This document shows positions 1 to 64,000 of a stretch of DNA of 64,000 bases, one piece after another. The notes beneath the pieces are model-generated. The model was not told the origin of the DNA. It saw only the letters and a list, made by a program, of their open reading frames with translations, and ran no database searches. The stretch is from Inhella proteolytica (GTDB taxonomy: Bacteria; Pseudomonadota; Gammaproteobacteria; Burkholderiales; Burkholderiaceae_C), in assembly GCF_016093275.1 (NCBI RefSeq), contig NZ_JAEDAK010000006.1, positions 62,001-126,000 of the forward strand, written 5' to 3'. The position numbers were made by a program, and so were the translations under genes. How positions within the stretch are numbered: the first letter of the stretch is position 1; each line of letters begins with the position of its first letter.

Positions 1-2
1 GG

Positions 3-1310
3 GAAGCGCAGGAGCTGCAGCGCCAGCTGAAGATCGACGATCCCCTGCTCGACATCATGGCCTGGACGCCCGAGCAGCTGCAGCAGCGCCTGCGCGACTT
101 CCGCGAGAGCGGCCAGCCGCAATGGGAGACCGACTACAGCCGCCTGCTGATCTTCGTCTGCGGCAACCTCGACGAGATGTACGAGGACCTGGCCACCAGC
201 GTGGACGACTGCGACAGCGATGCCGACATCTTTCATGCGCTGACCGGCAAGCTGTCCGTCATCGATGTGAAGCAGGCCTTGAACAAGCGCTTCAAGCCCG
301 AGCAGGTGGCACGGCTGGGGAATGAGCATGTGGTCTACCCCTCGCTTTCGCGCCGCGCGTATGAGCAGTTGGTCGAGCAGGGCTGCGCGCGCTATGCCCG
401 CGACACCGCGGCCCGTTGCGGCCTGCAGTTCGAGCTGGCCGCCAGCGTGCGCGAGCAGATCTATGCCAACGCCGTGTTCCCGGCCCAGGGCACGCGGCCG
501 CTGTTTTCGTCGCTGCACGCCATCCTGGGCGCTGGCCTGGCCAAGGCGGCGCTGTGGGCGATCGAGCGTGGTGCGGCGTCGGGCGAGACGGTGGGCCTGA
601 CGGCCGATGGCCGCAGCCTGATCGCGCATTGGCGCGGCCGGTCGCAGGCCATCGCGGCGCCCTTCGAGATCAGTCGCCTGCGCCAGCGCAGCAACCCCGA
701 CTTCCGCGCCCTGTTGGCGGTGCACGAGGCCGGCCATGGCCTGGTGCATGCGCTGCTGTTCGGCCGCGCGCCGCAGGAGATCAAGATCCATGTGGCCAGC
801 TTCGAGGGCGGCTACAACGCCTACAGCGGGCGCAAGGTCTGGTCGCGCCGCAATCTGCTCGATTCCATCTGCACCAGCCTGGCCGGCCGCGCCGCCGAGC
901 TGCTGGTGTTCGGGCCCGAGCTGAGCAGTGGCGGGGCCGAGAGCGATTTGCGCAAGGCCACCGAAACGGCGGCGCGCATGCTGCGCCACCTCGGTCACGG
1001 CGAGCGCATCGGCCGCGTGGATGTCTGCGCCGGCAGCGAGGACAACCTCTGCACCGATGTGGAGGCCAGCAACGCGCCCGTCGAAGCCCTGCTGCTGACC
1101 GAGCACGCGCGCGCCACCGAATTGCTCGAGGCCCACCGCGGCGCCCTGCTGGCCCTGGTGGACGAGCTGATGGCCCAGGGCCAGGTGATGCCGGCCCGCT
1201 TTGCGGCGGTAACGGGCCTGGCACTGGCCCAGCCGGCCGACGCCCTGGACCCTTACGCGGCCAGCCTGGCGGCGTTTCGGGCGCAGGGGCGGGAACGGCT
1301 GCGCGCTTGA
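3..1310 (+). CDS. AAA+ ATPase / M41 (FtsH-like) zinc metallopeptidase fusion, 5'-truncated
   Basis: The frame is open to the window edge, so the true start lies upstream; an internal ATG at 57 would give 417 residues. Numbering from that ATG, residues about 30-100 resemble the end of an AAA+ module: a sensor-1-like strand ending in CGNLDE and, near the segment RFKPEQVARLGNE, a likely arginine-finger helix. Residues about 200-390 form an M41-type peptidase: the zinc motif HEAGH lies at 223-227 and a downstream acidic residue, D297 in GGAESDLRKATE, sits where FtsH has its third zinc ligand. No transmembrane segment is visible in the part present, unlike canonical FtsH. The likely role is ATP-dependent proteolysis of an unknown substrate. 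The peptidase call is firm; the AAA+ call rests on a fragment. Confidence 0.75.
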   Translation, partial: EAQELQRQLKIDDPLLDIMAWTPEQLQQRLRDFRESGQPQWETDYSRLLIFVCGNLDEMYEDLATSVDDCDSDADIFHALTGKLSVIDVKQALNKRFKPEQVARLGNEHVVYPSLSRRAYEQLVEQGCARYARDTAARCGLQFELAASVREQIYANAVFPAQGTRPLFSSLHAILGAGLAKAALWAIERGAASGETVGLTADGRSLIAHWRGRSQAIAAPFEISRLRQRSNPDFRALLAVHEAGHGLVHALLFGRAPQEIKIHVASFEGGYNAYSGRKVWSRRNLLDSICTSLAGRAAELLVFGPELSSGGAESDLRKATETAARMLRHLGHGERIGRVDVCAGSEDNLCTDVEASNAPVEALLLTEHARATELLEAHRGALLALVDELMAQGQVMPARFAAVTGLALAQPADALDPYAASLAAFRAQGRERLRA

Positions 1311-1361
1311 TGCGGGGCGGGGCGCTATCGTCGGGCGCCTGCCCTGCACCGGATCCCGCCC

Positions 1362-1757
1362 ATGACCGATCGCCTCGCCTCCTGCAGCTGCGGCCAGCTT
1401 CAAGCCCGGGTCGAGGGCGAGCCGCTGCGCGTCTCGATCTGTCACTGCCTGGCCTGCCAGCGCCGCACGGGGGGTCCGTTCGCGCAGCAGGCGCGCTACC
1501 GGCGCGAGCAGGTGGCGCTGACGGGCCGCTCGACCGAGTTCGTGCGCGTGGGCGACGAGGGCCCGGGCGCGCGTTTTCACTTCTGCCCGGTGTGCGGCGC
1601 CACGGTGTTCTACGAGCCCTTGGGGCTGCCGGATTGCCTGGCCATTCCGGTGGGCGCCTTCGCCGATCCGGGCTTTCCGGCGCCGACGGTCTCGGTCTAC
1701 GAGGAGCGCATGCACGGCTGGGTGCAGCCGCCGGCGGATGCGCAGCATTTCCCTTGA
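1362..1757 (+). CDS. GFA (CENP-V/GFA) family zinc-binding protein
   Basis: This 131-residue protein carries the cysteine pattern of the GFA fold: CSCG near the start, CHCLACQ around residue 27, and CPVCG around residue 74, which together bind structural and catalytic zinc. The family includes glutathione-dependent formaldehyde-activating enzyme (Gfa), but most members have no proven substrate, so formaldehyde handling cannot be assumed. It is a single-domain cytoplasmic protein of the usual family length. It starts 51 bases after the upstream peptidase gene on the same strand and may be co-transcribed with it. Confidence 0.85.
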   Translation: MTDRLASCSCGQLQARVEGEPLRVSICHCLACQRRTGGPFAQQARYRREQVALTGRSTEFVRVGDEGPGARFHFCPVCGATVFYEPLGLPDCLAIPVGAFADPGFPAPTVSVYEERMHGWVQPPADAQHFP

Positions 1758-1796
1758 GCGGCCCGGCCATGGTGGCGGCCGCAGCGGAGCAGACCC

Positions 1797-2138
1797 ATGT
1801 ATGAATCCAGGCGGCACGCACCGATTCCCAGGGCGCACTTCATGCGCCGCCTGCTCGGGCACTTCCTGGTGGCGCTGGGCCTGCTCGCGGCCTCGCTGCT
1901 GGCCGGCATGGCCGGGTACGCGTACTTCGAGCAACTGCCCTGGCGCGATGCCTTCCTGAACGCCGCCATGCTGCTGGGCGGCATGGGGCCGGTGAACAGC
2001 CCGCAGTCGGCCGGTGGCAAGCTGTTCGCGGGGCTTTATGCACTCTATGCCGGGCTGGTCTTCCTGGTGGTGCTGGCCATCATCCTCACGCCCCTGATCC
2101 ACCGCCTGCTGCACACCTTTCACTGGGAGGACGAGTAA
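1797..2138 (+). CDS. small two-helix membrane protein, ion-channel-like
   Basis: The 113-residue product has a basic N-terminus, a hydrophobic helix at about residues 17-40, an amphipathic stretch with a Gly-rich turn (LLGGMGPV, about 61-68) and a second strongly hydrophobic helix at about 77-100. The order helix, short re-entrant-looking loop, helix resembles the pore module of small potassium-channel-like proteins, but the canonical TVGYG filter is absent, so ion conduction is only a suggestion. An internal ATG at 1842 could be the real start, because residues 1-15 are polar. The stop codon overlaps the ATG of the following secreted protein (TAATG), which indicates translational coupling. 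Confidence 0.55.
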   Translation: MYESRRHAPIPRAHFMRRLLGHFLVALGLLAASLLAGMAGYAYFEQLPWRDAFLNAAMLLGGMGPVNSPQSAGGKLFAGLYALYAGLVFLVVLAIILTPLIHRLLHTFHWEDE

Positions 2139-3343
2139 TGCCGCGGGCCCGCGCGGTGCTGCTGGTGGCCGCCCTGGGCGCGTGGGTGCTGCCCGCTGCG
2201 GCCGAGCCGGACGCGCCCGAGGCCTTTGTGACGCAGCGCCTGCGCATTGGCGAGTACCAGGCCAAGCAGGTCGTCGATGCCCTGCAATCGCTGGCCGCGG
2301 CCCGGCAGGAGCAGCGCGATGTGAATGCGCTGATCGCCGGCACGCGCCAGGCCTATTTCGCGTCGGTACCGGGCTCGCGCGAGCGGGCGCAGATCGGCCG
2401 CCAGTTCGCCGATCTGCTGCTGGCCAAGGACCAGTACTTCTTCGCCCAGCTGCTGACCCAGGGCACGGGTGAGCGTGGCCAGCGCCATGTGGGCGGCATG
2501 CAGACCCTGATGGGCGGGGCGCTGGATGGCGGCATCCCGGCCGCGGTGCGCGGCGACTTCATCGACTGGGTGGATGCGGTGCGCGCCAGCATGGGCGTGC
2601 GCTCGCCCGACGACCTGGTGATCGCCCCGCCGCAGCGGGACCTGGAGCGCGCGCTGCGCGCGAACATGGCCGCCTACGAGCGCTACGCCGCGCGCCGCGA
2701 CCAGCACGAGCACGAGGCCCATGCGCGCCAGCAGCGCGTGGCGGCGCAGCGCGCGGCGCTGACGCCGGCCGGCCGCGAGGCCCTGGCCGGCAGCGAGACC
2801 GGCGTGTTCGACCCGCGCGACGACGTGGTGTCCGCGGCGCGGCTCTCGGCCGAGCTGGATGCCCTGCTGGGCGCGCTGTGGAAGGCCAGGCAGGGCGTGC
2901 TGCGCTGCAAGTACGGCCCCCATGGCATCCACGATTCGGGCGAGCCGCTGTACGAGTGGCACCGCTTCTGGCTGGGCAGCGCGCCGGCCGGGATCGATGC
3001 GCTGCTGGCGGCCGACCCGGCCGGGCGCCTGGGCCCGCTGGCCACGCGCGACGCGCTGGCGGCCTGCCCCGCCACCCGCACGGCGGCGCAGACGGCGGTG
3101 CAGTCCTTGGCGCCCAAACCGCCGACGACGGCCGAGAAGATCGAAAGCCTGGACGCGCAGCGCAAGGCGCGGGTGGAAGAGGCCGGCGAGCAGCTGCGCC
3201 AGCGCTACTGCCCGGGCCTGACGGACCAACTGGCGCGGGCGCGCGCCGCGCTGGACACGGCGCGCCGGCCCAGCCCCTCGCTGCAGCGGCGCCTGGAGCA
3301 CGCGCAGGCCGAGTACGACCGCCGCCGCTGCGGCGATTCCTAA
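2138..3343 (+). CDS. secreted helical protein of unknown function
   Basis: The first about 22 residues form a clear signal peptide ending in AAA-E, so the 401-residue protein is probably periplasmic. The mature part is Ala/Arg/Gln-rich and predicted helical, with a Cys-containing central segment (CKYG, about residue 250) followed by an aromatic run (YEWHRFW), and ends in a coiled-coil-like, highly charged tail with two Cys (CPGL and CGDS). No family was recognised. It is coupled by a one-base overlap to the upstream channel-like membrane protein, which suggests the two act together at the inner membrane. It converges on the ZnuD-like receptor gene. Confidence 0.6.
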   Translation: MPRARAVLLVAALGAWVLPAAAEPDAPEAFVTQRLRIGEYQAKQVVDALQSLAAARQEQRDVNALIAGTRQAYFASVPGSRERAQIGRQFADLLLAKDQYFFAQLLTQGTGERGQRHVGGMQTLMGGALDGGIPAAVRGDFIDWVDAVRASMGVRSPDDLVIAPPQRDLERALRANMAAYERYAARRDQHEHEAHARQQRVAAQRAALTPAGREALAGSETGVFDPRDDVVSAARLSAELDALLGALWKARQGVLRCKYGPHGIHDSGEPLYEWHRFWLGSAPAGIDALLAADPAGRLGPLATRDALAACPATRTAAQTAVQSLAPKPPTTAEKIESLDAQRKARVEEAGEQLRQRYCPGLTDQLARARAALDTARRPSPSLQRRLEHAQAEYDRRRCGDS

Positions 3344-3380
3344 TTCGGCGCCTGCGGCAGCTCCTGGTTCGGCGCCTGCG
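3344..3380. repeat. short tandem direct repeat between convergent genes
   Basis: The 13-base string TTCGGCGCCTGCG occurs at 3344-3356 and again at 3368-3380, giving a 24-base period directly between two convergent stop codons. It may be a small slippage duplication; no terminator with a T-run is visible here. Confidence 0.6.
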
Positions 3381-5423
3381 TCAGAAGCTCAGCCGCAGCC
3401 CCGCCATCACCGCCCGCCCCGGCAGCGGCGACAGCGGCCGCAGCGTGCCCACCGTGCTGGCGTTGTAGGCCAGCTGGTTGCCCAGGTTGTTGAGCTTGAC
3501 GAAGGCCAGCCCGTCCGCGCCGGCCAGACGCAGGGCGTAGGCGGCCGAGAGGTGCAGCTGCGTCCAGGCGGGCGTGGGGCGGTCGTCGGTGGGCACGCGG
3601 TCCTGGCGCGTGGCGTGCTGCAGCTCGGCCTTCAGCGTCCAGGCCTGCTGCTGCCAGTGCAGGGCCAGGGTGGCGCGCAGCGGCGCCAGGCGGGGCAGGG
3701 GTTCGGCGCGCGCCAGGTTGTCGCCGCGCACGCTGTCCAGCCGCGCTTCGAGGTCCAGGCTGGCGCCGCCGCTCCACAGGCGCTGGCGGCCCTCCAGCTC
3801 CCAGCCCTGCAGCCGCGCGGGCACGCCCTGGAAGACGTAGACCGGCAGGCTGCGACCCTCTTCATCGATGACATCCGGCTCACCCGCGTGCATCAGCGCG
3901 ATGTAGTTCGTGAAGCGGCTGTGGAAGACGCTGAGCCTGAGGTGGTCCGGCCCCTGCTGCCACTGCAGTGCCAGGTCGAGGTTGCGGCCGCGCTCCTTGG
4001 CCTGGGCCGCGTCGCCGCGCTCGAAGCTGGCGGTGGCGGCGTGCAGGCCGTTGGCGAAGAGCTCGTAGGCGGTGGGCGCGCGCTCGCTGAAGGCGGCGCT
4101 GCCGCTCAGCTGCCAGGGCGCGGCCAGCTGCCAGACCGCGCCCACCGAGGCGCTGCGCGGCGTGAAGCGGCGCTGCTGGGGCGCACCGAACTTCGGCTCG
4201 GCCGCCTCGGCGTCGCCGGCGGATTCCTGCCGGGCGCGTTCGACGCGCAGGCCGGCGCTCAGCTGCAGCGGCGCGCCCAGGCTCCACTGCTCGTGCAGGA
4301 AGGCGGCCACTGAGCGGTTGCGCGTGCCGGGCACGAAGGCCTCCTCACCCAGGGCCTCGAAGCGCGCGCGCTCGGCCTGCAGGCCGAGCACGCCTTCGAG
4401 CTGGCCCGCGCCCAGGGCCTGGCGCGCATGCACGGCCTCGATGCGCAGGTCGCCACCGCGGTTCTTGAAGGTGGTGCCGACGGCGCCGCTGCCTTCCACT
4501 TCCTCGTGCCGGTAGTCGCTCAGGCTGAGCTGGGCGCGCAGGGTGCTGAAGAAGCCGTCGAGCGCGCGCACTTCACCGGCCAGGGCCAGCTTGTCGCGCT
4601 GCATGCGGATGCGCACGTCCTCTTCGGCCACGATGCCGTAGTCGTTGCGGTAGCTGTCCAGGCTGGCACCCAGGTAGCCGTGGCGCCAGAGCAGCGAGCC
4701 GCCCAGCGCGCCGCCGTGGGCGCTGCTGTCGGAGTTGCGCACGCGCGTGCGGCGCTCCGGGCCTGCGCTGCCGCCCTCGCCGGCCCGCTCGAAGGCCGGC
4801 ACGCGCAGGTCTGCGGTGCGGCGCCCGAAGGCGTCGGCGTGCAGGGCCAGGCCGGTGCCGCCGGTCTCGAACAGGGCGGAGAGCCCGCGCTCCTGGGTGG
4901 CGCCGCCGAAGCGGGCCTCGGCCGCGCCGGCCGGGCCGGCCAGCGGTGCGCGCGGGATGCGGTTGTCGATGGCGTTGACGACGCCGCCCACCGCGCTGCC
5001 GCCGTACAGCAGTGCGGCCGGGCCGCGCAGCACCTCGATGCGCTCGACCACCAGCGGGTCGATCGGCACCGCATGGTCAAAGCTCAGGCTGGAGGCATCC
5101 AGCGAGGCGCCGGCATTGCTGAGCACGCGGATGCGGTCGCCGTCCTGGCCGCGGATGACGGGGCGGTTGGCATTGGGGCCGAACCAGGTCGATGCCAGGC
5201 CGGGCAGGCCTTCCAGCGTTTCGCCCAGCGAGCCGCCGCGGCGCAGCGCCAGCTCGGTGCCGGCCAGGCTGCTGGCCGGCGCCGCGAACTGCTCGCTGCG
5301 CAAGGGGTTGCCGGTGACGATGACGGGCTGCAGGGCGGCCGTGTCGGCCCAGGCGCCGGCCTGGGCCAGCAAGGCGAGGAGGGGCAGTGCGCCCAGCGGC
5401 GCGCGGAAAGAGTTTCGGGTCAT
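3381..5423 (-). CDS. znuD: TonB-dependent outer-membrane receptor, ZnuD-like
   Basis: The 680-residue protein begins with a signal peptide (cleavage near AWA-D), a TonB-box-like stretch (PVIVTG, about 32-37), a plug domain at about 45-160 and a beta-barrel ending in the terminal aromatic LRLSF. The plug carries the ZnuD hallmark segments GLPGLASTWFGPNANRP, RGQDGDRIRVL and SLSFDHAVPIDPLV almost exactly as I remember them from the neisserial zinc receptor family. Zinc uptake powered by TonB-ExbBD is the best-supported role, although relatives have been linked to haem. No Zur-like operator was found in front of it. It follows a small DUF2946-like gene on the same strand. Confidence 0.8.
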   Translation of the reverse strand: MTRNSFRAPLGALPLLALLAQAGAWADTAALQPVIVTGNPLRSEQFAAPASSLAGTELALRRGGSLGETLEGLPGLASTWFGPNANRPVIRGQDGDRIRVLSNAGASLDASSLSFDHAVPIDPLVVERIEVLRGPAALLYGGSAVGGVVNAIDNRIPRAPLAGPAGAAEARFGGATQERGLSALFETGGTGLALHADAFGRRTADLRVPAFERAGEGGSAGPERRTRVRNSDSSAHGGALGGSLLWRHGYLGASLDSYRNDYGIVAEEDVRIRMQRDKLALAGEVRALDGFFSTLRAQLSLSDYRHEEVEGSGAVGTTFKNRGGDLRIEAVHARQALGAGQLEGVLGLQAERARFEALGEEAFVPGTRNRSVAAFLHEQWSLGAPLQLSAGLRVERARQESAGDAEAAEPKFGAPQQRRFTPRSASVGAVWQLAAPWQLSGSAAFSERAPTAYELFANGLHAATASFERGDAAQAKERGRNLDLALQWQQGPDHLRLSVFHSRFTNYIALMHAGEPDVIDEEGRSLPVYVFQGVPARLQGWELEGRQRLWSGGASLDLEARLDSVRGDNLARAEPLPRLAPLRATLALHWQQQAWTLKAELQHATRQDRVPTDDRPTPAWTQLHLSAAYALRLAGADGLAFVKLNNLGNQLAYNASTVGTLRPLSPLPGRAVMAGLRLSF

Positions 5424-5476
5424 GAATGCGGTCCTCGCCCGCGCGGTGGCCGGCGGGCGGTCTGAAAACGGCGGGG

Positions 5477-5506
5477 CTCAGCGCAGCCCGCGGGGCCGGC
5501 GCTGAG
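5477..5506. other. intercistronic hairpin upstream of znuD-like gene
   Basis: CTCAGCGC (5477-5484) is the exact reverse complement of GCGCTGAG (5499-5506), giving an 8-bp stem with a 14-base GC-rich loop between the small DUF2946-like gene and the receptor gene. There is no adjacent T-run, so it may be an mRNA processing or attenuation structure rather than a terminator. Confidence 0.4.
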
Positions 5507-5518
5507 GGATGGCAGGTT

Positions 5519-5884
5519 TCAGGCGAGGACGGGCGGGGCGCGCGCGAGCTGGCGCCGCCAGGGCGTGCGCGGCGTAGCGGACTGCGCGGCCCCGGGTGCC
5601 GGCTGCGCCAGCAGCTGCAGCAGGGGCAGGGCCGGCTCCGCGGCATCCGGCGCGCCATGGCAGAGCTGGTCCAGGGCCAGACAGTCGGCGGAGCCGGCCG
5701 CATGGTCGGCGTCCAGCTGCTGCAGCAGGTCCGGCGCGCCAGCCTGTGCCAGCTGGAGGCGCAGACCCGCCTGGCCGCCCGGGTGGACGACCGAGTGCGC
5801 CAGCGCCAGCCATTGCGCCAGCAGCACGCACGACAGCAGGACGGCCCAAAGCCGTCCGTGTCGAGGGGTGCTGATGCGTCGCAT
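5519..5884 (-). CDS. small His/Cys-containing membrane-anchored protein (DUF2946-like)
   Basis: From the ATG at 5884 the product is 121 residues (an ATG at 5893 is equally possible). It has one N-terminal hydrophobic segment (LWAVLLSCVLLAQWLALAH) followed by potential metal-binding residues: HSVVH, DADH, CLALDQLCH. This layout matches small proteins, often labelled DUF2946, that sit next to TonB receptors for metals. The gene lies 95 bases upstream of the ZnuD-like receptor on the same strand, so a periplasmic metal-handling role alongside that receptor is a reasonable inference. No function is proven. Confidence 0.55.
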   Translation of the reverse strand: MRRISTPRHGRLWAVLLSCVLLAQWLALAHSVVHPGGQAGLRLQLAQAGAPDLLQQLDADHAAGSADCLALDQLCHGAPDAAEPALPLLQLLAQPAPGAAQSATPRTPWRRQLARAPPVLA

Positions 5885-5923
5885 GGCCGGCATCGTAGAA
5901 GACCGGCCCGTGCCGGTCACAGG

Positions 5924-6904
5924 TCAGGGTGCGGCGGCCAGGCGCTCCAGCATCGCCACGATGGCGCGCTGCTGCGCGCCCTGACGGCCGGCAAAGCCGG
6001 CATCGGCGTAGCCCCACCAGTCCCAGCAGGCATTGGTGGCGGCCGCGCCGGTCTGCGGGTACAGCAGCACCAGGCGGTTGCTGGCCGCCCATTCGTTCAG
6101 GCCGCTGTGGCGCGCAAAGGCCTCGCCGATGGCCGCGCCATTCATGCGGCAGCCATGCAGGGCCACGTGCACGTGGCAGCCGCCGGCGGCGCAGGTTTGG
6201 GGGATGAAGACGTAGCCGGTGTCGGCCAGGTCGGCGCCGGCGTGGAAGGCGCGCTGATCAAAGGCCTGCAGCGTGCCCGCCGCGGCCTCGCCGCGCGGCT
6301 GCAGCGGACCGTGCAGATGCTGCAGCAGCGCGCTGGCCAGGTCGAAGCCGCAGGCCAGCAGGAAGGGGGGCTGCATCTGGTCGCAGGCACTGCCCTGGTC
6401 GCGCGTCACCCAGCCATGGGTGGCCGGCACGCCGGTTTCCAGCTGCAGCGCCAGCTCCGGCCGCAAGGCCTGCAGCTGCGTGGCCAGGGCGGCCGTGGTG
6501 CTGGGGGCGACGATGGTGTCGCGCGCACCGGCAAACAGGTAGGCCCGGCCACCGCGCGGCTGCGCCGGCAGGGCGCCCGAAGCCAGCGCCGCCTGGGCGC
6601 GTGCCAGCAGGGCCACGTCGTTCAGCGGGCTGCGGCCCAGGCAGGGGCCCAGGGCCTCGAACACCGAGCCGGCGCAGGCGTACGGCCCGCCGGCCACGGT
6701 GGCCAGTCCGCCTTCGAAGCGGGGCGATTGCGCCAGCCAGAGCTGCACGGCCATGTAGGCGCCGGAGGACACGCCGGAGACCGAGGCCGGGCCTTCGGTC
6801 TTCAGCGCGGGCAGGGCGGGGCGCTCCTCGGCCTGGGTTGCACTGGTAAAGGCCACCAGCGCGAGGAGTGAAGTCAAGCGAAGAAGGGATGTTGGCAATG
6901 ACAT
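5924..6904 (-). CDS. extracellular short-chain PHA (PHB) depolymerase, type 2 catalytic domain
   Basis: The 326-residue protein has a signal peptide (about residues 1-25) and an alpha/beta-hydrolase fold with the lipase box G-V-S46-S-G immediately after the first strand. A plausible catalytic Asp lies in AGARDTIV, and the His in CHVHVALHGC is typical of the type-2 arrangement in secreted polyhydroxyalkanoate depolymerases. Several Cys pairs suggest disulphides, as expected outside the cytoplasm. No separate substrate-binding or fibronectin-like domain follows the catalytic domain, so it may act on short or amorphous polymer. It lies directly upstream of the DUF2946/znuD pair on the same strand. 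Confidence 0.8.
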   Translation of the reverse strand: MSLPTSLLRLTSLLALVAFTSATQAEERPALPALKTEGPASVSGVSSGAYMAVQLWLAQSPRFEGGLATVAGGPYACAGSVFEALGPCLGRSPLNDVALLARAQAALASGALPAQPRGGRAYLFAGARDTIVAPSTTAALATQLQALRPELALQLETGVPATHGWVTRDQGSACDQMQPPFLLACGFDLASALLQHLHGPLQPRGEAAAGTLQAFDQRAFHAGADLADTGYVFIPQTCAAGGCHVHVALHGCRMNGAAIGEAFARHSGLNEWAASNRLVLLYPQTGAAATNACWDWWGYADAGFAGRQGAQQRAIVAMLERLAAAP

Positions 6905-6928
6905 GCGGCTTGAGCGCGGCTTTCGGGG

Positions 6929-7210
6929 CTAGATCACCCTGAACACACGCTTGAACTGTGATCGATCATTTGGAGCGAGCACTCTGTCTTGGAACTCGGC
7001 AGAGCATGCGCCGTTCTTTGCAAAGTTCTCCCGGCCCTGTCGCAGAGTCAATCCGTGGTTGGCTCCTGACGGCTCTTCCGGCTCGGCAACTCCACACCAA
7101 TCCTGTTCCCAAAAGCAGACGGGACAGATCTCGTAGTCATGTCCAGATGGAATGGTGAAGTAGTCGCAGCAGTCACACTGAATAAGTCCAGGCGGATGGT
7201 TGGCTCTCAT
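6929..7210 (-). CDS. CPCC-type cysteine-rich zinc-ribbon protein
   Basis: Starting at the ATG at 7210, the product is 93 residues. It has two paired-Cys knuckles: CDCC near residue 13 and CPVC near residue 29, followed by FWEQDWC. This is the CPCC family of small presumed zinc ribbons, usually of unknown function. The first knuckle reads CDCC rather than CPCC. Base composition is clearly lower in GC than the neighbours (32 G+C of 60 in 6961-7020), suggesting recent acquisition. The upstream region is shared with the divergent dinG gene. Confidence 0.7.
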   Translation of the reverse strand: MRANHPPGLIQCDCCDYFTIPSGHDYEICPVCFWEQDWCGVAEPEEPSGANHGLTLRQGRENFAKNGACSAEFQDRVLAPNDRSQFKRVFRVI

Positions 7211-7299
7211 GGGTGAATAGCGAGACCCCACGGCGGAGGCAAATGGTGCAAGACCTCGGGGCGCGCAGTATTGCTGAGCGGCGGACAATCCGCGCCCCC

Positions 7300-9441
7300 A
7301 TGCGCACCACCGAACTCCACGACGAACTCGAAGCCCTGTACCAGGCCCTGCTGGACAGCAGCCCGGGCTCGGTGGCGCGCGCCGGCCAGCGCGAGATGCT
7401 GCATGCCATCGGCGCGCAACTGGCGCAGGCCCGTTACGAGCCCGATCAGAGCGCGCGCATCTGCGTCGTCGAGGCCGGCACCGGCGTGGGCAAGACGCGC
7501 GCCTACCTGGCCGCGGCCATCACGCTGGCGCGGCGCGCCGGGGTCAAGGTGGTGGTCAGCACCTCCACCATCGCCCTGCAGGAGCAGGTGATGGGCAAGG
7601 ACCTGCCCGAGTTGGCCAAGGCCATGGAGGTGCCGCCCGTGGTGGCCCTGCTGAAGGGGCGCGGGCGCTACCTCTGCCCGGTCAAGCTGGACCTGGCCTG
7701 CAACGGCGAGCAGACGCCGATGGCGCTGGAAGAACCGAGCGATGCGGCCGCCGTGCAGCAGGCCCCGCTGGAGCGCTTCGAGGCCCTGAAGAAGCGCTGG
7801 GGCAGCGGCGCCTGGAACGGCGAGCGTGACAGCCTGGGCCCGGACGACCTGGCGCTCTGGGGCTATCTGGCCGCCGACCGCCATGCCTGCACCAGCCGCC
7901 ATTGCCCGCAGTTCCACGACTGCCCCTACTTCAACGCCAAGCGCGCCGCCAGCAAGGCCGACATCCTGGTGGCCAACCACGACCTGGTGCTGGCCAGCCT
8001 GCGCTCGGACTTGAGCAGCCTGCCCAGCGGCGAGCGCGCCATCTACATCTTTGACGAAGGCCACCACCTGCCCGCCACGGCGCTCTCGCACTTCGCCTGC
8101 GAAGCTTCCTTGAGCGAGCGGCGCTGGCTGCAGCGCCTGGACAAGGCCCTGGACCAGGCCGCGCGCTCGCTCAGCTACCCGCTCAACCTGGAAGGCTGCA
8201 CCAGCCTGCTGAACCAGGCCCTGGACGACTTGCTGCGCGGCGTGATGCAAAGCCTGGGCAACGAGGCCATCGGCCAGCTGCATGAGGCCGCCGAGGACCG
8301 CACACCGGGCAGTGGCGGCGGCCCCAGCACGCGCATCCGGTTTGAGCGCGGCGAGCTGCCGCCCGAGCTGCTGCCGCTCTGGCAGGCGGTGGGCGAACAG
8401 GCGCACCGCCTGCATGCCAGGGCTACCGAGTTCAGCGCCTGGCTGAAGCAGGAGCGCGCCGAGGACGAGGAGCTGGCGCCCTTGATCGCCCAGCATGTCA
8501 GCGAGATCGGCGCGCCCTTCAAGCGCCTGAATGATTTGCTGGAAACCGCCGAGCTGATGCTGGACCTGGGTGAGCCCCCGGCTGCCAAGTGGCTGGACTT
8601 CGGTGTCGGCGGCGGCTCGCTGCGCGTGGTGGCGCGCGCCTGCCCGCTGTTCGCCAGCGGCGTGCTGCGCCGCCACCTGTGGCCGCTGCTGCGCGGGGCG
8701 GTCATCACCTCCGCCACGCTGCGCGCGCTCGGCCGTTTTGACTACTTCCTGAAAGACAGCGGCCTGGCCGGAATGCCGAATGTGCAGGCACTCGAAGTGG
8801 CCAGCCCCTTCAACTACGCCACCCAGGGCGAGTTCACCGTCGTGCAGACGAAAGCCAGCCCCAAGCAGGCGAGCGAGCACACGGCGGAAGTGGCCCGGCT
8901 GCTGGCGCAGGACCTGAAGGCGGTGGAGCACGGCGCGCTGGTGCTGTGCTCCAGCTGGGTGCAGCTGCATGCCATCGTGGCCGCGCTGCCGGCCAGCCTG
9001 CGCGGCCAGCTGCATGTGCAGGGCGAATCCGCGCGCGAGCAGCTGCTGCGCGCGCACCGCGCGGCGGTGGAGCGCGGCGAGCGCAGCATCCTGGTGGGCC
9101 TGCAGAGCTTCGGCGAGGGCCTGGACCTGCCGGGCCAGCAGTGCGAATGGGTCTTCATGCCCAAGCTGCCTTTCCTGACTCCTGACGACCCGGTGCAGGA
9201 AGCGCGCGCCGAATGGCTGGAGGCCAAGGGCCGCAGCAGCTTCAACGAACTGGTGGTGCCCGCCACCGGCGTGCGCCTGAACCAGTGGGCCGGCCGCGGC
9301 ATCCGCAGCGAGCAGGACCATGCCCACATCGTCTGCTACGACGGCCGCCTGGCCAGCACGCCGTTTGGGCGGCAGTTGCTGGCGGGGCTGCCGGGCTTCA
9401 CGAAGAAGCTGCGGCGGGATGGGGTCGAGACCCCGCTCTGA
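7300..9441 (+). CDS. dinG: DinG-family ATP-dependent DNA helicase with iron-sulphur cluster
   Basis: The start at 7300 gives 713 residues beginning MRTTELHDEL; earlier in-frame starts would add Arg-rich sequence unlike the family. Walker A is EAGTGVGKT (58-66). Cys126, Cys197, Cys202 and Cys208 fit the four ligands of the XPD/DinG iron-sulphur domain. Motif II reads DEGH (252-255) in place of the usual DEAH. Helicase motifs V-VI lie near FGEGLDLPG and QWAGRGIRSE. DinG is a 5'-3' superfamily-2 helicase that resolves R-loops and G-quadruplexes during replication and repair. A GACAAT box lies about 10 bases before the ATG. The stop abuts that of the convergent gene, forming TGATCA. Confidence 0.9.
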   Translation: MRTTELHDELEALYQALLDSSPGSVARAGQREMLHAIGAQLAQARYEPDQSARICVVEAGTGVGKTRAYLAAAITLARRAGVKVVVSTSTIALQEQVMGKDLPELAKAMEVPPVVALLKGRGRYLCPVKLDLACNGEQTPMALEEPSDAAAVQQAPLERFEALKKRWGSGAWNGERDSLGPDDLALWGYLAADRHACTSRHCPQFHDCPYFNAKRAASKADILVANHDLVLASLRSDLSSLPSGERAIYIFDEGHHLPATALSHFACEASLSERRWLQRLDKALDQAARSLSYPLNLEGCTSLLNQALDDLLRGVMQSLGNEAIGQLHEAAEDRTPGSGGGPSTRIRFERGELPPELLPLWQAVGEQAHRLHARATEFSAWLKQERAEDEELAPLIAQHVSEIGAPFKRLNDLLETAELMLDLGEPPAAKWLDFGVGGGSLRVVARACPLFASGVLRRHLWPLLRGAVITSATLRALGRFDYFLKDSGLAGMPNVQALEVASPFNYATQGEFTVVQTKASPKQASEHTAEVARLLAQDLKAVEHGALVLCSSWVQLHAIVAALPASLRGQLHVQGESAREQLLRAHRAAVERGERSILVGLQSFGEGLDLPGQQCEWVFMPKLPFLTPDDPVQEARAEWLEAKGRSSFNELVVPATGVRLNQWAGRGIRSEQDHAHIVCYDGRLASTPFGRQLLAGLPGFTKKLRRDGVETPL

Positions 9442-9888
9442 TCAGGGCTGCGGCGTCTCCAGCTCCCCCGGGCGGGACACCGGGTTGTCCGCCACCGTCT
9501 GCAGGTAGTTCAGCCGCGACTCGCGGTGCGCGGCGCGGCGGCGGTCCACTTCGCAATGCACCTCGTAGTCGGGCTGCGCCTGGCGCAGCACGGGCGGCCA
9601 ATCCCACACGCGTTCCTGCAGCATGCGCACGGTGGCGGTGGGCAGGGTGCCGAGCACCAGACGGCCGCAGTCGATCTTGGCCAGATCGGCGAACCGGCGG
9701 ATGCCGCGCGGGCGGCAGCTGACCCAGACCCACAGACAGTCCGGCTCGACCCGCACGCGGTGCAGGGTGCAGGTGCTGCGCTGGGCCACCTGCAGCAGCA
9801 GGGCTTCCAGCTGGGGCTGCTGGCGGGCGTCCAGCAGGCGGCGGCAGCGCCGGGTGATCAGCGCCAGGGTCCAGTGTTCGAGGTCCAT
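9442..9888 (-). CDS. conserved-looking cytoplasmic protein of unknown function
   Basis: From the ATG at 9888 (preceded by GAGAAG five bases upstream) the product is 148 residues; a longer TTG-started form is less likely. It is Arg/Leu-rich, with a leading helical region, a central stretch of alternating hydrophobic residues around VEPDCLWVWVSCRP and a charged Arg-rich tail. No signal peptide or membrane helix is visible. I do not recognise the family. Its stop abuts dinG's stop tail to tail. Confidence 0.5.
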   Translation of the reverse strand: MDLEHWTLALITRRCRRLLDARQQPQLEALLLQVAQRSTCTLHRVRVEPDCLWVWVSCRPRGIRRFADLAKIDCGRLVLGTLPTATVRMLQERVWDWPPVLRQAQPDYEVHCEVDRRRAAHRESRLNYLQTVADNPVSRPGELETPQP

Positions 9889-9908
9889 CTTTTTCTTCTC
9901 AGTCAACG

Positions 9909-9929
9909 GGCACGGCGAGGGGCCGTGCC
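9909..9929. other. hairpin in the 9889-10130 intergenic region
   Basis: GGCACGGC (9909-9916) and GCCGTGCC (9922-9929) form a perfect 8-bp stem with a 5-base loop just upstream of the minus-strand gene's start. No T-run follows on either strand. The remainder of 9930-10063 holds no gene I can support. Confidence 0.4.
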
Positions 9930-10063
9930 TCCCGATCAGGCAATGGTGCTGCGCGGCCTGCGCGCTGTCTGTGACGTGAGACGAGTTGCGGCTTTTGTGG
10001 GGTGAGCGGCAAAGGCGCGGGGGCGAAACGCGCGGCAGCGCGCGCGCCGCCGGCGCGCAAAAC

Positions 10064-10097
10064 CTGCCAGCCCGCTGGCAGACCCGCTGCCTAGATT
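10064..10097 (+). promoter_or_regulatory. candidate operator and -10 box for the VOC gene
   Basis: A perfect dyad, CTGCCAG-CCCG-CTGGCAG (10064-10081), lies just upstream of a TAGATT -10-like hexamer (10092-10097) and 33 bases before the ATG at 10131. The dyad would overlap the -35 region, the usual place for a repressor site. No cognate regulator is assigned. Confidence 0.35.
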
Positions 10098-10130
10098 GAG
10101 GCCCTCTTCTTCACCGTTCAAGGAACGACC

Positions 10131-10490
10131 ATGTTTGACCATCTGGGACTGCGCGTGCGCGACCTCGGGCAAGCCACCCGCTTCTATGCCGAGACCCTGG
10201 CGCCGCTGGGCTACGGCCTGCAATCCGAGGGCGAGGGCTATGCCGGCTTCGGGCCGGCCGGCGCCCCTGAGCTCTGGCTGTATGCGCAGCCGCAGGGCGC
10301 CGTCACCGAGGCGCATGTCGCCTTCAAGGCGCCGAACCGCCAGTCCGTGCACGAGTTCCATGCGCGCGGGCTGGCGAACGGCGCGCGCTGCAACGGCGCC
10401 CCGGGGCCGCGCCCGGACTACAGCGAGACCTACTACGCCGCCTTCTTGATCGACGCCGATGGCAACAACATCGAAGCCGTGTGTTGTTGA
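10131..10490 (+). CDS. VOC (glyoxalase/bleomycin-resistance fold) family protein
   Basis: The 119-residue product is a single vicinal-oxygen-chelate domain: it opens with MFDHLGLRVRD (metal-ligand His at residue 4), has a helix RFYAETLAPLGY, a central strand GAPELWLY and ends with DADGNNIEAVC, where the Glu is the usual final metal ligand. Such proteins are metal-dependent lyases, isomerases, dioxygenases or resistance proteins; nothing here specifies the substrate. It is preceded by a short GGAA ribosome-binding site and a candidate operator. Confidence 0.85.
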   Translation: MFDHLGLRVRDLGQATRFYAETLAPLGYGLQSEGEGYAGFGPAGAPELWLYAQPQGAVTEAHVAFKAPNRQSVHEFHARGLANGARCNGAPGPRPDYSETYYAAFLIDADGNNIEAVCC

Positions 10491-10505
10491 CCCCCCCCAG
10501 GGGGC

Positions 10506-10542
10506 GCCGCCAGCGGCCCGGCAAAGCCGGCTCCGCGGCGGC
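10506..10542. terminator. bidirectional hairpin between VOC and WYL regulator genes
   Basis: GCCGCC (10506-10511) pairs with GGCGGC (10537-10542), and an inner CCGGC-AAA-GCCGG stem (10518-10530) sits inside. The nested structure fills the spacer between two convergent genes and follows a run of eight C bases. There is no U-tract, so termination is inferred only from position. Confidence 0.4.
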
Positions 10543-10555
10543 ACTTGGTCAGGGT

Positions 10556-11572
10556 TCAGCCGCTTTGCTGGGATTGCGCGTGTGCGATCAAGGCCTGGCG
10601 CATGGGCTCGATCCACTCCGCCGGTGCGAGCAGTCGCGCCGGGGCGCCCAGCCAGGCCAGCAGCTCGCGCACGCGTTCGAACTCGTTCTCACCCCAGCAG
10701 AACTCGAACTGGCCGTCGGGCAAGGGGCGCAGCTCGGCGCTGCCGAAGAACCAGTCGCGGCCCAGGCGTTCGGCCTGGGCGGCGCTGATCAGCAGGCGCA
10801 CCGGCGAGGTCTCGATCCAGCGCTGCATGGCCTCGCGCAGCCAGGGGCGTTGCTGCGCGGGGCGCCAGGGCGGCAGGCGGTCCAGCGCCAGGCGCTCGCC
10901 GGGCTGGCAATGGCGCACGCGGTCGGCGCGCAGGTGGCGCGGGCGCTCCAACTGGCCGCTGGGGTAGGCCACCAGGTACCAGAGCCCGCGGTCCAGCAGC
11001 AGGCCGGCGGGGTCGTAGTCGCGCGTCTCCGCGCCGTCGCGGTAGGGCGAGTGGTAGTCGATGCGCAGGCGCCGCCCTTCGAGCAGGGCCTCGACGAAGG
11101 TCTGCACCACCGCGCCGACCTGGCCGGCCGGGGCGGGCGAGGGGCGCTCGGGGTGGAAGCAGTCCTGCGCCAGCGGCTCCACGCGCAGCCAGCGCTGCGG
11201 CTGCTGCAGCAGCTCGGGCCGCGCCACGCGCGCGGCATTGGCGATCTTGCGTGCCGCGGTGTCCAGCGCGGCCGCAAAGGGTTGCGTGGGCAGGGTGCGC
11301 AACTGCTCGATGGCGAGCGTCAGCGCCAGGGTCTCGCTGCGCGTGAGCGCCAGCGGCGCCATCCGAAAGCCCGGCATCAGGCACAGGCCGCCGCCGCGGC
11401 CGGGCTCGCTGACCACGGGCACGCCGGCGTCCTGCAGGCGCTTCACATCGCGGTAGACGGTGCGCAGCGACACCCCCAGGCGCTGTGCCAGTTCGGGCGC
11501 GCTGACGGGCTTGTCCTCGTCCAGCGCCAGCACCAGGCCGAGCAGGCGATCGAGCGCGACGGGGGCCTGCAT
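10556..11572 (-). CDS. YafY-type HTH/WYL-domain transcriptional regulator
   Basis: The 338-residue product has an N-terminal DeoR-like helix-turn-helix (about residues 20-60, with the recognition segment SLRTVYRDVKRLQDAG) followed by a WYL domain whose signature is seen as GLWYLVAYPSGQLE (about 195-208) and a C-terminal WCX-like extension. WYL domains bind ligands or nucleic acids and control DNA damage or phage-defence genes in some bacteria, and small metabolic operons in others. The gene is the last of a three-gene minus-strand cluster with an acetyltransferase (10 bases upstream) and a small conserved protein, so local autoregulation is plausible. Confidence 0.85.
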   Translation of the reverse strand: MQAPVALDRLLGLVLALDEDKPVSAPELAQRLGVSLRTVYRDVKRLQDAGVPVVSEPGRGGGLCLMPGFRMAPLALTRSETLALTLAIEQLRTLPTQPFAAALDTAARKIANAARVARPELLQQPQRWLRVEPLAQDCFHPERPSPAPAGQVGAVVQTFVEALLEGRRLRIDYHSPYRDGAETRDYDPAGLLLDRGLWYLVAYPSGQLERPRHLRADRVRHCQPGERLALDRLPPWRPAQQRPWLREAMQRWIETSPVRLLISAAQAERLGRDWFFGSAELRPLPDGQFEFCWGENEFERVRELLAWLGAPARLLAPAEWIEPMRQALIAHAQSQQSG

Positions 11573-11582
11573 GGGGCGGGCG

Positions 11583-12146
11583 TCAGGGGCTGGCGTAGAT
11601 GGGGCGTGTGCCGTGCGGATTGGGCTCGCGGCGGAAGCCCGCGGCCTCGAAGGGCGCCGGGGTGCCGGTCCACAGGAACACCGGCGCGGCCTGGGCGCTG
11701 CGTGGCTCGACCGGATAGCCCTCGACGCGCTGTGCGCCCTGCGCCAGTGCCCAGTCGCGCGCGGCGGCGATCAGCCCTGCGGCCAGGCCCTGGCGGCGCA
11801 GCGCGGAGGCGACGAACAGGCAGCTGATGCACCAGACGCCGGCTTCGCCCGGCGTGAGACGCAGCACGCGGGAGGTCTTGAAGTAGCTGAACTGCCCGCG
11901 CGGCGCCACCGACACCCAGCCCACCGGCCGCTCGCCCTGATAGCCCAGCAACCCGATCGGCTCGCCGCGTTCCCACAGTGCCTGCAGCGCGGCGCGGTTG
12001 CCCGCGCCCTTGCCGGCTTCAAAGTCCTTGCGCGTACGCCGCCACACCATGCACCAGCAGCCGCCGCAGGCACCGCGCGCGCCGAACAGGGCTTCCAAAT
12101 CGGCCCAGGGCGCCTGCGCCGCCGGCACGGAGCGCAGCTCAGACAT
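11583..12146 (-). CDS. GNAT-family N-acetyltransferase
   Basis: The 187-residue protein shows the GNAT core: GYQGERPVGWVSVAP as strand beta-4, followed by WCISCLFVASALRRQGLAAGL, which carries the acetyl-CoA pyrophosphate loop (R-R-Q-G-L-A). A Cys-rich N-terminus (CGGCWCMVWRRTRKDF) precedes it, a feature of a distinct GNAT subgroup. The substrate is unknown. The start overlaps the end of the upstream small protein gene by 8 bases, and the WYL regulator follows after 10 bases. Confidence 0.8.
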   Translation of the reverse strand: MSELRSVPAAQAPWADLEALFGARGACGGCWCMVWRRTRKDFEAGKGAGNRAALQALWERGEPIGLLGYQGERPVGWVSVAPRGQFSYFKTSRVLRLTPGEAGVWCISCLFVASALRRQGLAAGLIAAARDWALAQGAQRVEGYPVEPRSAQAAPVFLWTGTPAPFEAAGFRREPNPHGTRPIYASP

Positions 12147-12501
12147 GGCCCTGCTCCCGGTAGCTCTGCAGCCCGGCCGCGGTGAGCTGCGCCAGTTCTC
12201 CGAACAGCTCAGGTTCCACGCGCTTGAAGTTGAAGCAGCTCTTGCCCTGCATGCGCTGGCGCAGGCCGGGGCTGATGCCTTCCAGCAGCGCCGGCCTCAC
12301 GTACACCGGCATCAGGTAGTAGCTGACGTAGTGCTTCTTGATCTGCGCCGAGCCGAAGAACAGCGGCTGCCCGTTGGGCATCACGTGGTCGGTGTCGAGG
12401 TAGTAGCAGTCCGGCGTGTCGGTGCGCAGCACCAGGCCGGCGGCCTGGGCGCGCAGCAGTTCGCGCAGCGCGGCGAAGGGGGCGTGCAGGTCGGCGGGCA
12501 T
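12139..12501 (-). CDS. small DUF1801/YdhG-like protein
   Basis: The 120-residue product contains the pattern KKHYVSYYLMPVY at about residues 55-67 and RMQGKSCFNFK at about 83-93, resembling the YdhG/DUF1801 superfamily of small cytoplasmic proteins with no established activity. It opens the GNAT-WYL operon, with its 3' end overlapping the GNAT start by 8 bases. The family assignment is tentative. Confidence 0.5.
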   Translation of the reverse strand: MPADLHAPFAALRELLRAQAAGLVLRTDTPDCYYLDTDHVMPNGQPLFFGSAQIKKHYVSYYLMPVYVRPALLEGISPGLRQRMQGKSCFNFKRVEPELFGELAQLTAAGLQSYREQGHV

Positions 12502-12565
12502 GGTGGCAGTCTAGGCAGGGCGGCTGCCAGCGGGGTGGCAGGGTTGGTGCGCCCGCCCCGCGACC

Positions 12566-14317
12566 TCAGATGCGGCCGGGCTCCGGCCCGCGCGCCGGCC
12601 CGAACCAGGCGCGCTGCAGCGCCGCGCGGGTGCTGCGCGCGCTGGCGGCATCGCCCTTGCGTTCGTACACGGCCTGCAGGCCGGCCAGCGCCCAGCCGTT
12701 GTTGCGCACCCGCGCCAGGGCCTCGCGCAGCGCGGCCTCGGCTTCGTCCAGCCGGCCCTGGCGCAGGCGCAGCGCGCCCAGGGATTGGCGCACCGGGTAG
12801 TACCAGTAGGGCGGCTCCATATAGGCCAGGCCGTCTTCGATGGCGATGGCGGCCTCGTAGGCCAGGGCGGCGGCGTCCAGCTCGCCGCGGGCCTCGGCCA
12901 GGCGCGCGGCGCTGACCCAGCGTGCCGTCTGCACCACCGCCAGGGCCGGCACGCCCCAGGCCTCGAAGGGCTTGAAGTCGGCCTCGCGCTCCAGGCGGGC
13001 CAGGGCCTCGACTTCCTGCTGCGCCTCGTCCAGCCGGCCCAGGCGCGCCAGCGCCAGGGTGCGCGCGTGGCGGTGCATGGCCTGCAGCAGCACCAGCTCG
13101 GGTGGCGGTGCGGGCAGGGCCAGCACGGTTTCGGGGCGGCTGAAGAGCGCGTGCACGCCAAAGGGCGCGGCCTTCAGGGGCTGCAGCGCCGCCACGGCAC
13201 GCACGGTGTCCAGCGGCAGCGCGGCGTCCAGTTTGGCCGCCGCCTGCAGCGCGCTCGGGCCATCGCCGCCCAGTTGGGCGGCCACCATCAGGAAGTGGAT
13301 GTTGTGCGGGTAGTAGGCCGAGCGGTACATCGCGTCCGAGGGCGAGGTCTTGAAGTAGGCCTCGTCCGCCGCAATGGCCTGCTGGTTGGCGCGCAGCGCG
13401 TCGCGGTACAGGCCGACGCGGTAATAGATGTGCGCCGGCATGTGCACCATGTGACCGGCACCGGGCATCAGTGCGGCCAGGCGGCGCGCTGGCTTCAGCG
13501 CGCGCTCGGGCCGGTTCGAGGCCTCGACCGCGTGGATGTAGAGGTGGATGGCGCCCGGGTGGCTGGGGCTGCGCTTCAGCACCGTCTCCAGCGCCTGCAC
13601 GATGGCGGCGGCGCGCCCCTTGGGTTCGGCGCCGCCGACCTGCCAGTAGTCCCAGGCCTGGGTGTTCATGGCGGCCTCGGCGGCCAGCACCTGCAGCAGG
13701 TCCTCGCGCGGGTGCTGGGCCGCCAGGGCCTGCAGGGCGTCGGCGAAGGCGGCGTCCAGGCTGGCCCGCTCGGCCGCCGGGTCGGCGCTGTAGCGCTTCT
13801 CCAGCGCCTCGATCAGGCCGCGCTGCAGCGGCGGCAGACCGGTCTTCAGCGCCGCCGCTCGCCCCAGCGCGGCCAGGGCCGGGGTCTGCGCCTCGGGGGC
13901 CATCGGGGCGTTGATGTTCGGGCCCAGCACCCAGGCCTCGCCCCAGTGGCAGAGCGCGCAGCCCGGGTCCAGGCGCTGCGCGGCCTGGAAGGCGCGCTGC
14001 GCCTCGGCATGGTTGAAGGCGAAGGCCAGGCGCAGGCCCTGGTCGAAGTAGGCCTGCGCCTGCGGGCGGCCGCGGCCGAGCGGGACGCTCAGCGTGCCCA
14101 GATTGCGGTACAGCGGCACCGGGCCGGGCGCCGCCTGCCCGGGCTGGGGCGGGAAGGGGCTGGTTTCGGGCTTGCCCAGGGCCGCCAGGCGCAGGGCCTG
14201 CGGGGGCGGGCCGCAGCGCGCGCTGCCGGGGTCGAAGAGCGGGTCGAACTGTGGGGCGGGGGCTTGCCCGGGCCCCAGTGCGGCCAGGGCCACCAGCATC
14301 AGCAAACCGGTCTTCAT
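12566..14317 (-). CDS. secreted tetratricopeptide-repeat protein
   Basis: From the ATG at 14317 (MKTGLLMLVAL, a short signal peptide) the product is 583 residues; a longer form adds a polar N-terminus. The mature protein has TPR-like helices from about residue 85 onward, including FNHAEAQRAFQAAQRLDPG followed by ALCHWGEAWVLG, and a C-terminal set of repeats with the pattern LDEAEAALREAL. The segments HMPAHIYYRVG and YYPHNIHFLM are histidine- and tyrosine-rich and recur in TPR proteins of this type. It probably acts as a periplasmic protein-interaction scaffold; no partner is indicated. The C-terminal quarter is very rich in Arg and Ala. Confidence 0.7.
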   Translation of the reverse strand: MKTGLLMLVALAALGPGQAPAPQFDPLFDPGSARCGPPPQALRLAALGKPETSPFPPQPGQAAPGPVPLYRNLGTLSVPLGRGRPQAQAYFDQGLRLAFAFNHAEAQRAFQAAQRLDPGCALCHWGEAWVLGPNINAPMAPEAQTPALAALGRAAALKTGLPPLQRGLIEALEKRYSADPAAERASLDAAFADALQALAAQHPREDLLQVLAAEAAMNTQAWDYWQVGGAEPKGRAAAIVQALETVLKRSPSHPGAIHLYIHAVEASNRPERALKPARRLAALMPGAGHMVHMPAHIYYRVGLYRDALRANQQAIAADEAYFKTSPSDAMYRSAYYPHNIHFLMVAAQLGGDGPSALQAAAKLDAALPLDTVRAVAALQPLKAAPFGVHALFSRPETVLALPAPPPELVLLQAMHRHARTLALARLGRLDEAQQEVEALARLEREADFKPFEAWGVPALAVVQTARWVSAARLAEARGELDAAALAYEAAIAIEDGLAYMEPPYWYYPVRQSLGALRLRQGRLDEAEAALREALARVRNNGWALAGLQAVYERKGDAASARSTRAALQRAWFGPARGPEPGRI

Positions 14318-14387
14318 GGCGCCCCCTGCGGCGTGGGAAAGGGCCGACTCTGGCACCGCAGCCCGGGCGCCGCAAGCGCCCAGGGCC

Positions 14388-15545
14388 TCAGCGCCAGCCG
14401 AACATCAGCTGCCGCGCCAGCGCCCCGCGCAGCGGCGGCAGGGCCTGCAGCAGGCGCAGGCCGGCCTCGCGCGCCAGGCCCAGGGCCGCGCCCTCGCCGG
14501 TGAACACGCGCGCCAGGCCGTCGGTGGTGCCCAGCAGCGCCAGGCGGTCGGGCTGGCGCTGGCGCTCGAAGCGCGCCAGCGCGGCGTCGAGCGAGCCGCC
14601 ATCGCGCAGGCAGCTCACCAGCTGGTGGGCATCGCGCAGGCCCAGGTTCAGGCCCTGGCCGGCCACCGGGTGCAGGGCCTGCGCCGCGTTGCCGATGCGC
14701 AGCAGGCGCCCTTGCACCAGGCGCGGCTGGGCGTTCAGGCCGAGCGGGAAGGGCTTGAGCGCGCCCTCGATGCCCTGCACCGCCTGGGCGCAGGCCGGCA
14801 GCAGGGCGCGCAGGCGGGCCTCGCTCAGCTGCTGCGGGGCTTCGTCGGCCGCGGTGCACCAGACCAGCGAGGCGCGCCGCCCGGCGGCGTCGTCCGGCAG
14901 TGGCAGCACCGCCAGCGGGCCCTGGCGCGTGAAGCGCTCCACCGCCAGGCCGCGCGGCCAGCTGGTCGCCAGGCGCAGCGTGCCAATCCAGGCCGTCTGG
15001 CCGTAATCGCGCCGCCAGGGGCGCGGCGCCTGCTCGGTGAACAGGCCGCCCTCGGCCAGCACCACCAGGTCGAAGGCCTCGGCCACGCCGGCATCCAGTT
15101 CGATGCGGCCATCGGCCAGGGTCTTCAGCTCCGTCACCTTCTGGCCGCCGCGGCTGGCCAGGCGTGGTGAGGAAAGCCCCAGCCAGGCCTGCTCCAGCGG
15201 CTGCAGCACATCGCCGTACGGCAGCACGGCGCCCAGCAGGGGCTGGCCGAGCTCGGCGGCGCGCAGGCGCAGGTCGGTGCGGCCCGGCGCCACCTGGCTG
15301 ACGGAGACCTCCAGGATCGGCTCGGCGCGCGCCGGCTCCCAGGCACCCAGGCGCTGCAGCTGCTGAACGCTGCCCAGGTTCAGCGCCAGCACGCGCGCGT
15401 CGGCGCTGCGCTGGCCGTCCAGTGCGCGGGCGTCGAAGAGCTGCAGCTCGCACCCCGGCAGGGCGCGCGCGGCCTGCAGCGCGAAGGCCAGGCCCACCGG
15501 GCCGGCGCCCACCACAGCGATTCGGAAGGACTTGTGCGGGTTCAT
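14388..15545 (-). CDS. UbiH/UbiF/VisC/COQ6-family FAD-dependent hydroxylase
   Basis: The 385-residue protein has the flavin dinucleotide-binding motif [10 protein letters not shown] at 13-22 and the family's second FAD motif [21 protein letters not shown] at about 290-310, diagnostic of aromatic-ring hydroxylases acting on ubiquinone precursors. Which ring position it hydroxylates cannot be told from sequence alone. It diverges from an aldo/keto reductase with only 59 bases between starts. Confidence 0.85.
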
Positions 15546-15604
15546 CGGCGCGAATCGTACGGACTGGCTATCGTGCGGCCCTTGTCTTCGTTCCCCGCCT
15601 GACC

Positions 15605-16579
15605 ATGCACTACAACCGTCTGGGCCGCTCCGGCCTCAAGGTCTCGGCCCTTTCGCTGGGCTCCTGGATCACGTATCACAACCAGGTCGACACGAACTCC
15701 GCCGTCGAACTGATGGCCGCCGCCTTCGATGCAGGCGTGAACTTCTTCGACAACGCCGAGGTCTACGCCAAGGGCCAGAGCGAGGTGGTGATGGGCGAGG
15801 CGCTCAAGAAGCTCGCCTGGCCGCGCCTGAACTACATCGTCAGCACCAAGTTCTTCTGGGGCCTGGAGCGCGAGGGCAACACCATCAACCGCATGGACAC
15901 GCTGAACCGCAAGTACCTGATGCAGGCGCTCGACGGTTCCTTGAAGCGCATGCAGCTCGATTTCATCGATCTCATCTACTGCCACCGCCCCGACCCGCAC
16001 ACCCCGATCGAGGAGACCGTGTGGGCCATGCACAACCTGATCGAGCAGGGCAAGGCGCTGTACTGGGGCACCAGTGAGTGGCCGGCCGATGCGATCCGCG
16101 CCGCCTACGAGATCGCCGAGCGCCACCACCTGCACAAGCCGCTGATGGAGCAGCCGCAGTACCACCTGCTGCATCGCAAGCGCGTGGAGCAGGAGTACGC
16201 CCGCCTGTACGACGAGATCGGCCTGGGCCTGACGACCTGGAGCCCGTTGGCTTCGGGCCTGCTGACCGGCAAGTACCGTCAGGGCGTGCCGGCCGGCAGC
16301 CGCGGTGACAGCCAGGCCTGGCTGCGCGACCAGCTGGTGGACCCGGCCCGCAATGCCGTGGTGGCGCAGCTGGAGCCCATCGCCGCCGAGCTGGGCGGCA
16401 GCCTGGCGCAGCTGGCCGTGGCCTGGCTGACTAAAAATGAGCGCGTCTCCACCGTCATCCTGGGCGCCAGCAAGCGCAGCCAGCTGGACGACAACCTCGG
16501 CGCGCTGGCGCTGCGCGACAAGCTCACCCCTGAGGTGATGGCGCGCATCGACGAGATCTGCCTGCCGCACGCGCAGTAA
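15605..16579 (+). CDS. aldo/keto reductase, KCNAB/YghZ-like
   Basis: The 324-residue protein is a complete TIM-barrel AKR: it starts [14 protein letters not shown], with Asp/Tyr in [10 protein letters not shown], Lys in STKFFWG and His in [11 protein letters not shown] forming the catalytic tetrad, and NADPH-binding GTSEW and [11 protein letters not shown] segments. It is closest to the voltage-gated potassium channel beta-subunit-like group (AKR6/14), which reduces aldehydes such as methylglyoxal. The start is the ATG at 15605; the longer in-frame upstream extension is Arg-rich and overlaps the divergent gene. Confidence 0.9.
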
Positions 16580-16595
16580 GCGCCTCGGGCCGGGC

Positions 16596-17738
16596 TCAGG
16601 CGGGCGCCAGCACCACGCGGTTGCGCCCGCCGGCCTTGGCGCGGTAGAGCGCGGCGTCGGCGTCGCGCAGCAGGGCGGCGCGGTCACGCCCGGCGCTGTG
16701 GGCCAGACCCAGGCTGACCGTGAGCGCGATCGGCCCGCCTTGCCAGGGCAGCGGCTGCTCGGCCAGCGCGGCGCGCAGGCGCTCGGCCATCGCGGCGCCC
16801 TGCTCGGGCAGGGTTTGCGGCAGCAGCAGGAACTCCTCGCCGCCCCAGCGCGCCAGCAGGTCCTCGGTGCGCAGGCGCGGCAGCCAGCAGGCTGCCAGGT
16901 GGCGCAGGGCGGCGTCGCCGGCGTCATGGCCATGCTGGTCATTGACGCGCTTGAAGTGGTCCAGATCGGCCAGCAGCACGCAGCAGCCTGCGCCCGCATG
17001 GCGCTGCGCACGCGCCAGCTCCTGCTGCAGGCGGCGCTCCATCTGGCGCCGGTTGGGCAGGCCGGTGAGGGCGTCGTGTTCGCCCTGGCGGCGGATGATG
17101 ATCAGCAGCCTGGCCACCACGCAGGCCACCAGGCTGAGGTTCATCAGCAGCGTGAGCAACACAAAGCTCCACAGCATGGCCAGGCCGTCGGCCGGCACCT
17201 CTTCGTTGTGCTGCCCCAGCAGGCTGAAGAGGCGCAGCAGCATCACCGCCGTCAGCAGCGCGAAGGGGGCGGCCAGCAACAGGCCGGCCCACGGGTTGAA
17301 TTCGCGCCGCGCGGCGCGCCACACCTGCTCCACCAGACCACCCGCCAGCAGGGCCACGGCACTGGAGTAGAGGAAGGTGTAGGCGAAAGTTGAGCTGGCC
17401 TGCGGCGGCAGGCTGGCGTAGGCGATGGCACACACCGCAAAGGCGAGCAGCGGCACGCGGCGCGCCGGCCCCAGCTCGAACAGGTGCTGCACGCCTTCGC
17501 GCAGCAGCACGAAGGCAGCGATGCCAAACAAGTCGGACACCGCCCAGGTCCACCAGCTGGGTGCCGCTCCGCGCTGCTGGGACAGCAGCAGGCTGAACCA
17601 GAACAGCACATTGCCGAGCGCGAAACGGCTGCTGGCCGCCTGCGCCACGCGCAGCGGCCAAGCCATCACGGCCCACAAGAAAGCGGCCGTGCCGGCCAGC
17701 ACACAGACCACCCACATCAGCAAGGCGTTGGTGGTCAT
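16596..17738 (-). CDS. membrane-bound diguanylate cyclase (7TM-GGDEF)
   Basis: The ATG at 17738 gives 380 residues. About seven hydrophobic helices cover residues 5-210, then the GGDEF domain runs to the end. The active-site loop reads GGEEF (299-303) and a product-inhibition I-site RxxD is present as RTED (290-293), exactly five residues ahead. It should synthesise cyclic di-GMP and be feedback inhibited; the 7TM region probably senses a membrane or periplasmic signal. It follows a PAS-GGDEF gene with an 10-base gap on the same strand. Confidence 0.9.
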   Translation of the reverse strand: MTTNALLMWVVCVLAGTAAFLWAVMAWPLRVAQAASSRFALGNVLFWFSLLLSQQRGAAPSWWTWAVSDLFGIAAFVLLREGVQHLFELGPARRVPLLAFAVCAIAYASLPPQASSTFAYTFLYSSAVALLAGGLVEQVWRAARREFNPWAGLLLAAPFALLTAVMLLRLFSLLGQHNEEVPADGLAMLWSFVLLTLLMNLSLVACVVARLLIIIRRQGEHDALTGLPNRRQMERRLQQELARAQRHAGAGCCVLLADLDHFKRVNDQHGHDAGDAALRHLAACWLPRLRTEDLLARWGGEEFLLLPQTLPEQGAAMAERLRAALAEQPLPWQGGPIALTVSLGLAHSAGRDRAALLRDADAALYRAKAGGRNRVVLAPA

Positions 17739-17748
17739 GCGCAGGGTC

Positions 17749-20043
17749 TCAGCTTGATTCCACCCGATCGCGCCCCGCCGCCTTGGCGCGGTAGAGCGCG
17801 GCATCGGCGCGGCTCAGCCAGTCTTCGGCGCGGCGCCCGGCCTCTGGCACTTGGGCGTAGACGCCGATGGAGAGGCTGACGCGCCCGAGCGGCGCCGCGC
17901 CATGGGGCAGGGCGCGCGCCTGCAGCGCGGCCCGCACCTCTTCGGCGCGCCGCAGCGCGCCCTCGGCATCGCAGTCATCCAGCAGCAGCACGAATTCCTC
18001 CCCGCCGTAGCGGGCCACCACATCGGTGCTGCGCCGCGCCGCGGCGCGCAGCACCTCGGCCACGGCCCGCAGCGCCGCGTCACCGGCGCGGTGGCCATGG
18101 TGGTCGTTGTAGCGCTTGAAGTGGTCGACGTCGACCATCAGCAGCGCAAAGGGCTTGCGCTCGCGCAGGCAGTGCTGCCAGAGCTCCTGCAGGGCTTCCA
18201 TCAGGCGGCGGCGGTTGGCCAGCTCGGTGAGGGCGTCGGTGCGGCTGAGCTGTTCCAGGCGCTCGTTGGCCAGGCGCAGCTCGGCCTCCAGATGCTTGGC
18301 GGCGCTGATGTCGGTGACGACGGCGACGAAGAAGTGGTCGCCGGCGGTGCGCACCTCGGAAATGGCGGCCTGGATGTGGATGGCGTGGCCGTCGCGGTGG
18401 CGCGCGCGCAGCTCGCGGCGCGGGCCCAGCAGCGCGCTGCCCTGGCCGCGCAGGTGCTCGCGCATCAGGCCGGCCAGTTCGCTGTTGGCCTCGGCCTGCA
18501 GCAGGCGGTCCAGCGGCTGGCCGATGAGCTCCTCGGCCGGGTAGCCCCACAGGGCCTCGGCGGCGGGGTTGAGCGAGCGCAGGCGGCCCTGCGGGTCGAG
18601 CGTGAGGATGGCGGCGCCGGCCGTCTGCACGATGGCCAGCACCTGGGCCTGGCTGGTCTCCAGCGCGCGCTCGCGCGCCAGCTGCTGCGTCACGTCCTGG
18701 CGCAGCGTGACCACGAAGCCCTCGGGCGTGCGGATCTCCTGCGTCAGCAGCACCATGCTGTCGGGGCGGTGCTGCAGCATGGGCTCGGTGCGGCGGCCAT
18801 GCGAGGCCACGCGCTCGGCGATCCAGGCTTCCTCGTCGCCACGGGCTTCCAGCGGCAGCAGACCCAGGCGCTGGCTCAGGCGCACCGCCTGCTCGAAGGT
18901 CTGGCCGATGAGCTGGTTGTAGTCCACCCGCGGGTGCCAGTCGCGGAAGGTGCGGTTGACGTAGAGGTAGCGGTCCTCGGGGTCGAAGATCTCCAGCCCC
19001 ATGGGCAGGGCGTCGAGCGCGTGCGCGAGCAGGTGGTGGCGCTGCTCGGCCAGCTGGCGCGCTTGTGTGAGCGCATTGCGGGCCTCGACCAGTTCGGTGA
19101 CTTCCTGGCGCACCGTGACGAGCCGCCCGGAGGGCATGCGGCGCTCCTCCACCGAGATCCAGCGGCCCTGGTAGTCCTGCAGGAAGGGGCGGCCCAGGCG
19201 GCCGCGCTGGGCCAGGCGTTCGCCCAGCCATTCGGACTCGCGCCCGCGGGCCGAGGCGATGGCGCCCGAGGCCAACGAGGCACGCACCACGGCCTCGAAG
19301 GAGACGCCGGGCTGCAGCAGGTGGGCGGTGGGCGGGTACTGCTGGCGCACGCGCTCGTTGGCGCGCAGCAGGCGGTCGTCCGGCCCCCAGATCTCGAAGC
19401 CGGCGGGCATGGCCTCCAGGGCCTCGGTCAGCATCTCGTTGCTGGCATGGGCCTCGTCGCGCGCGCGGCGCAGCGCCTCCTGGGCCTGCACCAACTCGGT
19501 CACGTCGAAGCGCAGGCTGGCCCAGCCGCCGCTGGAGGTGCGGCGCTCCAGCACCTGCAGCACGCGGCCGTCCTGCATCTGCTGCTGCCAGCTGTCGCCC
19601 TCGGGCCCGGTGCGCGCATGGCGGGCCAGGCGCTCGGCCAGCCAGGCATCCAGGCCTTGCGGGCCGGGGTCGATGGCGCCGCTCTGCACCGCCAGCCGCG
19701 CCATGTCCGCATAGCGCATGCCGCGGCGCAGCTGGCCCTCCAGGCCGGGGTAAAGGCGCACGAAGGCCGGGCTGCACCAGCGCAGGCGGTCCTCGGCGTC
19801 CAGGATCAGCAGCGCGATGTCGAGCGCCGCCATCGCCTCGGGGCCGGCGCTCAGGCGCGTCAGCAGATGGCGCTCGCGTGCGCACATCAGGCCCAGGCCC
19901 AGCACGGCGCTGGCGCCCAGCACCGCCAGGGCGGCCCGCTCCCCTGCCAAGGCCCCGGCCAGCGCACCCAGCAGCAGCGCCGCCAGCAGCACGCCGGGCG
20001 CCCACCAGCGCTCGCCCATCAGGTTCAGCAGGCCGCGGCTCAC
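17749..20043 (-). CDS. multi-PAS diguanylate cyclase
   Basis: The start codon is GTG at 20043 (an ATG nine codons in is an alternative); the product is 764 residues. Two hydrophobic helices at about 15-55 are followed by three related PAS-7-type modules (about 75-190, 200-330, 345-460), each ending in a Phe/Arg-rich DVTxL coiled-coil linker, then a fourth PAS domain (about 470-595) and a GGDEF domain. The active site is GGEEF (680-684) with I-site RSTD (671-674). It should make cyclic di-GMP in response to signals bound by the PAS modules. It sits 58 bases after murU and directly before a second cyclase gene. Confidence 0.9.
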   Translation of the reverse strand: MSRGLLNLMGERWWAPGVLLAALLLGALAGALAGERAALAVLGASAVLGLGLMCARERHLLTRLSAGPEAMAALDIALLILDAEDRLRWCSPAFVRLYPGLEGQLRRGMRYADMARLAVQSGAIDPGPQGLDAWLAERLARHARTGPEGDSWQQQMQDGRVLQVLERRTSSGGWASLRFDVTELVQAQEALRRARDEAHASNEMLTEALEAMPAGFEIWGPDDRLLRANERVRQQYPPTAHLLQPGVSFEAVVRASLASGAIASARGRESEWLGERLAQRGRLGRPFLQDYQGRWISVEERRMPSGRLVTVRQEVTELVEARNALTQARQLAEQRHHLLAHALDALPMGLEIFDPEDRYLYVNRTFRDWHPRVDYNQLIGQTFEQAVRLSQRLGLLPLEARGDEEAWIAERVASHGRRTEPMLQHRPDSMVLLTQEIRTPEGFVVTLRQDVTQQLARERALETSQAQVLAIVQTAGAAILTLDPQGRLRSLNPAAEALWGYPAEELIGQPLDRLLQAEANSELAGLMREHLRGQGSALLGPRRELRARHRDGHAIHIQAAISEVRTAGDHFFVAVVTDISAAKHLEAELRLANERLEQLSRTDALTELANRRRLMEALQELWQHCLRERKPFALLMVDVDHFKRYNDHHGHRAGDAALRAVAEVLRAAARRSTDVVARYGGEEFVLLLDDCDAEGALRRAEEVRAALQARALPHGAAPLGRVSLSIGVYAQVPEAGRRAEDWLSRADAALYRAKAAGRDRVESS

Positions 20044-20101
20044 GAGACTGCCCTCTGCGCCCGGCGCTGCGGGCTTCGCGCGGGGGAGCGACCCGGCGTG
20101 C

Positions 20102-20818
20102 TCATGCCGGGTTCAGCTCCGCCAGGCGCGCCGGCGTGCCGACATCGACCCAGGGCGTGGCCAGGCGCTCGGCACTGACGCGCCGCGCGGCAATCGCGGC
20201 CTCGAAGCGCGGTCGCAGCGCCTCGCGCTGGCCGGGGCGCAGGCCTTCCACCAGGCCGGCGCGCATCAGGCCCAGGCTGGACCAGGTCAGGCAGGGCCCG
20301 GCGAAGCCGGCCGCGCGTGAAGTGGCCAGGCCATCGGCGTCGATGCCGAAGTCGCCCTGCGGGTGGTGCGGCGCGTTCGGCGCCAGCCACAGATGGGCGA
20401 GCCGCTCGGGCTGCGCCTCGAAGCGCTGCAGCGCCGTCTGCGGGAACTCGAAGCCGGGCACATAGACATCGCCCGAGACGTACCAGAAGGGTTGATCGGG
20501 GTGCGACGCCAGCAGCGGTAGCGCGGTGGCGATGGCGCCGGCGGTTTCCAGCGCGCCGCCGTGCTCGCGCCCTTCCATCGAGTAGCGGATGCGCAGGCCC
20601 CAGTGCGCGCCATCGCCCAGCGCGGCGGGGAACTGCTCCTCCAGCCAGGCGGTGTTGATGACGACCTCGCGCACACCGGCGCGAGCCAGCGCTTCCAGGT
20701 GCCAGACCACCAGCGGCTTGCCCTTCACTTCGAGCAGCGGCTTGGGCGTGTGGTCGGTGAGCGGGCGCATGCGCTCGCCACGGCCGGCGCAGGTGATCAG
20801 GGCGTGCGGAATCGACAT
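20102..20818 (-). CDS. murU: N-acetylmuramate-1-phosphate uridylyltransferase-like nucleotidyltransferase
   Basis: From ATG 20818 the product is 238 residues starting [20 protein letters not shown], the GxGxRxxPLT nucleotide-binding loop of sugar nucleotidyltransferases, followed by the catalytic-Lys motif [13 protein letters not shown] and the metal-binding GDVYV Asp. Size and motifs match MurU, which makes UDP-MurNAc in the cell-wall recycling route bypassing fosfomycin-sensitive MurA. The partner kinase AmgK gene, often adjacent, is not in the window. It shares its upstream region with divergent tkt. Confidence 0.75.
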
Positions 20819-20867
20819 GCGGGCGAGTGTCGCGCCTGCCTTCGCCGGGGGCGTGCCGGGCACTCCC

Positions 20868-20873
20868 TAAAAT
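20868..20873 (+). promoter_or_regulatory. candidate -10 box for tkt
   Basis: TAAAAT lies 32 bases before the tkt start codon in an otherwise GC-rich spacer. A convincing -35 element is not evident, so this is a candidate only. Confidence 0.35.
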
Positions 20874-20905
20874 CCCGCGTTTTCCCTGATCCACCCCTCC
20901 CCACC

Positions 20906-23984
<3,079 letters not shown>

Positions 23985-24007
23985 TCGGCCTTCAACACAC
24001 CCCCGTA

Positions 24008-24032
24008 AAGCCCCGCACCGCGGGGCTTTTTT
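24008..24032 (+). terminator. rho-independent terminator of tkt-gap
   Basis: AGCCCCGC (24009-24016) pairs with GCGGGGCT (24020-24027) around a 3-base loop and is followed by five to six T bases and further T-rich sequence. This is the clearest intrinsic terminator in the window, 24 bases after the gap stop codon. Confidence 0.9.
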
Positions 24033-24070
24033 CTTGCAAACTGGCCGACCCCTTCGCGCCCGCCCTGCCC

Positions 24071-25792
24071 ATGAAGCGCCTGCCCCGCCCCACCGCCCTG
24101 CTGACCGCCCTGACCCTGCTGGGCCTGGCCGCGCCCCCCGCGCTGGCCCAGGCCAGTCTCGAGGGTCGCGTCATCGTGCGCCTGAAGGCCGATTCGCCCG
24201 GCGTGCGCGCCAAGGCCTGGCGCGAGCGCGCCGCCGCCTACGAGGTGCAGGACGTGGCGCAGCGCCGCGCCGACCGCCTGGCCCAGCGCGCCGCGCTGCC
24301 GCTCTTGCGCGCCGGCCGCAGCCTGGATGCACGCACCCATGTCGTGCGCGTCAGCGGCCTGGACTCGGCCACGCTGCGCCAGCGCCTGGCACAGGACCCC
24401 GAGGTCGAGTTCGTCGTCATCGACCGCATCCGCCGCCACAGCGCCGTGCCCAATGACGCGCTCTACGCCAGCGGCGGCACCGGCCAGGGCCAGTGGTACC
24501 TGAAGGCGCCCAGCAGCGCGGTGGCTTCGGCCATCAATGCCGAAGGGGCTTGGGACCTGACCGTGGGCTCGCCCAGCATCGCCGTGGCGGTGCTGGACAC
24601 GGGGGTGCGCTACGACCACCCCGACCTGGCCGCCAACCTGCTGCCCGGCTACGACCTGATCGGCGCCGGTGACAACAACGGCAGCATCGTGCTGGCGGTG
24701 GCCAATGACGGCGACCTGGCGGACGCCGACGCCAGCGACCCGGGCGACTGGGTCTCGCAGGCGGATGTGGACAGCCGCCGCTTGGGCTCCAGCTGCACCA
24801 GCGACGACATCGGCCCGAGCAGCTGGCACGGCACCCATGTGGCCGGCCTGGTGGCGGCGGCGGGCAACAACGGCATCGGCATTGCCGGCACCAGCTGGAA
24901 CAGCAAGATCCTGCCCGTGCGCGTGCTCGGCAAATGCGGCGGCTACGACAGCGACATCGTCGCCGGCATCAAATGGGCGGTGGGTGCGGCGGTGCCGGGT
25001 CTGCCCGTCAACGCCAACCCGGCGCGGGTGCTGAACCTGAGCCTCGGCGGCGTCGGGCCCTGCACGGGCGACGACGGCAAGCTCTACACCGAGGCCATCG
25101 CCCTGGCCAGCACGCGCGGCGCGGTGGTGGTGGTGGCGGCCGGCAACAGCACGGGCGAGCCGGTAGACAGCCCGGCCAACTGCCCCGGCGCCCTGGCGGT
25201 GACTGGTCTGCGCCACATCGGCACCAAGGTGGGCTTTTCCAGCATGGGCCCCGAGGTGGCCATCGGCGCACCGGGCGGCAATTGCGTGAACCTGCAGGGC
25301 GCCTGCCTGTATCCGCTGCTGTCCACCACCAATGCCGGCAGCCAAGGCCCGGGCCTAAACGGCTACAGCGACAGCGCGGCCGCTGTGGGTACCAGCTTTG
25401 CCACCCCGCTGGTGGCCGGTACCGTGGCCCTGATGCTGGCGCGCAACCCGGCGCTGACGCCCGACGAGGTGCGCACCCTGCTGCGCAGCACGGCCCGCCC
25501 TTACCCCAGCACGGGCAGCGAGGCCTCGACACAACAATGCCCCGCACCCAAGAGCGGTGCCGAGGTGCTGGAGTGCTACTGCAACACCAGCACCTGTGGC
25601 GCGGGCATGCTGGATGCACGCGCCGCCGTGGCGGCCGTGCCCTTGCCTCCGGCACCGCCACCGGCGCCTGCGCCCAGCCCCACGCCGGCGCCGCCGCCCA
25701 GCAGCGGCGGCGGTGGCGGTGGCGGCACCAGCGGGCCCTGGAGCCTGCTCGGTCTGGTGGCCGCGCTGGCGGCGCTGGGCCGGCGGCGCTGA
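24071..25792 (+). CDS. secreted S8 (subtilisin-like) serine protease with GlyGly-CTERM-type tail
   Basis: From ATG 24071 the product is 573 residues: a signal peptide (about 1-25), a prodomain-like region to about 145, then an S8 catalytic domain with D176 in VLDTGV, H253 in WHGTHVAG and S442 in GTSFATP. Cysteines in the catalytic domain and in a post-catalytic CYCNTSTC cluster suggest disulphides. The C-terminus has a Pro-rich linker, a run of seven Gly residues, a short hydrophobic helix (WSLLGLVAALAALG) and terminal RRR, the layout of GlyGly-CTERM proteins processed by rhombosortase. It should be an exported, tail-processed and possibly surface-retained protease. No rhombosortase gene lies in the window. 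Confidence 0.88.
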   Translation: MKRLPRPTALLTALTLLGLAAPPALAQASLEGRVIVRLKADSPGVRAKAWRERAAAYEVQDVAQRRADRLAQRAALPLLRAGRSLDARTHVVRVSGLDSATLRQRLAQDPEVEFVVIDRIRRHSAVPNDALYASGGTGQGQWYLKAPSSAVASAINAEGAWDLTVGSPSIAVAVLDTGVRYDHPDLAANLLPGYDLIGAGDNNGSIVLAVANDGDLADADASDPGDWVSQADVDSRRLGSSCTSDDIGPSSWHGTHVAGLVAAAGNNGIGIAGTSWNSKILPVRVLGKCGGYDSDIVAGIKWAVGAAVPGLPVNANPARVLNLSLGGVGPCTGDDGKLYTEAIALASTRGAVVVVAAGNSTGEPVDSPANCPGALAVTGLRHIGTKVGFSSMGPEVAIGAPGGNCVNLQGACLYPLLSTTNAGSQGPGLNGYSDSAAAVGTSFATPLVAGTVALMLARNPALTPDEVRTLLRSTARPYPSTGSEASTQQCPAPKSGAEVLECYCNTSTCGAGMLDARAAVAAVPLPPAPPPAPAPSPTPAPPPSSGGGGGGGTSGPWSLLGLVAALAALGRRR

Positions 25793-25793
25793 A

Positions 25794-26519
25794 TCAGGGC
25801 GTTGAGGCGGTCGCGGAGGCCAGCGCGGCAGGGGCCGAGGCCGCCTCCGAGGCGGGCGTGGCGGCTGGCACCGCACCCACGCCCGGGCAGGCCATCGGGC
25901 CGGGGCCCCAGCTCGGGTGCTTGGCCATCAGGCGCTCGGCCGGCCAGGCGCTCACGCGCAGCCAGTGCTGCTGCTGGGCGGGCCGCAATTCGGCCACGCG
26001 CAGCGCGCGCAGGTTCTTGGTCTCGCGCAGGCGCTCGGCCTCGGCCTTGGCGGCTTCCTCGCTGTCGAAGCGCGCCACCAGCAGGCTGGGGCTGTTCTCG
26101 CCCGGCACGTTCACGCCGCGCGGTTTGAGCTGGGCGCGCTCCAGCACGCCGCGCTTGCGTTCCAGGTCGGCGGTGTCGGCGGCCATGCGGCTCAGTACGC
26201 CCCACTGCGCGGCCTGCGGCCGGGTTTCGTGCCGCCACTGGCCCACGGGCAGGTTGAGCTCGCTGCGCAGCGCGGCCTCGGCGGCCTGCCAGGCGGCGTC
26301 GTCGGCAAAGGGGCCGAGCATGCGGCACAGCGGCGGGGCGCGGCGCAGGGCCTCGGCCTGCGCGGCATCCAGCAGCTTCAGGCGCTCGGGGTGGAACTGT
26401 GCGGCCAGGCGCTCGGGTTCGCGCTGCTCGCCCTGGCTGCGCGGCCCCAGCCAGCCTGCGCCCCAGGCCCAGAGCAGGCCGTTGGCCAGCAGCAGCACCA
26501 GCAGCCAGGCGCGCATCAT
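25794..26519 (-). CDS. single-pass SPOR-like membrane protein
   Basis: The 241-residue protein has one N-terminal transmembrane helix (about 3-25) and a periplasmic part whose middle (residues about 60-205) contains CRMLGPFADDAAWQAAEAAL and FDSEEAAKAEAERLRE, which follow the alternating pattern of SPOR peptidoglycan-binding repeats. The C-terminal 30 residues are a low-complexity Ala/Ser/Thr tail. SPOR proteins bind denuded glycan at division sites. The gene is translationally coupled to the upstream birA by an ATGA overlap, and its stop lies one base from the convergent protease's stop. Confidence 0.65.
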   Translation of the reverse strand: MMRAWLLVLLLANGLLWAWGAGWLGPRSQGEQREPERLAAQFHPERLKLLDAAQAEALRRAPPLCRMLGPFADDAAWQAAEAALRSELNLPVGQWRHETRPQAAQWGVLSRMAADTADLERKRGVLERAQLKPRGVNVPGENSPSLLVARFDSEEAAKAEAERLRETKNLRALRVAELRPAQQQHWLRVSAWPAERLMAKHPSWGPGPMACPGVGAVPAATPASEAASAPAALASATASTP

Positions 26520-27265
26520 GAGCTGGCTCCCCAGCGCAGCTGGGCCTCGCCTGAGGCCAGCGCATGCAGCTGGCCCTGGGCATCGCGCAGCAGCAGCTCG
26601 CCACTGCGGCTCACGCCTTCGCCCAGGCCCTGCACGCCGCCCAGTTCCAGCGGCAGGCCACGCAGGCCGTCGCGCGCGGCATAGCGGGCCTGCCAGGGCG
26701 CAAAGCCCTGCCAGCCCTGCAGCAGTTCCACCAGCACCGGGGCCGCGGTGGCCAGGGCGTTAGGGGCGTTCCAGCGCGGATCCAGCTGCTGCAGGCCGGC
26801 ACTGGGCAGGCCCACGTCGGCCGGCGGCGGGGCGATGTTCAGGCCCACGCCCAGCACCAGGGCGCGCGGGCTGCCGCCCTGGGCCACGGTCTCGATCAGG
26901 ATGCCGCCGAGCTTGCGGCGCTCGAACCAGAGGTCGTTCGGCCACTTCAGCTGCACGCGCGCATCCAGCGCCTCGGCCAGGGCCGCACCCACGGCCAGCG
27001 ACAACCCTTCCAGCGGCGCCGCGCCCCAGGGCCAGGCGATCGACACCGTCAGCGAGGCGCCCGGCCAGCTTTGCCACTGGCGGCCCAGGCGACCGCGGCC
27101 GGCGTCCTGCTGCTCGGCCACCAGCACGCAGGGGCGCGCCAGGCCGGCGCGGGCGCGTTCCAGCAGTTCGGTGTTGGTGGAGCCGCAGCGGGCCAGCCAT
27201 TCCAGCTCGACGCCGGGCCCCAGCGCCTGGCGCAGGGCGGGCAGGCCCCAGTCCAGCGTGCTCAT
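26516..27265 (-). CDS. birA: biotin--[acetyl-CoA-carboxylase] ligase, single-domain
   Basis: The 249-residue protein has the biotinyl-5'-AMP binding loop GRGRLGRQW (56-64) and the catalytic segment KWPNDL (107-112). It attaches biotin to carboxyl-carrier proteins. It lacks the N-terminal DNA-binding domain of E. coli BirA, so it should not repress a biotin operon. It sits in the middle of a three-gene minus-strand operon, joined by 4-base ATGA overlaps to the SET-domain gene upstream and the SPOR gene downstream. Confidence 0.9.
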   Translation of the reverse strand: MSTLDWGLPALRQALGPGVELEWLARCGSTNTELLERARAGLARPCVLVAEQQDAGRGRLGRQWQSWPGASLTVSIAWPWGAAPLEGLSLAVGAALAEALDARVQLKWPNDLWFERRKLGGILIETVAQGGSPRALVLGVGLNIAPPPADVGLPSAGLQQLDPRWNAPNALATAAPVLVELLQGWQGFAPWQARYAARDGLRGLPLELGGVQGLGEGVSRSGELLLRDAQGQLHALASGEAQLRWGASS

Positions 27266-27720
27266 CGCTTGGGCAGGAGCATGGTGCCGCGGCAGTTCGC
27301 GGCGCCGCACAGGCAGAGGTACTGGCGCTTCAGCTTGGGCGTGTAGCGCTCGTCCACCACCAGGTGGTAGTCGTAGAACAACTCCTCGCCGGGCTCGATG
27401 TCGCGCAGGGCGTGGATGAAGACGCGCCCCTCGATCTCGTTGGCCTCGCAGTTCGGCGCACAGCTGTGGTTGATCCAGCGCGCGCTGTTGCCGCCGAAGC
27501 GGGCGTCGATGACGCCGCCGGCCTCCAGCGAGAAATAGAAGGTGTGGTGCGGCTCCTTCGGGTCGGCCGGGTGGCGGCGGTCCGCCTCCGCGTCGCTGAT
27601 GCGCTCGCCCTTGTATTCGACGATGCGCTCGCCCGCGGCGATGGGCCCCACCGCATAGACCCCGCGGCCGTGCACGCCGGAGCGGCGAACCTGGATGCGA
27701 CGGGGCAGCGAAGAAGCCAT
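27262..27720 (-). CDS. SET-domain protein methyltransferase
   Basis: The 152-residue protein is nearly all a SET domain: GVHGRGVYA near residue 17, the knot-forming motif NHSCAPNC (84-91), the catalytic Tyr in FYDYH (115-119) and a post-SET zinc-type cluster CLCGAANC (136-143). SET enzymes transfer a methyl group from S-adenosylmethionine to Lys side chains; bacterial members have few confirmed targets. The protein contains no other domain. It is the first gene of an operon with birA and a SPOR protein and diverges from topB. Confidence 0.88.
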   Translation of the reverse strand: MASSLPRRIQVRRSGVHGRGVYAVGPIAAGERIVEYKGERISDAEADRRHPADPKEPHHTFYFSLEAGGVIDARFGGNSARWINHSCAPNCEANEIEGRVFIHALRDIEPGEELFYDYHLVVDERYTPKLKRQYLCLCGAANCRGTMLLPKR

Positions 27721-27724
27721 GAAA

Positions 27725-27745
27725 CGATTCGTATAGTGAATTCAG
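27725..27745. promoter_or_regulatory. AT-rich bidirectional promoter candidate (SET gene and topB)
   Basis: The short AT-rich island contains TATAGT (27732-27737) as a -10-like box for the plus strand; its complement gives TATACG for the minus strand. It lies between the divergent SET and topB genes. No clear -35 element was found. Confidence 0.4.
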
Positions 27746-27747
27746 GG

Positions 27748-27774
27748 GTGCGCGCGCGTGTGTGCGTGCACGCG
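27748..27774. other. 27-base alternating purine/pyrimidine tract upstream of topB
   Basis: From 27748 to 27774 purine and pyrimidine alternate without a break (GTGCGCGCGCGTGTGTGCGT then GCACGCG), the classical requirement for left-handed Z-DNA under negative supercoiling. It sits 46 bases before the topB start codon. Confidence 0.75.
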
Positions 27775-27820
27775 AGGCCGCGGATTGTGCAGCAGCCCCC
27801 ATCCAACACAGCGAAAACCC

Positions 27821-30367
27821 ATGAGCCTGAAGACCCTGGTCATTGCCGAGAAGCCGTCCGTCGCGCTGGACATCGTGCGCGCCCTGACGCCCCAGAGCGG
27901 CAAGTTCGAGAAGCACGACGAGTACCACGAGAACGACCACTACATCGTCAGCTCGGCCGTCGGCCACCTGGTGGAGATCGCCGCGCCCGAGGGCGTGGAC
28001 CCCAAGCGCGGCAAATGGAGCTTTGCCAACCTGCCGGTCATTCCGCCGCATTTCGACCTGCAGCCGATCGACAAGAGCAAGAGCCGGCTCAATGCGCTCG
28101 TCAAGCTGATCCGCCGCAAGGATGTCGAGCACATCATCAACGCCTGTGACGCGGGCCGCGAGGGGGAGCTGATCTTCCGCTTGATCGTGCAGTACGCGCA
28201 GCCCGCGCGCGGCAAGTTCGAGAAGAAGATCGAGCGCCTGTGGCTGCAGAGCATGACGCCGCAGGCCATCCGCGACGGCTTTGCCAAGCTGCGCAGCGAT
28301 GCCGAGCTGCTGCCCCTGGCCGAAGCCGCGCGCTGCCGCTCCGAGGCCGACTGGCTGGTCGGCATCAACGGCACGCGCGCCATGACGGCCTTCAACAGCC
28401 GCGACGGCGGCTTCTTCCTCACCACCGTCGGCCGGGTGCAGACGCCCACGCTCTCCATCGTGGTGGAGCGCGAGGAAAAGATCCGCAAGCATGTGGCACG
28501 TGACTACTGGGAGGTGCGCGCCCAGTTCGACGCCGTGGCCGGTCAGTACGAGGGCAAGTACGTCGACCCCGCCTTCAAGAAGGCGAGTGGGCCAGATGCG
28601 GACCCCGACGCCCGCGCCGACCGCCTCTGGGACAAGGCACGGGCCGAGGCCATCGCCGCCGCCGTCAAGGGCCAGCCCGCCACGGTGACGGAGGAGAGCA
28701 AGCCCAGCAGCCAGGCCAGCCCGGCCCTGTTCGATCTGACCAGCCTGCAGCGCGAGGCCAACGGCCGCTTCGGCTTCAGCGCCAAGACCACGCTGGCCCT
28801 GGCCCAGGCCCTGTACGAAAAGCACAAGGCCCTGACCTACCCGCGTACCGACAGCCGCCACTTGCCCGAGGACTACCTGGCCGTGGCCAAGCAGACCGCC
28901 GAGATGCTCAAGGACGCCAACCCGGCGGGCCTGGGCGTGCATGCGGCCACGGCGCTGAAGCAGGGCTACATCAAACCCACCAAGAAGGTTTTTGACAACT
29001 CAAAAGTCAGCGACCACTTCGCCATCATCCCGACCCTGCAGCCGCCCGGTGGCCTGAGCGAAGCCGAGGCCAAGCTGTACGAGCTGGTCGTCAAGCGCTT
29101 CCTGGCGGTGTTCTTCCCGGCTGCCGAGTTCCAGGTCACGACCCGCATTTCGGAAGCCGCCGGCCACCGCTTCCAGACCAATGGCAAGGTGCTCGTCAAC
29201 CCCGGCTGGCTGGCTGTCTACGGCAAGGAGGCGCAGGACGACGACGCCACCCTGGTGCCGGTGGCCGCTGGCGAAAAGGTGCGGACCGAAAGCGTGGACG
29301 TGAAGGGCCTGCAGACCAAGCCGCCGGCGCGCTACAACGAAGCCACCCTGCTCGGCGCGATGGAAGGCGCGGGCAAGCTGGTGGACGACGACGAGCTGCG
29401 CGAAGCCATGGCCGAACGCGGCCTGGGCACCCCGGCCACGCGCGCCGCCATCATCGAAGGCCTGATCACCGAGAAGTACATGCTGCGCGAGGGCCGCGAC
29501 CTCATCCCCACCGCCAAGGCTTTCCAGCTGATGACCCTGCTGCGCGGCCTGGAGGTGGAGGAGCTCACGCAGCCCGAGCTGACCGGCCAGTGGGAATACC
29601 AGCTGGCGCAGATGGAGAAAGGCAAGCTCAGCCGCGAGGCCTTCATGGCCGACATCGCCAAGATGGCCGAGCGCGTGGTGGCCAAGGCCAAGAGCTACGA
29701 CCGCGACACCATCCCGGGCGACTACGCCACGCTCCAGACCCCCTGCCCGAACTGCGGCGGCGTGGTGAAGGAGAACTACCGCCGCTTCGCCTGCACGAAG
29801 TGCGAGTTCTCGATCACCAAGATACCCGGCGGCCGCAGCTTCGAGCTGGCCGAGGTGGAGCAATTCCTGCAAGCCAAGCGCATCGGCCCGCTGGAGGGCT
29901 TCCGCTCGCGCATGGGCCGGCCCTTCACGGCCGAGCTGCAGCTGGTGTTCGACGAGGAGGTCAAGAACTGGAAGCTCGAGTTCGACTTCGGTGACGACAA
30001 GAACTCGGACGACGGCGAACCGGTCGATTTCAGTGGCCAGGAGTCCTTGGGCGCCTGCCCCAAGTGCAAGGGCCATGTCTACGAGCATGGCGCCAACTAC
30101 GTGTGCGAGCACGCCGTGGGCGCGCACATCACCTGCGATTTCAAGAGCGGCAAGGTGATCCTGACCCAGCCGGTGGAGCGCGCGCAGATGAGCAAGCTGC
30201 TGCACGAGGGCGGCACGGACTTCCTGGAGAACTTCGTTTCCAACCGCACGCGCCGAAAGTTCAAGGCCAAGCTGGTGTGGGACGGCAAGGCCGGCAAGGT
30301 GAACTTCGAGTTCGAGCCGCGCACCGCCAAGGCGCCGCGCAAGGCCCCCGCCAAGAAGGTGGCCTGA
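27821..30367 (+). CDS. topB: DNA topoisomerase III
   Basis: From ATG 27821 (MSLKTLVIAEKPS) the product is 848 residues. The TOPRIM domain shows EKPS at the start and DAGREGE (110-116) as its acidic metal site; the catalytic Tyr340 lies in LTYPRTDSR. C-terminal to the core are zinc-ribbon-like CPNC...CTKC (about 643-663) and CPKC...C modules that contact DNA, as in large proteobacterial TopB proteins. It relaxes supercoils and decatenates DNA using a single-strand break. It diverges from the SET-domain operon, and a sensor kinase gene follows 12 bases after. Confidence 0.95.
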   Translation: MSLKTLVIAEKPSVALDIVRALTPQSGKFEKHDEYHENDHYIVSSAVGHLVEIAAPEGVDPKRGKWSFANLPVIPPHFDLQPIDKSKSRLNALVKLIRRKDVEHIINACDAGREGELIFRLIVQYAQPARGKFEKKIERLWLQSMTPQAIRDGFAKLRSDAELLPLAEAARCRSEADWLVGINGTRAMTAFNSRDGGFFLTTVGRVQTPTLSIVVEREEKIRKHVARDYWEVRAQFDAVAGQYEGKYVDPAFKKASGPDADPDARADRLWDKARAEAIAAAVKGQPATVTEESKPSSQASPALFDLTSLQREANGRFGFSAKTTLALAQALYEKHKALTYPRTDSRHLPEDYLAVAKQTAEMLKDANPAGLGVHAATALKQGYIKPTKKVFDNSKVSDHFAIIPTLQPPGGLSEAEAKLYELVVKRFLAVFFPAAEFQVTTRISEAAGHRFQTNGKVLVNPGWLAVYGKEAQDDDATLVPVAAGEKVRTESVDVKGLQTKPPARYNEATLLGAMEGAGKLVDDDELREAMAERGLGTPATRAAIIEGLITEKYMLREGRDLIPTAKAFQLMTLLRGLEVEELTQPELTGQWEYQLAQMEKGKLSREAFMADIAKMAERVVAKAKSYDRDTIPGDYATLQTPCPNCGGVVKENYRRFACTKCEFSITKIPGGRSFELAEVEQFLQAKRIGPLEGFRSRMGRPFTAELQLVFDEEVKNWKLEFDFGDDKNSDDGEPVDFSGQESLGACPKCKGHVYEHGANYVCEHAVGAHITCDFKSGKVILTQPVERAQMSKLLHEGGTDFLENFVSNRTRRKFKAKLVWDGKAGKVNFEFEPRTAKAPRKAPAKKVA

Positions 30368-30379
30368 GCCCCGCGCACC

Positions 30380-32224
30380 GTGGCCGTCACCAGCCTGCGC
30401 TCCCGCCTGGCCCTGGGCCTGGCCCTGGCCGCGGCCCTGATCGGGCTGGCCGGGGGCGGGCTGTGGTCGGTCACCGAGGCGCGCAAGCTCCGACTCGGGC
30501 TGGAAGCGCGCCAGACCCGCTTGGCCGCGCTGGCGGCCAATGGCCTGGCGCCGCCGCTGTGGAATCTGGACATGGCGGCGGCGGGGGCCATCCTCGACAC
30601 CCTGATGAGCGACCCCGAGGTCAGCCGGGTCGAAGTGCAGCCCAGCGACACCAAGTCGCCCCCGCTCGTGAAGGAAAGCCGCAGCGCGGAGACGGGCGTG
30701 CTCATCGAGCGCCGCTTCGACATCACCTACACCAGCGCCGGCAGCCAGTCGCGCGTCGGCACGGCACGTCTGGTCGTCAGCACCGCGCAGATCGATGCCG
30801 AGCTGCGCACCACCCAGCGCTTCATCGTCGGCCTGCTCTCGGCCGTGCTGGCCGCCTTGGTGATCGGCTGCTACTGGTGGGTCAACAACCTGGTGCGCGG
30901 CCCAATGGCGCGCTTGGGCGAGATGGCCCGGCGCGTGGCGGCGGGCGATCTGGGCACGCGCATGAAGGTCGAGCGCCAGGACGAGATGGGGGAGTTGACC
31001 GAGCAGTTCAACCGCATGAGCGAGCGCCTGGCCAGCGCCACGCACGAGCTGCGCCAGAGCGAGGCGCGCTACCGCAGCCTGTTCGAGAACGCCAGCGAGG
31101 GCATCTTCCAGACCGACCACCGCGGCCGGCTGGTGGACTTGAACCTGGCGCTGGCGCAGATGCTGGGCTTTGCCAGCCCGCAGGCCGCGCTGGCGCACAG
31201 CCGCTCGCTGCGCCGCCTGGCCCATGTGCCGCCGCGCGACCTGCGCCGCCTCATCGGCATGCTGAACCGCCAGCAGCGCGGCGTGCAGCGCCTGCCCCTG
31301 CTGATCGAGACCCTGGCCGGTGAGCCGCGCTGGATCGAGATCTCGCTGCACCGCGTGCGCGAGGGCACGCGCCCGGTGCGCATCGAAGGTCTGGCCATCG
31401 ACATCACCGAGCGCCAGATGGCCGAGCAGGCCCTGGCCTTGCACCGCGAGCACCTGGAAGAACTGGTGACTGCGCGCACCGCCGAGCTGAAGGAGGCGAT
31501 GCAGAAGGCCGAGGCCGCCAACCAGGCCAAGAGCCGCTTCCTGGCGACGATGAGCCACGAGTTCCGCACGCCGCTGAACGCCATCCTGGGCTTCTCGCAG
31601 CTGTTGAACCTGGATGGCAGCCTGGGCGCCGAGACGCGTCGCAAGCTCAACCTCATCCAGGACAGCGGCGAGCACCTGCTCGCGCTCATCAACGACCTGC
31701 TGGACATGGCCGCCGTCGAGGCCGGCCGCGTGCAGCTGCACCCGCAGACCGTGCAGCTGCGTTCGCTGCTGGAGCTCTCCAGCGCCATCGTGCGCCCGCG
31801 CGCCGAACAGAAGGGCCTGGACTACGCGCTGCTGATCGACCCCGAGCTGCCCGAGCGCGTGCTGGTGGACGGCCAGCGCCTGCGCCAGGTGCTGCTGAAC
31901 CTGCTCTCCAACGCCGTCAAGTTCACCGACCGCGGCCATGTGCAGCTGCAGGTGCAGCGCCTGGCCAGCGCCCCCGGCCGCGTGCTGCTGTACTTCGAAG
32001 TGGCCGACAGCGGCCCCGGCCTCAACGAGGCCCAGCAGGCGCGCCTGTTCCAGCCCTTCGAGCAGGTCAGCGAGGGCCCGCGCCGCCGCGAGGGCAGCGG
32101 CCTGGGCCTGTCCATCAGCCAGCAGCTGATCCGCCTGATGGGCGGGCAGATCCGCATCGACAGCACACCCGAGCGCGGCAGCCGCTTCTTCTTCGAGCTG
32201 GACCTGCCGGTGGTGGAGGTTTGA
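30380..32224 (+). CDS. membrane sensor histidine kinase (HAMP-PAS-HisKA-HATPase)
   Basis: The GTG at 30380 gives 614 residues. Two membrane helices (about 10-32 and 148-170) flank a periplasmic sensor region; then a HAMP linker (about 170-222), a PAS domain (about 230-345), a coiled coil, a HisKA box with H393 in MSHEFRTPLN, and an ATPase domain with the N-box LLSNAVKF, DSGPGL and GSGLGLSI. There is no receiver or HPt domain and no response regulator next to it, so its partner must be elsewhere. It starts 12 bases after the topB stop, so it may share its transcript. Confidence 0.9.
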   Translation: MAVTSLRSRLALGLALAAALIGLAGGGLWSVTEARKLRLGLEARQTRLAALAANGLAPPLWNLDMAAAGAILDTLMSDPEVSRVEVQPSDTKSPPLVKESRSAETGVLIERRFDITYTSAGSQSRVGTARLVVSTAQIDAELRTTQRFIVGLLSAVLAALVIGCYWWVNNLVRGPMARLGEMARRVAAGDLGTRMKVERQDEMGELTEQFNRMSERLASATHELRQSEARYRSLFENASEGIFQTDHRGRLVDLNLALAQMLGFASPQAALAHSRSLRRLAHVPPRDLRRLIGMLNRQQRGVQRLPLLIETLAGEPRWIEISLHRVREGTRPVRIEGLAIDITERQMAEQALALHREHLEELVTARTAELKEAMQKAEAANQAKSRFLATMSHEFRTPLNAILGFSQLLNLDGSLGAETRRKLNLIQDSGEHLLALINDLLDMAAVEAGRVQLHPQTVQLRSLLELSSAIVRPRAEQKGLDYALLIDPELPERVLVDGQRLRQVLLNLLSNAVKFTDRGHVQLQVQRLASAPGRVLLYFEVADSGPGLNEAQQARLFQPFEQVSEGPRRREGSGLGLSISQQLIRLMGGQIRIDSTPERGSRFFFELDLPVVEV

Positions 32225-32251
32225 GGCGAGGGCGACCCCGTGCGGGGCGGC

Positions 32252-33256
32252 TCAGCCTGGCACGCGCAGTTTGCAGAGCAGCGTGTTGTCTAGCCGCAGA
32301 TCGGAGGTCCAGATGAAGCGCGCGGTCGGGTCCCATGTCACGCCGAAGTAGCCCTCCTTGGGGCCGACTTCGGCGGCGCTGTAGACCGTGGCGGCTTCCC
32401 AGCCGCTGAGGTCCAAGTCGGGGCTTTTCCACCCGGCGGGCTCCGGGAGGTTGCGAAACAGGCAGGTGCTGGACGGGTTGCGGTCTTTCTCGCAACTAGG
32501 ATTGAGCGGCGCCTTGTGAAGGACCGTGCAGCGCATTGCGCTGCTGGACACCGCCACCACCTTGCCAGTCTGCAGGTCGGTGATCTGCATGATCATGCCG
32601 CCGTCGCCGATCTGCTGGTTGGGCGCGCCTATGTATTCGAGGCCGCTGTCGTTCTGCTTGTAGTCCTTGAGCACGAAGTTCAGTTCCAGCGGGTAACTGG
32701 CTTCGAACTGGAAGGTCTCGGCATTGAACGAGCGCTCGGTGGTGATCGGCACCGAGTCCTCGGCCACCAGGGTCTCGCCCAAGTAGAGGGCGAACCAGTT
32801 GTCCGCCCAGACCTCCCCCTTGAAGCGCCGCGTCGTGGGCTCCGGCGGGTTGCAGGCGAGCGGCGTGGCGGCGCTCAGCGCCAGCCGGAGCGGCGCGGTG
32901 GAGCGTGTGTTGAGGGTTGCGGTGTAGCAGACCGTCTGGGCGCCGCCGGTCAGGCTGACCCGAGCGATCTGCAGCGTGCCTGTCGGCACGTCAAACGTGG
33001 CCGATGGCGTGGCCGGGCAGGCCACGGGGGCTGCCGATTCGAGCTCGACCACCAACGGGTCCGGCGTGTGCGTGATCAGCTCGACGTCAAAGCAAGCCGG
33101 CTGCACCGCGCCTGTCAGTGCAAGCCCGCCCAGGCTCAGCCGTCCTGTGCCCAGGTCGTAGCGGGCGGTGGGCGCCGCTGTCGCCGCGGCTATGGCCGCC
33201 CACAGCGCCAGCCCGCCCAGGGGCCGAAAAGGTGACACAGCAAGGATTGGGCGCAT
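32252..33256 (-). CDS. secreted protein with two tandem 55-residue repeats
   Basis: From ATG 33256 the product is 334 residues with a signal peptide ending near AAATAAP. Residues about 33-80 and 88-135 are copies offset by exactly 55 residues without gaps: each has a TGxL strand, an LTG turn and one Cys at the end of each half (C55/C80, C110/C135), suggesting a disulphide per repeat. The remaining about 200 residues are a single unrecognised domain rich in Trp and beta-type residues, with two C-terminal Cys clusters. No family is assigned. It lies convergent to the sensor-kinase gene. Confidence 0.6.
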   Translation of the reverse strand: MRPILAVSPFRPLGGLALWAAIAAATAAPTARYDLGTGRLSLGGLALTGAVQPACFDVELITHTPDPLVVELESAAPVACPATPSATFDVPTGTLQIARVSLTGGAQTVCYTATLNTRSTAPLRLALSAATPLACNPPEPTTRRFKGEVWADNWFALYLGETLVAEDSVPITTERSFNAETFQFEASYPLELNFVLKDYKQNDSGLEYIGAPNQQIGDGGMIMQITDLQTGKVVAVSSSAMRCTVLHKAPLNPSCEKDRNPSSTCLFRNLPEPAGWKSPDLDLSGWEAATVYSAAEVGPKEGYFGVTWDPTARFIWTSDLRLDNTLLCKLRVPG

Positions 33257-33370
33257 GGTCAGGCTCCAGTTCACTCACGCAGGCACGCTAGGCGCTGCGG
33301 CGCGGCTCTGAGGGGCTGCTCCCGGCCCCATGGCGGCATGCCGGCAAAGTAACGGCCCCTGTGCGCGCCC

Positions 33371-34126
33371 TCATGACAAGTTCGCCATCTCCGGCTTGCC
33401 GGGGCGCGGCGCCTGGCGCCGCCAGGCGCCCCAGCCCATATGGGGCAGCCAATAGGCCAGCAGGCCCAGGATCAGCAGCGCCGGCAGCATCAGCCAAAAC
33501 GAGCCCTGCAGCGCCTTGGGGAACACCTGCTGCTGGCCCAGGAACAGGGCATTGGCCGCGATGAAGAACGCCACGGTCATGCGCCACAGATGGCGTGCCA
33601 GGCGCATCGCCCCCATGACGCCGCGCTGCAGGATCAACCGCAGATCCCCCACCGCCGCCAGGCTGCCGATGACCAGGAACATCACGAAGGCCGCGGCCGG
33701 CTGGCCGTCCAGCTTGCCCGTCGGGCTTTGCGCCGCCAGGCTCATCAGGTAGGCACTGGCGCCCACCACGGTCAATGAAGTCCCCAGCAGCCCGTAGTCG
33801 AAGGCACCGATCGAGCCCGGCTTGCGCTTGACGGCGGCCCAGCTGCTGAGCACCAGGTAGAAGGTCAACACACCGGCGATCACGGAGGCCCGCTCGGGTG
33901 TGGGCAGAAAGGGTGCCGCGGCAGCACCGATGGCGGCCATGATCAGCATGGAAATGACAAAGACATTGCAGGCCAGGCGGTGCCCGCGCGAGCCTTTGCG
34001 GAACACAAAGGCGGCGGCGCCCGACAGCAGGCCCACCGTGCCCGCGCCAATGTGCAGGTAGAGCACCACCGCGGCGGCGGCATGCACCAGCGGGTGGCTG
34101 TCGGGGGAGACGTAAATCGTGCTCAT
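33371..34126 (-). CDS. multi-helix inner-membrane protein (DUF2306-like)
   Basis: The 251-residue protein has about seven hydrophobic helices with small loops and conserved-looking basic/His positions at helix ends (FRKGSRGHRL). The pattern resembles DUF2306-type integral membrane proteins; the function is unknown. Its start overlaps the end of the upstream esterase gene by 4 bases (ATGA), so the two are co-translated. Confidence 0.6.
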   Translation of the reverse strand: MSTIYVSPDSHPLVHAAAAVVLYLHIGAGTVGLLSGAAAFVFRKGSRGHRLACNVFVISMLIMAAIGAAAAPFLPTPERASVIAGVLTFYLVLSSWAAVKRKPGSIGAFDYGLLGTSLTVVGASAYLMSLAAQSPTGKLDGQPAAAFVMFLVIGSLAAVGDLRLILQRGVMGAMRLARHLWRMTVAFFIAANALFLGQQQVFPKALQGSFWLMLPALLILGLLAYWLPHMGWGAWRRQAPRPGKPEMANLS

Positions 34127-35106
34127 TGGGCTTGCCTCTCAAAGAAGGCCCAAATCAGCGCCGGCCCGTTGGGTTCCACGGGGGCGGGCCCCAGCAGGCG
34201 GGGGCGGCGCGCCCAGGGCTGGGGCAGCACGTGGCCGGCGCCGTGCAGGGTCACCAGCTCCACCTCGGTGCGGCCGTCGGCCGCCTGCCAGCGCGCGTGC
34301 TCGACACGGCTGCCCTGCGCGGTCTGCACCTGGCTGACCAGGGGCTTGCCGGCGATGCCGTTGCGGTCGGCAAGGTACTGGGCCGAGGCGGTGGAGGAGA
34401 GGACCTCACCGCCCTTGAAGAACAGCCCCAGCAGGTTGATCTCGCCGCCGGCATAGGGCACCAGCGGGTCCTCGGTGCCGTTCAGAATCATCACCGAGGG
34501 GGTCTGCGCGGCCGGCCGGCACTGGAAGTTCTGCGGCGCCGGCACATTGGCCAGCGCGGCCGCCACGGCGCGGTAGCGCTGCGGGTGCTCCAGCGCCAGG
34601 CGCAGGGCCATCGAGCCGCCGTTCGACACCCCCGCCGCAAACACGCGCTGGGGGTCGACGCCCAGCTCGGCCACCAGCTGGTCCACCAGCGCGGCCAGGA
34701 AGGCCGCGTCGTCGGCGCGCACGCCGTTCACGGCCGTGTCGCCGATCGAGCTGCAGTCGTTCCAGTCAAAGCCGAAGGACTTGGGGTAGACCACGGCAAA
34801 GCCATGCTGGTCGGCCAGGCGCTCGAAGCCATAGCCCGTGCCCTCGCGAATGGCCTGCGTGCCTTCACCCGAGCCGTGCATCACCAGCACCAGGGGCGCG
34901 CCCTTGGGCAGGTCCTTGGGCACGTAAGTGCGGTAGTGGCGCTGGAGGCCGGCCACCTCCATCGAGGCCTTGCTGAGCGTGCCGGAAAGCGGCGGCAGCT
35001 CGGGCGCGGGGGTGTAGAGGAAGTAGGCCAACAAAGCGGCCGCCAGCGCCACCAGGGCCAGCAGGCTGAGGAAGCCGGTCAACAGAAGGCGCGGAAGTCT
35101 TTTCAT
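34123..35106 (-). CDS. LpqC/PHB-depolymerase-type esterase, membrane-anchored
   Basis: The 327-residue protein has an N-terminal hydrophobic anchor or uncleaved signal (about 8-31) and an alpha/beta-hydrolase domain with HGSG oxyanion sequence, the nucleophile S161 in GVSNGG, a likely Asp in NGTEDPLVPY and a His in LHGAGHVLP. It matches the LpqC-like esterase group (feruloyl/PHB-type esterases); the substrate is unknown. It is coupled to a multi-helix membrane protein by a 4-base overlap. Confidence 0.75.
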   Translation of the reverse strand: MKRLPRLLLTGFLSLLALVALAAALLAYFLYTPAPELPPLSGTLSKASMEVAGLQRHYRTYVPKDLPKGAPLVLVMHGSGEGTQAIREGTGYGFERLADQHGFAVVYPKSFGFDWNDCSSIGDTAVNGVRADDAAFLAALVDQLVAELGVDPQRVFAAGVSNGGSMALRLALEHPQRYRAVAAALANVPAPQNFQCRPAAQTPSVMILNGTEDPLVPYAGGEINLLGLFFKGGEVLSSTASAQYLADRNGIAGKPLVSQVQTAQGSRVEHARWQAADGRTEVELVTLHGAGHVLPQPWARRPRLLGPAPVEPNGPALIWAFFERQAQ

Positions 35107-35394
35107 GGCGGTGCGGTGGGTGCGGTCAGGGCGTCACTGTGACTCGGGCCCGCCGGCCGCTGGTTTTCAGCCGACCAGGCACGCCACCACGCGGACGAGT
35201 GACGCCTGGCCGGGACCAACGACGTCAGCGCCGTCCAAGCCGTCCGCAGCGTCGCTCGTCTCTGCCGGACGTGCTTCAGAACCGGCACGGCGTGCTTGGT
35301 CTGAGGCCCCGCTCGGGCGATCCGGCGGCTCCAAACAATGGCCCCATCGCTTCGACCTGCAAGCCCCAACCCGTCTCTGGAAAGCCCGCCCGCG
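35107..35394. other. divergent intergenic region, nothing firm seen
   Basis: This 288-base spacer separates the divergent esterase and TPR genes and should hold both promoters. I see no convincing -10/-35 pair, no hairpin with T-run and no supportable small gene. Confidence 0.5.
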
Positions 35395-36411
35395 ATGAAA
35401 ACCCTCTTCACCCGCCGCCACGCTGGGATGGCCGCCGCTCTCGCTGCCCTGGCCCTGAGTAGCGCCCAGGCCGCCGTCTTCAAAGACGCCCAGCTGGAAG
35501 CACTGCACGAGGCCGGCAAGTTCACCGAGCTCGAACAGCAGGCGCAGGCCCGCTTGAAATCCAACCCCGCCGACGCCGAGGCCCGCGCCGCTCTGGTGCT
35601 GGGCCTGAGCCTGGCGGACCCCGCCGACGCCCAGCGCCTGACGGCCGGCACCCAGCAGGCCAAGCTGTGCACCGAGCAGCACCCGAACATGGCCGTCTGC
35701 CACCTGGCCGCGGCACAAAACCTTGGCCAGCAGATGCTCAACATGGGCATGGCCAAGGCCATGCGCAGCGTGGGCACCCTGAAAGACCTGTGGATCCGCA
35801 CCCTGGAGCTGGAGCCGACCAGCTTCACCGCCCGCGTGCAACTGGCCAAGCTCTATGTGACCCTGCCCGGCATCATGGGCGGCAGCAGCTCCAAGGCCAA
35901 GGAGCTGGAGGCGGCCGTGCGCGGCAGCCAGGCCGAGACGGCGCGCATCATCCGCGTGCATCTCTTGGCCGAGGCCAAGCAGTGGGGCGAGATGGAAGCC
36001 GAGCTGCGGACTCTGAAGCCCGGCCACGATTCCGCGATGCAGGAGGAGGTGCGCGAAGCCACCATGCAGCTCGCCCTCGAATACCTGAAGAACGGCAAGG
36101 ACCTGGCCAAGGCCAGGAGCCTGTACGAGTCGCTGCAACGCGATCAGCCCAACCGGGCGGCCGGCTTCTACGGCGCGGCGCGCGTGCACGCCGCGCAAGG
36201 TCAGGCCGATGAAGCCATTCGCCTGTTCGAGCGCGCCAAGACGCTCGCTGGGGCCGACGACTACCCGATCGACCAGCGCCTCGGCGACACCCTGCTGGCC
36301 AAGGGCGACAAGGCGCAGGCCAAGTTGCTCTACGAGCGCTTCGTGGCCAATAAGCGTTCCAAGCCGGCCAACGTGGAAGCCGTGCGCAAGAGCCTGGCCA
36401 AGCTGGGCTGA
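35395..36411 (+). CDS. periplasmic TPR-repeat protein
   Basis: From ATG 35395 the product is 338 residues: a signal peptide (MKTLFTRRHAG... ending SAQA-A, about 27 residues) and helical repeats. TPR-like units include FTELEQQAQARLKSNPADAE and, near the C-terminus, YGAARVHAAQGQADEAIRLF. It probably serves as a periplasmic interaction scaffold. A histidine-kinase operon begins 35 bases downstream on the same strand, so a link to that signalling system is possible but unproven. Confidence 0.7.
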   Translation: MKTLFTRRHAGMAAALAALALSSAQAAVFKDAQLEALHEAGKFTELEQQAQARLKSNPADAEARAALVLGLSLADPADAQRLTAGTQQAKLCTEQHPNMAVCHLAAAQNLGQQMLNMGMAKAMRSVGTLKDLWIRTLELEPTSFTARVQLAKLYVTLPGIMGGSSSKAKELEAAVRGSQAETARIIRVHLLAEAKQWGEMEAELRTLKPGHDSAMQEEVREATMQLALEYLKNGKDLAKARSLYESLQRDQPNRAAGFYGAARVHAAQGQADEAIRLFERAKTLAGADDYPIDQRLGDTLLAKGDKAQAKLLYERFVANKRSKPANVEAVRKSLAKLG

Positions 36412-36446
36412 ACGGCGCCGCCCACCCAATGATGGAGAGCAACCAG

Positions 36447-36887
36447 ATGAACGATGTCCCCCTCTGGCGCCTGAACCTGCTGCGCGCCTTCTACCTGCTG
36501 GTCACCGTGGGGCTGGCGCTCAGCTTCGGCCCCGCGATGTTTCAACACAGCGACCTGTGGGCGCAGCGCAAGGGCGAGACGGCCGCCCTGCTGAGTGGCC
36601 TGGCCATCCTGTGCGCCTGGGGCCTGCGCTACCCGCTGCAGATGTTGCCGCTGCTGATCTTCGAGCTGATCTGGAAGACCGTCTGGCTGCTGGCCATCGC
36701 CTACCCGCTGTGGCTGAACGGGGCGGTGACACCCGCCGTGCAGGGCACTGCAGAGGCCTGCCTGATGGGCCTCGTGCTGACCCCGCTGGTGCTGCCATGG
36801 CGGTACATCGCCCAGCATTACTTCCGCAAGCCGGCCGAACCTTGGCGCGCTCGGGCTTCAAAGCAATCCGGATACCCTGACCCATGA
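36447..36887 (+). CDS. four-helix membrane protein coupled to a LytS-type kinase
   Basis: The ATG at 36447, preceded by GGAGAG eight bases upstream, gives 146 residues; an earlier ATG pair at 36429 is less likely. Four hydrophobic helices are seen (about 12-32, 46-63, 65-86, 98-120). No family is assigned. Its stop overlaps the start of the histidine kinase by ATGA, so it may be the sensory or accessory subunit of that system. Confidence 0.6.
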   Translation: MNDVPLWRLNLLRAFYLLVTVGLALSFGPAMFQHSDLWAQRKGETAALLSGLAILCAWGLRYPLQMLPLLIFELIWKTVWLLAIAYPLWLNGAVTPAVQGTAEACLMGLVLTPLVLPWRYIAQHYFRKPAEPWRARASKQSGYPDP

Positions 36888-37972
36888 GCTCCAACCCCTC
36901 CGCCCAACTCAACGCGCCCGCGCCGCCTTCCCACTGGCGCGATTTGCTCAGTTGGCCGCGCGTGCGCACCGTTGCCATCGTCTGCGCGCTCTTCATCCTG
37001 CTGTTCAGCTTTGGCTGGAAGGCCCCGCTGTGGCACCTGGTGGCGCGGGTGGTCGGCGTGGGTCTGGCGCTGCTGCTGGTCTTTGGCCTGTTCGAGCAAT
37101 GGCCGCGCCGCCTGCCGCGGTGGCTGCCGCGCTGGGTCCTGCAGGTGGTGGCCGTGGGCCTGACGGTGCCGCTGGCCTTCTGCGTGGCTTTCGTGCTGGC
37201 CACCGCACCCGGCGCGCCGCCCTTCTGGCAGACCCCGCGCCTGGAAGGTTTCATGACCTTCACCTTCCTGGGCATGCTGGTGGCGCCCTGGACGGCGCTG
37301 GCGGCCTTGTTGCGCCATCGGGAGGCGAAAGTGGAAAAGCTCTCCGTCGATTTCGAGCTGGAGCGCAGCGAGATGGCCCGACAGGCGCTGGACGCCCGCA
37401 TGCGCCTGCTCACCGCGCAGGCCCAGCCGCATTTCCTCTTCAACACCCTGGCCAATGTGCAGGCCCTGGTGGAAGCCGGTTCGCCACGCGCGCCCCAGCT
37501 GCTGCAAAGCCTGACCGACTACCTGCGCGCCGCCGTGCCGCGCCTGGATGGCTCGGCCAATACCCTGGGCCAGGAACTGGAGCTGGTGGGTGCCTACCTG
37601 GCCCTGATGCAGATGCGCATGCCCGATCGACTGACCTTTGCGCTGCACATCGACCCCGCCGTGCACGCGCTGAGCTGCCCGCCCATGACCCTGCTGACCC
37701 TGGTCGAGAATGCCGTGCAGCATGGCATCGACCCCAGCCTGATTGGTGGCCGCATCGACGTCCATGCGGAAAGCTTGGAAGGTGGGCGCTGCCGCCTGCG
37801 CGTGGTCGACACCGGCGTGGGCCTGCAGGCCAGCGGCGCGGGCCTGGGCACCGGCCTGGCGGCGTTGCGCGAACGGCTGCTGTGGGCCTACGGGGGCAAC
37901 GCGACCTTGGAGCTGAACGAGGTCACGCCGCACGGTGTGGAAGCAAGGATCGAGTTTTCCGAGAAACCATGA
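36884..37972 (+). CDS. LytS/YehU-type sensor histidine kinase
   Basis: The 362-residue protein has four to five membrane helices in residues 20-145, a short coiled coil, and a His_kinase domain with H183 in QAQPHFLFNTLANVQALV, the signature of the LytS/AlgZ family, followed by an ATPase domain (VENAVQHGI, DTGVGL, GTGLAALRERL). It phosphorylates the LytTR response regulator encoded next. Both junctions (upstream membrane protein and downstream regulator) are 4-base ATGA overlaps. Confidence 0.92.
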   Translation: MSSNPSAQLNAPAPPSHWRDLLSWPRVRTVAIVCALFILLFSFGWKAPLWHLVARVVGVGLALLLVFGLFEQWPRRLPRWLPRWVLQVVAVGLTVPLAFCVAFVLATAPGAPPFWQTPRLEGFMTFTFLGMLVAPWTALAALLRHREAKVEKLSVDFELERSEMARQALDARMRLLTAQAQPHFLFNTLANVQALVEAGSPRAPQLLQSLTDYLRAAVPRLDGSANTLGQELELVGAYLALMQMRMPDRLTFALHIDPAVHALSCPPMTLLTLVENAVQHGIDPSLIGGRIDVHAESLEGGRCRLRVVDTGVGLQASGAGLGTGLAALRERLLWAYGGNATLELNEVTPHGVEARIEFSEKP

Positions 37973-38739
37973 ACCCCACCGCCCTGATTGCCGACGACGA
38001 GCCGCTGCTTCGCGAGATCCTGGAAGCGCGCCTGGCCGCTGCCTGGCCGGAACTGCAGATCGTGGCGCAGGCCCGCAACGGCATCGAAGCCGTGGAGCTG
38101 TTCGAGCAGCACCAGCCCGCCATCTGCTTTCTGGACGTGCACATGCCCGGCCTGAGCGGCGTGGAAGTGGCGCGCCAGGTGGGCAAGCGCGCGCACCTGG
38201 TGTTCGTCACCGCGTTTGACCAGTACGCGCTCGACGCCTTTGAGCACGGCGCACTGGACTACCTGGTCAAGCCCGTCACCGCCGCGCGCCTGTCCGGCAC
38301 GGTGGAGCGCCTGAAGGCGCGCTTGCAGCAGGCCCAACCGGCCGTGCACAGCGAGCTGCTGCTGAGTCAGCTGGCCGCGCGGCTCAAGCTCGACCAGCCC
38401 AAGCCCCTGGCCTGGATCCGTGCCACCGTGGGTTCATCGCTGCGCATGATCCCGATCGACGACATCGACTTCCTCAAGAGCGACACCAAGTACACCCTGG
38501 TGGCCTACCGCGACGAAGGCCAGCCGGCCGAGGCGCTGATCCGCACGCCGCTCAAGGACTTGCTGGCCCAGCTCGACCCCGCCCACTTCGCCCAGGTGCA
38601 CCGCTCGGTGGTGATCAACCTGCGCTCGATCCGCCGCGTCACGCGCGGCGAGAACGAGACCGCCGACATCGAGCTCAAGGGCCGCCCGGAACGCCTGCCG
38701 GTGAGCCGCAGCTACCTGCACCTGTTCAAGGAGATGTAG
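37969..38739 (+). CDS. LytTR-family response regulator
   Basis: The 256-residue protein has a receiver domain (acidic pair DDE near residue 8, phospho-acceptor D56 in [10 protein letters not shown] at the end of DYLVKPVT) and a C-terminal LytTR DNA-binding domain (about 145-250, with [11 protein letters not shown] and [12 protein letters not shown]). It pairs with the LytS-type kinase directly upstream. Its targets are unknown; the local operon is a candidate. An AlgR-like role is possible in this family. Confidence 0.93.
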
Positions 38740-38840
38740 GCACCGGGGTGAGCCGCGGACGCGTTCGCCCGACCCCCACTGCACTGCATGCGAAGCCTCC
38801 GCTGCCCCGGCGCGGCACCCGAGCCGGGAGAATCGGGGCC

Positions 38841-40094
38841 ATGCAGTCCTCCGAATTCGACGCCCTGGGCCAGGCCGCCCGCGCCGCCGGCCGCCAGCTG
38901 GCCGCTTCCAGCACCGCCGCGCGCAACCAGGCGCTGACCGAACTGGCCGCGCTGCTGCGCGCCCCGCAGCCGCAGCTGGTGGAAGCCAACCAGGCCGATC
39001 TGGCCGCCGCCCAGGCGCGCGGGTTGGAGGCCCCGCTGGTGGACCGGCTGCGCCTCTCTCCGGCCATCCTGGAGACCCTGGCGCAGGGCTGCGAGCAGAT
39101 TGCCGCCCTGCCCGACCCGGTGGGGGCGATGACGAATCTGCAGCGCCGCCCCAGCGGCATCCAGGTGGGGCAGATGCGCGTGCCGCTGGGCGTGTTCGGC
39201 ATGGTGTTCGAGAGCCGGCCCAACGTCACCATCGAGGCCGCCAGCCTGGCCATCAAGAGCGGCAATGCCTGCATCCTGCGCGGTGGCTCGGAGGCTCTGC
39301 AGAGCAATTTGGCGCTGGGCGCGCTGGTGCAGCGGGCCCTCGCCGCCGCCGGCCTGCCGGCCGCCGCCGTGCAACTGGTGCCCAGCGCCGACCGCGCCGC
39401 CGTGGGCTGGATGTGCACCGCCACCGAGCACCTGGACCTGCTGATCCCGCGCGGGGGCAAGAGCCTGATCGAGCGCATCGCCGCCGAGGCGCGCGTGCCC
39501 GTGCTCAAGCATCTGGACGGCAACTGCCACTGCTATGTGGACGCTCAGGCCGATTTGGACATGGCGCTCACCGTGGTGGACAACGCCAAAACCCAGAAGG
39601 TCAGCCCCTGCAATGCCACCGAGAGCCTGCTGGTGCATCGCAGCGTGGCGGCCGCCTTCCTGCCGCGCCTGGCCGCGCTGTGGGCGCCCAAGCGGGTGCG
39701 CTTCCACGCTTGCCCGAGCAGCCTGCCCTTGATCCCGGGCGCCGAACCGGCCACCGAGGCCGACTGGGCCACCGAGTACCTCGACTACCGCATCAGCGTG
39801 AAGCTGGTCGACAGCCTGGACGAGGCCATCGCCCACATCAACCGCTACGGCTCGCACCACACCGACGCCATCCTGACCCAGCACCATGGCCACGCCATGC
39901 GCTTCCTGCGCGAGGTCGATTCGGCCTCGGTGATGGTCAACGCCAGCACCCGCTTCGCCGACGGCTTCGAATACGGCCTGGGCGCCGAGATCGGCATCAG
40001 CACCGACCGCCTGCATGCGCGCGGGCCGGTGGGGCTGGAGGGGCTGACGACTTACAAGTGGGTGGTGTTGGGAGAGGGGCAGGTGAGGGGCTGA
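38841..40094 (+). CDS. proA: glutamate-5-semialdehyde (gamma-glutamyl phosphate) dehydrogenase
   Basis: From ATG 38841 the product is 417 residues, the normal length. It has the aldehyde-dehydrogenase fold with [29 protein letters not shown] and the catalytic Cys257 in [12 protein letters not shown], all typical of ProA, and ends in [13 protein letters not shown] plus GLTTYKW. It carries out the second step of proline synthesis from glutamate. proB is not adjacent. Confidence 0.96.
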
Positions 40095-40125
40095 GATTGC
40101 TCAGTTGCGCAGCTGTTCTGCGTAA

Positions 40126-40426
40126 GAGCCCTCGGGGGCTTCACCCCCAACCAGCGCCAAGCCAAGCCAAAAGTCTCGTTGGGGGTCCATTCATCGCAGA
40201 GAGCCCGCGATGGTTTGCGGTGGTCTAGTCGGCCGGTACTCCGGCCAGCTTAGCGGGCAGGTTTTCGCAGTCCCAGGAGGGCTGTGGGAGCCATGTGAGC
40301 CAGCCGTGCAGTCGCGCGCCGCCCGAGGCGGCGTGCGTGCATTCAGCGCCTTTCTTTGCCCCGCGTTTCTTTGGCGCGGCAAAGAAATGCGGGTCGGGGT
40401 TCGGGGGTGAAGCCCCCGAGGGCTCT
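40126..40426. repeat. structured intergenic element bounded by a perfect 24-bp inverted repeat
   Basis: The 24 bases at 40126-40149 (AGAGCCCTCGGGGGCTTCAC then CCCC) recur as an exact reverse complement at 40403-40426. Between them are further hairpins: GGCCGG-TACT-CCGGCC (40231-40246) and TTTCTTTGCC (40351-40360) pairing with GGCAAAGAAA (40378-40387). The element fills almost the whole 342-base spacer between convergent proA and an SDR gene. No gene is seen inside. I recall similar TTTCTTTGCC-type intergenic repeats from other Burkholderiales. Confidence 0.7.
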
Positions 40427-40436
40427 CGCCAATTGC

Positions 40437-41167
40437 TCAAGCGTCCCGAATATCCGCCACCGCCTCACCACCAAAGTCCGCACGGTCCAGGTAGCGCAGC
40501 AGTTTGGTGGCCACTGCCTGGGCGCTCTCCAGCGCGCCCTCGGCCTTGAAGGCGGCGAAGCGCGGCTGGTCGGGGAAGGCGGCGGGGTCGGCGCTGCGCA
40601 GTTGCACCTGCATGTCGGTGTCGATGATGCCGGGGGCGATCGAGACGATGCGGGCGCCGTTCGGCCTCAAGGCTTCATCCATCGCCATCGCCCGGCTCAG
40701 GTGGTCCATGCCGGCCTTGGCGGCGCAGTAGGGCGCGGCCGCGGCCATGGCACGGCGGCCCAGGCCGGACGAGATGTTCATGATCTTGCGCGGCCGGCCC
40801 CATTGCTCGGTGGCGGCCAGGAAGGCGGCCGAGAGCAGCAGCGTGGCTTCCAGCCCGACGCGCAGCGCGCTGCTGAGCTGGGCCAGCGGCACCGCCTGCA
40901 CCGGCCCCGGCGAGGTGACGACGCCGGCGTTGTTGATCAGCACCAGCTCGCTGAACGCGCCTGGGCCCTGGCGGTGCAGCCAGGATTGCAGGCGCTCGGC
41001 CACCGGCTGCGGGTTGGCCAGGTCGGCCGTCCAGCTCTCCTGCCCGCCCTGGGCCAGCGCCAGGTTGTGGCGGCGCGCAATGCCCAGCACGCGGTCGCCG
41101 CGGGCCATCAGCTGTTCGGCCAGTGCGGCGCCGAGTCCGCGCGAGGCACCGGTGACGATGCAGAGCT

Positions 41168-41171
<4 letters not shown>
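40437..41171 (-). CDS. short-chain dehydrogenase/reductase (SDR)
   Basis: The 244-residue protein is a classical SDR: TGASRGLG cofactor loop near the N-terminus (residues 7-14), NNAG, an ISSGLG strand and the catalytic Tyr/Lys in YCAAKAG. The Arg pair after the second strand (ARRHN) suggests NADP preference. It resembles the sepiapterin/benzil-reductase group; the substrate is unknown. It is the last gene of a hydrolase-M20-SDR operon and is coupled to the M20 gene by ATGA. Confidence 0.85.
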
Positions 41172-42642
<1,471 letters not shown>

Positions 42643-42646
<4 letters not shown>

Positions 42647-43455
42647 GCGGGGAAGCGCTCGTCCAGCCAGTCACGCAGCCGGCCAAAGACCAGCTCGTGT
42701 TCGGGCTCGTTGAAGATTTCGTGGGCCAGGCCCTCGAAGCAATGGCTCTGCACCAGGGCCTGGGGGGCGGCGGCGGCAAAGGCCGCGCTGCCGGCGGGGG
42801 ACACGCAGCGGTCGGCGCCGGCCCACATCAAGAGGGTCTGCACCTGCCAGTGCGGCGCCGCCTGCAGCAGCTCCTGGCCGCCATCGGCCACCAGGGCGGC
42901 CACGGTGGCGCTGACGCGGTCGTGCACCAGCGGGTCGTTCACATAGGCCTGCACGACGGCCGGGTCGCGGCTGATCCACGCCGGCTGCAGGCCGTTGTTC
43001 ACCAGCAGGTGCGGGAACAGGCGGCGTGCCACCGCCAGCAGGGCCTTCTGGCCGCCGCTCATGCCGGGGTCGATGGCGGGGGAGCTCAGCACCAGCGCAT
43101 CGGGGGCGCGGCCGAAGGCCTCGCCGCGCAGCGCGCCGGCCACGGTGCGCCCGGCCACCAGGCCGCCCAGGCTGTGGCCCAGCAGCACCAGCGGCAGGCC
43201 CGGCGTTTGCGCGCGCACGCTGTCCATGCATTCGGCCAGGTCCTCCAGCAGGCTGTGGAGGTGCGGCGCATCGCCGCGCCGGCCGGGGCTGTGGCCATGG
43301 CCGCGCTGGTCGTAGCGCCAGCAGCCGTAACCCCAGTAGTTCAGGCGCGCCGCCAGCGCGTCGTAGCGGCCCTGGTGTTCACCCAGGCCGTGCACGATCA
43401 GCACCTGGGCGCGCGATGGCCCGGGGGCCGGTTGGTGAAGCAGCTGGGGGAGCAT
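42643..43455 (-). CDS. monoacylglycerol-lipase-like alpha/beta hydrolase
   Basis: From ATG 43455 the product is 270 residues. It has HGLGEHQGRY (oxyanion-hole HG), the nucleophile S95 in GHSLGG and a C-terminal His in EGLAHEIFNE, the arrangement of the monoglyceride lipase/lysophospholipase (PldB) group. It heads the hydrolase-M20-SDR operon and diverges from kefF with only 33 bases between start codons. Confidence 0.85.
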
Positions 43456-43488
43456 CCGTGGGAGTTTAGGCGGGCACACTCGCCCCCC

Positions 43489-44019
43489 ATGGCCGAAACC
43501 CTGATCCTCTTCGCCCACCCGGACCTGCGCCATTCACGCGTGCATGCACGGCTGCGGCCCGCGCTGCTGGCCCTGCCGGGGGTCGATCTGCACGATCTGT
43601 ACGCGCGCTATTCGGACTACTGGATCGACGTGGCGGCCGAGCAGGCGCGCGCGGTTGCCGCGCAGCGCCTGGTCTTCATGCACCCCATCCACTGGTACGG
43701 CATGCCGCCGCTGCTCAAGCTCTGGCTCGATCAGGTCTGCACCCAGGGCTGGGCCTATGGTCAGGGCGGGCGCGCGCTGGCGGGCAAGCGCTTCCAGCTG
43801 ATCGTCAGCACCGGCGGCAGCCCGATGGCCTACTCGGCCCAGGGCCACCACGGCCAGCCCTTCGAGCACTTCCTGGCGCCCTACCGACAGACGGCGACCT
43901 TCATGGGCATGGCCTGGGAGCCGCACTGGGTCTTCCACGACGCCCACCGCGCCAGCGAGGCCGAACTCGATGCCCACATCCAGGCCCTGTGCCGCCATCT
44001 GCAGGAGCCGATGCTGTGA
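43489..44019 (+). CDS. kefF: KefF-like NAD(P)H oxidoreductase, ancillary to the Kef antiporter
   Basis: The 176-residue flavodoxin-fold protein has LFAHPD near the N-terminus, an IDVAAEQA segment, HPIHWYGMPPLLKLW and the loop STGG, all characteristic of KefF/NQO1-type quinone reductases. KefF binds and activates KefC. The stop codon overlaps the GTG start of the antiporter gene (GTGA), consistent with a stoichiometric partnership. Confidence 0.88.
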   Translation: MAETLILFAHPDLRHSRVHARLRPALLALPGVDLHDLYARYSDYWIDVAAEQARAVAAQRLVFMHPIHWYGMPPLLKLWLDQVCTQGWAYGQGGRALAGKRFQLIVSTGGSPMAYSAQGHHGQPFEHFLAPYRQTATFMGMAWEPHWVFHDAHRASEAELDAHIQALCRHLQEPML

Positions 44020-45836
44020 ATGGACATTCCGACTGGCTGGGCGCCGCCCTGGTCTATCTGGCCGCCGCCGTGCTGGCCGTGCCGCTGGCCAAGCGCCTCG
44101 GGCTGGGCGCCATCTTGGGCTATCTGGCCGCCGGCATCGCCATCGGGCCCTGGGGCCTGAAGCTGGTGGCCGATGCGGAAGGGGTGTTGCATGTGGCCGA
44201 GTTCGGCGTCGTGCTGATGCTCTTTCTGGTGGGCCTGGAACTGGAGCCGCGCCGGCTCTGGCAGATGCGCCGCGCGGTGTTCGGCTGGGGCTCGCTGCAG
44301 CTGCTGGGCTCCACCCTGCTGCTCGGGGCCTTGGGCTGGGCGCTGGGCTTGAGCCCCACGGTGGCCCTGGTGGGCGCGCTGGCGCTGGCCATGTCCTCCA
44401 CCGCCATCGGTCTGGGTGTGATGGGCGAGCGCAATCTGATGCCCACGCCCGGCGGGCAATCGGTGCTGGCGGTGCTGCTGGCGCAGGACATCGCGGCGAT
44501 TCCCGTGCTCGCACTGATCCCGCTGCTGGGCGCGGGCGGTGGTGCGGGCTGGCGTGGCGCCTTGCTGGCGCTGGCGGTGGTGGCGGGCCTGGTGGTGGGC
44601 GGGCGCTTGCTGCTGCGCCCGGCGCTGCGCTGGATCGCACGCGCCAACACGCCCGAGGTCTTCACCGCCGCCGCGCTGCTGCTGGTGGTGGCCAGCGCGG
44701 CGCTGATGCGCTGGGCCGAGCTCTCGATGGCGCTGGGGGCCTTCCTGGCCGGCGTGCTGCTGGCCGAGAGCGAGTACCGGCACGAGCTGGAGACCGATCT
44801 GGCGCCCTTCAAGGGCCTGCTGCTCGGGCTGTTCTTCATGGCCATCGGCATGAGCCTGGACTTCGGCGTGCTGATGGCCCGGCCCGGTCTGGTGGCCCTG
44901 CTGGTGCTGGGCTTCGTGGGGCTCAAGGCCCTGCTGCTGATGGGCATGGGCCGCGCCATGGGCCTGCCGGTCGGCGAGCGACCTTTCTTCGTGCTGCTGC
45001 TGGCCCAGGGTGGTGAGTTCGGCTTCGTGGTGGCGCAGGCGGCGCTGGGTGCCCAGGTGCTGCCGGCCGAGCACGCGGCCCTGCTGCTGGCGGCGATTGC
45101 GCTCTCGATGCTGTGCACGCCCCTGCTGCTGCTGGCGCTGGACCGCTGGTGGCTGCCGCGGCTCTCGGGCTGCGCACCGCGGCCCGAGGTGCCCACCGTG
45201 GAGGCCGGCGCGCACCAGGCGCCGGTCATCATTGCGGGCTTCGGCCGCTACGGCCAGATCATCGGCCGCCTGCTTTCCGCCCAGGGCCTGCAGGCCACGG
45301 TGCTGGACCACGATGCCGAGCAGGTGGCCAGCGTGCGCCGCTTCGGATGGGAGGCCTACTTCGGCGACGCCACGCGCCAGGACCTGCTGCGCAATGCTGG
45401 CGCAGCCCAGGCCAAGGTGCTGGTGATCGCGCTCGATGACGCCGCGCAGAGCGAGAAGCTGGCGGCGCTGGCCGGCGAGCATTTCCCGCAACTGGTGCGC
45501 GTGGCACGCGCCCGCAACGTCAGCCACTACGCCAAGCTGCGTGCGCTCGGCGTCGAGCACATCGAGCGCGAGACCTTCGAGTCCTCGCTGCGCAGCGCGC
45601 GCACGGTGCTGGAGCAGCTGGGCCTGCCGGCTCACGAGGCGCGCCAGCTCGCCCAGTCCTTCCGCGCCCACAACCTGGAGCAGCTCGACGCCATGCTGCC
45701 GCACTTCGGCGACGAGCAGCGCCTGATCGCCATCAGCAAGCAGGGCCGCGAGCAGCTGGAGCGGCAATGGGCGGCCGAGCGCGCGCGCCAGCGCGGCCCG
45801 CTGCGCGAGGGCTGGGCCGACGATTCAGATCGCTGA
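44016..45836 (+). CDS. kefC: glutathione-gated Kef-type K+/H+ antiporter (CPA2)
   Basis: The start is the GTG at 44016 (VNGHSDWLGAAL), giving 606 residues. About twelve membrane helices run to residue 385, followed by an RCK_N domain whose Rossmann motif GFGRYGQIIG begins near 406, with a DATRQDLL segment and a Glu/Arg-rich C-terminus. The assignment to KefC rather than KefB rests on the kefF-like partner. It exports potassium when glutathione adducts form during electrophile stress. Its end overlaps the convergent decarboxylase gene by 12 bases. Confidence 0.88.
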   Translation: MNGHSDWLGAALVYLAAAVLAVPLAKRLGLGAILGYLAAGIAIGPWGLKLVADAEGVLHVAEFGVVLMLFLVGLELEPRRLWQMRRAVFGWGSLQLLGSTLLLGALGWALGLSPTVALVGALALAMSSTAIGLGVMGERNLMPTPGGQSVLAVLLAQDIAAIPVLALIPLLGAGGGAGWRGALLALAVVAGLVVGGRLLLRPALRWIARANTPEVFTAAALLLVVASAALMRWAELSMALGAFLAGVLLAESEYRHELETDLAPFKGLLLGLFFMAIGMSLDFGVLMARPGLVALLVLGFVGLKALLLMGMGRAMGLPVGERPFFVLLLAQGGEFGFVVAQAALGAQVLPAEHAALLLAAIALSMLCTPLLLLALDRWWLPRLSGCAPRPEVPTVEAGAHQAPVIIAGFGRYGQIIGRLLSAQGLQATVLDHDAEQVASVRRFGWEAYFGDATRQDLLRNAGAAQAKVLVIALDDAAQSEKLAALAGEHFPQLVRVARARNVSHYAKLRALGVEHIERETFESSLRSARTVLEQLGLPAHEARQLAQSFRAHNLEQLDAMLPHFGDEQRLIAISKQGREQLERQWAAERARQRGPLREGWADDSDR

Positions 45837-47216
45837 GACCCGCGCGAGTTCGTCCTGCAGGCGCAGCAAGTCTGCGGGCTGCGTGCGCCAGTTCGAGAAG
45901 GCCGCGCGCAGGCCCCAGTGGCCGTTGAAGAGCGTCGGGGTCAGGAACACCTCGCCGCGGTCGCGCAGCGCCGTCACCAGGGCCTCGATGCGTGCGCGCC
46001 CGGCCGCACCGGCAGGCAGATCGGCGGGCGTGAAGCACACCACGTTCAGCCGCACCGGCGCCAGCAGGCGCCAGGTCGAGCCGCCCTCGATCCAGCGGCC
46101 CAGCGCCTGCGCCAGCTCCACGCACTGCCGCACCACCGCCGCCGCGCCCTCGCGCCCATAGGCCTGCAGCGCAAACCAGGCCGGCAGGGCGCGCAGGCGG
46201 CGCGAGTTCTCGGGCGTGAGGTGCACGAAGTCGGGCTGCTCGCCCAGATCGCCGAGGTAGGCGGCCTGGTTCTGGAACACCGCCGTCTGCAGATCCTGTC
46301 GGCGGGTGAACTGCACCGCTGCGTCGTAGGGCACGTTCAGCCATTTGTGCAGGTCCACGCAGATCGAGTCGGCCTGGTTCAGCCCTGCCAGCTTGGGCGC
46401 GTGCTCGGGCAGCAGGGCGGCAAAGGCACCGAAGGCGGCGTCCACATGCAGCCAGAAGGGCTGCTGGGTGCGCAGCGCGGCCAGGGCCTGCAGGTCGTCG
46501 AAGTCCACGCTGTTCACCGTGCCGGCATTGGCCACCACGATGGCGGGCCCGGCCTGCAGCGCCGCGGCTAGCGCGGCCGGGTTCACGGCCTCGCGGCCGG
46601 GCAACTGGGGAACGGCCTGCACGGCGCTACGCCCCAGGCCCAGCATGGCCGCGGCCTTGTGGATGCTGCTGTGCGGCGCGCCGCTGAGGATGCGCAGCGG
46701 CGGCAGGTCGCACAGGCCCTGCTGCGCGGCGGAACCACCGAGCTCGCGCGACAACCACTCGCGCCCCAGCGCCAGGCCGACGAAGTTGGACATCGTGGCG
46801 CCGGTGACGAAGCTGCCGCTCCACTCTGGCCCCAGGCCGAACAGTGCGGCCAGCCAGGCGATGCACTCACGCTCCAGATCGGGCGCGCTGCTGTCCAGGC
46901 CGGAGGTGGGGTTCTGGTCCCAGGCGCTGGCCAGCCAATCCCCCGCCAGCGCGGCCGGGGTGGCGCCGCCGGTCACGAAGCCCAGGTAGCGCGGGCCGGC
47001 GCTGGCGGCAAAGCCGGGGGCGTAGCGCTGCTCGAAGTCCGCCAGCGCGGCGGCCAGGCCCAGGCCTTGCGCGGCCAGGGGCTGGCGCGGCACAGACTGA
47101 GGCCGCACGGCGGCGGGGCGCTCGGGCAGGGCCTGCAGGGTGGCGATGGCGGCCTGGGCGGCCTGGTTCATCAGGGTGGGCAGGGTGTGCAGTTCCTGGG
47201 CTTGCAGCGGGCTCAT
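45825..47216 (-). CDS. PLP-dependent group II decarboxylase-like protein
   Basis: The 463-residue protein is a fold-type I PLP enzyme: the Schiff-base Lys291 lies in VDLHKWLNVPYD, the ring-stacking His in SGAPHSSIHKAA and the cofactor Asp in LHVDAAFGA. It belongs to the aromatic-amino-acid/glutamate decarboxylase superfamily; substrate specificity is not evident. It diverges from a LysR-type regulator by 84 bases, which may control it. Confidence 0.82.
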   Translation of the reverse strand: MSPLQAQELHTLPTLMNQAAQAAIATLQALPERPAAVRPQSVPRQPLAAQGLGLAAALADFEQRYAPGFAASAGPRYLGFVTGGATPAALAGDWLASAWDQNPTSGLDSSAPDLERECIAWLAALFGLGPEWSGSFVTGATMSNFVGLALGREWLSRELGGSAAQQGLCDLPPLRILSGAPHSSIHKAAAMLGLGRSAVQAVPQLPGREAVNPAALAAALQAGPAIVVANAGTVNSVDFDDLQALAALRTQQPFWLHVDAAFGAFAALLPEHAPKLAGLNQADSICVDLHKWLNVPYDAAVQFTRRQDLQTAVFQNQAAYLGDLGEQPDFVHLTPENSRRLRALPAWFALQAYGREGAAAVVRQCVELAQALGRWIEGGSTWRLLAPVRLNVVCFTPADLPAGAAGRARIEALVTALRDRGEVFLTPTLFNGHWGLRAAFSNWRTQPADLLRLQDELARVSAI

Positions 47217-47270
47217 CGGGGGGCTCCTGGGGAAGGGCTGCAGTCTGCGCCCGGCGCGTCGATGCATGCC

Positions 47271-47299
47271 TCGGTTTTGCTTGTGTTCTGATCGGTTTT
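47271..47299. promoter_or_regulatory. direct-repeat candidate operator between decarboxylase and LysR genes
   Basis: The octamer TCGGTTTT occurs at 47271-47278 and 47292-47299, two helical turns apart (21 bases), within the relatively AT-rich divergent promoter region. The second copy abuts the LysR ATG. It is a candidate regulator site. Confidence 0.4.
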
Positions 47300-47300
47300 C

Positions 47301-48206
47301 ATGAACGAAAGCCTGCCCTCGCTGAACGCCCTGCGCGTGTTCGAGACGGTGGCGCGCCTGCAGCATTTCCGCCGCGCCGCCGAGGCCCTGAGCCTGAGCC
47401 CCGCGGCGGTGAGCCAGCACATGCGCCAGCTCGAAGCCGCGCTGGGCGTGGCCCTGTTCGAGCGCAGCCGCCAGGGCGCGCAGCTCACGGCGGCCGGCCG
47501 CCAGTTGCAGGCCGGCGTGGAGCCCGCACTCGCGCAATTGCGCGATGCGGTGCAGTACGTCAGCGAAGGCCGCGCCCGCGCCGCCCCCACGCGCCTGCGC
47601 CTGGCGGTGCTGCCCTCGCTGGCGACCTGCTGGCTGTATGCGCGCCTGCTCGATTGGCAGCAGCAGCACCCTCAATGGGAGCTGGACCTGCAGGCCAGCA
47701 CCGCCGTGCAACCGCTCAAGGGTTTGGACGCCGCCCTGCGCTTCGGCCCCGGCCGTTGGCCCGACGCCCTGGCCGAACGCCTGGCTGGCGATCGCCTGGT
47801 GGCCGTGGCCGCGCCGGCCCTGCTGCAGCGCCTGCCCGTGGCCGCCCAGCGCGAGCCGGCGCAACTGTTCGCCCGCCTGCCCCTGCTGCGCCACAGCGCC
47901 ACCCCCTGGGCGCCCTGGCTGGCCGAGGCCGGCCTGGACGCGCGTGGCCTGGACTGGCGCGCCAGCCTGCGCGACGCCGGCGTGCAGGTGGCCGCCGCCC
48001 GCGCCGCCCAGGGCCTGGCGCTGACGCGCTTCAGCCTGGTGGCCGACGCCCTGGCCAGCGGTGAGCTGCGCCAGGTGCACCCGCACAGCCCCGCCACCGA
48101 ATGGGCCTACCACCTGGCCCGGCCGCGCAGCGGGCGCCTGCACCCGGGCCTGAACGCGCTGCGCGACTGGCTGCGCGCGCAGTTCCACGCCAGCGGATTG
48201 ACCTGA
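47301..48206 (+). CDS. LysR-family transcriptional regulator (GcvA-like)
   Basis: The 301-residue protein has an N-terminal winged helix (residues about 5-62, with the helix FRRAAEALSLSPAAVSQHMRQ) of LysR type, and a two-lobe effector domain. The sequence LPSLNALRVFETVARL resembles the GcvA/AmpR subgroup. The gene diverges from the PLP decarboxylase, its most likely target. Confidence 0.88.
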   Translation: MNESLPSLNALRVFETVARLQHFRRAAEALSLSPAAVSQHMRQLEAALGVALFERSRQGAQLTAAGRQLQAGVEPALAQLRDAVQYVSEGRARAAPTRLRLAVLPSLATCWLYARLLDWQQQHPQWELDLQASTAVQPLKGLDAALRFGPGRWPDALAERLAGDRLVAVAAPALLQRLPVAAQREPAQLFARLPLLRHSATPWAPWLAEAGLDARGLDWRASLRDAGVQVAAARAAQGLALTRFSLVADALASGELRQVHPHSPATEWAYHLARPRSGRLHPGLNALRDWLRAQFHASGLT

Positions 48207-48237
48207 TGTCTGAAAGCCCTGGGGACCAAACAGGACA

Positions 48238-48735
48238 ATGCGTGTCATGACCGCCGACTTCGACGCCCCCACCTTCCGTTCCGCCCTGGGCCTGTTCGCC
48301 ACCGGCGTGACGATCGTGACGGCGCGCAGCCCCGACGGCCGCCTGGTGGGCCTGACGGCCAACAGCTTCAATTCCGTCTCGCTCACCCCGCCCCTGGTGC
48401 TGTGGAGCCTGGCGCGCCGCGCCGGCTCGCTGCCGGTGTTCGCGGCCGGCAGCCACTACGCCATCCACATCCTGGCGGCCGAGCAGATCGAGCTGGCGCG
48501 CCGCTTTGCCACGCCGGAGATCGACCGCTTTGCCGGCCTGGGCCTGGAAGAGGGCGCCGGTGGCGTGCCCTTGATCCCAGGCTGCGCGGCGGTGTTCGAG
48601 TGCGCCAACCGCAGCCAGTACGAAGAGGGCGACCACATCATCTTTGTGGGCCAGGTGGAGCGCTGCGCGCACCGCCCGGGCGCGCAGCCGCTGATCTTCC
48701 ACGGTGGGCGTTACTTCACCGAGCTGCCGCTTTAG
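48238..48735 (+). CDS. flavin reductase / FMN-binding split-barrel protein
   Basis: The 165-residue protein (an ATG at 48247 is also possible) has ALGLFATGVTIVT and LTANSFNSVSLTPPLVL, the FMN-binding signature of the flavin reductase (HpaC/DIM6-NTAB-like) family, and ends with FHGGRYFTEL. It would supply reduced flavin to a monooxygenase or act as an oxidoreductase. The stop codon TAG lies at the left end of the MITE-like element. Confidence 0.88.
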   Translation: MRVMTADFDAPTFRSALGLFATGVTIVTARSPDGRLVGLTANSFNSVSLTPPLVLWSLARRAGSLPVFAAGSHYAIHILAAEQIELARRFATPEIDRFAGLGLEEGAGGVPLIPGCAAVFECANRSQYEEGDHIIFVGQVERCAHRPGAQPLIFHGGRYFTELPL

Positions 48736-49003
48736 GGCCTGTTCACACGACGGGAAGCCACGCGAAAGGGCCTGGCCGGCTGGCAGCCTAGGCGCGCGGC
48801 GAACGCCCAGGCTGGCCGCCTGGGCGAGCCGGGCAACGACGCATGGCGGCCGGCCAGGCCCTTTCCCTTCGGGTTGCCTCCAGAGAGGGCGCCCACTTCG
48901 TTACGAAGCCTTGCCGTGGGCCCGCCACGCCTGCGGCTTCGCGCCTCGTTGGCGCCCTTTCTGAAGGCAACGCGCTGGCTTCCCGTCGTGTGAACAGGCC
49001 CTA
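48733..49003. mobile_element. 271-bp MITE-like palindromic element with perfect 28-bp inverted ends
   Basis: The first 28 bases (48733-48760: TAGGGCCTGTTCACACGACG then GGAAGCCA) are the exact reverse complement of the last 28 (48976-49003). Inside are a perfect 17-bp inverted pair (48764-48780 with 48849-48865), a hairpin GCCCAGGC/GCCTGGGC (48805-48825), a 21-base pair matching at 19 positions (48873-48893 with 48951-48971) and a palindrome around CTTCGTTACGAAG (48896-48908). TA lies at both ends, fitting a TA target duplication as made by Tc1/mariner-IS630 transposases. No gene is seen within. Confidence 0.8.
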
Positions 49004-50434
49004 GTCACTCAGGCGCCCGACCGGGAAGGGCGCCGGGGCGTGCGCCAGACGCTGCCAGCGCCACAGCGCCCAGGGGAGCGCTGCCACTGCAACGGCGACC
49101 ACGGGCAGCGCGAAAGGCCAGCCCAGGGGCGACAGCAGCCAGGCGATCAGGCAGATGCCGAACACGCCCGCCTCCATCGCGCGGCTGGGTGCCTGCGGCA
49201 GGCGTGCGGGATCGATCAGGGCGCCGGCCAACACCAGGGGCAGGCAGCCCGCCAGTGCGATGCCCATGGCTGCCGCGATGCGCTCGCCGGTGCTCGGCAG
49301 GTAGGCCAGCATCGCCAGCAGCACCAAGCCCCAGCTCAGCAAGCCCTGCGTCAACCAGCGTGCGCTCAGGGCGCGGGTGAGCTGGCCGGGCCGGGAGGAG
49401 AGACCCGGCAGCAGCGCCAGCACGGCCTGCTCGCGCTGGCGTCGCCACAAGGCCTTGCTGCGGCTCACGTCGGCCGCGAAGGCCAGGCTGAGCGCACCCA
49501 CCCAGAGGCCGACCAAGGTGTCTCCGGTCGGACGGTCGGCCGCCTTCTCGGCGCTGGCGGCCAGCACCATCAGCAGGCCCACGAGCGCGCCGATGTGCAG
49601 AGCCACCCACAAGCGCACCGACCAATGCGCGCTGCGCGAAAGCATGTGATCGAGCTTGGCCACCGGACCAGCGTGCAGCACACGCTGGAAGTGCCACTCC
49701 CGCGGCCAGGTGAACCAGCGGGCCAGCCGGCCCAGCAGCTGGTCGGCCCAGCCCTCGCCCGGCGTCCAGCCGCGCTGCGCGCTGCGGCGGGCTTGCAGCC
49801 GCGCGCTGTGGTCGCGCCAATGCGCGGCATCGCCATTGCCCACCCATCGCCACAGCGCCCACAGGCACAGGGCTGCGGCCAGCAGAGCCGCGACCGGCGT
49901 GCCCGCCGCCGCGAAGCCTGCACCGACCACCGCCTGCAGGCCCGGCACTGCGCGCATCAGCAGGGCCAGCACGGCCAGGAGCAAGGGCGCGCCCAGCACC
50001 AGGGCCCAGAGCAGGCGGGGGCGGCGCAGCACCCAGGCCAGGGCGACCACGCCCGCACCAATTGCGAGGGGGCCCTCGGGGTCCAGGCCCCAGCGCCACG
50101 CCACCAGCAGGCTGGAGCCCAGCACGACCAGGGCCACGGCCAGCAAGCTGGCTCGGCGCAGGGCTCTCAAGTGGCCGGGCACCAGGCGGGCCCAGCGCGG
50201 GTCGTTCTGACCCCAGAGCTGAGCCAGGGGCCAGAGCACCAGCGCAAACCCGAGGCCGCCCGCCAGCCCGCTGATCATCAGTCGCCAGCCCACCCCTGCA
50301 ATCTGCTGCAGGAACACCAGCACCACCAGCGGACCGAGCAGGCTCACCACCAGGTTCGCCAGGGTCAGGCGGTGCTGCAGCAGCCAGCGCATGCGCTGCC
50401 ACACCATCGCGTGGGGGCTCGGCACGGCGCTCAT
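49001..50434 (-). CDS. ABC-2-like exporter permease
   Basis: From ATG 50434 the product is 477 residues with about ten hydrophobic helices distributed along its length and a soluble insertion rich in Arg and Trp (residues about 230-300). It is the membrane partner of the ATPase gene directly upstream, with which it overlaps by ATGA. This is an exporter or drug/peptide pump layout of the YtrA-type regulated systems; cargo is unknown. Its TAG stop codon is supplied by the right end of the MITE-like element. Confidence 0.75.
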   Translation of the reverse strand: MSAVPSPHAMVWQRMRWLLQHRLTLANLVVSLLGPLVVLVFLQQIAGVGWRLMISGLAGGLGFALVLWPLAQLWGQNDPRWARLVPGHLRALRRASLLAVALVVLGSSLLVAWRWGLDPEGPLAIGAGVVALAWVLRRPRLLWALVLGAPLLLAVLALLMRAVPGLQAVVGAGFAAAGTPVAALLAAALCLWALWRWVGNGDAAHWRDHSARLQARRSAQRGWTPGEGWADQLLGRLARWFTWPREWHFQRVLHAGPVAKLDHMLSRSAHWSVRLWVALHIGALVGLLMVLAASAEKAADRPTGDTLVGLWVGALSLAFAADVSRSKALWRRQREQAVLALLPGLSSRPGQLTRALSARWLTQGLLSWGLVLLAMLAYLPSTGERIAAAMGIALAGCLPLVLAGALIDPARLPQAPSRAMEAGVFGICLIAWLLSPLGWPFALPVVAVAVAALPWALWRWQRLAHAPAPFPVGRLSD

Positions 50435-51351
50435 GCCAGGCCCTCGAACAGATCCTCCAGCGTCACCGCCTGCACCAAGGTGTCGGCTCCCGCGACGGTG
50501 GGGCGGCGCACCAGCAGGCGCGGCCCGAAGCGCGCCAGCAGCTCGCCGCCATGCGCCTCGGCGCCCGGCCCCTGCACCCAGCGGCATTGCTCCAGCAACT
50601 CGTCCAGCGGGCCCTGCAGGCGGATGCGGCCACCCTTCAGGAAGGCGACGTTGAAGGCCACGCGCTCCAGGTCGCTGAGGATGTGGGTGCTGAAGACCAC
50701 GGTGGTGCCACGGTCCAGCACCTGCTCCACCAGTTCGCGCAGGAAGTCGCGCCGGCCCAGCGGATCCAGGCTGGCCACGGGTTCGTCCAGCACCAGCAGG
50801 TCGGGCTCATGGGCCAGCGCGCGGATGATGGACAGGCGCTGCTGCTGACCGACGCTGAGCTGGCCGATGAGCTTGTCCTGCGGCAGCTCCCAGCGGCTCA
50901 GCAGGCCTTCCACCTTGGCCTCGTTCCAGCGCGGGTAGAAGCTGCGGAAGTAGGCCAGCAGCTGGCGCGGGCTCAGGTCCTCGAACAGATCGCTCTGCTG
51001 CGGCACATAGCCGATGCGCGCGCGCACGCTGTCGTCCAGGCGGTCGGCCGGCTGGCCGAACAACCAGGCCTGGCCGGCCTGCGGTTCGCGCAGGCCCAGC
51101 AGGGCTTCCAGCAGCGTGGTCTTGCCGGCGCCATTGCGGCCCAGCAGGCCGACCACCTGGCCGGGCTGCAGCTGCCAGTCCAGCCCGGCCAGCACCGGGC
51201 TGCTGTGGCGGCCATAGGCCAGGCGCAGGCCTTCGATCTGCACCGGCGGGGCGCTCTCGGGCAGGGGGGCGGCGTGCAGGGCCAGTCCAGCCTGTGCCGG
51301 GGCGCTGCGGCGCGGTGCCTTCCACCAGGGCAGGGCGTGCAGAAGATTCAT
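50431..51351 (-). CDS. ABC transporter ATP-binding protein
   Basis: The 306-residue ATPase has Walker A LLGRNGAGKTTL, the signature LSVGQQQRLSI, Walker B LLVLDEPVASLD and the switch His in FSTHIL. About 35 extra residues lie before the first strand and about 70 after the catalytic core. It pairs with the permease downstream and is coupled by ATGA to both the GntR regulator gene and the permease gene. Confidence 0.92.
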   Translation of the reverse strand: MNLLHALPWWKAPRRSAPAQAGLALHAAPLPESAPPVQIEGLRLAYGRHSSPVLAGLDWQLQPGQVVGLLGRNGAGKTTLLEALLGLREPQAGQAWLFGQPADRLDDSVRARIGYVPQQSDLFEDLSPRQLLAYFRSFYPRWNEAKVEGLLSRWELPQDKLIGQLSVGQQQRLSIIRALAHEPDLLVLDEPVASLDPLGRRDFLRELVEQVLDRGTTVVFSTHILSDLERVAFNVAFLKGGRIRLQGPLDELLEQCRWVQGPGAEAHGGELLARFGPRLLVRRPTVAGADTLVQAVTLEDLFEGLA

Positions 51352-51749
51352 CGCGGCTTTCCTTCGTCGTCAAGCAATCGGGCCAGCAGGTCCAGCACCT
51401 GCTGTTTGGGGATGGCGAGTTCGCGCGCCTCGGCGGCGGCCCGCTCCAGCGTGGGGCGCAGGCGCTCGATGCGCTCGGCCTTCGGTGCGGGGCGCTCGTG
51501 GCCGGCGGCAATCACCATCGAAAGCCCGCGGCGGCGCTGCAGCAGGCCCTCGGCCTCCAGCAGGCCATAGGCCTTGGAGATGGTCATCGGGTGCACGGCC
51601 AGCAGGCCGGCCAGCTCGCGCACCGAGGGCAGCTCCTGCCCGGCCTTCCACTGCCCGGCCGCCACGCGGCGGCGCAGCTGCTCCATCAGCTGGCGGTAGA
51701 TCGGCTCGGGGCTGCCGGTCTGGATCTGGAACTGGATCGGGGTGTCCAT
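51348..51749 (-). CDS. GntR-family (YtrA-type) transcriptional repressor
   Basis: From ATG 51749 the product is 133 residues: a winged helix (about 10-75, with ELPSVRELAGLLAVHPMTISKAY as recognition region) and a short helical tail, the YtrA layout. The gene is the first of an ABC transporter operon and probably represses it through tandem GTGCACTAGT sites directly upstream, where the start codon sits 7 bases from a TACACT -10-like box. Confidence 0.9.
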   Translation of the reverse strand: MDTPIQFQIQTGSPEPIYRQLMEQLRRRVAAGQWKAGQELPSVRELAGLLAVHPMTISKAYGLLEAEGLLQRRRGLSMVIAAGHERPAPKAERIERLRPTLERAAAEARELAIPKQQVLDLLARLLDDEGKPR

Positions 51750-51775
51750 GTGCACTAGTGTACGGGTGCACTAGT
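51750..51775 (-). promoter_or_regulatory. tandem GTGCACTAGT operator and -10 box of the GntR-ABC operon
   Basis: GTGCACTAGT occurs at 51750-51759 and 51766-51775, 16 bases apart. On the minus strand the second half of the first copy contributes to TACACT (51757-51762), a -10-like hexamer ending 7 bases before the GntR ATG. A transcript starting there would be leaderless or almost so, and repressor bound to either copy would block it. Confidence 0.65.
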
Positions 51776-51918
51776 ACGGTCTGGCCATGGGGTTCACCCT
51801 TCCTTCGCTCGCGGGGGGCCGCCGCGCCGGCGCCACAGCGGTTTGCATCTGCTTGCAATTGCGCGTTGTGGCTCGATGCGCGCTTGCTAGCCTGCGGCCC
51901 TGCTCAGAAGGAAACCCC

Positions 51919-52602
51919 ATGCCCAGCTCCCTCTTCCGCGCCGGCGTCTCCGTGCTCGCCCTGGGTGCCGCCCTGTCGGCCCAGGCCAGCAGCATCAGCC
52001 TGCAAACCCGGTTCTCCACCGATGGCCCGGCACCGGCCGGCACCCTGGCCGAGCTCGGGGCCTACTACCGCGACACGGTCAGCACCCTGGCTGCCAGCGC
52101 CCCGACGGCGGGCTACTGCGACACCGGCGTGGCCTGGTTCAGCGGGCTCAGCAACCAGGCGAGCTGCGCGGGTGCCAACGGCAACATCGCCATGCACATT
52201 GCGGTCGAGTTCAGCCTGGCCAGCGACGTCAGCGGCTTTGGCATGCAGTTCGGCCCCGACTTCGGCCGCGGCGGCGCGTTCTTCCTGGACGGCGTGCTGC
52301 TGGATGCACGCAACACCGATATGTGGTGGAACGGCGGCCTGGTCGACCCCACCCAACACTTCGAAGCGTTGGGTTTGAGCCTGGCCGCGGGCCTGCACCG
52401 GGTCGATCTGTACGGCCTGGAGGGCTGCTGCGATGGCGGCCAGATCGGCCGCTTCCAGCTGGCTCCCACGGCGGGCTGGCAGCTGTTCGGCGCGGGTGAC
52501 GGCCTGAACCCTGCTCAGGTGCCGCTGCCCGCCAGCCTGCCGCTGGCCGCCCTGGCCCTGGGCCTGGCGCTGCGGCCAGGCCGCAAGCTGCGTTCAGCTT
52601 GA
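51919..52602 (+). CDS. secreted PEP-CTERM-like protein with CCDG motif
   Basis: From ATG 51919 (ribosome site AAGGAA) the product is 227 residues with a signal peptide ending AQA-S. The mature domain is beta-rich with CCDG in YGLEGCCDGGQ, reminiscent of the CCxG group of PEP-CTERM proteins. The tail VPLPASLPLAALALGLAL followed by basic residues is a PEP-CTERM-like sorting signal read by an exosortase. No exosortase is in the window. Its stop overlaps the convergent gene by 9 bases. Confidence 0.65.
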   Translation: MPSSLFRAGVSVLALGAALSAQASSISLQTRFSTDGPAPAGTLAELGAYYRDTVSTLAASAPTAGYCDTGVAWFSGLSNQASCAGANGNIAMHIAVEFSLASDVSGFGMQFGPDFGRGGAFFLDGVLLDARNTDMWWNGGLVDPTQHFEALGLSLAAGLHRVDLYGLEGCCDGGQIGRFQLAPTAGWQLFGAGDGLNPAQVPLPASLPLAALALGLALRPGRKLRSA

Positions 52603-53799
52603 CTTGCGCTCGGGCGCGCGCGATGCGCGCTCGGGCTTCTTGGCATCCGCCGGCAGCTTCATCAGCGCACCATCCGGTTCGCCGCGCTTGATGTTCTGCA
52701 GCCGGTAGACGACCTCACCGCTGCGCGGGTCGAAGTCACGGCTGTAGACGGTGAGCGAGAGCTCGGGCGAGGTCCAGATCTCGCGGCTGATGACGATGGG
52801 CTTCTCGTTGCCCAGCTTGCCTGCCTCGATGGTCCAGGTGCTGCGCTCACCGGTGACCTTCACACCCTCGATCTCCTTGGCCGGCAGGGGCGTCACCACG
52901 GCCTCGCCGCGCGGGGCGAACTGCCCCCAGCTCCAGCCAGGGCCTGCCAGGGCGGGCATGGGCGGCATCGGGGGCATGGGCGGCAGCGGCGCCATGTGCA
53001 CGCCGGCCGGCAGGTCGGAGAGGCGGATCACGCGCACATCGCGCTGGCGGCGCGGCTCGCCTTCGGCGCCCTTGACCACGACATCGGTCTCCACCACCAC
53101 GGCCGGTTCCGGCTTGGTGGCATCGGGCGCTTTCGGGGCGAGCGGCGCCTTCGGGGCGATCGCCGCTTCGGGAGCCTGCGGCGCGGCCGGCGGCAGCGGC
53201 GGTCGCGGCAGGTCCTTGAAGTGCTCGCGCATGCGCTGGCTGAACTCGCGGCCCCAGCGCTGCCAGGCCTCGTGGTCGAAATCGGCCCAGGCCATGCCTC
53301 CGCCCCCCAGCAGGCGCCGCACAGCCTTGCTCTCGGGGTTGTAGACCCAGGCCTCCTTGGCCACTGGGTCGCGGAAGTAGATCAGCTTGTCGCCTTCCCC
53401 ATCGCCCTGAGCGCCGTGACCACCCTGCCCGCGCTGCACCTCGCGGCGCGTGCGGCCTTCGCCGTCACGGCACAGGCGGGTGGATTGCTTGCGCACGATG
53501 CGGTTGCCGTCGGCCAGGGGCTGGATGGTTTCGTGCACGGCATCGGCGCAGTAGGGCGCTCCCTTCACCACGCGCTCGCGCCCGAGCTCGAAGCCGGCGA
53601 ACAGGTCGGCCGGCAGGCGCTGCAGCTCGACCTCGCGCACCCGCTCCATGGCGAGTTTCATGTGCTGTTCGGCGCGCGCAATGTCCGCGCTGACGCGCGC
53701 CTCGATCTGGCGGTTCAGCTCGTCCCAGCGTGGCGGCTCGGCTGCGGCGGGCGCACCCTGGGCCAGCAGGCTGATCAGCAAGGGGGTGGTGATGGACAT
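52594..53799 (-). CDS. periplasmic low-complexity protein of an ECF sigma operon
   Basis: The 401-residue protein has a signal peptide (about 1-20) and two unusual low-complexity regions, a Pro/Ala/Lys stretch (about residues 200-230) and PLPPMPPMPPMP (about 276-290). The C-terminal domain contains GNEKPIVISREIWTSPEL and FDPRSGEVVYRLQNI, a motif set seen in proteins encoded beside ECF sigma factors. No enzymatic residues are recognised. It lies 17 bases after the predicted anti-sigma gene and is probably a downstream effector or sensor. Confidence 0.6.
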   Translation of the reverse strand: MSITTPLLISLLAQGAPAAAEPPRWDELNRQIEARVSADIARAEQHMKLAMERVREVELQRLPADLFAGFELGRERVVKGAPYCADAVHETIQPLADGNRIVRKQSTRLCRDGEGRTRREVQRGQGGHGAQGDGEGDKLIYFRDPVAKEAWVYNPESKAVRRLLGGGGMAWADFDHEAWQRWGREFSQRMREHFKDLPRPPLPPAAPQAPEAAIAPKAPLAPKAPDATKPEPAVVVETDVVVKGAEGEPRRQRDVRVIRLSDLPAGVHMAPLPPMPPMPPMPALAGPGWSWGQFAPRGEAVVTPLPAKEIEGVKVTGERSTWTIEAGKLGNEKPIVISREIWTSPELSLTVYSRDFDPRSGEVVYRLQNIKRGEPDGALMKLPADAKKPERASRAPERKSS

Positions 53800-53815
53800 G
53801 GCGGGACCTCTCTCT

Positions 53816-54292
53816 CTATTGCACGAAGCGCACGGCCAGCACCTGGCCGCTGCGGTGGACCATGACCTCGGCGCGCACGTTGTCGCCGGCGCGCGCGGGG
53901 TCGTAGGGCAGGCCGAGCAGCGCCAGGCGCTCGCGCGGCATCTCGGTGGGCACGATCCAGACGGTGTCGCCGTCGGCGCGCGCCTGGCTCCATTCCTCGG
54001 GGCTGACCAGGGGCAGGTAGCCGCTGCTGATGGGGGCGGGCTTGACCGGCTCCAGCCGCAGCAGGCTGAGCGCGAACAGCAGGGCCAGCAGCGTCAGCAG
54101 CGCGCCCGAACCAGCCAGCCAGCGCAACGGTGCCGCCAAGGTGCCGCCGCCGACGAACTGCGCCTCCGGTTGGGCGCGCAACTGGCGCGTCAGCTGCCGC
54201 AACACGGCGGCATCCTGCTCGGGGCTGGGGCGGCGTTGCGCCAGCGCCTGGGCCGATTCACGCAGCAACTGCTGCAGGGTTTGCGTGCTCAT
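53816..54292 (-). CDS. single-pass membrane protein, predicted anti-sigma factor
   Basis: From ATG 54292 the product is 158 residues: a cytoplasmic N-terminus of about 50 residues rich in Gln/Leu/Arg, one hydrophobic helix (about 55-76) and a periplasmic C-terminal domain. It follows the sigma factor with an overlap of ATGA (54289-54292). The topology and position fit a membrane anti-sigma factor; no zinc-finger motif was found, so the assignment is by context. Confidence 0.65.
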   Translation of the reverse strand: MSTQTLQQLLRESAQALAQRRPSPEQDAAVLRQLTRQLRAQPEAQFVGGGTLAAPLRWLAGSGALLTLLALLFALSLLRLEPVKPAPISSGYLPLVSPEEWSQARADGDTVWIVPTEMPRERLALLGLPYDPARAGDNVRAEVMVHRSGQVLAVRFVQ

Positions 54293-54906
54293 CGGGGACC
54301 TCCGAGCAGATGGGCCAAGCGGCTGCGCGCGCGGTGCAGGCGCTGGCGCAGCTGCTCCTCGCTGGTGCCGGCAATCGCGGCGGCCTCGGCAATGCGGCGC
54401 TCCTGCAGATCCACCAGCACCAGGGCCTCGCGCTGGCTCCAGCTCAGGCGCGCCACGGCCTGCCACAGCGCGGCCTGGTCCTGCGCCTGCACCAGCAGGG
54501 CGTCGGGGCTGGCGCCGTGGCCACTTTCGTCGTCCTCGCCCGCTTCGGGCAGGGGTTCGCAGCGGCGCCGCCATTGGGTCAGCAAGTGGTGGCGGGCAAT
54601 GCCGGCCAGGTACGCCCCCAGGCTGCCGCGCGCCGGGTCAAAGCCGGCCGGCTGGGCCAGCAGGGCGCTGAAGGCTTCCTGCATGGCGTCCAGCGCCGCG
54701 GCCTCGTCGCCGGCCAGGGCCAGCGCATAACGGTACACGGCGCCGGATTCGCGCCGGTACAGGCGCGCCAGCGCCTGGCCGTCGCCCTGGGCCAGACGCT
54801 GCAGCAGGGGGGCGTCGTCGTCGGCGGCCGGCGCGGCCGCGCGGGTGCCCAGGCGGGAGAGCCAGCTCATCTCGGCCAGCATGGCAGGGAGCAGTGCGGT
54901 GTGCAT
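54289..54906 (-). CDS. ECF-type RNA polymerase sigma factor
   Basis: With the ATG at 54906 the product is 205 residues; GTG 54927 and ATG 54882 or 54870 are alternative starts. Region 2 is seen in YRRESGAVYRYALALAGDEAAALDAMQEAF and region 4 in LSWSQREALVLVDLQERRIAEAAAIAGTSEEQLRQRLHRAR. It lies first in an operon with a predicted anti-sigma factor and a periplasmic protein. A GC-rich hairpin spans the start region. Confidence 0.85.
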   Translation of the reverse strand: MHTALLPAMLAEMSWLSRLGTRAAAPAADDDAPLLQRLAQGDGQALARLYRRESGAVYRYALALAGDEAAALDAMQEAFSALLAQPAGFDPARGSLGAYLAGIARHHLLTQWRRRCEPLPEAGEDDESGHGASPDALLVQAQDQAALWQAVARLSWSQREALVLVDLQERRIAEAAAIAGTSEEQLRQRLHRARSRLAHLLGGPR

Positions 54907-54918
54907 GCCCCTATGCGC

Positions 54919-54955
54919 GCCGGGCACCGGTTTTGTGACTCGGTGCTAACCCGGC
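54919..54955. other. imperfect hairpin between ynfA and the sigma factor gene
   Basis: GCCGGG plus CACCG (54919-54929) pair with CGGTG (54941-54945) and CCCGGC (54950-54955), with a 4-base bulge and an 11-base loop. It may end ynfA transcription or structure the sigma factor mRNA leader. No T-run follows. Confidence 0.4.
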
Positions 54956-54965
54956 GTGAAGGAAG

Positions 54966-55283
54966 TCAGCGGGGTTGGAAGGCGATCAGGGCCATGCCGC
55001 CCAAAGCCAGCGCCACGCCCGCCAGATCCCAGGGCGTGGGGCGCACGCCGTCTACCGCCCACAGCCAAGCCAGCGCCACGGCGATGTACATGCCGCCATA
55101 GGCGGCGTAGGTGCGGCCGGCGGCCTGGGGGTGCAGGGTCAGCAGCCAGGCAAACAGCGCCAGGCTGAGCGCGCCGGGCAGCAGCCACCCGGGGCTGGCG
55201 CCTTCGCGCAGCACGCGGTAGGGCAGCCAGCAGCCGAGGATCTCGGCCAGGGCGGTGAGCGCGAACAGCGCGAAGGTCTTCAC
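54966..55283 (-). CDS. ynfA: YnfA/UPF0060 family small membrane protein
   Basis: The GTG start at 55283 gives 105 residues in four hydrophobic helices, with [33 protein letters not shown] and [10 protein letters not shown] patterns of the YnfA (UPF0060) family, small DMT-superfamily-like proteins sometimes tied to drug export. The GTGA overlap with the upstream substrate-binding protein gene indicates translational coupling. Confidence 0.9.
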
Positions 55284-57076
55284 GCGGGCAATTTGGCCAG
55301 GTCGATGTCCAGGTTCTGGAACAGGTCCACCCAGAACAGCTGGCGGCGGTAGCCGATGACCCAGGGCTGAGCCATGTCATTGATGAGGCGGTGCACATGC
55401 ACCTTCATCGGCATGTAGGCGGCCTGGATGCGCTTGGCCTCGTGGAACAGGGCATCGCGCTCGGGGCCATCGGGCAGCAGCTGGGCCTTTTCGTACAGGC
55501 GGTCAAAGGCGGCCAGCTTGAAGCGTGAGTAGTTCTGCTGGCCGGCCTGCGGGCCGTACAGGCGCTGCAGCATGCCGATGCCGTCGGGGTAGGAGGCGGT
55601 ATTGCCCAGCATCCACAGCTGCAGCTTGCCGGCGCGCGCCTGCTTGAGCTGCTCGGGCCACTTACCGTGGAAGAACTTGGGGCGCAGGCCGATGGCGCGC
55701 AGATTGCGGTTCCAGAGCTCGTCGAACTGGCGCGAGAGCGAGTCGGGCTGCGAGGCGATCTCGATCGTCAGCGGCGAGCCGTCCGGGTGCTCGCGATAGC
55801 CGTCGCCGTCGCGGTCCTTGTAGCCGTACAGGTCCAGCAGGGCCTTTGCCTTGGCGGGGTCGTAGTCGCCGTTCTCGCTCTTGTAGGCCGGGTCGTAGCC
55901 GGTGGTGTGGGGCAGCACCAGGGATTGCGCCACCACCGCCTGGCCGCGCCGCACGCGGCGGATCTCGGCCTCGACGTCGAGGCACAGCGAGATGGCCCGG
56001 CGCAGCGCCACGCGGTGCGGCTCGTAGCCGCCCAGCTGCGGGTCTTCCATGTTGAAGAAGGTGAAGGCGCAATCGGCCGCCGGGTGGCGGTAGAGCTGCA
56101 TGCCGCGCTTGGCCAGGTTGGGGGCCAGCTTGCCGCCGGGCAGGGCGACGTCGATGAACTCGGGCGGGATGCGCTCGATGAAATCGTGCTCGCCGTTCAG
56201 GAAGCTGAGCCAGCGCGGCTGCGACTCCTCGATCGGGCTGATCTCGACGCGGTCGATCAGCGGCAGGCGCTTGCCCTTGAAGTGCGCGGCGATGCGCAGC
56301 GCCTCGGGGTCGGTGGCGGCGGTCTCGTAGTAGACCTCGCGGTAGCTGGGGTTGCGTTCCAGCACGATCAGGCTGGAGCGGCGCCACTGCGCTAGGCGGT
56401 AGGGGCCGGTGCCCACCGGATGGGCCTGGATCTCGTCGCCGTAGGCTTCGACGACCTCGCGCGCCATGGCGCCGAACAAGTCGTTCTGCGCCAGGATCTC
56501 CACCAGGCGCGGGCGCGGGGCCTTTAGCTTGAAGACCAGGGTGTAGCGGTCCGGGGCCTGCAGGCCCTCGATGCGGGCGTCGTAATTGAACGGCTGCTTG
56601 CTTTCCAGCGCGCGGCGGCGCAGCTCGGCCAGGCCGACGATGCCCTGCTCCTCCAGCGAGGGCCACATCGGGCTGGTGGTCTTGGGGTCGGCGAAGCGCA
56701 TCAGCGCAAAGATGAAGTCCTGCGCCACCAGTTCGCGCTTGGCGCCCTTGAAGGCCGGGTCGTCCTGGAAGTAGATGCCGCGGCGGATCTGGATGCGGTG
56801 CACGGTGAAGTCCGCATTCGTCTCCGGCAGGGCGGTGGCGATGCGCGGCACCAGGCGCGCCGGCCGGGCCAGCGGGTCGTAGCCGTACAGGGCCTCGAAG
56901 ATGTGGCTGGTGACGATGCGCGAGTAGATGTCCGAGATGCGCGCCGGGTCGAAGCCCGTCTCGGCGATCTGGAAGGCCATGCGGAAGACCTTGGGGCGGG
57001 CGGGCGCTTGCGCGCGGCTGGCGGCGGCCAGCGGCAGCAGCGCCGCGGCCAGGGTCTGGCGGCGGTCGAGCTTCAT
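55280..57076 (-). CDS. family-5 ABC substrate-binding protein, copy 1
   Basis: The 598-residue protein begins with a signal of Tat-like character ([11 protein letters not shown], ending RAQA-P). It is a periplasmic extracellular solute-binding protein family 5 member (oligopeptide/dipeptide type) with the family segments GFDPA and [14 protein letters not shown] calcium-loop-like motif (codons at 55799-55816) lies in the second lobe. It is the last of four paralogous copies in this operon, separated from the third by a small gene, and is coupled to ynfA by GTGA. Confidence 0.88.
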
Positions 57077-57104
57077 GAAGGAGCCTTGGGAAAGGAGGGG
57101 AGGG

Positions 57105-57497
57105 TCAGTCGCGCGGCTGGCGCGCGCATTCCTGGGCGCTGAAGGCGCTCTTGGCCGGGCCGCTCAACTGCTCGGCGGCTGGCTCCTTGGGGAAGCTGAG
57201 CCGGTACAGCGCCGGCCGGCCGGAGATGCGTTCCACCATCACATGGGCCTCGGCACGCGCCTGCAGCACGGCGCAGGCACCGCGCAGGGCCAGTTGGCCC
57301 AGCAGGCTGTCGCCGGCATTGCCCGCCACCAGTTCGGCCAGCGAGAACTCGGGCGCGCGCTCCAGCTCGCGGAAGGCCGCGCCGCCGGCTGCCGCCACGT
57401 TCACCGTGGGTGCCTGCCAGGCACCGACGGCCTGACCCGGCGCCGGGCTGGCGGCCAGCAGGGGCAGGGTGGTGCAGACGAGGCAGAGCAGGGACAT
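57105..57497 (-). CDS. small secreted protein of unknown function within the binding-protein run
   Basis: The ATG at 57497 gives 130 residues beginning with a signal peptide (LLCLVCTTLPLLAASPA). The mature part is Ala/Gly-rich with one pair of Cys (ACAVLQ and ECARQPRD at the end), VMVERISGRPALYRLSF being the most structured stretch. A longer frame extends upstream, but its extra residues look non-signal-like. It sits between copies 1 and 2 of the binding proteins, 28 bases before copy 1. No family was recognised. Confidence 0.5.
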   Translation of the reverse strand: MSLLCLVCTTLPLLAASPAPGQAVGAWQAPTVNVAAAGGAAFRELERAPEFSLAELVAGNAGDSLLGQLALRGACAVLQARAEAHVMVERISGRPALYRLSFPKEPAAEQLSGPAKSAFSAQECARQPRD

Positions 57498-57653
57498 GGA
57501 ACCGATCTGGCAGAAAGACAAGACCGCGCGGCCTTGCGCGGCGGGCGCATGATGCCCAAAAACGGGGCATTTTGCCGTTTGGCAGGGGGGCTTGGAAGGG
57601 CAAATTCCGCCTTCTTGAGGAGACGCAAGCACCCGCCCTGTGCCACAAAACCG

Positions 57654-59438
57654 TCATCGTGCGGCCGCGGCGGGGTCCACGTCCACGTACTCCCACCAGT
57701 TCTGCCAGAACAGCGGGCGGCGATAGCCGCTCATCTGCGTGCGCTCGATGTCGGTGAGGAAGCGGTGGCCCTTGAACTTGATGGGCATGTAGGCCACCGC
57801 CAGCCGCACAGTGCGCGCCATCAGCGCCAGGCGCTCCGGGCCTTCGGGCAGGGTGATGATCTGCTCGTACAGGCTGTCCATCTCGGGCAGGCGGAAGCGG
57901 CTCATGTTCTGGCCGCCCACCTGCGCGCTGTGGAAGCGCGCCAGGCTGCTTTGGCCGTCGGGCTTGTCGGCGCTGGTGGCCACCATCCACATCTGGTATT
58001 TGCCGGCGCGCGCAGCCTTGAGCTGCTCGGGCCATTTGGCGGCCTTGAAGGCCACGCACAAGCCGATGCGCTTCATGTCCTTGTCGAAGCGCTCGTCGAT
58101 CTGGCGCTGGAAGGCCTCGGGCGTGGTGTTCATCTCCAGCTTCAGCGGGCCGCCGTCGGGGGCGTCGCGGCAGCCGTCGCCGTCGCGATCCGTGTAGCCG
58201 TACAGGTCCAGCAGGCCCTTGGCCTTGGCGGGGTTGAACTCGCCGTTTTCGGTCTTGAGGAGCGGGTCGTAGCCCACCGTGTTGGGGGTGTAGAAGCCCT
58301 GCGCCGGAATCGCCTGACCGCGCCGCACCAGGCGGATCTCGGCTTCCAGGTCCATGCCGAGGCCGATGGCGCGGCGCAGCGCCACCTTCTCGGGCGCAAA
58401 GCCACCCACCACCGGGTCGTCCATGTTGAACATCTGGAAGTACACCTCGGAGTTGAGGGTGCGGTGCAGATGCATGCCCTGCTTGGTGAGGTTGGGCGCG
58501 AGCTTGCCGTTCGGCGCGGCCAGGCTGATGAAGTCCTCCGGCACGCGCTCGATGAAGTCGTGCTCGCCCTTCAGGAAGGCCAGCCAGCGCGGCTGGTTTT
58601 CTTCAATGATGGCGATCTCCACCCGGTCCACCATCGGCAGGCGGCGCCCCTTGAACTTCTGCAGCAGGGCCTGGCCCTCGGCGTCGTCGGCGTTGGGCTC
58701 GGCGTCGTAGAAGCGTTCGCGGTAGTCGGGGTTGCGCTCCAGCACGATGCGAGAGCCGCGCTTCCACTCCGTCAGCACGAAGGGGCCGGTGCCCACCGGG
58801 TGGGCCATGGTGTCGTCGCCATAGGCCTCGACGACTTCGCGCGCCACTGCGCCGTACAGATCGCCCCCCGCCAGCTCCTGCAGGAAGCGCGGGTTGGGCT
58901 TGTCCAGCGCGATGCGCAGGGTGTAGCGGTCCAGCACCTGCAGGCCCGGAATCGGGCGCTCGTAGTCGAGCCCGCGCTTGGCCTTCTGCGCTTGCTCGCG
59001 CAGGGCCTTCAGGCCCTGGATGCCCCAGCTCTCCACGCTGGTCCAGCCCGGGCTGGGGATCAGCGGGTCGGCGAAGCGGCGCAGCGCGTAGGCGTAGTCG
59101 GCCGCCACCAGTTCGCGCTTTTGGCCCTTGAAGGCGGGGTCGGCGCTGAAGTAGATGCCCGGGCGGATGCGCGCCGTCCACACCGTGAAGTCGGCATTCG
59201 GTGTGGGCAGCTCGACGGCCGTGAGCGGCTTGAGCTTGGCCGGGCGCGCCAGGTGGTCGTAGGTGACGAGCGACTCGAAGATGTGCGGCGTGATGGTGCG
59301 CGAGTACAGATCGTTGATGCGCGCGGGGTCGAATCCGGTCTCCGCCACGCGGAAGGCATAGCGCAGGGTCTTCTTCGGCGCCTCGGCCTGGGCGAGGGTG
59401 CACAGGGCCAGCAGGCCGGCCAGCAGCAAGCGTTTCAT
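57654..59438 (-). CDS. family-5 ABC substrate-binding protein, copy 2
   Basis: The ATG at 59438 gives 594 residues with a typical signal peptide (LLLAGLLALCTLAQA). Segments [30 protein letters not shown] and DRDGDG (codons at 58173-58190) match its paralogues. The ligand may be an oligopeptide or similar small molecule; nothing decides between these. It is coupled by ATGA to the end of copy 3 (59435-59438). A Cys pair unique to this copy (CRDAPDG and LCVAF) could form a disulphide. Confidence 0.88.
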   Translation of the reverse strand: MKRLLLAGLLALCTLAQAEAPKKTLRYAFRVAETGFDPARINDLYSRTITPHIFESLVTYDHLARPAKLKPLTAVELPTPNADFTVWTARIRPGIYFSADPAFKGQKRELVAADYAYALRRFADPLIPSPGWTSVESWGIQGLKALREQAQKAKRGLDYERPIPGLQVLDRYTLRIALDKPNPRFLQELAGGDLYGAVAREVVEAYGDDTMAHPVGTGPFVLTEWKRGSRIVLERNPDYRERFYDAEPNADDAEGQALLQKFKGRRLPMVDRVEIAIIEENQPRWLAFLKGEHDFIERVPEDFISLAAPNGKLAPNLTKQGMHLHRTLNSEVYFQMFNMDDPVVGGFAPEKVALRRAIGLGMDLEAEIRLVRRGQAIPAQGFYTPNTVGYDPLLKTENGEFNPAKAKGLLDLYGYTDRDGDGCRDAPDGGPLKLEMNTTPEAFQRQIDERFDKDMKRIGLCVAFKAAKWPEQLKAARAGKYQMWMVATSADKPDGQSSLARFHSAQVGGQNMSRFRLPEMDSLYEQIITLPEGPERLALMARTVRLAVAYMPIKFKGHRFLTDIERTQMSGYRRPLFWQNWWEYVDVDPAAAAR

Positions 59439-61204
59439 GAGGGATCTTTCAGGTCCACCACGTCCCACCAGTTGTTCTGAAAAACAGGGGAACGGAAACC
59501 GACCAGGCGCGGGCCGGTCAGCGTGTTGTAGATGCGGCGGCCCTTGGTCTTGTAGGGCATCAGGGCGGCGGCCAGGCGCTCGCTGCGGCGCATCAGCGCG
59601 GCGCGCTGCTCGCCGTCGGGCAGCACGGCAATCTGCTCGAACAGGGCGTCCATCTCCGGCAGCTGGAAGCGCGCCAGGTTCTTGCCGCCGGCCTGGGGGC
59701 CGTGATAGATCGCCAGCGCCTCCAGGCCGTCGGGCGTGTGGGCGGCCTCGGTCACGGTCCAGAGCTGGAAGCCGCCGCTGCGGCTGGCCTTGAGGTTCTC
59801 GGCCCACTTCGCGCTCCGGAAGCGCACGCGCAGACCCAGGGCCTGCAGGTCCTTGCGGAACACCTCGTCGAGCTGGCGCTGGAAGGCGGTGGGTTGGGTC
59901 AGCATCTCCAGCTCCAGCGGCTGGCCCTGCGGGTCCTCGCGCCAGCCGTCGCCGTCGCGGTCCGCAAAGCCGTAGGTGTCCAGCAGGCCCTTGGCCTTGG
60001 CGGGGTCGTACTCGCTCTGCAGGCTCTTGAAGCCAGGGTCGAAGCCGCTGGTGTGCGGGAAGTAGAAGCCCTGGGCGGGCACGGCCTGGCCGCGGCGCAC
60101 GGCGCGGAATTCGGTGGCCAGGTCGGTCCCCAGGCCGATGGCGCGGCGCAGCGCCACGCCCTGCGGGTTCAGGCCGCCCACCAGCGGGTCGTCCATGTTG
60201 AAGACGAGCAGCAGGGTCTCGGCACCCAGGCTGCGGTGCAGCTGCATGCCCTGCCGGGCCAGATTGGGTGCCAGGCGCCCGTGCGGCAGGGCCAGGGGCA
60301 CGAACTCCTCGGGCACGGAGACGATGTCGAAGTCGCCCTGCAGAAAGCTCAGCCAGCGCGGCTGCGTCTCCTCAATGACGGCGACCTCGACGCGGTCCAC
60401 CATCGGCAGGCGGCGGCCCTGCAGCTGCGCCAGGATGGCCTGGCCGGCTGCGTCCTCGGCCGCCGGCTGGGCCTCGTAGTAGCGCTCGCGGTAGCCGGGG
60501 TTGCGCTCCAGCACCAGGCGCGCGCTGCGCTTCCATGCCTTCAGCACGAAGGGCCCGGTGCCCACCGGATGCGCCATGGTGTCGTCGGCATGGGCCTCGA
60601 CGACCTCGCGCGCCACGGCGCCGAAGATGTCGCCGCTGGCCAGCGCAAACAAGAAGCGCGGGTTGGGACGCTCCAGCTGGAAGCGCAGGGTGTGGCGGTC
60701 AAGCGCCTGCAGGCCGGCGATGGGCTGGGCGTAGTCAAAGCGTGCCTTGCTTTGCAGCAGCTGCGCGCGGTAGGCCTTCAGGCCCGCCAGGCCGAGCGCC
60801 TCGACATCCTTCCAACCCGGGCTGTTGACGGCCGGGTCGGCAAAGCGCTTGATGCTGTAGACGTAGTCCGCGGCCACCAGCTCGCGCGGCTGGCCGCCAA
60901 AGGCCGGGTCGGCGGCGAAGTGGATGCCGGGGCGCAGGCGCACCGTCCAGGTCTTTTGATCCGCACTGACCTCGGGCAGGGCCGCCGCGGTGAGCGGCAC
61001 GATGCGGTAGGGCGTGGCCAGCGGGTCGTAGCCGTAGGGCGCTTCGAGGATGTGCGCCAGGATGCTGCGCGAGTAGAAGTCGGTGACCTTGGCCGGGTCA
61101 AAGCCGGTTTCGGCCACGCGCAGCGTGATGCGCAGGGTCTTCTGAGGCTGGGCGCCGGCTGCCAGCGACAGCGCGGCCGCCAGCGTGGCCAGCACGCGCT
61201 TCAC
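59435..61204 (-). CDS. family-5 ABC substrate-binding protein, copy 3
   Basis: The GTG at 61204 gives 589 residues, with a short signal peptide (VLATLAAALSLAAGA). It shares [34 protein letters not shown] and DRDGDG (codons at 59945-59962) with copies 1, 2 and 4, but lacks Cys residues. GTGA (61201-61204) joins it to the end of copy 4, and ATGA to copy 2. Confidence 0.88.
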   Translation of the reverse strand: MKRVLATLAAALSLAAGAQPQKTLRITLRVAETGFDPAKVTDFYSRSILAHILEAPYGYDPLATPYRIVPLTAAALPEVSADQKTWTVRLRPGIHFAADPAFGGQPRELVAADYVYSIKRFADPAVNSPGWKDVEALGLAGLKAYRAQLLQSKARFDYAQPIAGLQALDRHTLRFQLERPNPRFLFALASGDIFGAVAREVVEAHADDTMAHPVGTGPFVLKAWKRSARLVLERNPGYRERYYEAQPAAEDAAGQAILAQLQGRRLPMVDRVEVAVIEETQPRWLSFLQGDFDIVSVPEEFVPLALPHGRLAPNLARQGMQLHRSLGAETLLLVFNMDDPLVGGLNPQGVALRRAIGLGTDLATEFRAVRRGQAVPAQGFYFPHTSGFDPGFKSLQSEYDPAKAKGLLDTYGFADRDGDGWREDPQGQPLELEMLTQPTAFQRQLDEVFRKDLQALGLRVRFRSAKWAENLKASRSGGFQLWTVTEAAHTPDGLEALAIYHGPQAGGKNLARFQLPEMDALFEQIAVLPDGEQRAALMRRSERLAAALMPYKTKGRRIYNTLTGPRLVGFRSPVFQNNWWDVVDLKDPS

Positions 61205-63030
61205 TGCTCGCGGGCCTTGCGCTGGGCCTCGACGTCGATGTCCAGGTACTGCCAGAAGTCGCGCCGGAAGATGTTGCGCTCCAGGCCGCTGACCCAGGGG
61301 TGCGCCATGTCCGTGAAGATGCGGTGCACATGCACCTTGTAGGGCATGTAGGCCACGGCCATGCGGTTGAGCTTCTCCATCACCGCCAGGCGCTCGGGGC
61401 CGTCGGGCAGGGCGCGCTGCTGCTCGTAGAGGGCGTTGTAGGCGGGCAGGTCGAAGCGCGCATGGTTGCTCTGGCCCTTGTTCTTGCCGTAGCCCAGGGT
61501 CAGGAAGGCGTCGCCGTCGGGCACGCTGGCGCTCCAGCCCACGCCCCACATCATCAGCTTGCCGGCGCGGCTGGCCTTGAGCTGCTCGGGCCACTTGGCC
61601 AGCTTGAACTGGATGCGGATCTTGAGCGCGTCCATGTTCTTCTGCCAGAGCTCGGCCAGGGCACGGTTCTGGCCGTCGGGCTGGGTCGCGTACTCCAGCA
61701 CCAGCGGGCTGCCGTCGGGGTTGTCGCGCCAGCCGTCGCCGTCCTTGTCCACATAGCCGTGCAGGTCCAGCAGACCCTTGGCCTTGGCGCGGTTGAACTC
61801 GCTCATCTCGCTCTTGAAGGCGGGTGAGTAGCCATAGGTGTTGGGCGCCAGCAGGCCCTGCGCCGGGATGGCCTGGCCGCGGCGCGCCAGCCGCACTTCC
61901 TTGTCCAGGTCCACGCCCAAGGAGATGGCGCGGCGCAGCGCCACCTTGTGCGGCTCGGTGCCGCCCACCATCGGGTGCTCCATGTTGAAGAAGCTCACCG
62001 CCACGTCGGCGCGCGCGTAGCGGTTCATCTGCACGCCGCGCTTGGCCAGGTTCGGGGCCAGCTGGCCGTTGGGCATGGCGATGGAGGCGAATTCGGCCGG
62101 CACTTCTTCGACCATGTCGGCTTCGGCCTTCATGAAGGCGAGCCAGCGCGGCTGGTTCTCTTCAATGATGCTGAACTCGACGCGGTCGATCATCGGCAGG
62201 CGCCGGCCCTTGAGCTTGGCGGCCATGGCCTGCAGGTCGGGCCGGTCCGCCGGCGCTTCCTCGTTGTAGAACTCCTCGCGGAAATGCGGGTTCTTCACCA
62301 GCACGATCTTGCTGCTGCGGCGCCACTCGTCGTTCTTCAGCATGAAGGCCGCGGTACCCACCGGGTGCTCCATGATCTTGTCGCCGTAGAACTCGACGAC
62401 CTCGCGCGCCACCGCGCCGACGAAGGGGTCAGCCAGGTTGTGCATGAAGCGCGGGTCGCCCACCTTCATGCGGATCTGCCAGCGGTACTTGTCCAGCACC
62501 CGCAGGCCTTCGACCTCGCGGTCGTAGTCGAAGGGCTTGCCCTTGAGCGCCTCCTGGCGCAGCTTGTCCAACCCCAGGATGCCGGCGTTCTCCAGGATGT
62601 AGAGGTTGCCGCTCTTGTTCTTGGGGTCGTAGTGGCGCTTGATGGAGTAGACGTAGTCGGCCGCCACCAGCTCGCGCTTGACGCCCTTGAAGGCCGGGTC
62701 GGGCGCGAAGAACAGGCCCGGGCGCACCGTGAAGGTCAGGGTCCTGAAGTCCTCCGACACCTCGGGCAGCTCGCAACCCGAGGGTTCGAGCTTGAACGGG
62801 CGCGCGAGATGGGCGTAGCGCAGCGGCGCGTCGAAGATGCCGGCGGTAAGGGTGCGCGAATACAGGTCGGTGACCTGGGCCGGGTCGAAGCCGGTCTCGG
62901 CCACACGGAAGGAGTAGCGGAACACCTTTTCGGGCGCCGAGCCCTGCGCCTGAACACCGAGCGCGGCCAGCGCAAAAGCCGCCGCCACCATGACCTTTTT
63001 GCCGGCGGTCGCCGTCACAACCTTGAACAC
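61201..63030 (-). CDS. family-5 ABC substrate-binding protein, copy 4
   Basis: The GTG at 63030, preceded by GGAGAG, gives 609 residues with a signal peptide (VMVAAAFALAALGVQA); an ATG 12 codons further in is an alternative. The first of the four transcribed, it carries [28 protein letters not shown] (the usual GTGP is GTAA here) and DKDGDG (codons at 61732-61749). It is the most divergent of the four. It heads the operon and diverges from a DppB-type permease gene. Confidence 0.88.
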   Translation of the reverse strand: MFKVVTATAGKKVMVAAAFALAALGVQAQGSAPEKVFRYSFRVAETGFDPAQVTDLYSRTLTAGIFDAPLRYAHLARPFKLEPSGCELPEVSEDFRTLTFTVRPGLFFAPDPAFKGVKRELVAADYVYSIKRHYDPKNKSGNLYILENAGILGLDKLRQEALKGKPFDYDREVEGLRVLDKYRWQIRMKVGDPRFMHNLADPFVGAVAREVVEFYGDKIMEHPVGTAAFMLKNDEWRRSSKIVLVKNPHFREEFYNEEAPADRPDLQAMAAKLKGRRLPMIDRVEFSIIEENQPRWLAFMKAEADMVEEVPAEFASIAMPNGQLAPNLAKRGVQMNRYARADVAVSFFNMEHPMVGGTEPHKVALRRAISLGVDLDKEVRLARRGQAIPAQGLLAPNTYGYSPAFKSEMSEFNRAKAKGLLDLHGYVDKDGDGWRDNPDGSPLVLEYATQPDGQNRALAELWQKNMDALKIRIQFKLAKWPEQLKASRAGKLMMWGVGWSASVPDGDAFLTLGYGKNKGQSNHARFDLPAYNALYEQQRALPDGPERLAVMEKLNRMAVAYMPYKVHVHRIFTDMAHPWVSGLERNIFRRDFWQYLDIDVEAQRKAREQ

Positions 63031-63292
63031 ACCACTCTCCAGACCCAAGCAGATGCGCCGCAGGCCCGGGAGGGGCTGCGGCGCGCAGGGCGCGGAGTGT
63101 AGGGAGACCAGGGCAGGGTTTGCACCCCGGCATACCCGCGCCATGACCTCTGCCACCCAGACTTACCCCAGCCCGGCCGCCTAGGGCTTTCGCCTAGACT
63201 GCGCGCCGGCCGGACCTGCGGGTGCGGCCCTCCACCCCGCCCCTCGGCGGGGTTCGTTTTATGGCTTAGACGTTCGAAGAAGGGGCCGCCCC
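63031..63292. other. divergent regulatory region of the transporter cluster
   Basis: This 262-base spacer separates copy 4 from the permease gene and should contain both promoters. A hairpin at 63234-63253 lies in the permease leader. No other gene or repeat is evident. Confidence 0.5.
63234..63253 (+). terminator. hairpin with T-rich tail in permease leader
   Basis: ACCCCGCC (63234-63241) pairs with GGCGGGGT (63246-63253) around a CCTC loop and is followed by TCGTTTTAT. Located 39 bases before the permease ATG, it resembles an intrinsic terminator or attenuator. Confidence 0.5.
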
Positions 63293-64000
63293 ATGACGGC
63301 TTATCTGATCCGACGCCTGTGGCAAATGGTCCCCACGCTGCTGGGTGTCGTGCTGCTGGTGTTCTTCCTGTTCAAGTGGTTTGGCAGCGATCCGGCCGAA
63401 ATCCTCGGCGGCCTGTCGGCCACGCAAGAGCAGATCGACGCGATCCGCGACCAGCTGGGCTTGAACAAGCCGGTCTGGGAACAGCTGTGGATCTTCATCA
63501 AGCAGATCGCTACCTTCAACTGGGGCAAGAGCTGGGCCACCAACGAGGCGGTGTCCAGCCTGTTCGCCAGCCGCATGCCGGCCACGCTGACGGTGATGGT
63601 GCCGCTGCTGTTCCTTGAAGTGCTGCTGGCCGTGCCCTTCGCCATGGCCGTGGCCTATGTGCGCGGCAGCCTGATCGACCGCTCGGTCATGATCGTCACC
63701 ACCGTGATGGTGTCGATCTCGCTGCTGGTCTACGTGATCGTCGGCCAGTACCTGTTCGCCTTCCGTCTGGGCCTGTTCCCGGTGCAGGGCTGGACGGATT
63801 CCTTCTGGACCAATCTGACCGTCTACGCGCCGCTGCCGGTGCTGCTGGCGGTGTTCGTGGCGCTGGCGCCGCAGACGCGCCTGTACCGCAGCTTCTTCCT
63901 GGATGAGATCGGCCACGACTACGTGCGCACCGCACGCGCCAAGGGCCTGGACGAGAAGACCATCCTCTTCAAGCATGTGCTGCGCAACGCGCTGATCCCC
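63293..64000 (+). CDS. DppB/OppB-type ABC transporter permease, 3'-truncated
   Basis: The reading frame from ATG 63293 runs to the window end with 236 codons visible. It begins MTAYLIRRLWQMVPTLLGVV (first membrane helix) and carries a family GLNKPVW motif, further membrane helices and the binding-protein-dependent transport signature in the stretch ending HDYVRTARAKGLDEK. It should form the membrane channel for the four binding proteins on the opposite strand; the second permease and ATPases are presumably downstream. Confidence 0.92.
   Translation, partial: MTAYLIRRLWQMVPTLLGVVLLVFFLFKWFGSDPAEILGGLSATQEQIDAIRDQLGLNKPVWEQLWIFIKQIATFNWGKSWATNEAVSSLFASRMPATLTVMVPLLFLEVLLAVPFAMAVAYVRGSLIDRSVMIVTTVMVSISLLVYVIVGQYLFAFRLGLFPVQGWTDSFWTNLTVYAPLPVLLAVFVALAPQTRLYRSFFLDEIGHDYVRTARAKGLDEKTILFKHVLRNALIP

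Follow-up and report, generated by a model that had tools for sequence, protein, structure and literature searches.

An IS5-type MITE between two stop codons of Inhella proteolytica and its conserved hairpin module

Among the IS5-type MITEs with a YTAR-like target, MITEPsy1 from Pseudomonas syringae is the nearest published example met in the literature searched (PMC3189936, accessible part of the article). It is entered there as 'IS5?' in a table, thus also as a probable IS5-type MITE, and is inserted after CTAG or YTAA, which is duplicated on insertion (PMC3189936, same part). The motif YTAR is given as the insertion motif of IS5 in the accessible part of PMC10359306.

An element with a comparable target is located in Inhella proteolytica, in the 64,000-nucleotide stretch analysed here (contig NZ_JAEDAK010000006.1, positions 62,001 to 126,000; below: the window). 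Its identity as an IS5-type MITE placed in two stop codons is solidly established. The wider reading is considered likely from comparative sequence analysis: the element would be non-autonomous and mobilised in trans, would have YTAR, with the stop codons it contains, as target and would carry paired hairpin modules with a probable RNA function. This reading draws on dispersed copies, a partner IS, the target, the absence of the element in relatives, its position at stop codons, the module family and covariation.

Architecture and distribution of the hairpin module

The element is bordered by 26-bp perfect repeats, measures 267 bp and lacks any gene of transposase size (Table 1). In the mechanical list, open reading frames of, for example, 86 aa (+ strand) and 60 aa (- strand) run across it. 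As the earlier note had stated, the 28 terminal nucleotides (TA included) are exact reverse complements (48733-48760 and 48976-49003). A second inverted pair is found at 48764-48785 and 48844-48865, with a match of 91%. The nearly complete folding predicted in the same note is confirmed on both strands. As DNA, the + strand folds at -120.4 kcal/mol, compared to a shuffled mean of -69.0 (z -13.5), and as RNA z-scores of -14.1 (+ strand) and -14.8 (- strand) are obtained; in each of these three folds, none of 200 shuffles matched the real fold.

Table 1. Coordinates of the element, its parts and the adjoining genes in the window.
Feature	Positions	Strand	Basis
MITE proper	48735..49001	+	267 bp; IS5-type ends GGGCCTGTT...AACAGGCCC; relatives in home genome
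Left TA, target duplication	48733..48734		TA on both sides in 58/70 copies; element missing in five genus members
Right TA, target duplication	49002..49003		Same basis as left TA
Left terminal inverted repeat, 26 bp	48735..48760	+	Outer bases GGGCCTGTT.ACAC common to the IS ends in L120-L122
Right terminal inverted repeat, 26 bp	48976..49001	-	Exact reverse complement of the left end
Hairpin module 1	48764..48865	+ (sense on + strand)	Covariance model R1: 70.7 bits, E 8.9e-18
Linker CCTTCGG between modules 1 and 2	48866..48872		Sequence
Hairpin module 2, inverted copy	48873..48971	- (sense on - strand)	R1: 67.5 bits on - strand
Flavin reductase-like gene	48238..48735	+	PF01613, E 7.4e-41; stop TAG = TA + first G of the element
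Convergent gene, start uncertain	49001..50587	-	No Pfam match; stop TAG = TA + first G of the other end

Each of the two inner hairpins is a copy of the same module of approximately 100 nt, one being inverted relative to the other. In a family alignment of 55 copies (255-275 bp, 18 genomes, 15 genera, all distinct; pairwise identity 47-99%, median 65%), hairpin 1 scores -3.7 on average against the reverse complement of hairpin 2, compared to -12.5 for the forward or shuffled sequence. Both modules contain an internal loop with C-n-AGGCGC as the 5' and GCAACG as the 3' side, and the linker of many relatives, CCC-TTCGG-G, is similar to that of the window. The covariance model R1 was built from 41 module copies (alignment A2, i.e. 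40 of the 48 sequences of the module list and one from L220). This alignment includes the window copy; on the wrong (+) strand, module 2 reaches only 21.3 bits vs 67.5 on the - strand.

For the 55 copies, RNAalifold predicts 97 pairs, 77 of which are changed on both sides. The paired cells amount to 94.9% (75.4% when shuffled, 37-44% with slid partners), and the covariation to 0.492 (0.141 shuffled, 0.06-0.09 slid). The internal-loop motifs of modules 1 and 2 are complementary as well, in 89.7% of cells vs 25-42% slid. This complementarity is more simply explained by module 2 being a copy of module 1 in inverted orientation, and kissing contacts between the two loops were rejected, with only pair 57-227 changing on both sides. 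Outside the predicted pairs, the strongest coupling in alignment A1 connects columns 57 and 107, inside the conserved internal loop (T57 with A107 in 32 copies, A57 with C107 in 19).

The module model matches 38 of 60 relatives (E <= 0.001), 30 of 143 genomes of the class (E <= 1e-6; 29 besides the home genome, each from another family) and 40 of 200 genomes of the phylum (E <= 1e-6), 22 of these 40 belonging to other classes. The home genome is counted in all three figures, and copy numbers per genome are lower bounds, since at most 68, 28 or 20 candidates were scored in each genome, depending on the scan. Four genomes (G027, G029, G023 and G034) reach the limit with at least 68 module matches each and may be rich in module elements.

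The surroundings of the module vary. A readable terminal repeat was found in 35 of 40 module loci, and the ends form 16 clusters, two of which (L292, L293) rest on short repeats; eight elements have GGG-type ends. Left out were the five wide loci without readable ends and, among the 64 model matches, two that belong to a second element in L305 and in L313, and the 17 loci L282-L298 were read by eye at the ends only. The elements with two modules mostly have a narrow length (16 of 20 at 258-274 bp), and 6 of 14 with one recognised module measure 161-169 bp; as this split uses model matches at E 1e-6, some of the latter may hide a weaker second module. Over the 64 wide-set modules 92.3% of cells pair (53.3% shuffled, 35-44% slid; alignment fitted to the model), and AGGCGC and GCAAC are both present in 49 of them. 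When another element of this kind (L335) was used as BLAST query, approximately 70% of its length, namely the core but not the ends, was matched on plasmids of Halomonas, Pseudomonas aeruginosa and, in two cases, Azotobacter. No annotated feature lies under the plasmid matches, and the Halomonas record has almost no annotation.

The interior thus belongs to a module family that is common to elements with other ends and is not IS debris. Its derivation from the parent IS by deletion, as is usual, if not universal, for MITEs, was not found. There is good support for the view that the hairpin module of the element is conserved and independent of the ends. In the window region and 24 further loci, Rfam 15 yielded nothing on the element above the gathering score (sub-threshold matches only), and no description of such a module was found in Rfam 15 or in a literature search that ran mostly without subscription papers.

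Strand asymmetry and the form under selection

For the complete element, the numbers of G-U and A-C mismatches are similar (68 vs 84), and the elements show no orientation bias relative to the host gene (16:20). On these two grounds, the idea that one strand of the entire element is selected as RNA was rejected. An asymmetry only appears once the modules are each taken in their sense direction. For events on the + strand, module 1 has a G-U:A-C ratio of 29:23 and module 2 one of 13:30 (Fisher p 0.014). In module sense, and with no G-U preference in the alignment of the arms, the ratio becomes 68:25 for the wide set (p 9e-6) and 21:8 for 24 family representatives (p 0.024); for the wide set, 110:26 is obtained when the model-fitted alignment is used. 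The stems of the terminal inverted repeats yield 7:7, and all family copies taken unclustered in the module frame yield 31:26 and 5:3, which is not significant. From the counts made without G-U preference, 9 of the 64 modules of the wide set and 6 of the 48 of the family were excluded, as their arms could not be read.

The G-U excess on the sense strand suggests selection on a single strand, probably RNA. More generally, the asymmetry points to a single-stranded sense strand as the selected form, with RNA as the simplest candidate and single-stranded DNA also compatible. A search of 48600-49150 for an intrinsic terminator, with a GC stem and a T run behind it, gave none; as neither a terminator-like nor a promoter-like site is present, a terminator or promoter was rejected as the identity of the element. 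A further candidate identity, an integron attC site, was set aside.

The strongest competing explanation, possible though clearly the less favoured one, is that the module serves as single-stranded DNA while the element transposes or is replicated, for instance by way of a bound host factor or of priming. It would then help the MITE to multiply under any IS5-type transposase, and the RNA would be irrelevant. The presence of terminal repeats at 35 of the 40 module loci, in 16 end clusters, agrees with this, as does the lack of orientation bias relative to genes. Moreover, G-T is better tolerated than A-C in DNA hairpins as well. Nothing speaks directly against the DNA reading; the stop-codon position follows from the target alone and does not distinguish between DNA and RNA.

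It is rather unlikely that the modules are neutral junk hairpins, in which template switching in the course of replication, and no functional selection, maintains the complementarity of the arms. Template switching has been proposed to create and maintain hairpins, and it can also explain asymmetric pair frequencies (PMC8794818, accessible part of the article). It may indeed supply some of the paired changes. Among copy pairs the closest differ by 44 single to 4 double changes, and more distant ones by 43:39 and then 39:53, which fits such a process, as do the balanced counts for the whole element and for the terminal stems. However, template switching leaves the conserved loops unexplained: both unpaired motifs, AGGCGC and GCAAC, are present in 49 of 64 wide modules. 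The narrow length of most two-module elements also argues against it. The RNA reading is retained as the preferred one.

The IS5-type partner, the target and the stop codons

In relatives of the home genome, a partner IS of approximately 800-824 bp has the same ends and the same target, and encodes an IS5-family transposase. Pairs of the same end, approximately 800-827 bp apart (TA included), are found in several genomes, one of which belongs to the same genus. Judged by eye, the MITE and IS ends agree over approximately the outer 16 bases. Four IS were read (L120-L123), each with two overlapping frames, and in three of them a run of six or seven A lies in between. In the IS of L121, frame 1 corresponds to DUF4096 and frame 2 to DDE_Tnp_1 (Pfam). 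Against NCBIfam NF033580 (IS5 family transposase), frame 2 reaches 132 bits vs a cut-off of 110, and frame 1 alone stays below it with 104.6 bits. Frame 2 matches 9 of 60 relatives (E <= 0.001), closely only G001, G009, G020 and G034 (84-94% identity in the main matches), and has no match in the home genome. A named IS copy is present on plasmid 1 of Polaromonas sp. JS666 (NC_007949), where it is annotated as IS5 family transposase. In G247, contigs C1, C4, C29 and C30 carry the same end at bases 68-84, as if a multi-copy IS of this type had broken the assembly.

From the TA at both ends the earlier note had deduced a Tc1/mariner-IS630 derivative. Such an origin, with the ends GGGCCTGTTMACAC, is now very improbable: the TA duplication would agree with it, but the partner transposase with the same ends is that of the IS5 family (NF033580, DUF4096 with DDE_Tnp_1). 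From its TA duplication, we take the element to belong to the IS427-like group.

The home genome (4.98 Mb, 44 contigs) gives 32 BLAST matches, including seven full-length copies with that of the window. It also holds longer, shorter and miniature forms at unrelated loci, namely three variants whose module 2 ends in an additional hairpin, a form that measures 172 bp with the TA, and miniature palindromes of 50 bp. In L008, L009 and L010 (home-genome contigs C1, C5 and C42), the module 2 tip is extended, between GGGG and CCCC, by a near-identical extra palindrome of approximately 98 bp; the hairpin tip therefore tolerates nested hairpins. Miniature palindromes, including examples from other loci, measure 46-50 bp without TA, consist of terminal repeats only and have TA on both sides (L023 / L237, i.e. 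C19:5315-5364; C6:7387-7436; L031:2188-2239; L210:468-521). A second MITE-like palindrome of approximately 164 bp was seen in L032 (4012-4178, MAG Ww159), with ends TAGGAGCGTGGGCGGC.. and ..GCCGCCCACACTCCTA. It seems to start in the TAG stop of a gene and adjoins a lone GGGCCTGTTCACACGACGGGAAGCC end.

The exact end TAGGGCCTGTTMACAC occurs in 85 of 299 genomes of the family and in 12 of 150 genomes of an order-wide draw, the home genome being counted in both. Among 70 MITE copies with both ends readable, TA stands on both sides in 58, and 51 of those 58 have the form YTA-element-TAR; an intact TA/TA is missing in 12. Of the IS copies, 12 of 13 readable ones are flanked by TA/TA, all 12 in YTAR. 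Seven loci without a readable end pair (L172-L174, L185, L186, L239, L241) were left out before the 70 MITE copies were counted, and so was locus L229 before the IS count of 14. Plasmid searches with the window element and with L330 gave no match. The mobile, non-autonomous nature claimed in the earlier note, including the TA as target duplication, thus holds: the search of the genome and its relatives which it had proposed gave dispersed, TA-flanked copies at unrelated sites and an IS with the same ends, and the element is absent in genus members.

In the window, the left TAG (48733-48735) is the stop of the + strand gene and the right CTA (49001-49003) that of the - strand reading frame. Neither this position nor the conserved pair of modules had been noticed in the earlier note. 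Both facing genes are unbroken, and the insertion left each of them a TAG stop. When the window flanks are joined, TTAG is obtained, i.e. two overlapping stops, and TTAG is inferred as the base-exact sequence before insertion. The left gene is found without the element in all five other genus members searched, with no copy or trace around it in approximately 3.2-3.5 kb. In two of them (L244 and L245) a homologue of the right gene lies beside it, also convergent (31-33% identity over 352-429 residues, E 1e-14 and 1e-20), and the two genes overlap by a few codons, rather than at TTAG. In L243, L246 and L247, no homologue of the right gene was found next to the left gene. The left gene of L243 ends in CTTTAG followed by TC, the same eight bases as in the joined window flanks, and an opposite reading frame ends there with GAC TAA at TTAG, which again gives two overlapping stops. 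L243 was nevertheless rejected as an exact orthologous empty site, as its right-hand reading frame is unrelated to the right gene of the window (no match).

The position at stop codons is common among the copies. In 50 of 70 MITE copies, the border coincides exactly with the end of a gene identified by its codon usage. The corresponding figures are 14 of 85 for flank YTAR, 2 of 24 for window YTAR and 3 of 13 for the IS copies. The window and 60 of these loci had served to tune the codon model behind the counts, and L232, an IS copy that lies at a contig edge, does not enter the IS figures. When stops are counted from open reading frames only, the figures are 53 of 70 for the MITEs vs 27 of 76 (flank YTAR), 14 of 24 (window YTAR) and 6 of 13 (IS). 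Here the difference between MITEs and window YTAR is not significant (p 0.12); antisense reading frames probably inflate the latter control. With shifted borders as control, the reading-frame count is 56 of 70 vs 73 of 1942 for the MITE copies and 19 of 35 vs 28 of 953 for elements found through the module, 8 of these 35 having GGG-type ends.

A fixed regulatory structure between the two genes that does not move, to which the position exactly between two stop codons could point, has next to no probability, since none of the five other genus members carries the element after the left gene, two of them having the same right gene, and since copies lie in unrelated loci. The earlier note had named a single copy at a conserved position as the sign of such a structure; the seven full-length home copies and the five genus members without the element are the opposite of this.

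Proposed mechanism and comparison with known systems

In the preferred reading, the 267-bp element would be moved in trans by the transposase of the IS5-family element of approximately 800-824 bp with the same ends. The transposase would insert into YTAR and duplicate the TA. As YTAR contains a stop codon on each strand and the first base of the element is G, insertion into TAA or TAG yields TAG and leaves the protein intact. At the window locus, insertion into the overlapping stops TTAG of two convergent genes would have left both genes ending in TAG. Insertions away from stop codons would be removed by selection. Since the modules are inverted, either direction of transcription would expose one sense module behind the stop codon. 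There the module, working as a folded single strand, would most likely form an RNA hairpin in the 3' untranslated region and make the insertion harmless or useful, possibly by protecting or defining mRNA ends. This proposed function may explain why the module is retained while the transposon ends differ.

Several results count against this explanation. An intact TA/TA is missing in 12 of 70 copies, the reading-frame count does not separate the MITEs from the window YTAR sites, and the whole-element (68:84) and unclustered (31:26 and 5:3) ratios show no G-U excess. Neither an orientation bias (16:20) nor a terminator-like or promoter-like site was found. The base-exact empty site was not met in a true orthologue, given the unrelated right-hand gene of L243 and the different gene overlap in L244 and L245, and template switching offers another explanation for asymmetric pair frequencies (PMC8794818).

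A more far-reaching proposal has an even chance of being correct. The module, composed of a lower stem, the loop AGGCGC/GCAACG and an apical stem, would represent a structured RNA or single-stranded DNA not described so far, which MITEs carry across the Pseudomonadota, with the module itself, not the ends, as the heritable unit. Fold and loop would persist through changes of the transposon ends, and the frequent arrangement as an inverted pair would provide each strand with one sense copy. The module would dock behind stop codons because the YTAR targets of IS5-type elements are stop codons.

Correia elements, ERIC and other fold-back MITEs are short, intergenic and palindromic with TA at the ends, like the window element, a likeness by description. 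No single module under many different ends is known to us in these families. Correia elements are mentioned in the accessible part of PMC4853749. REP and REPIN sequences resemble the element in being multi-copy hairpins outside genes. They are moved by RAYT-type enzymes. Their units differ in measuring 20-40 bp (PMC3733652, accessible part).

MITEPsy1, compared by description only, differs from the window element with its 100 nt and its 18-nt repeats, and no hairpin module is named in the accessible part of its description (PMC3189936). The IS5-family IS with TA duplication of the Polaromonas sp. JS666 type has nearly the same terminal repeat and CTA...TAG flanks. It differs in carrying a transposase, in related copies as two frames with an A run, and no hairpin modules were seen in these copies.

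The target that is itself a stop codon, together with an element end starting with G, offers a simple route to harmless insertion, and the covariance model can be used for annotating many unannotated repeats. MITEs are usually read as the empty shells of IS. Here it is the shell that varies, whereas the filling is conserved beyond one class, which suggests that the filling has a job.
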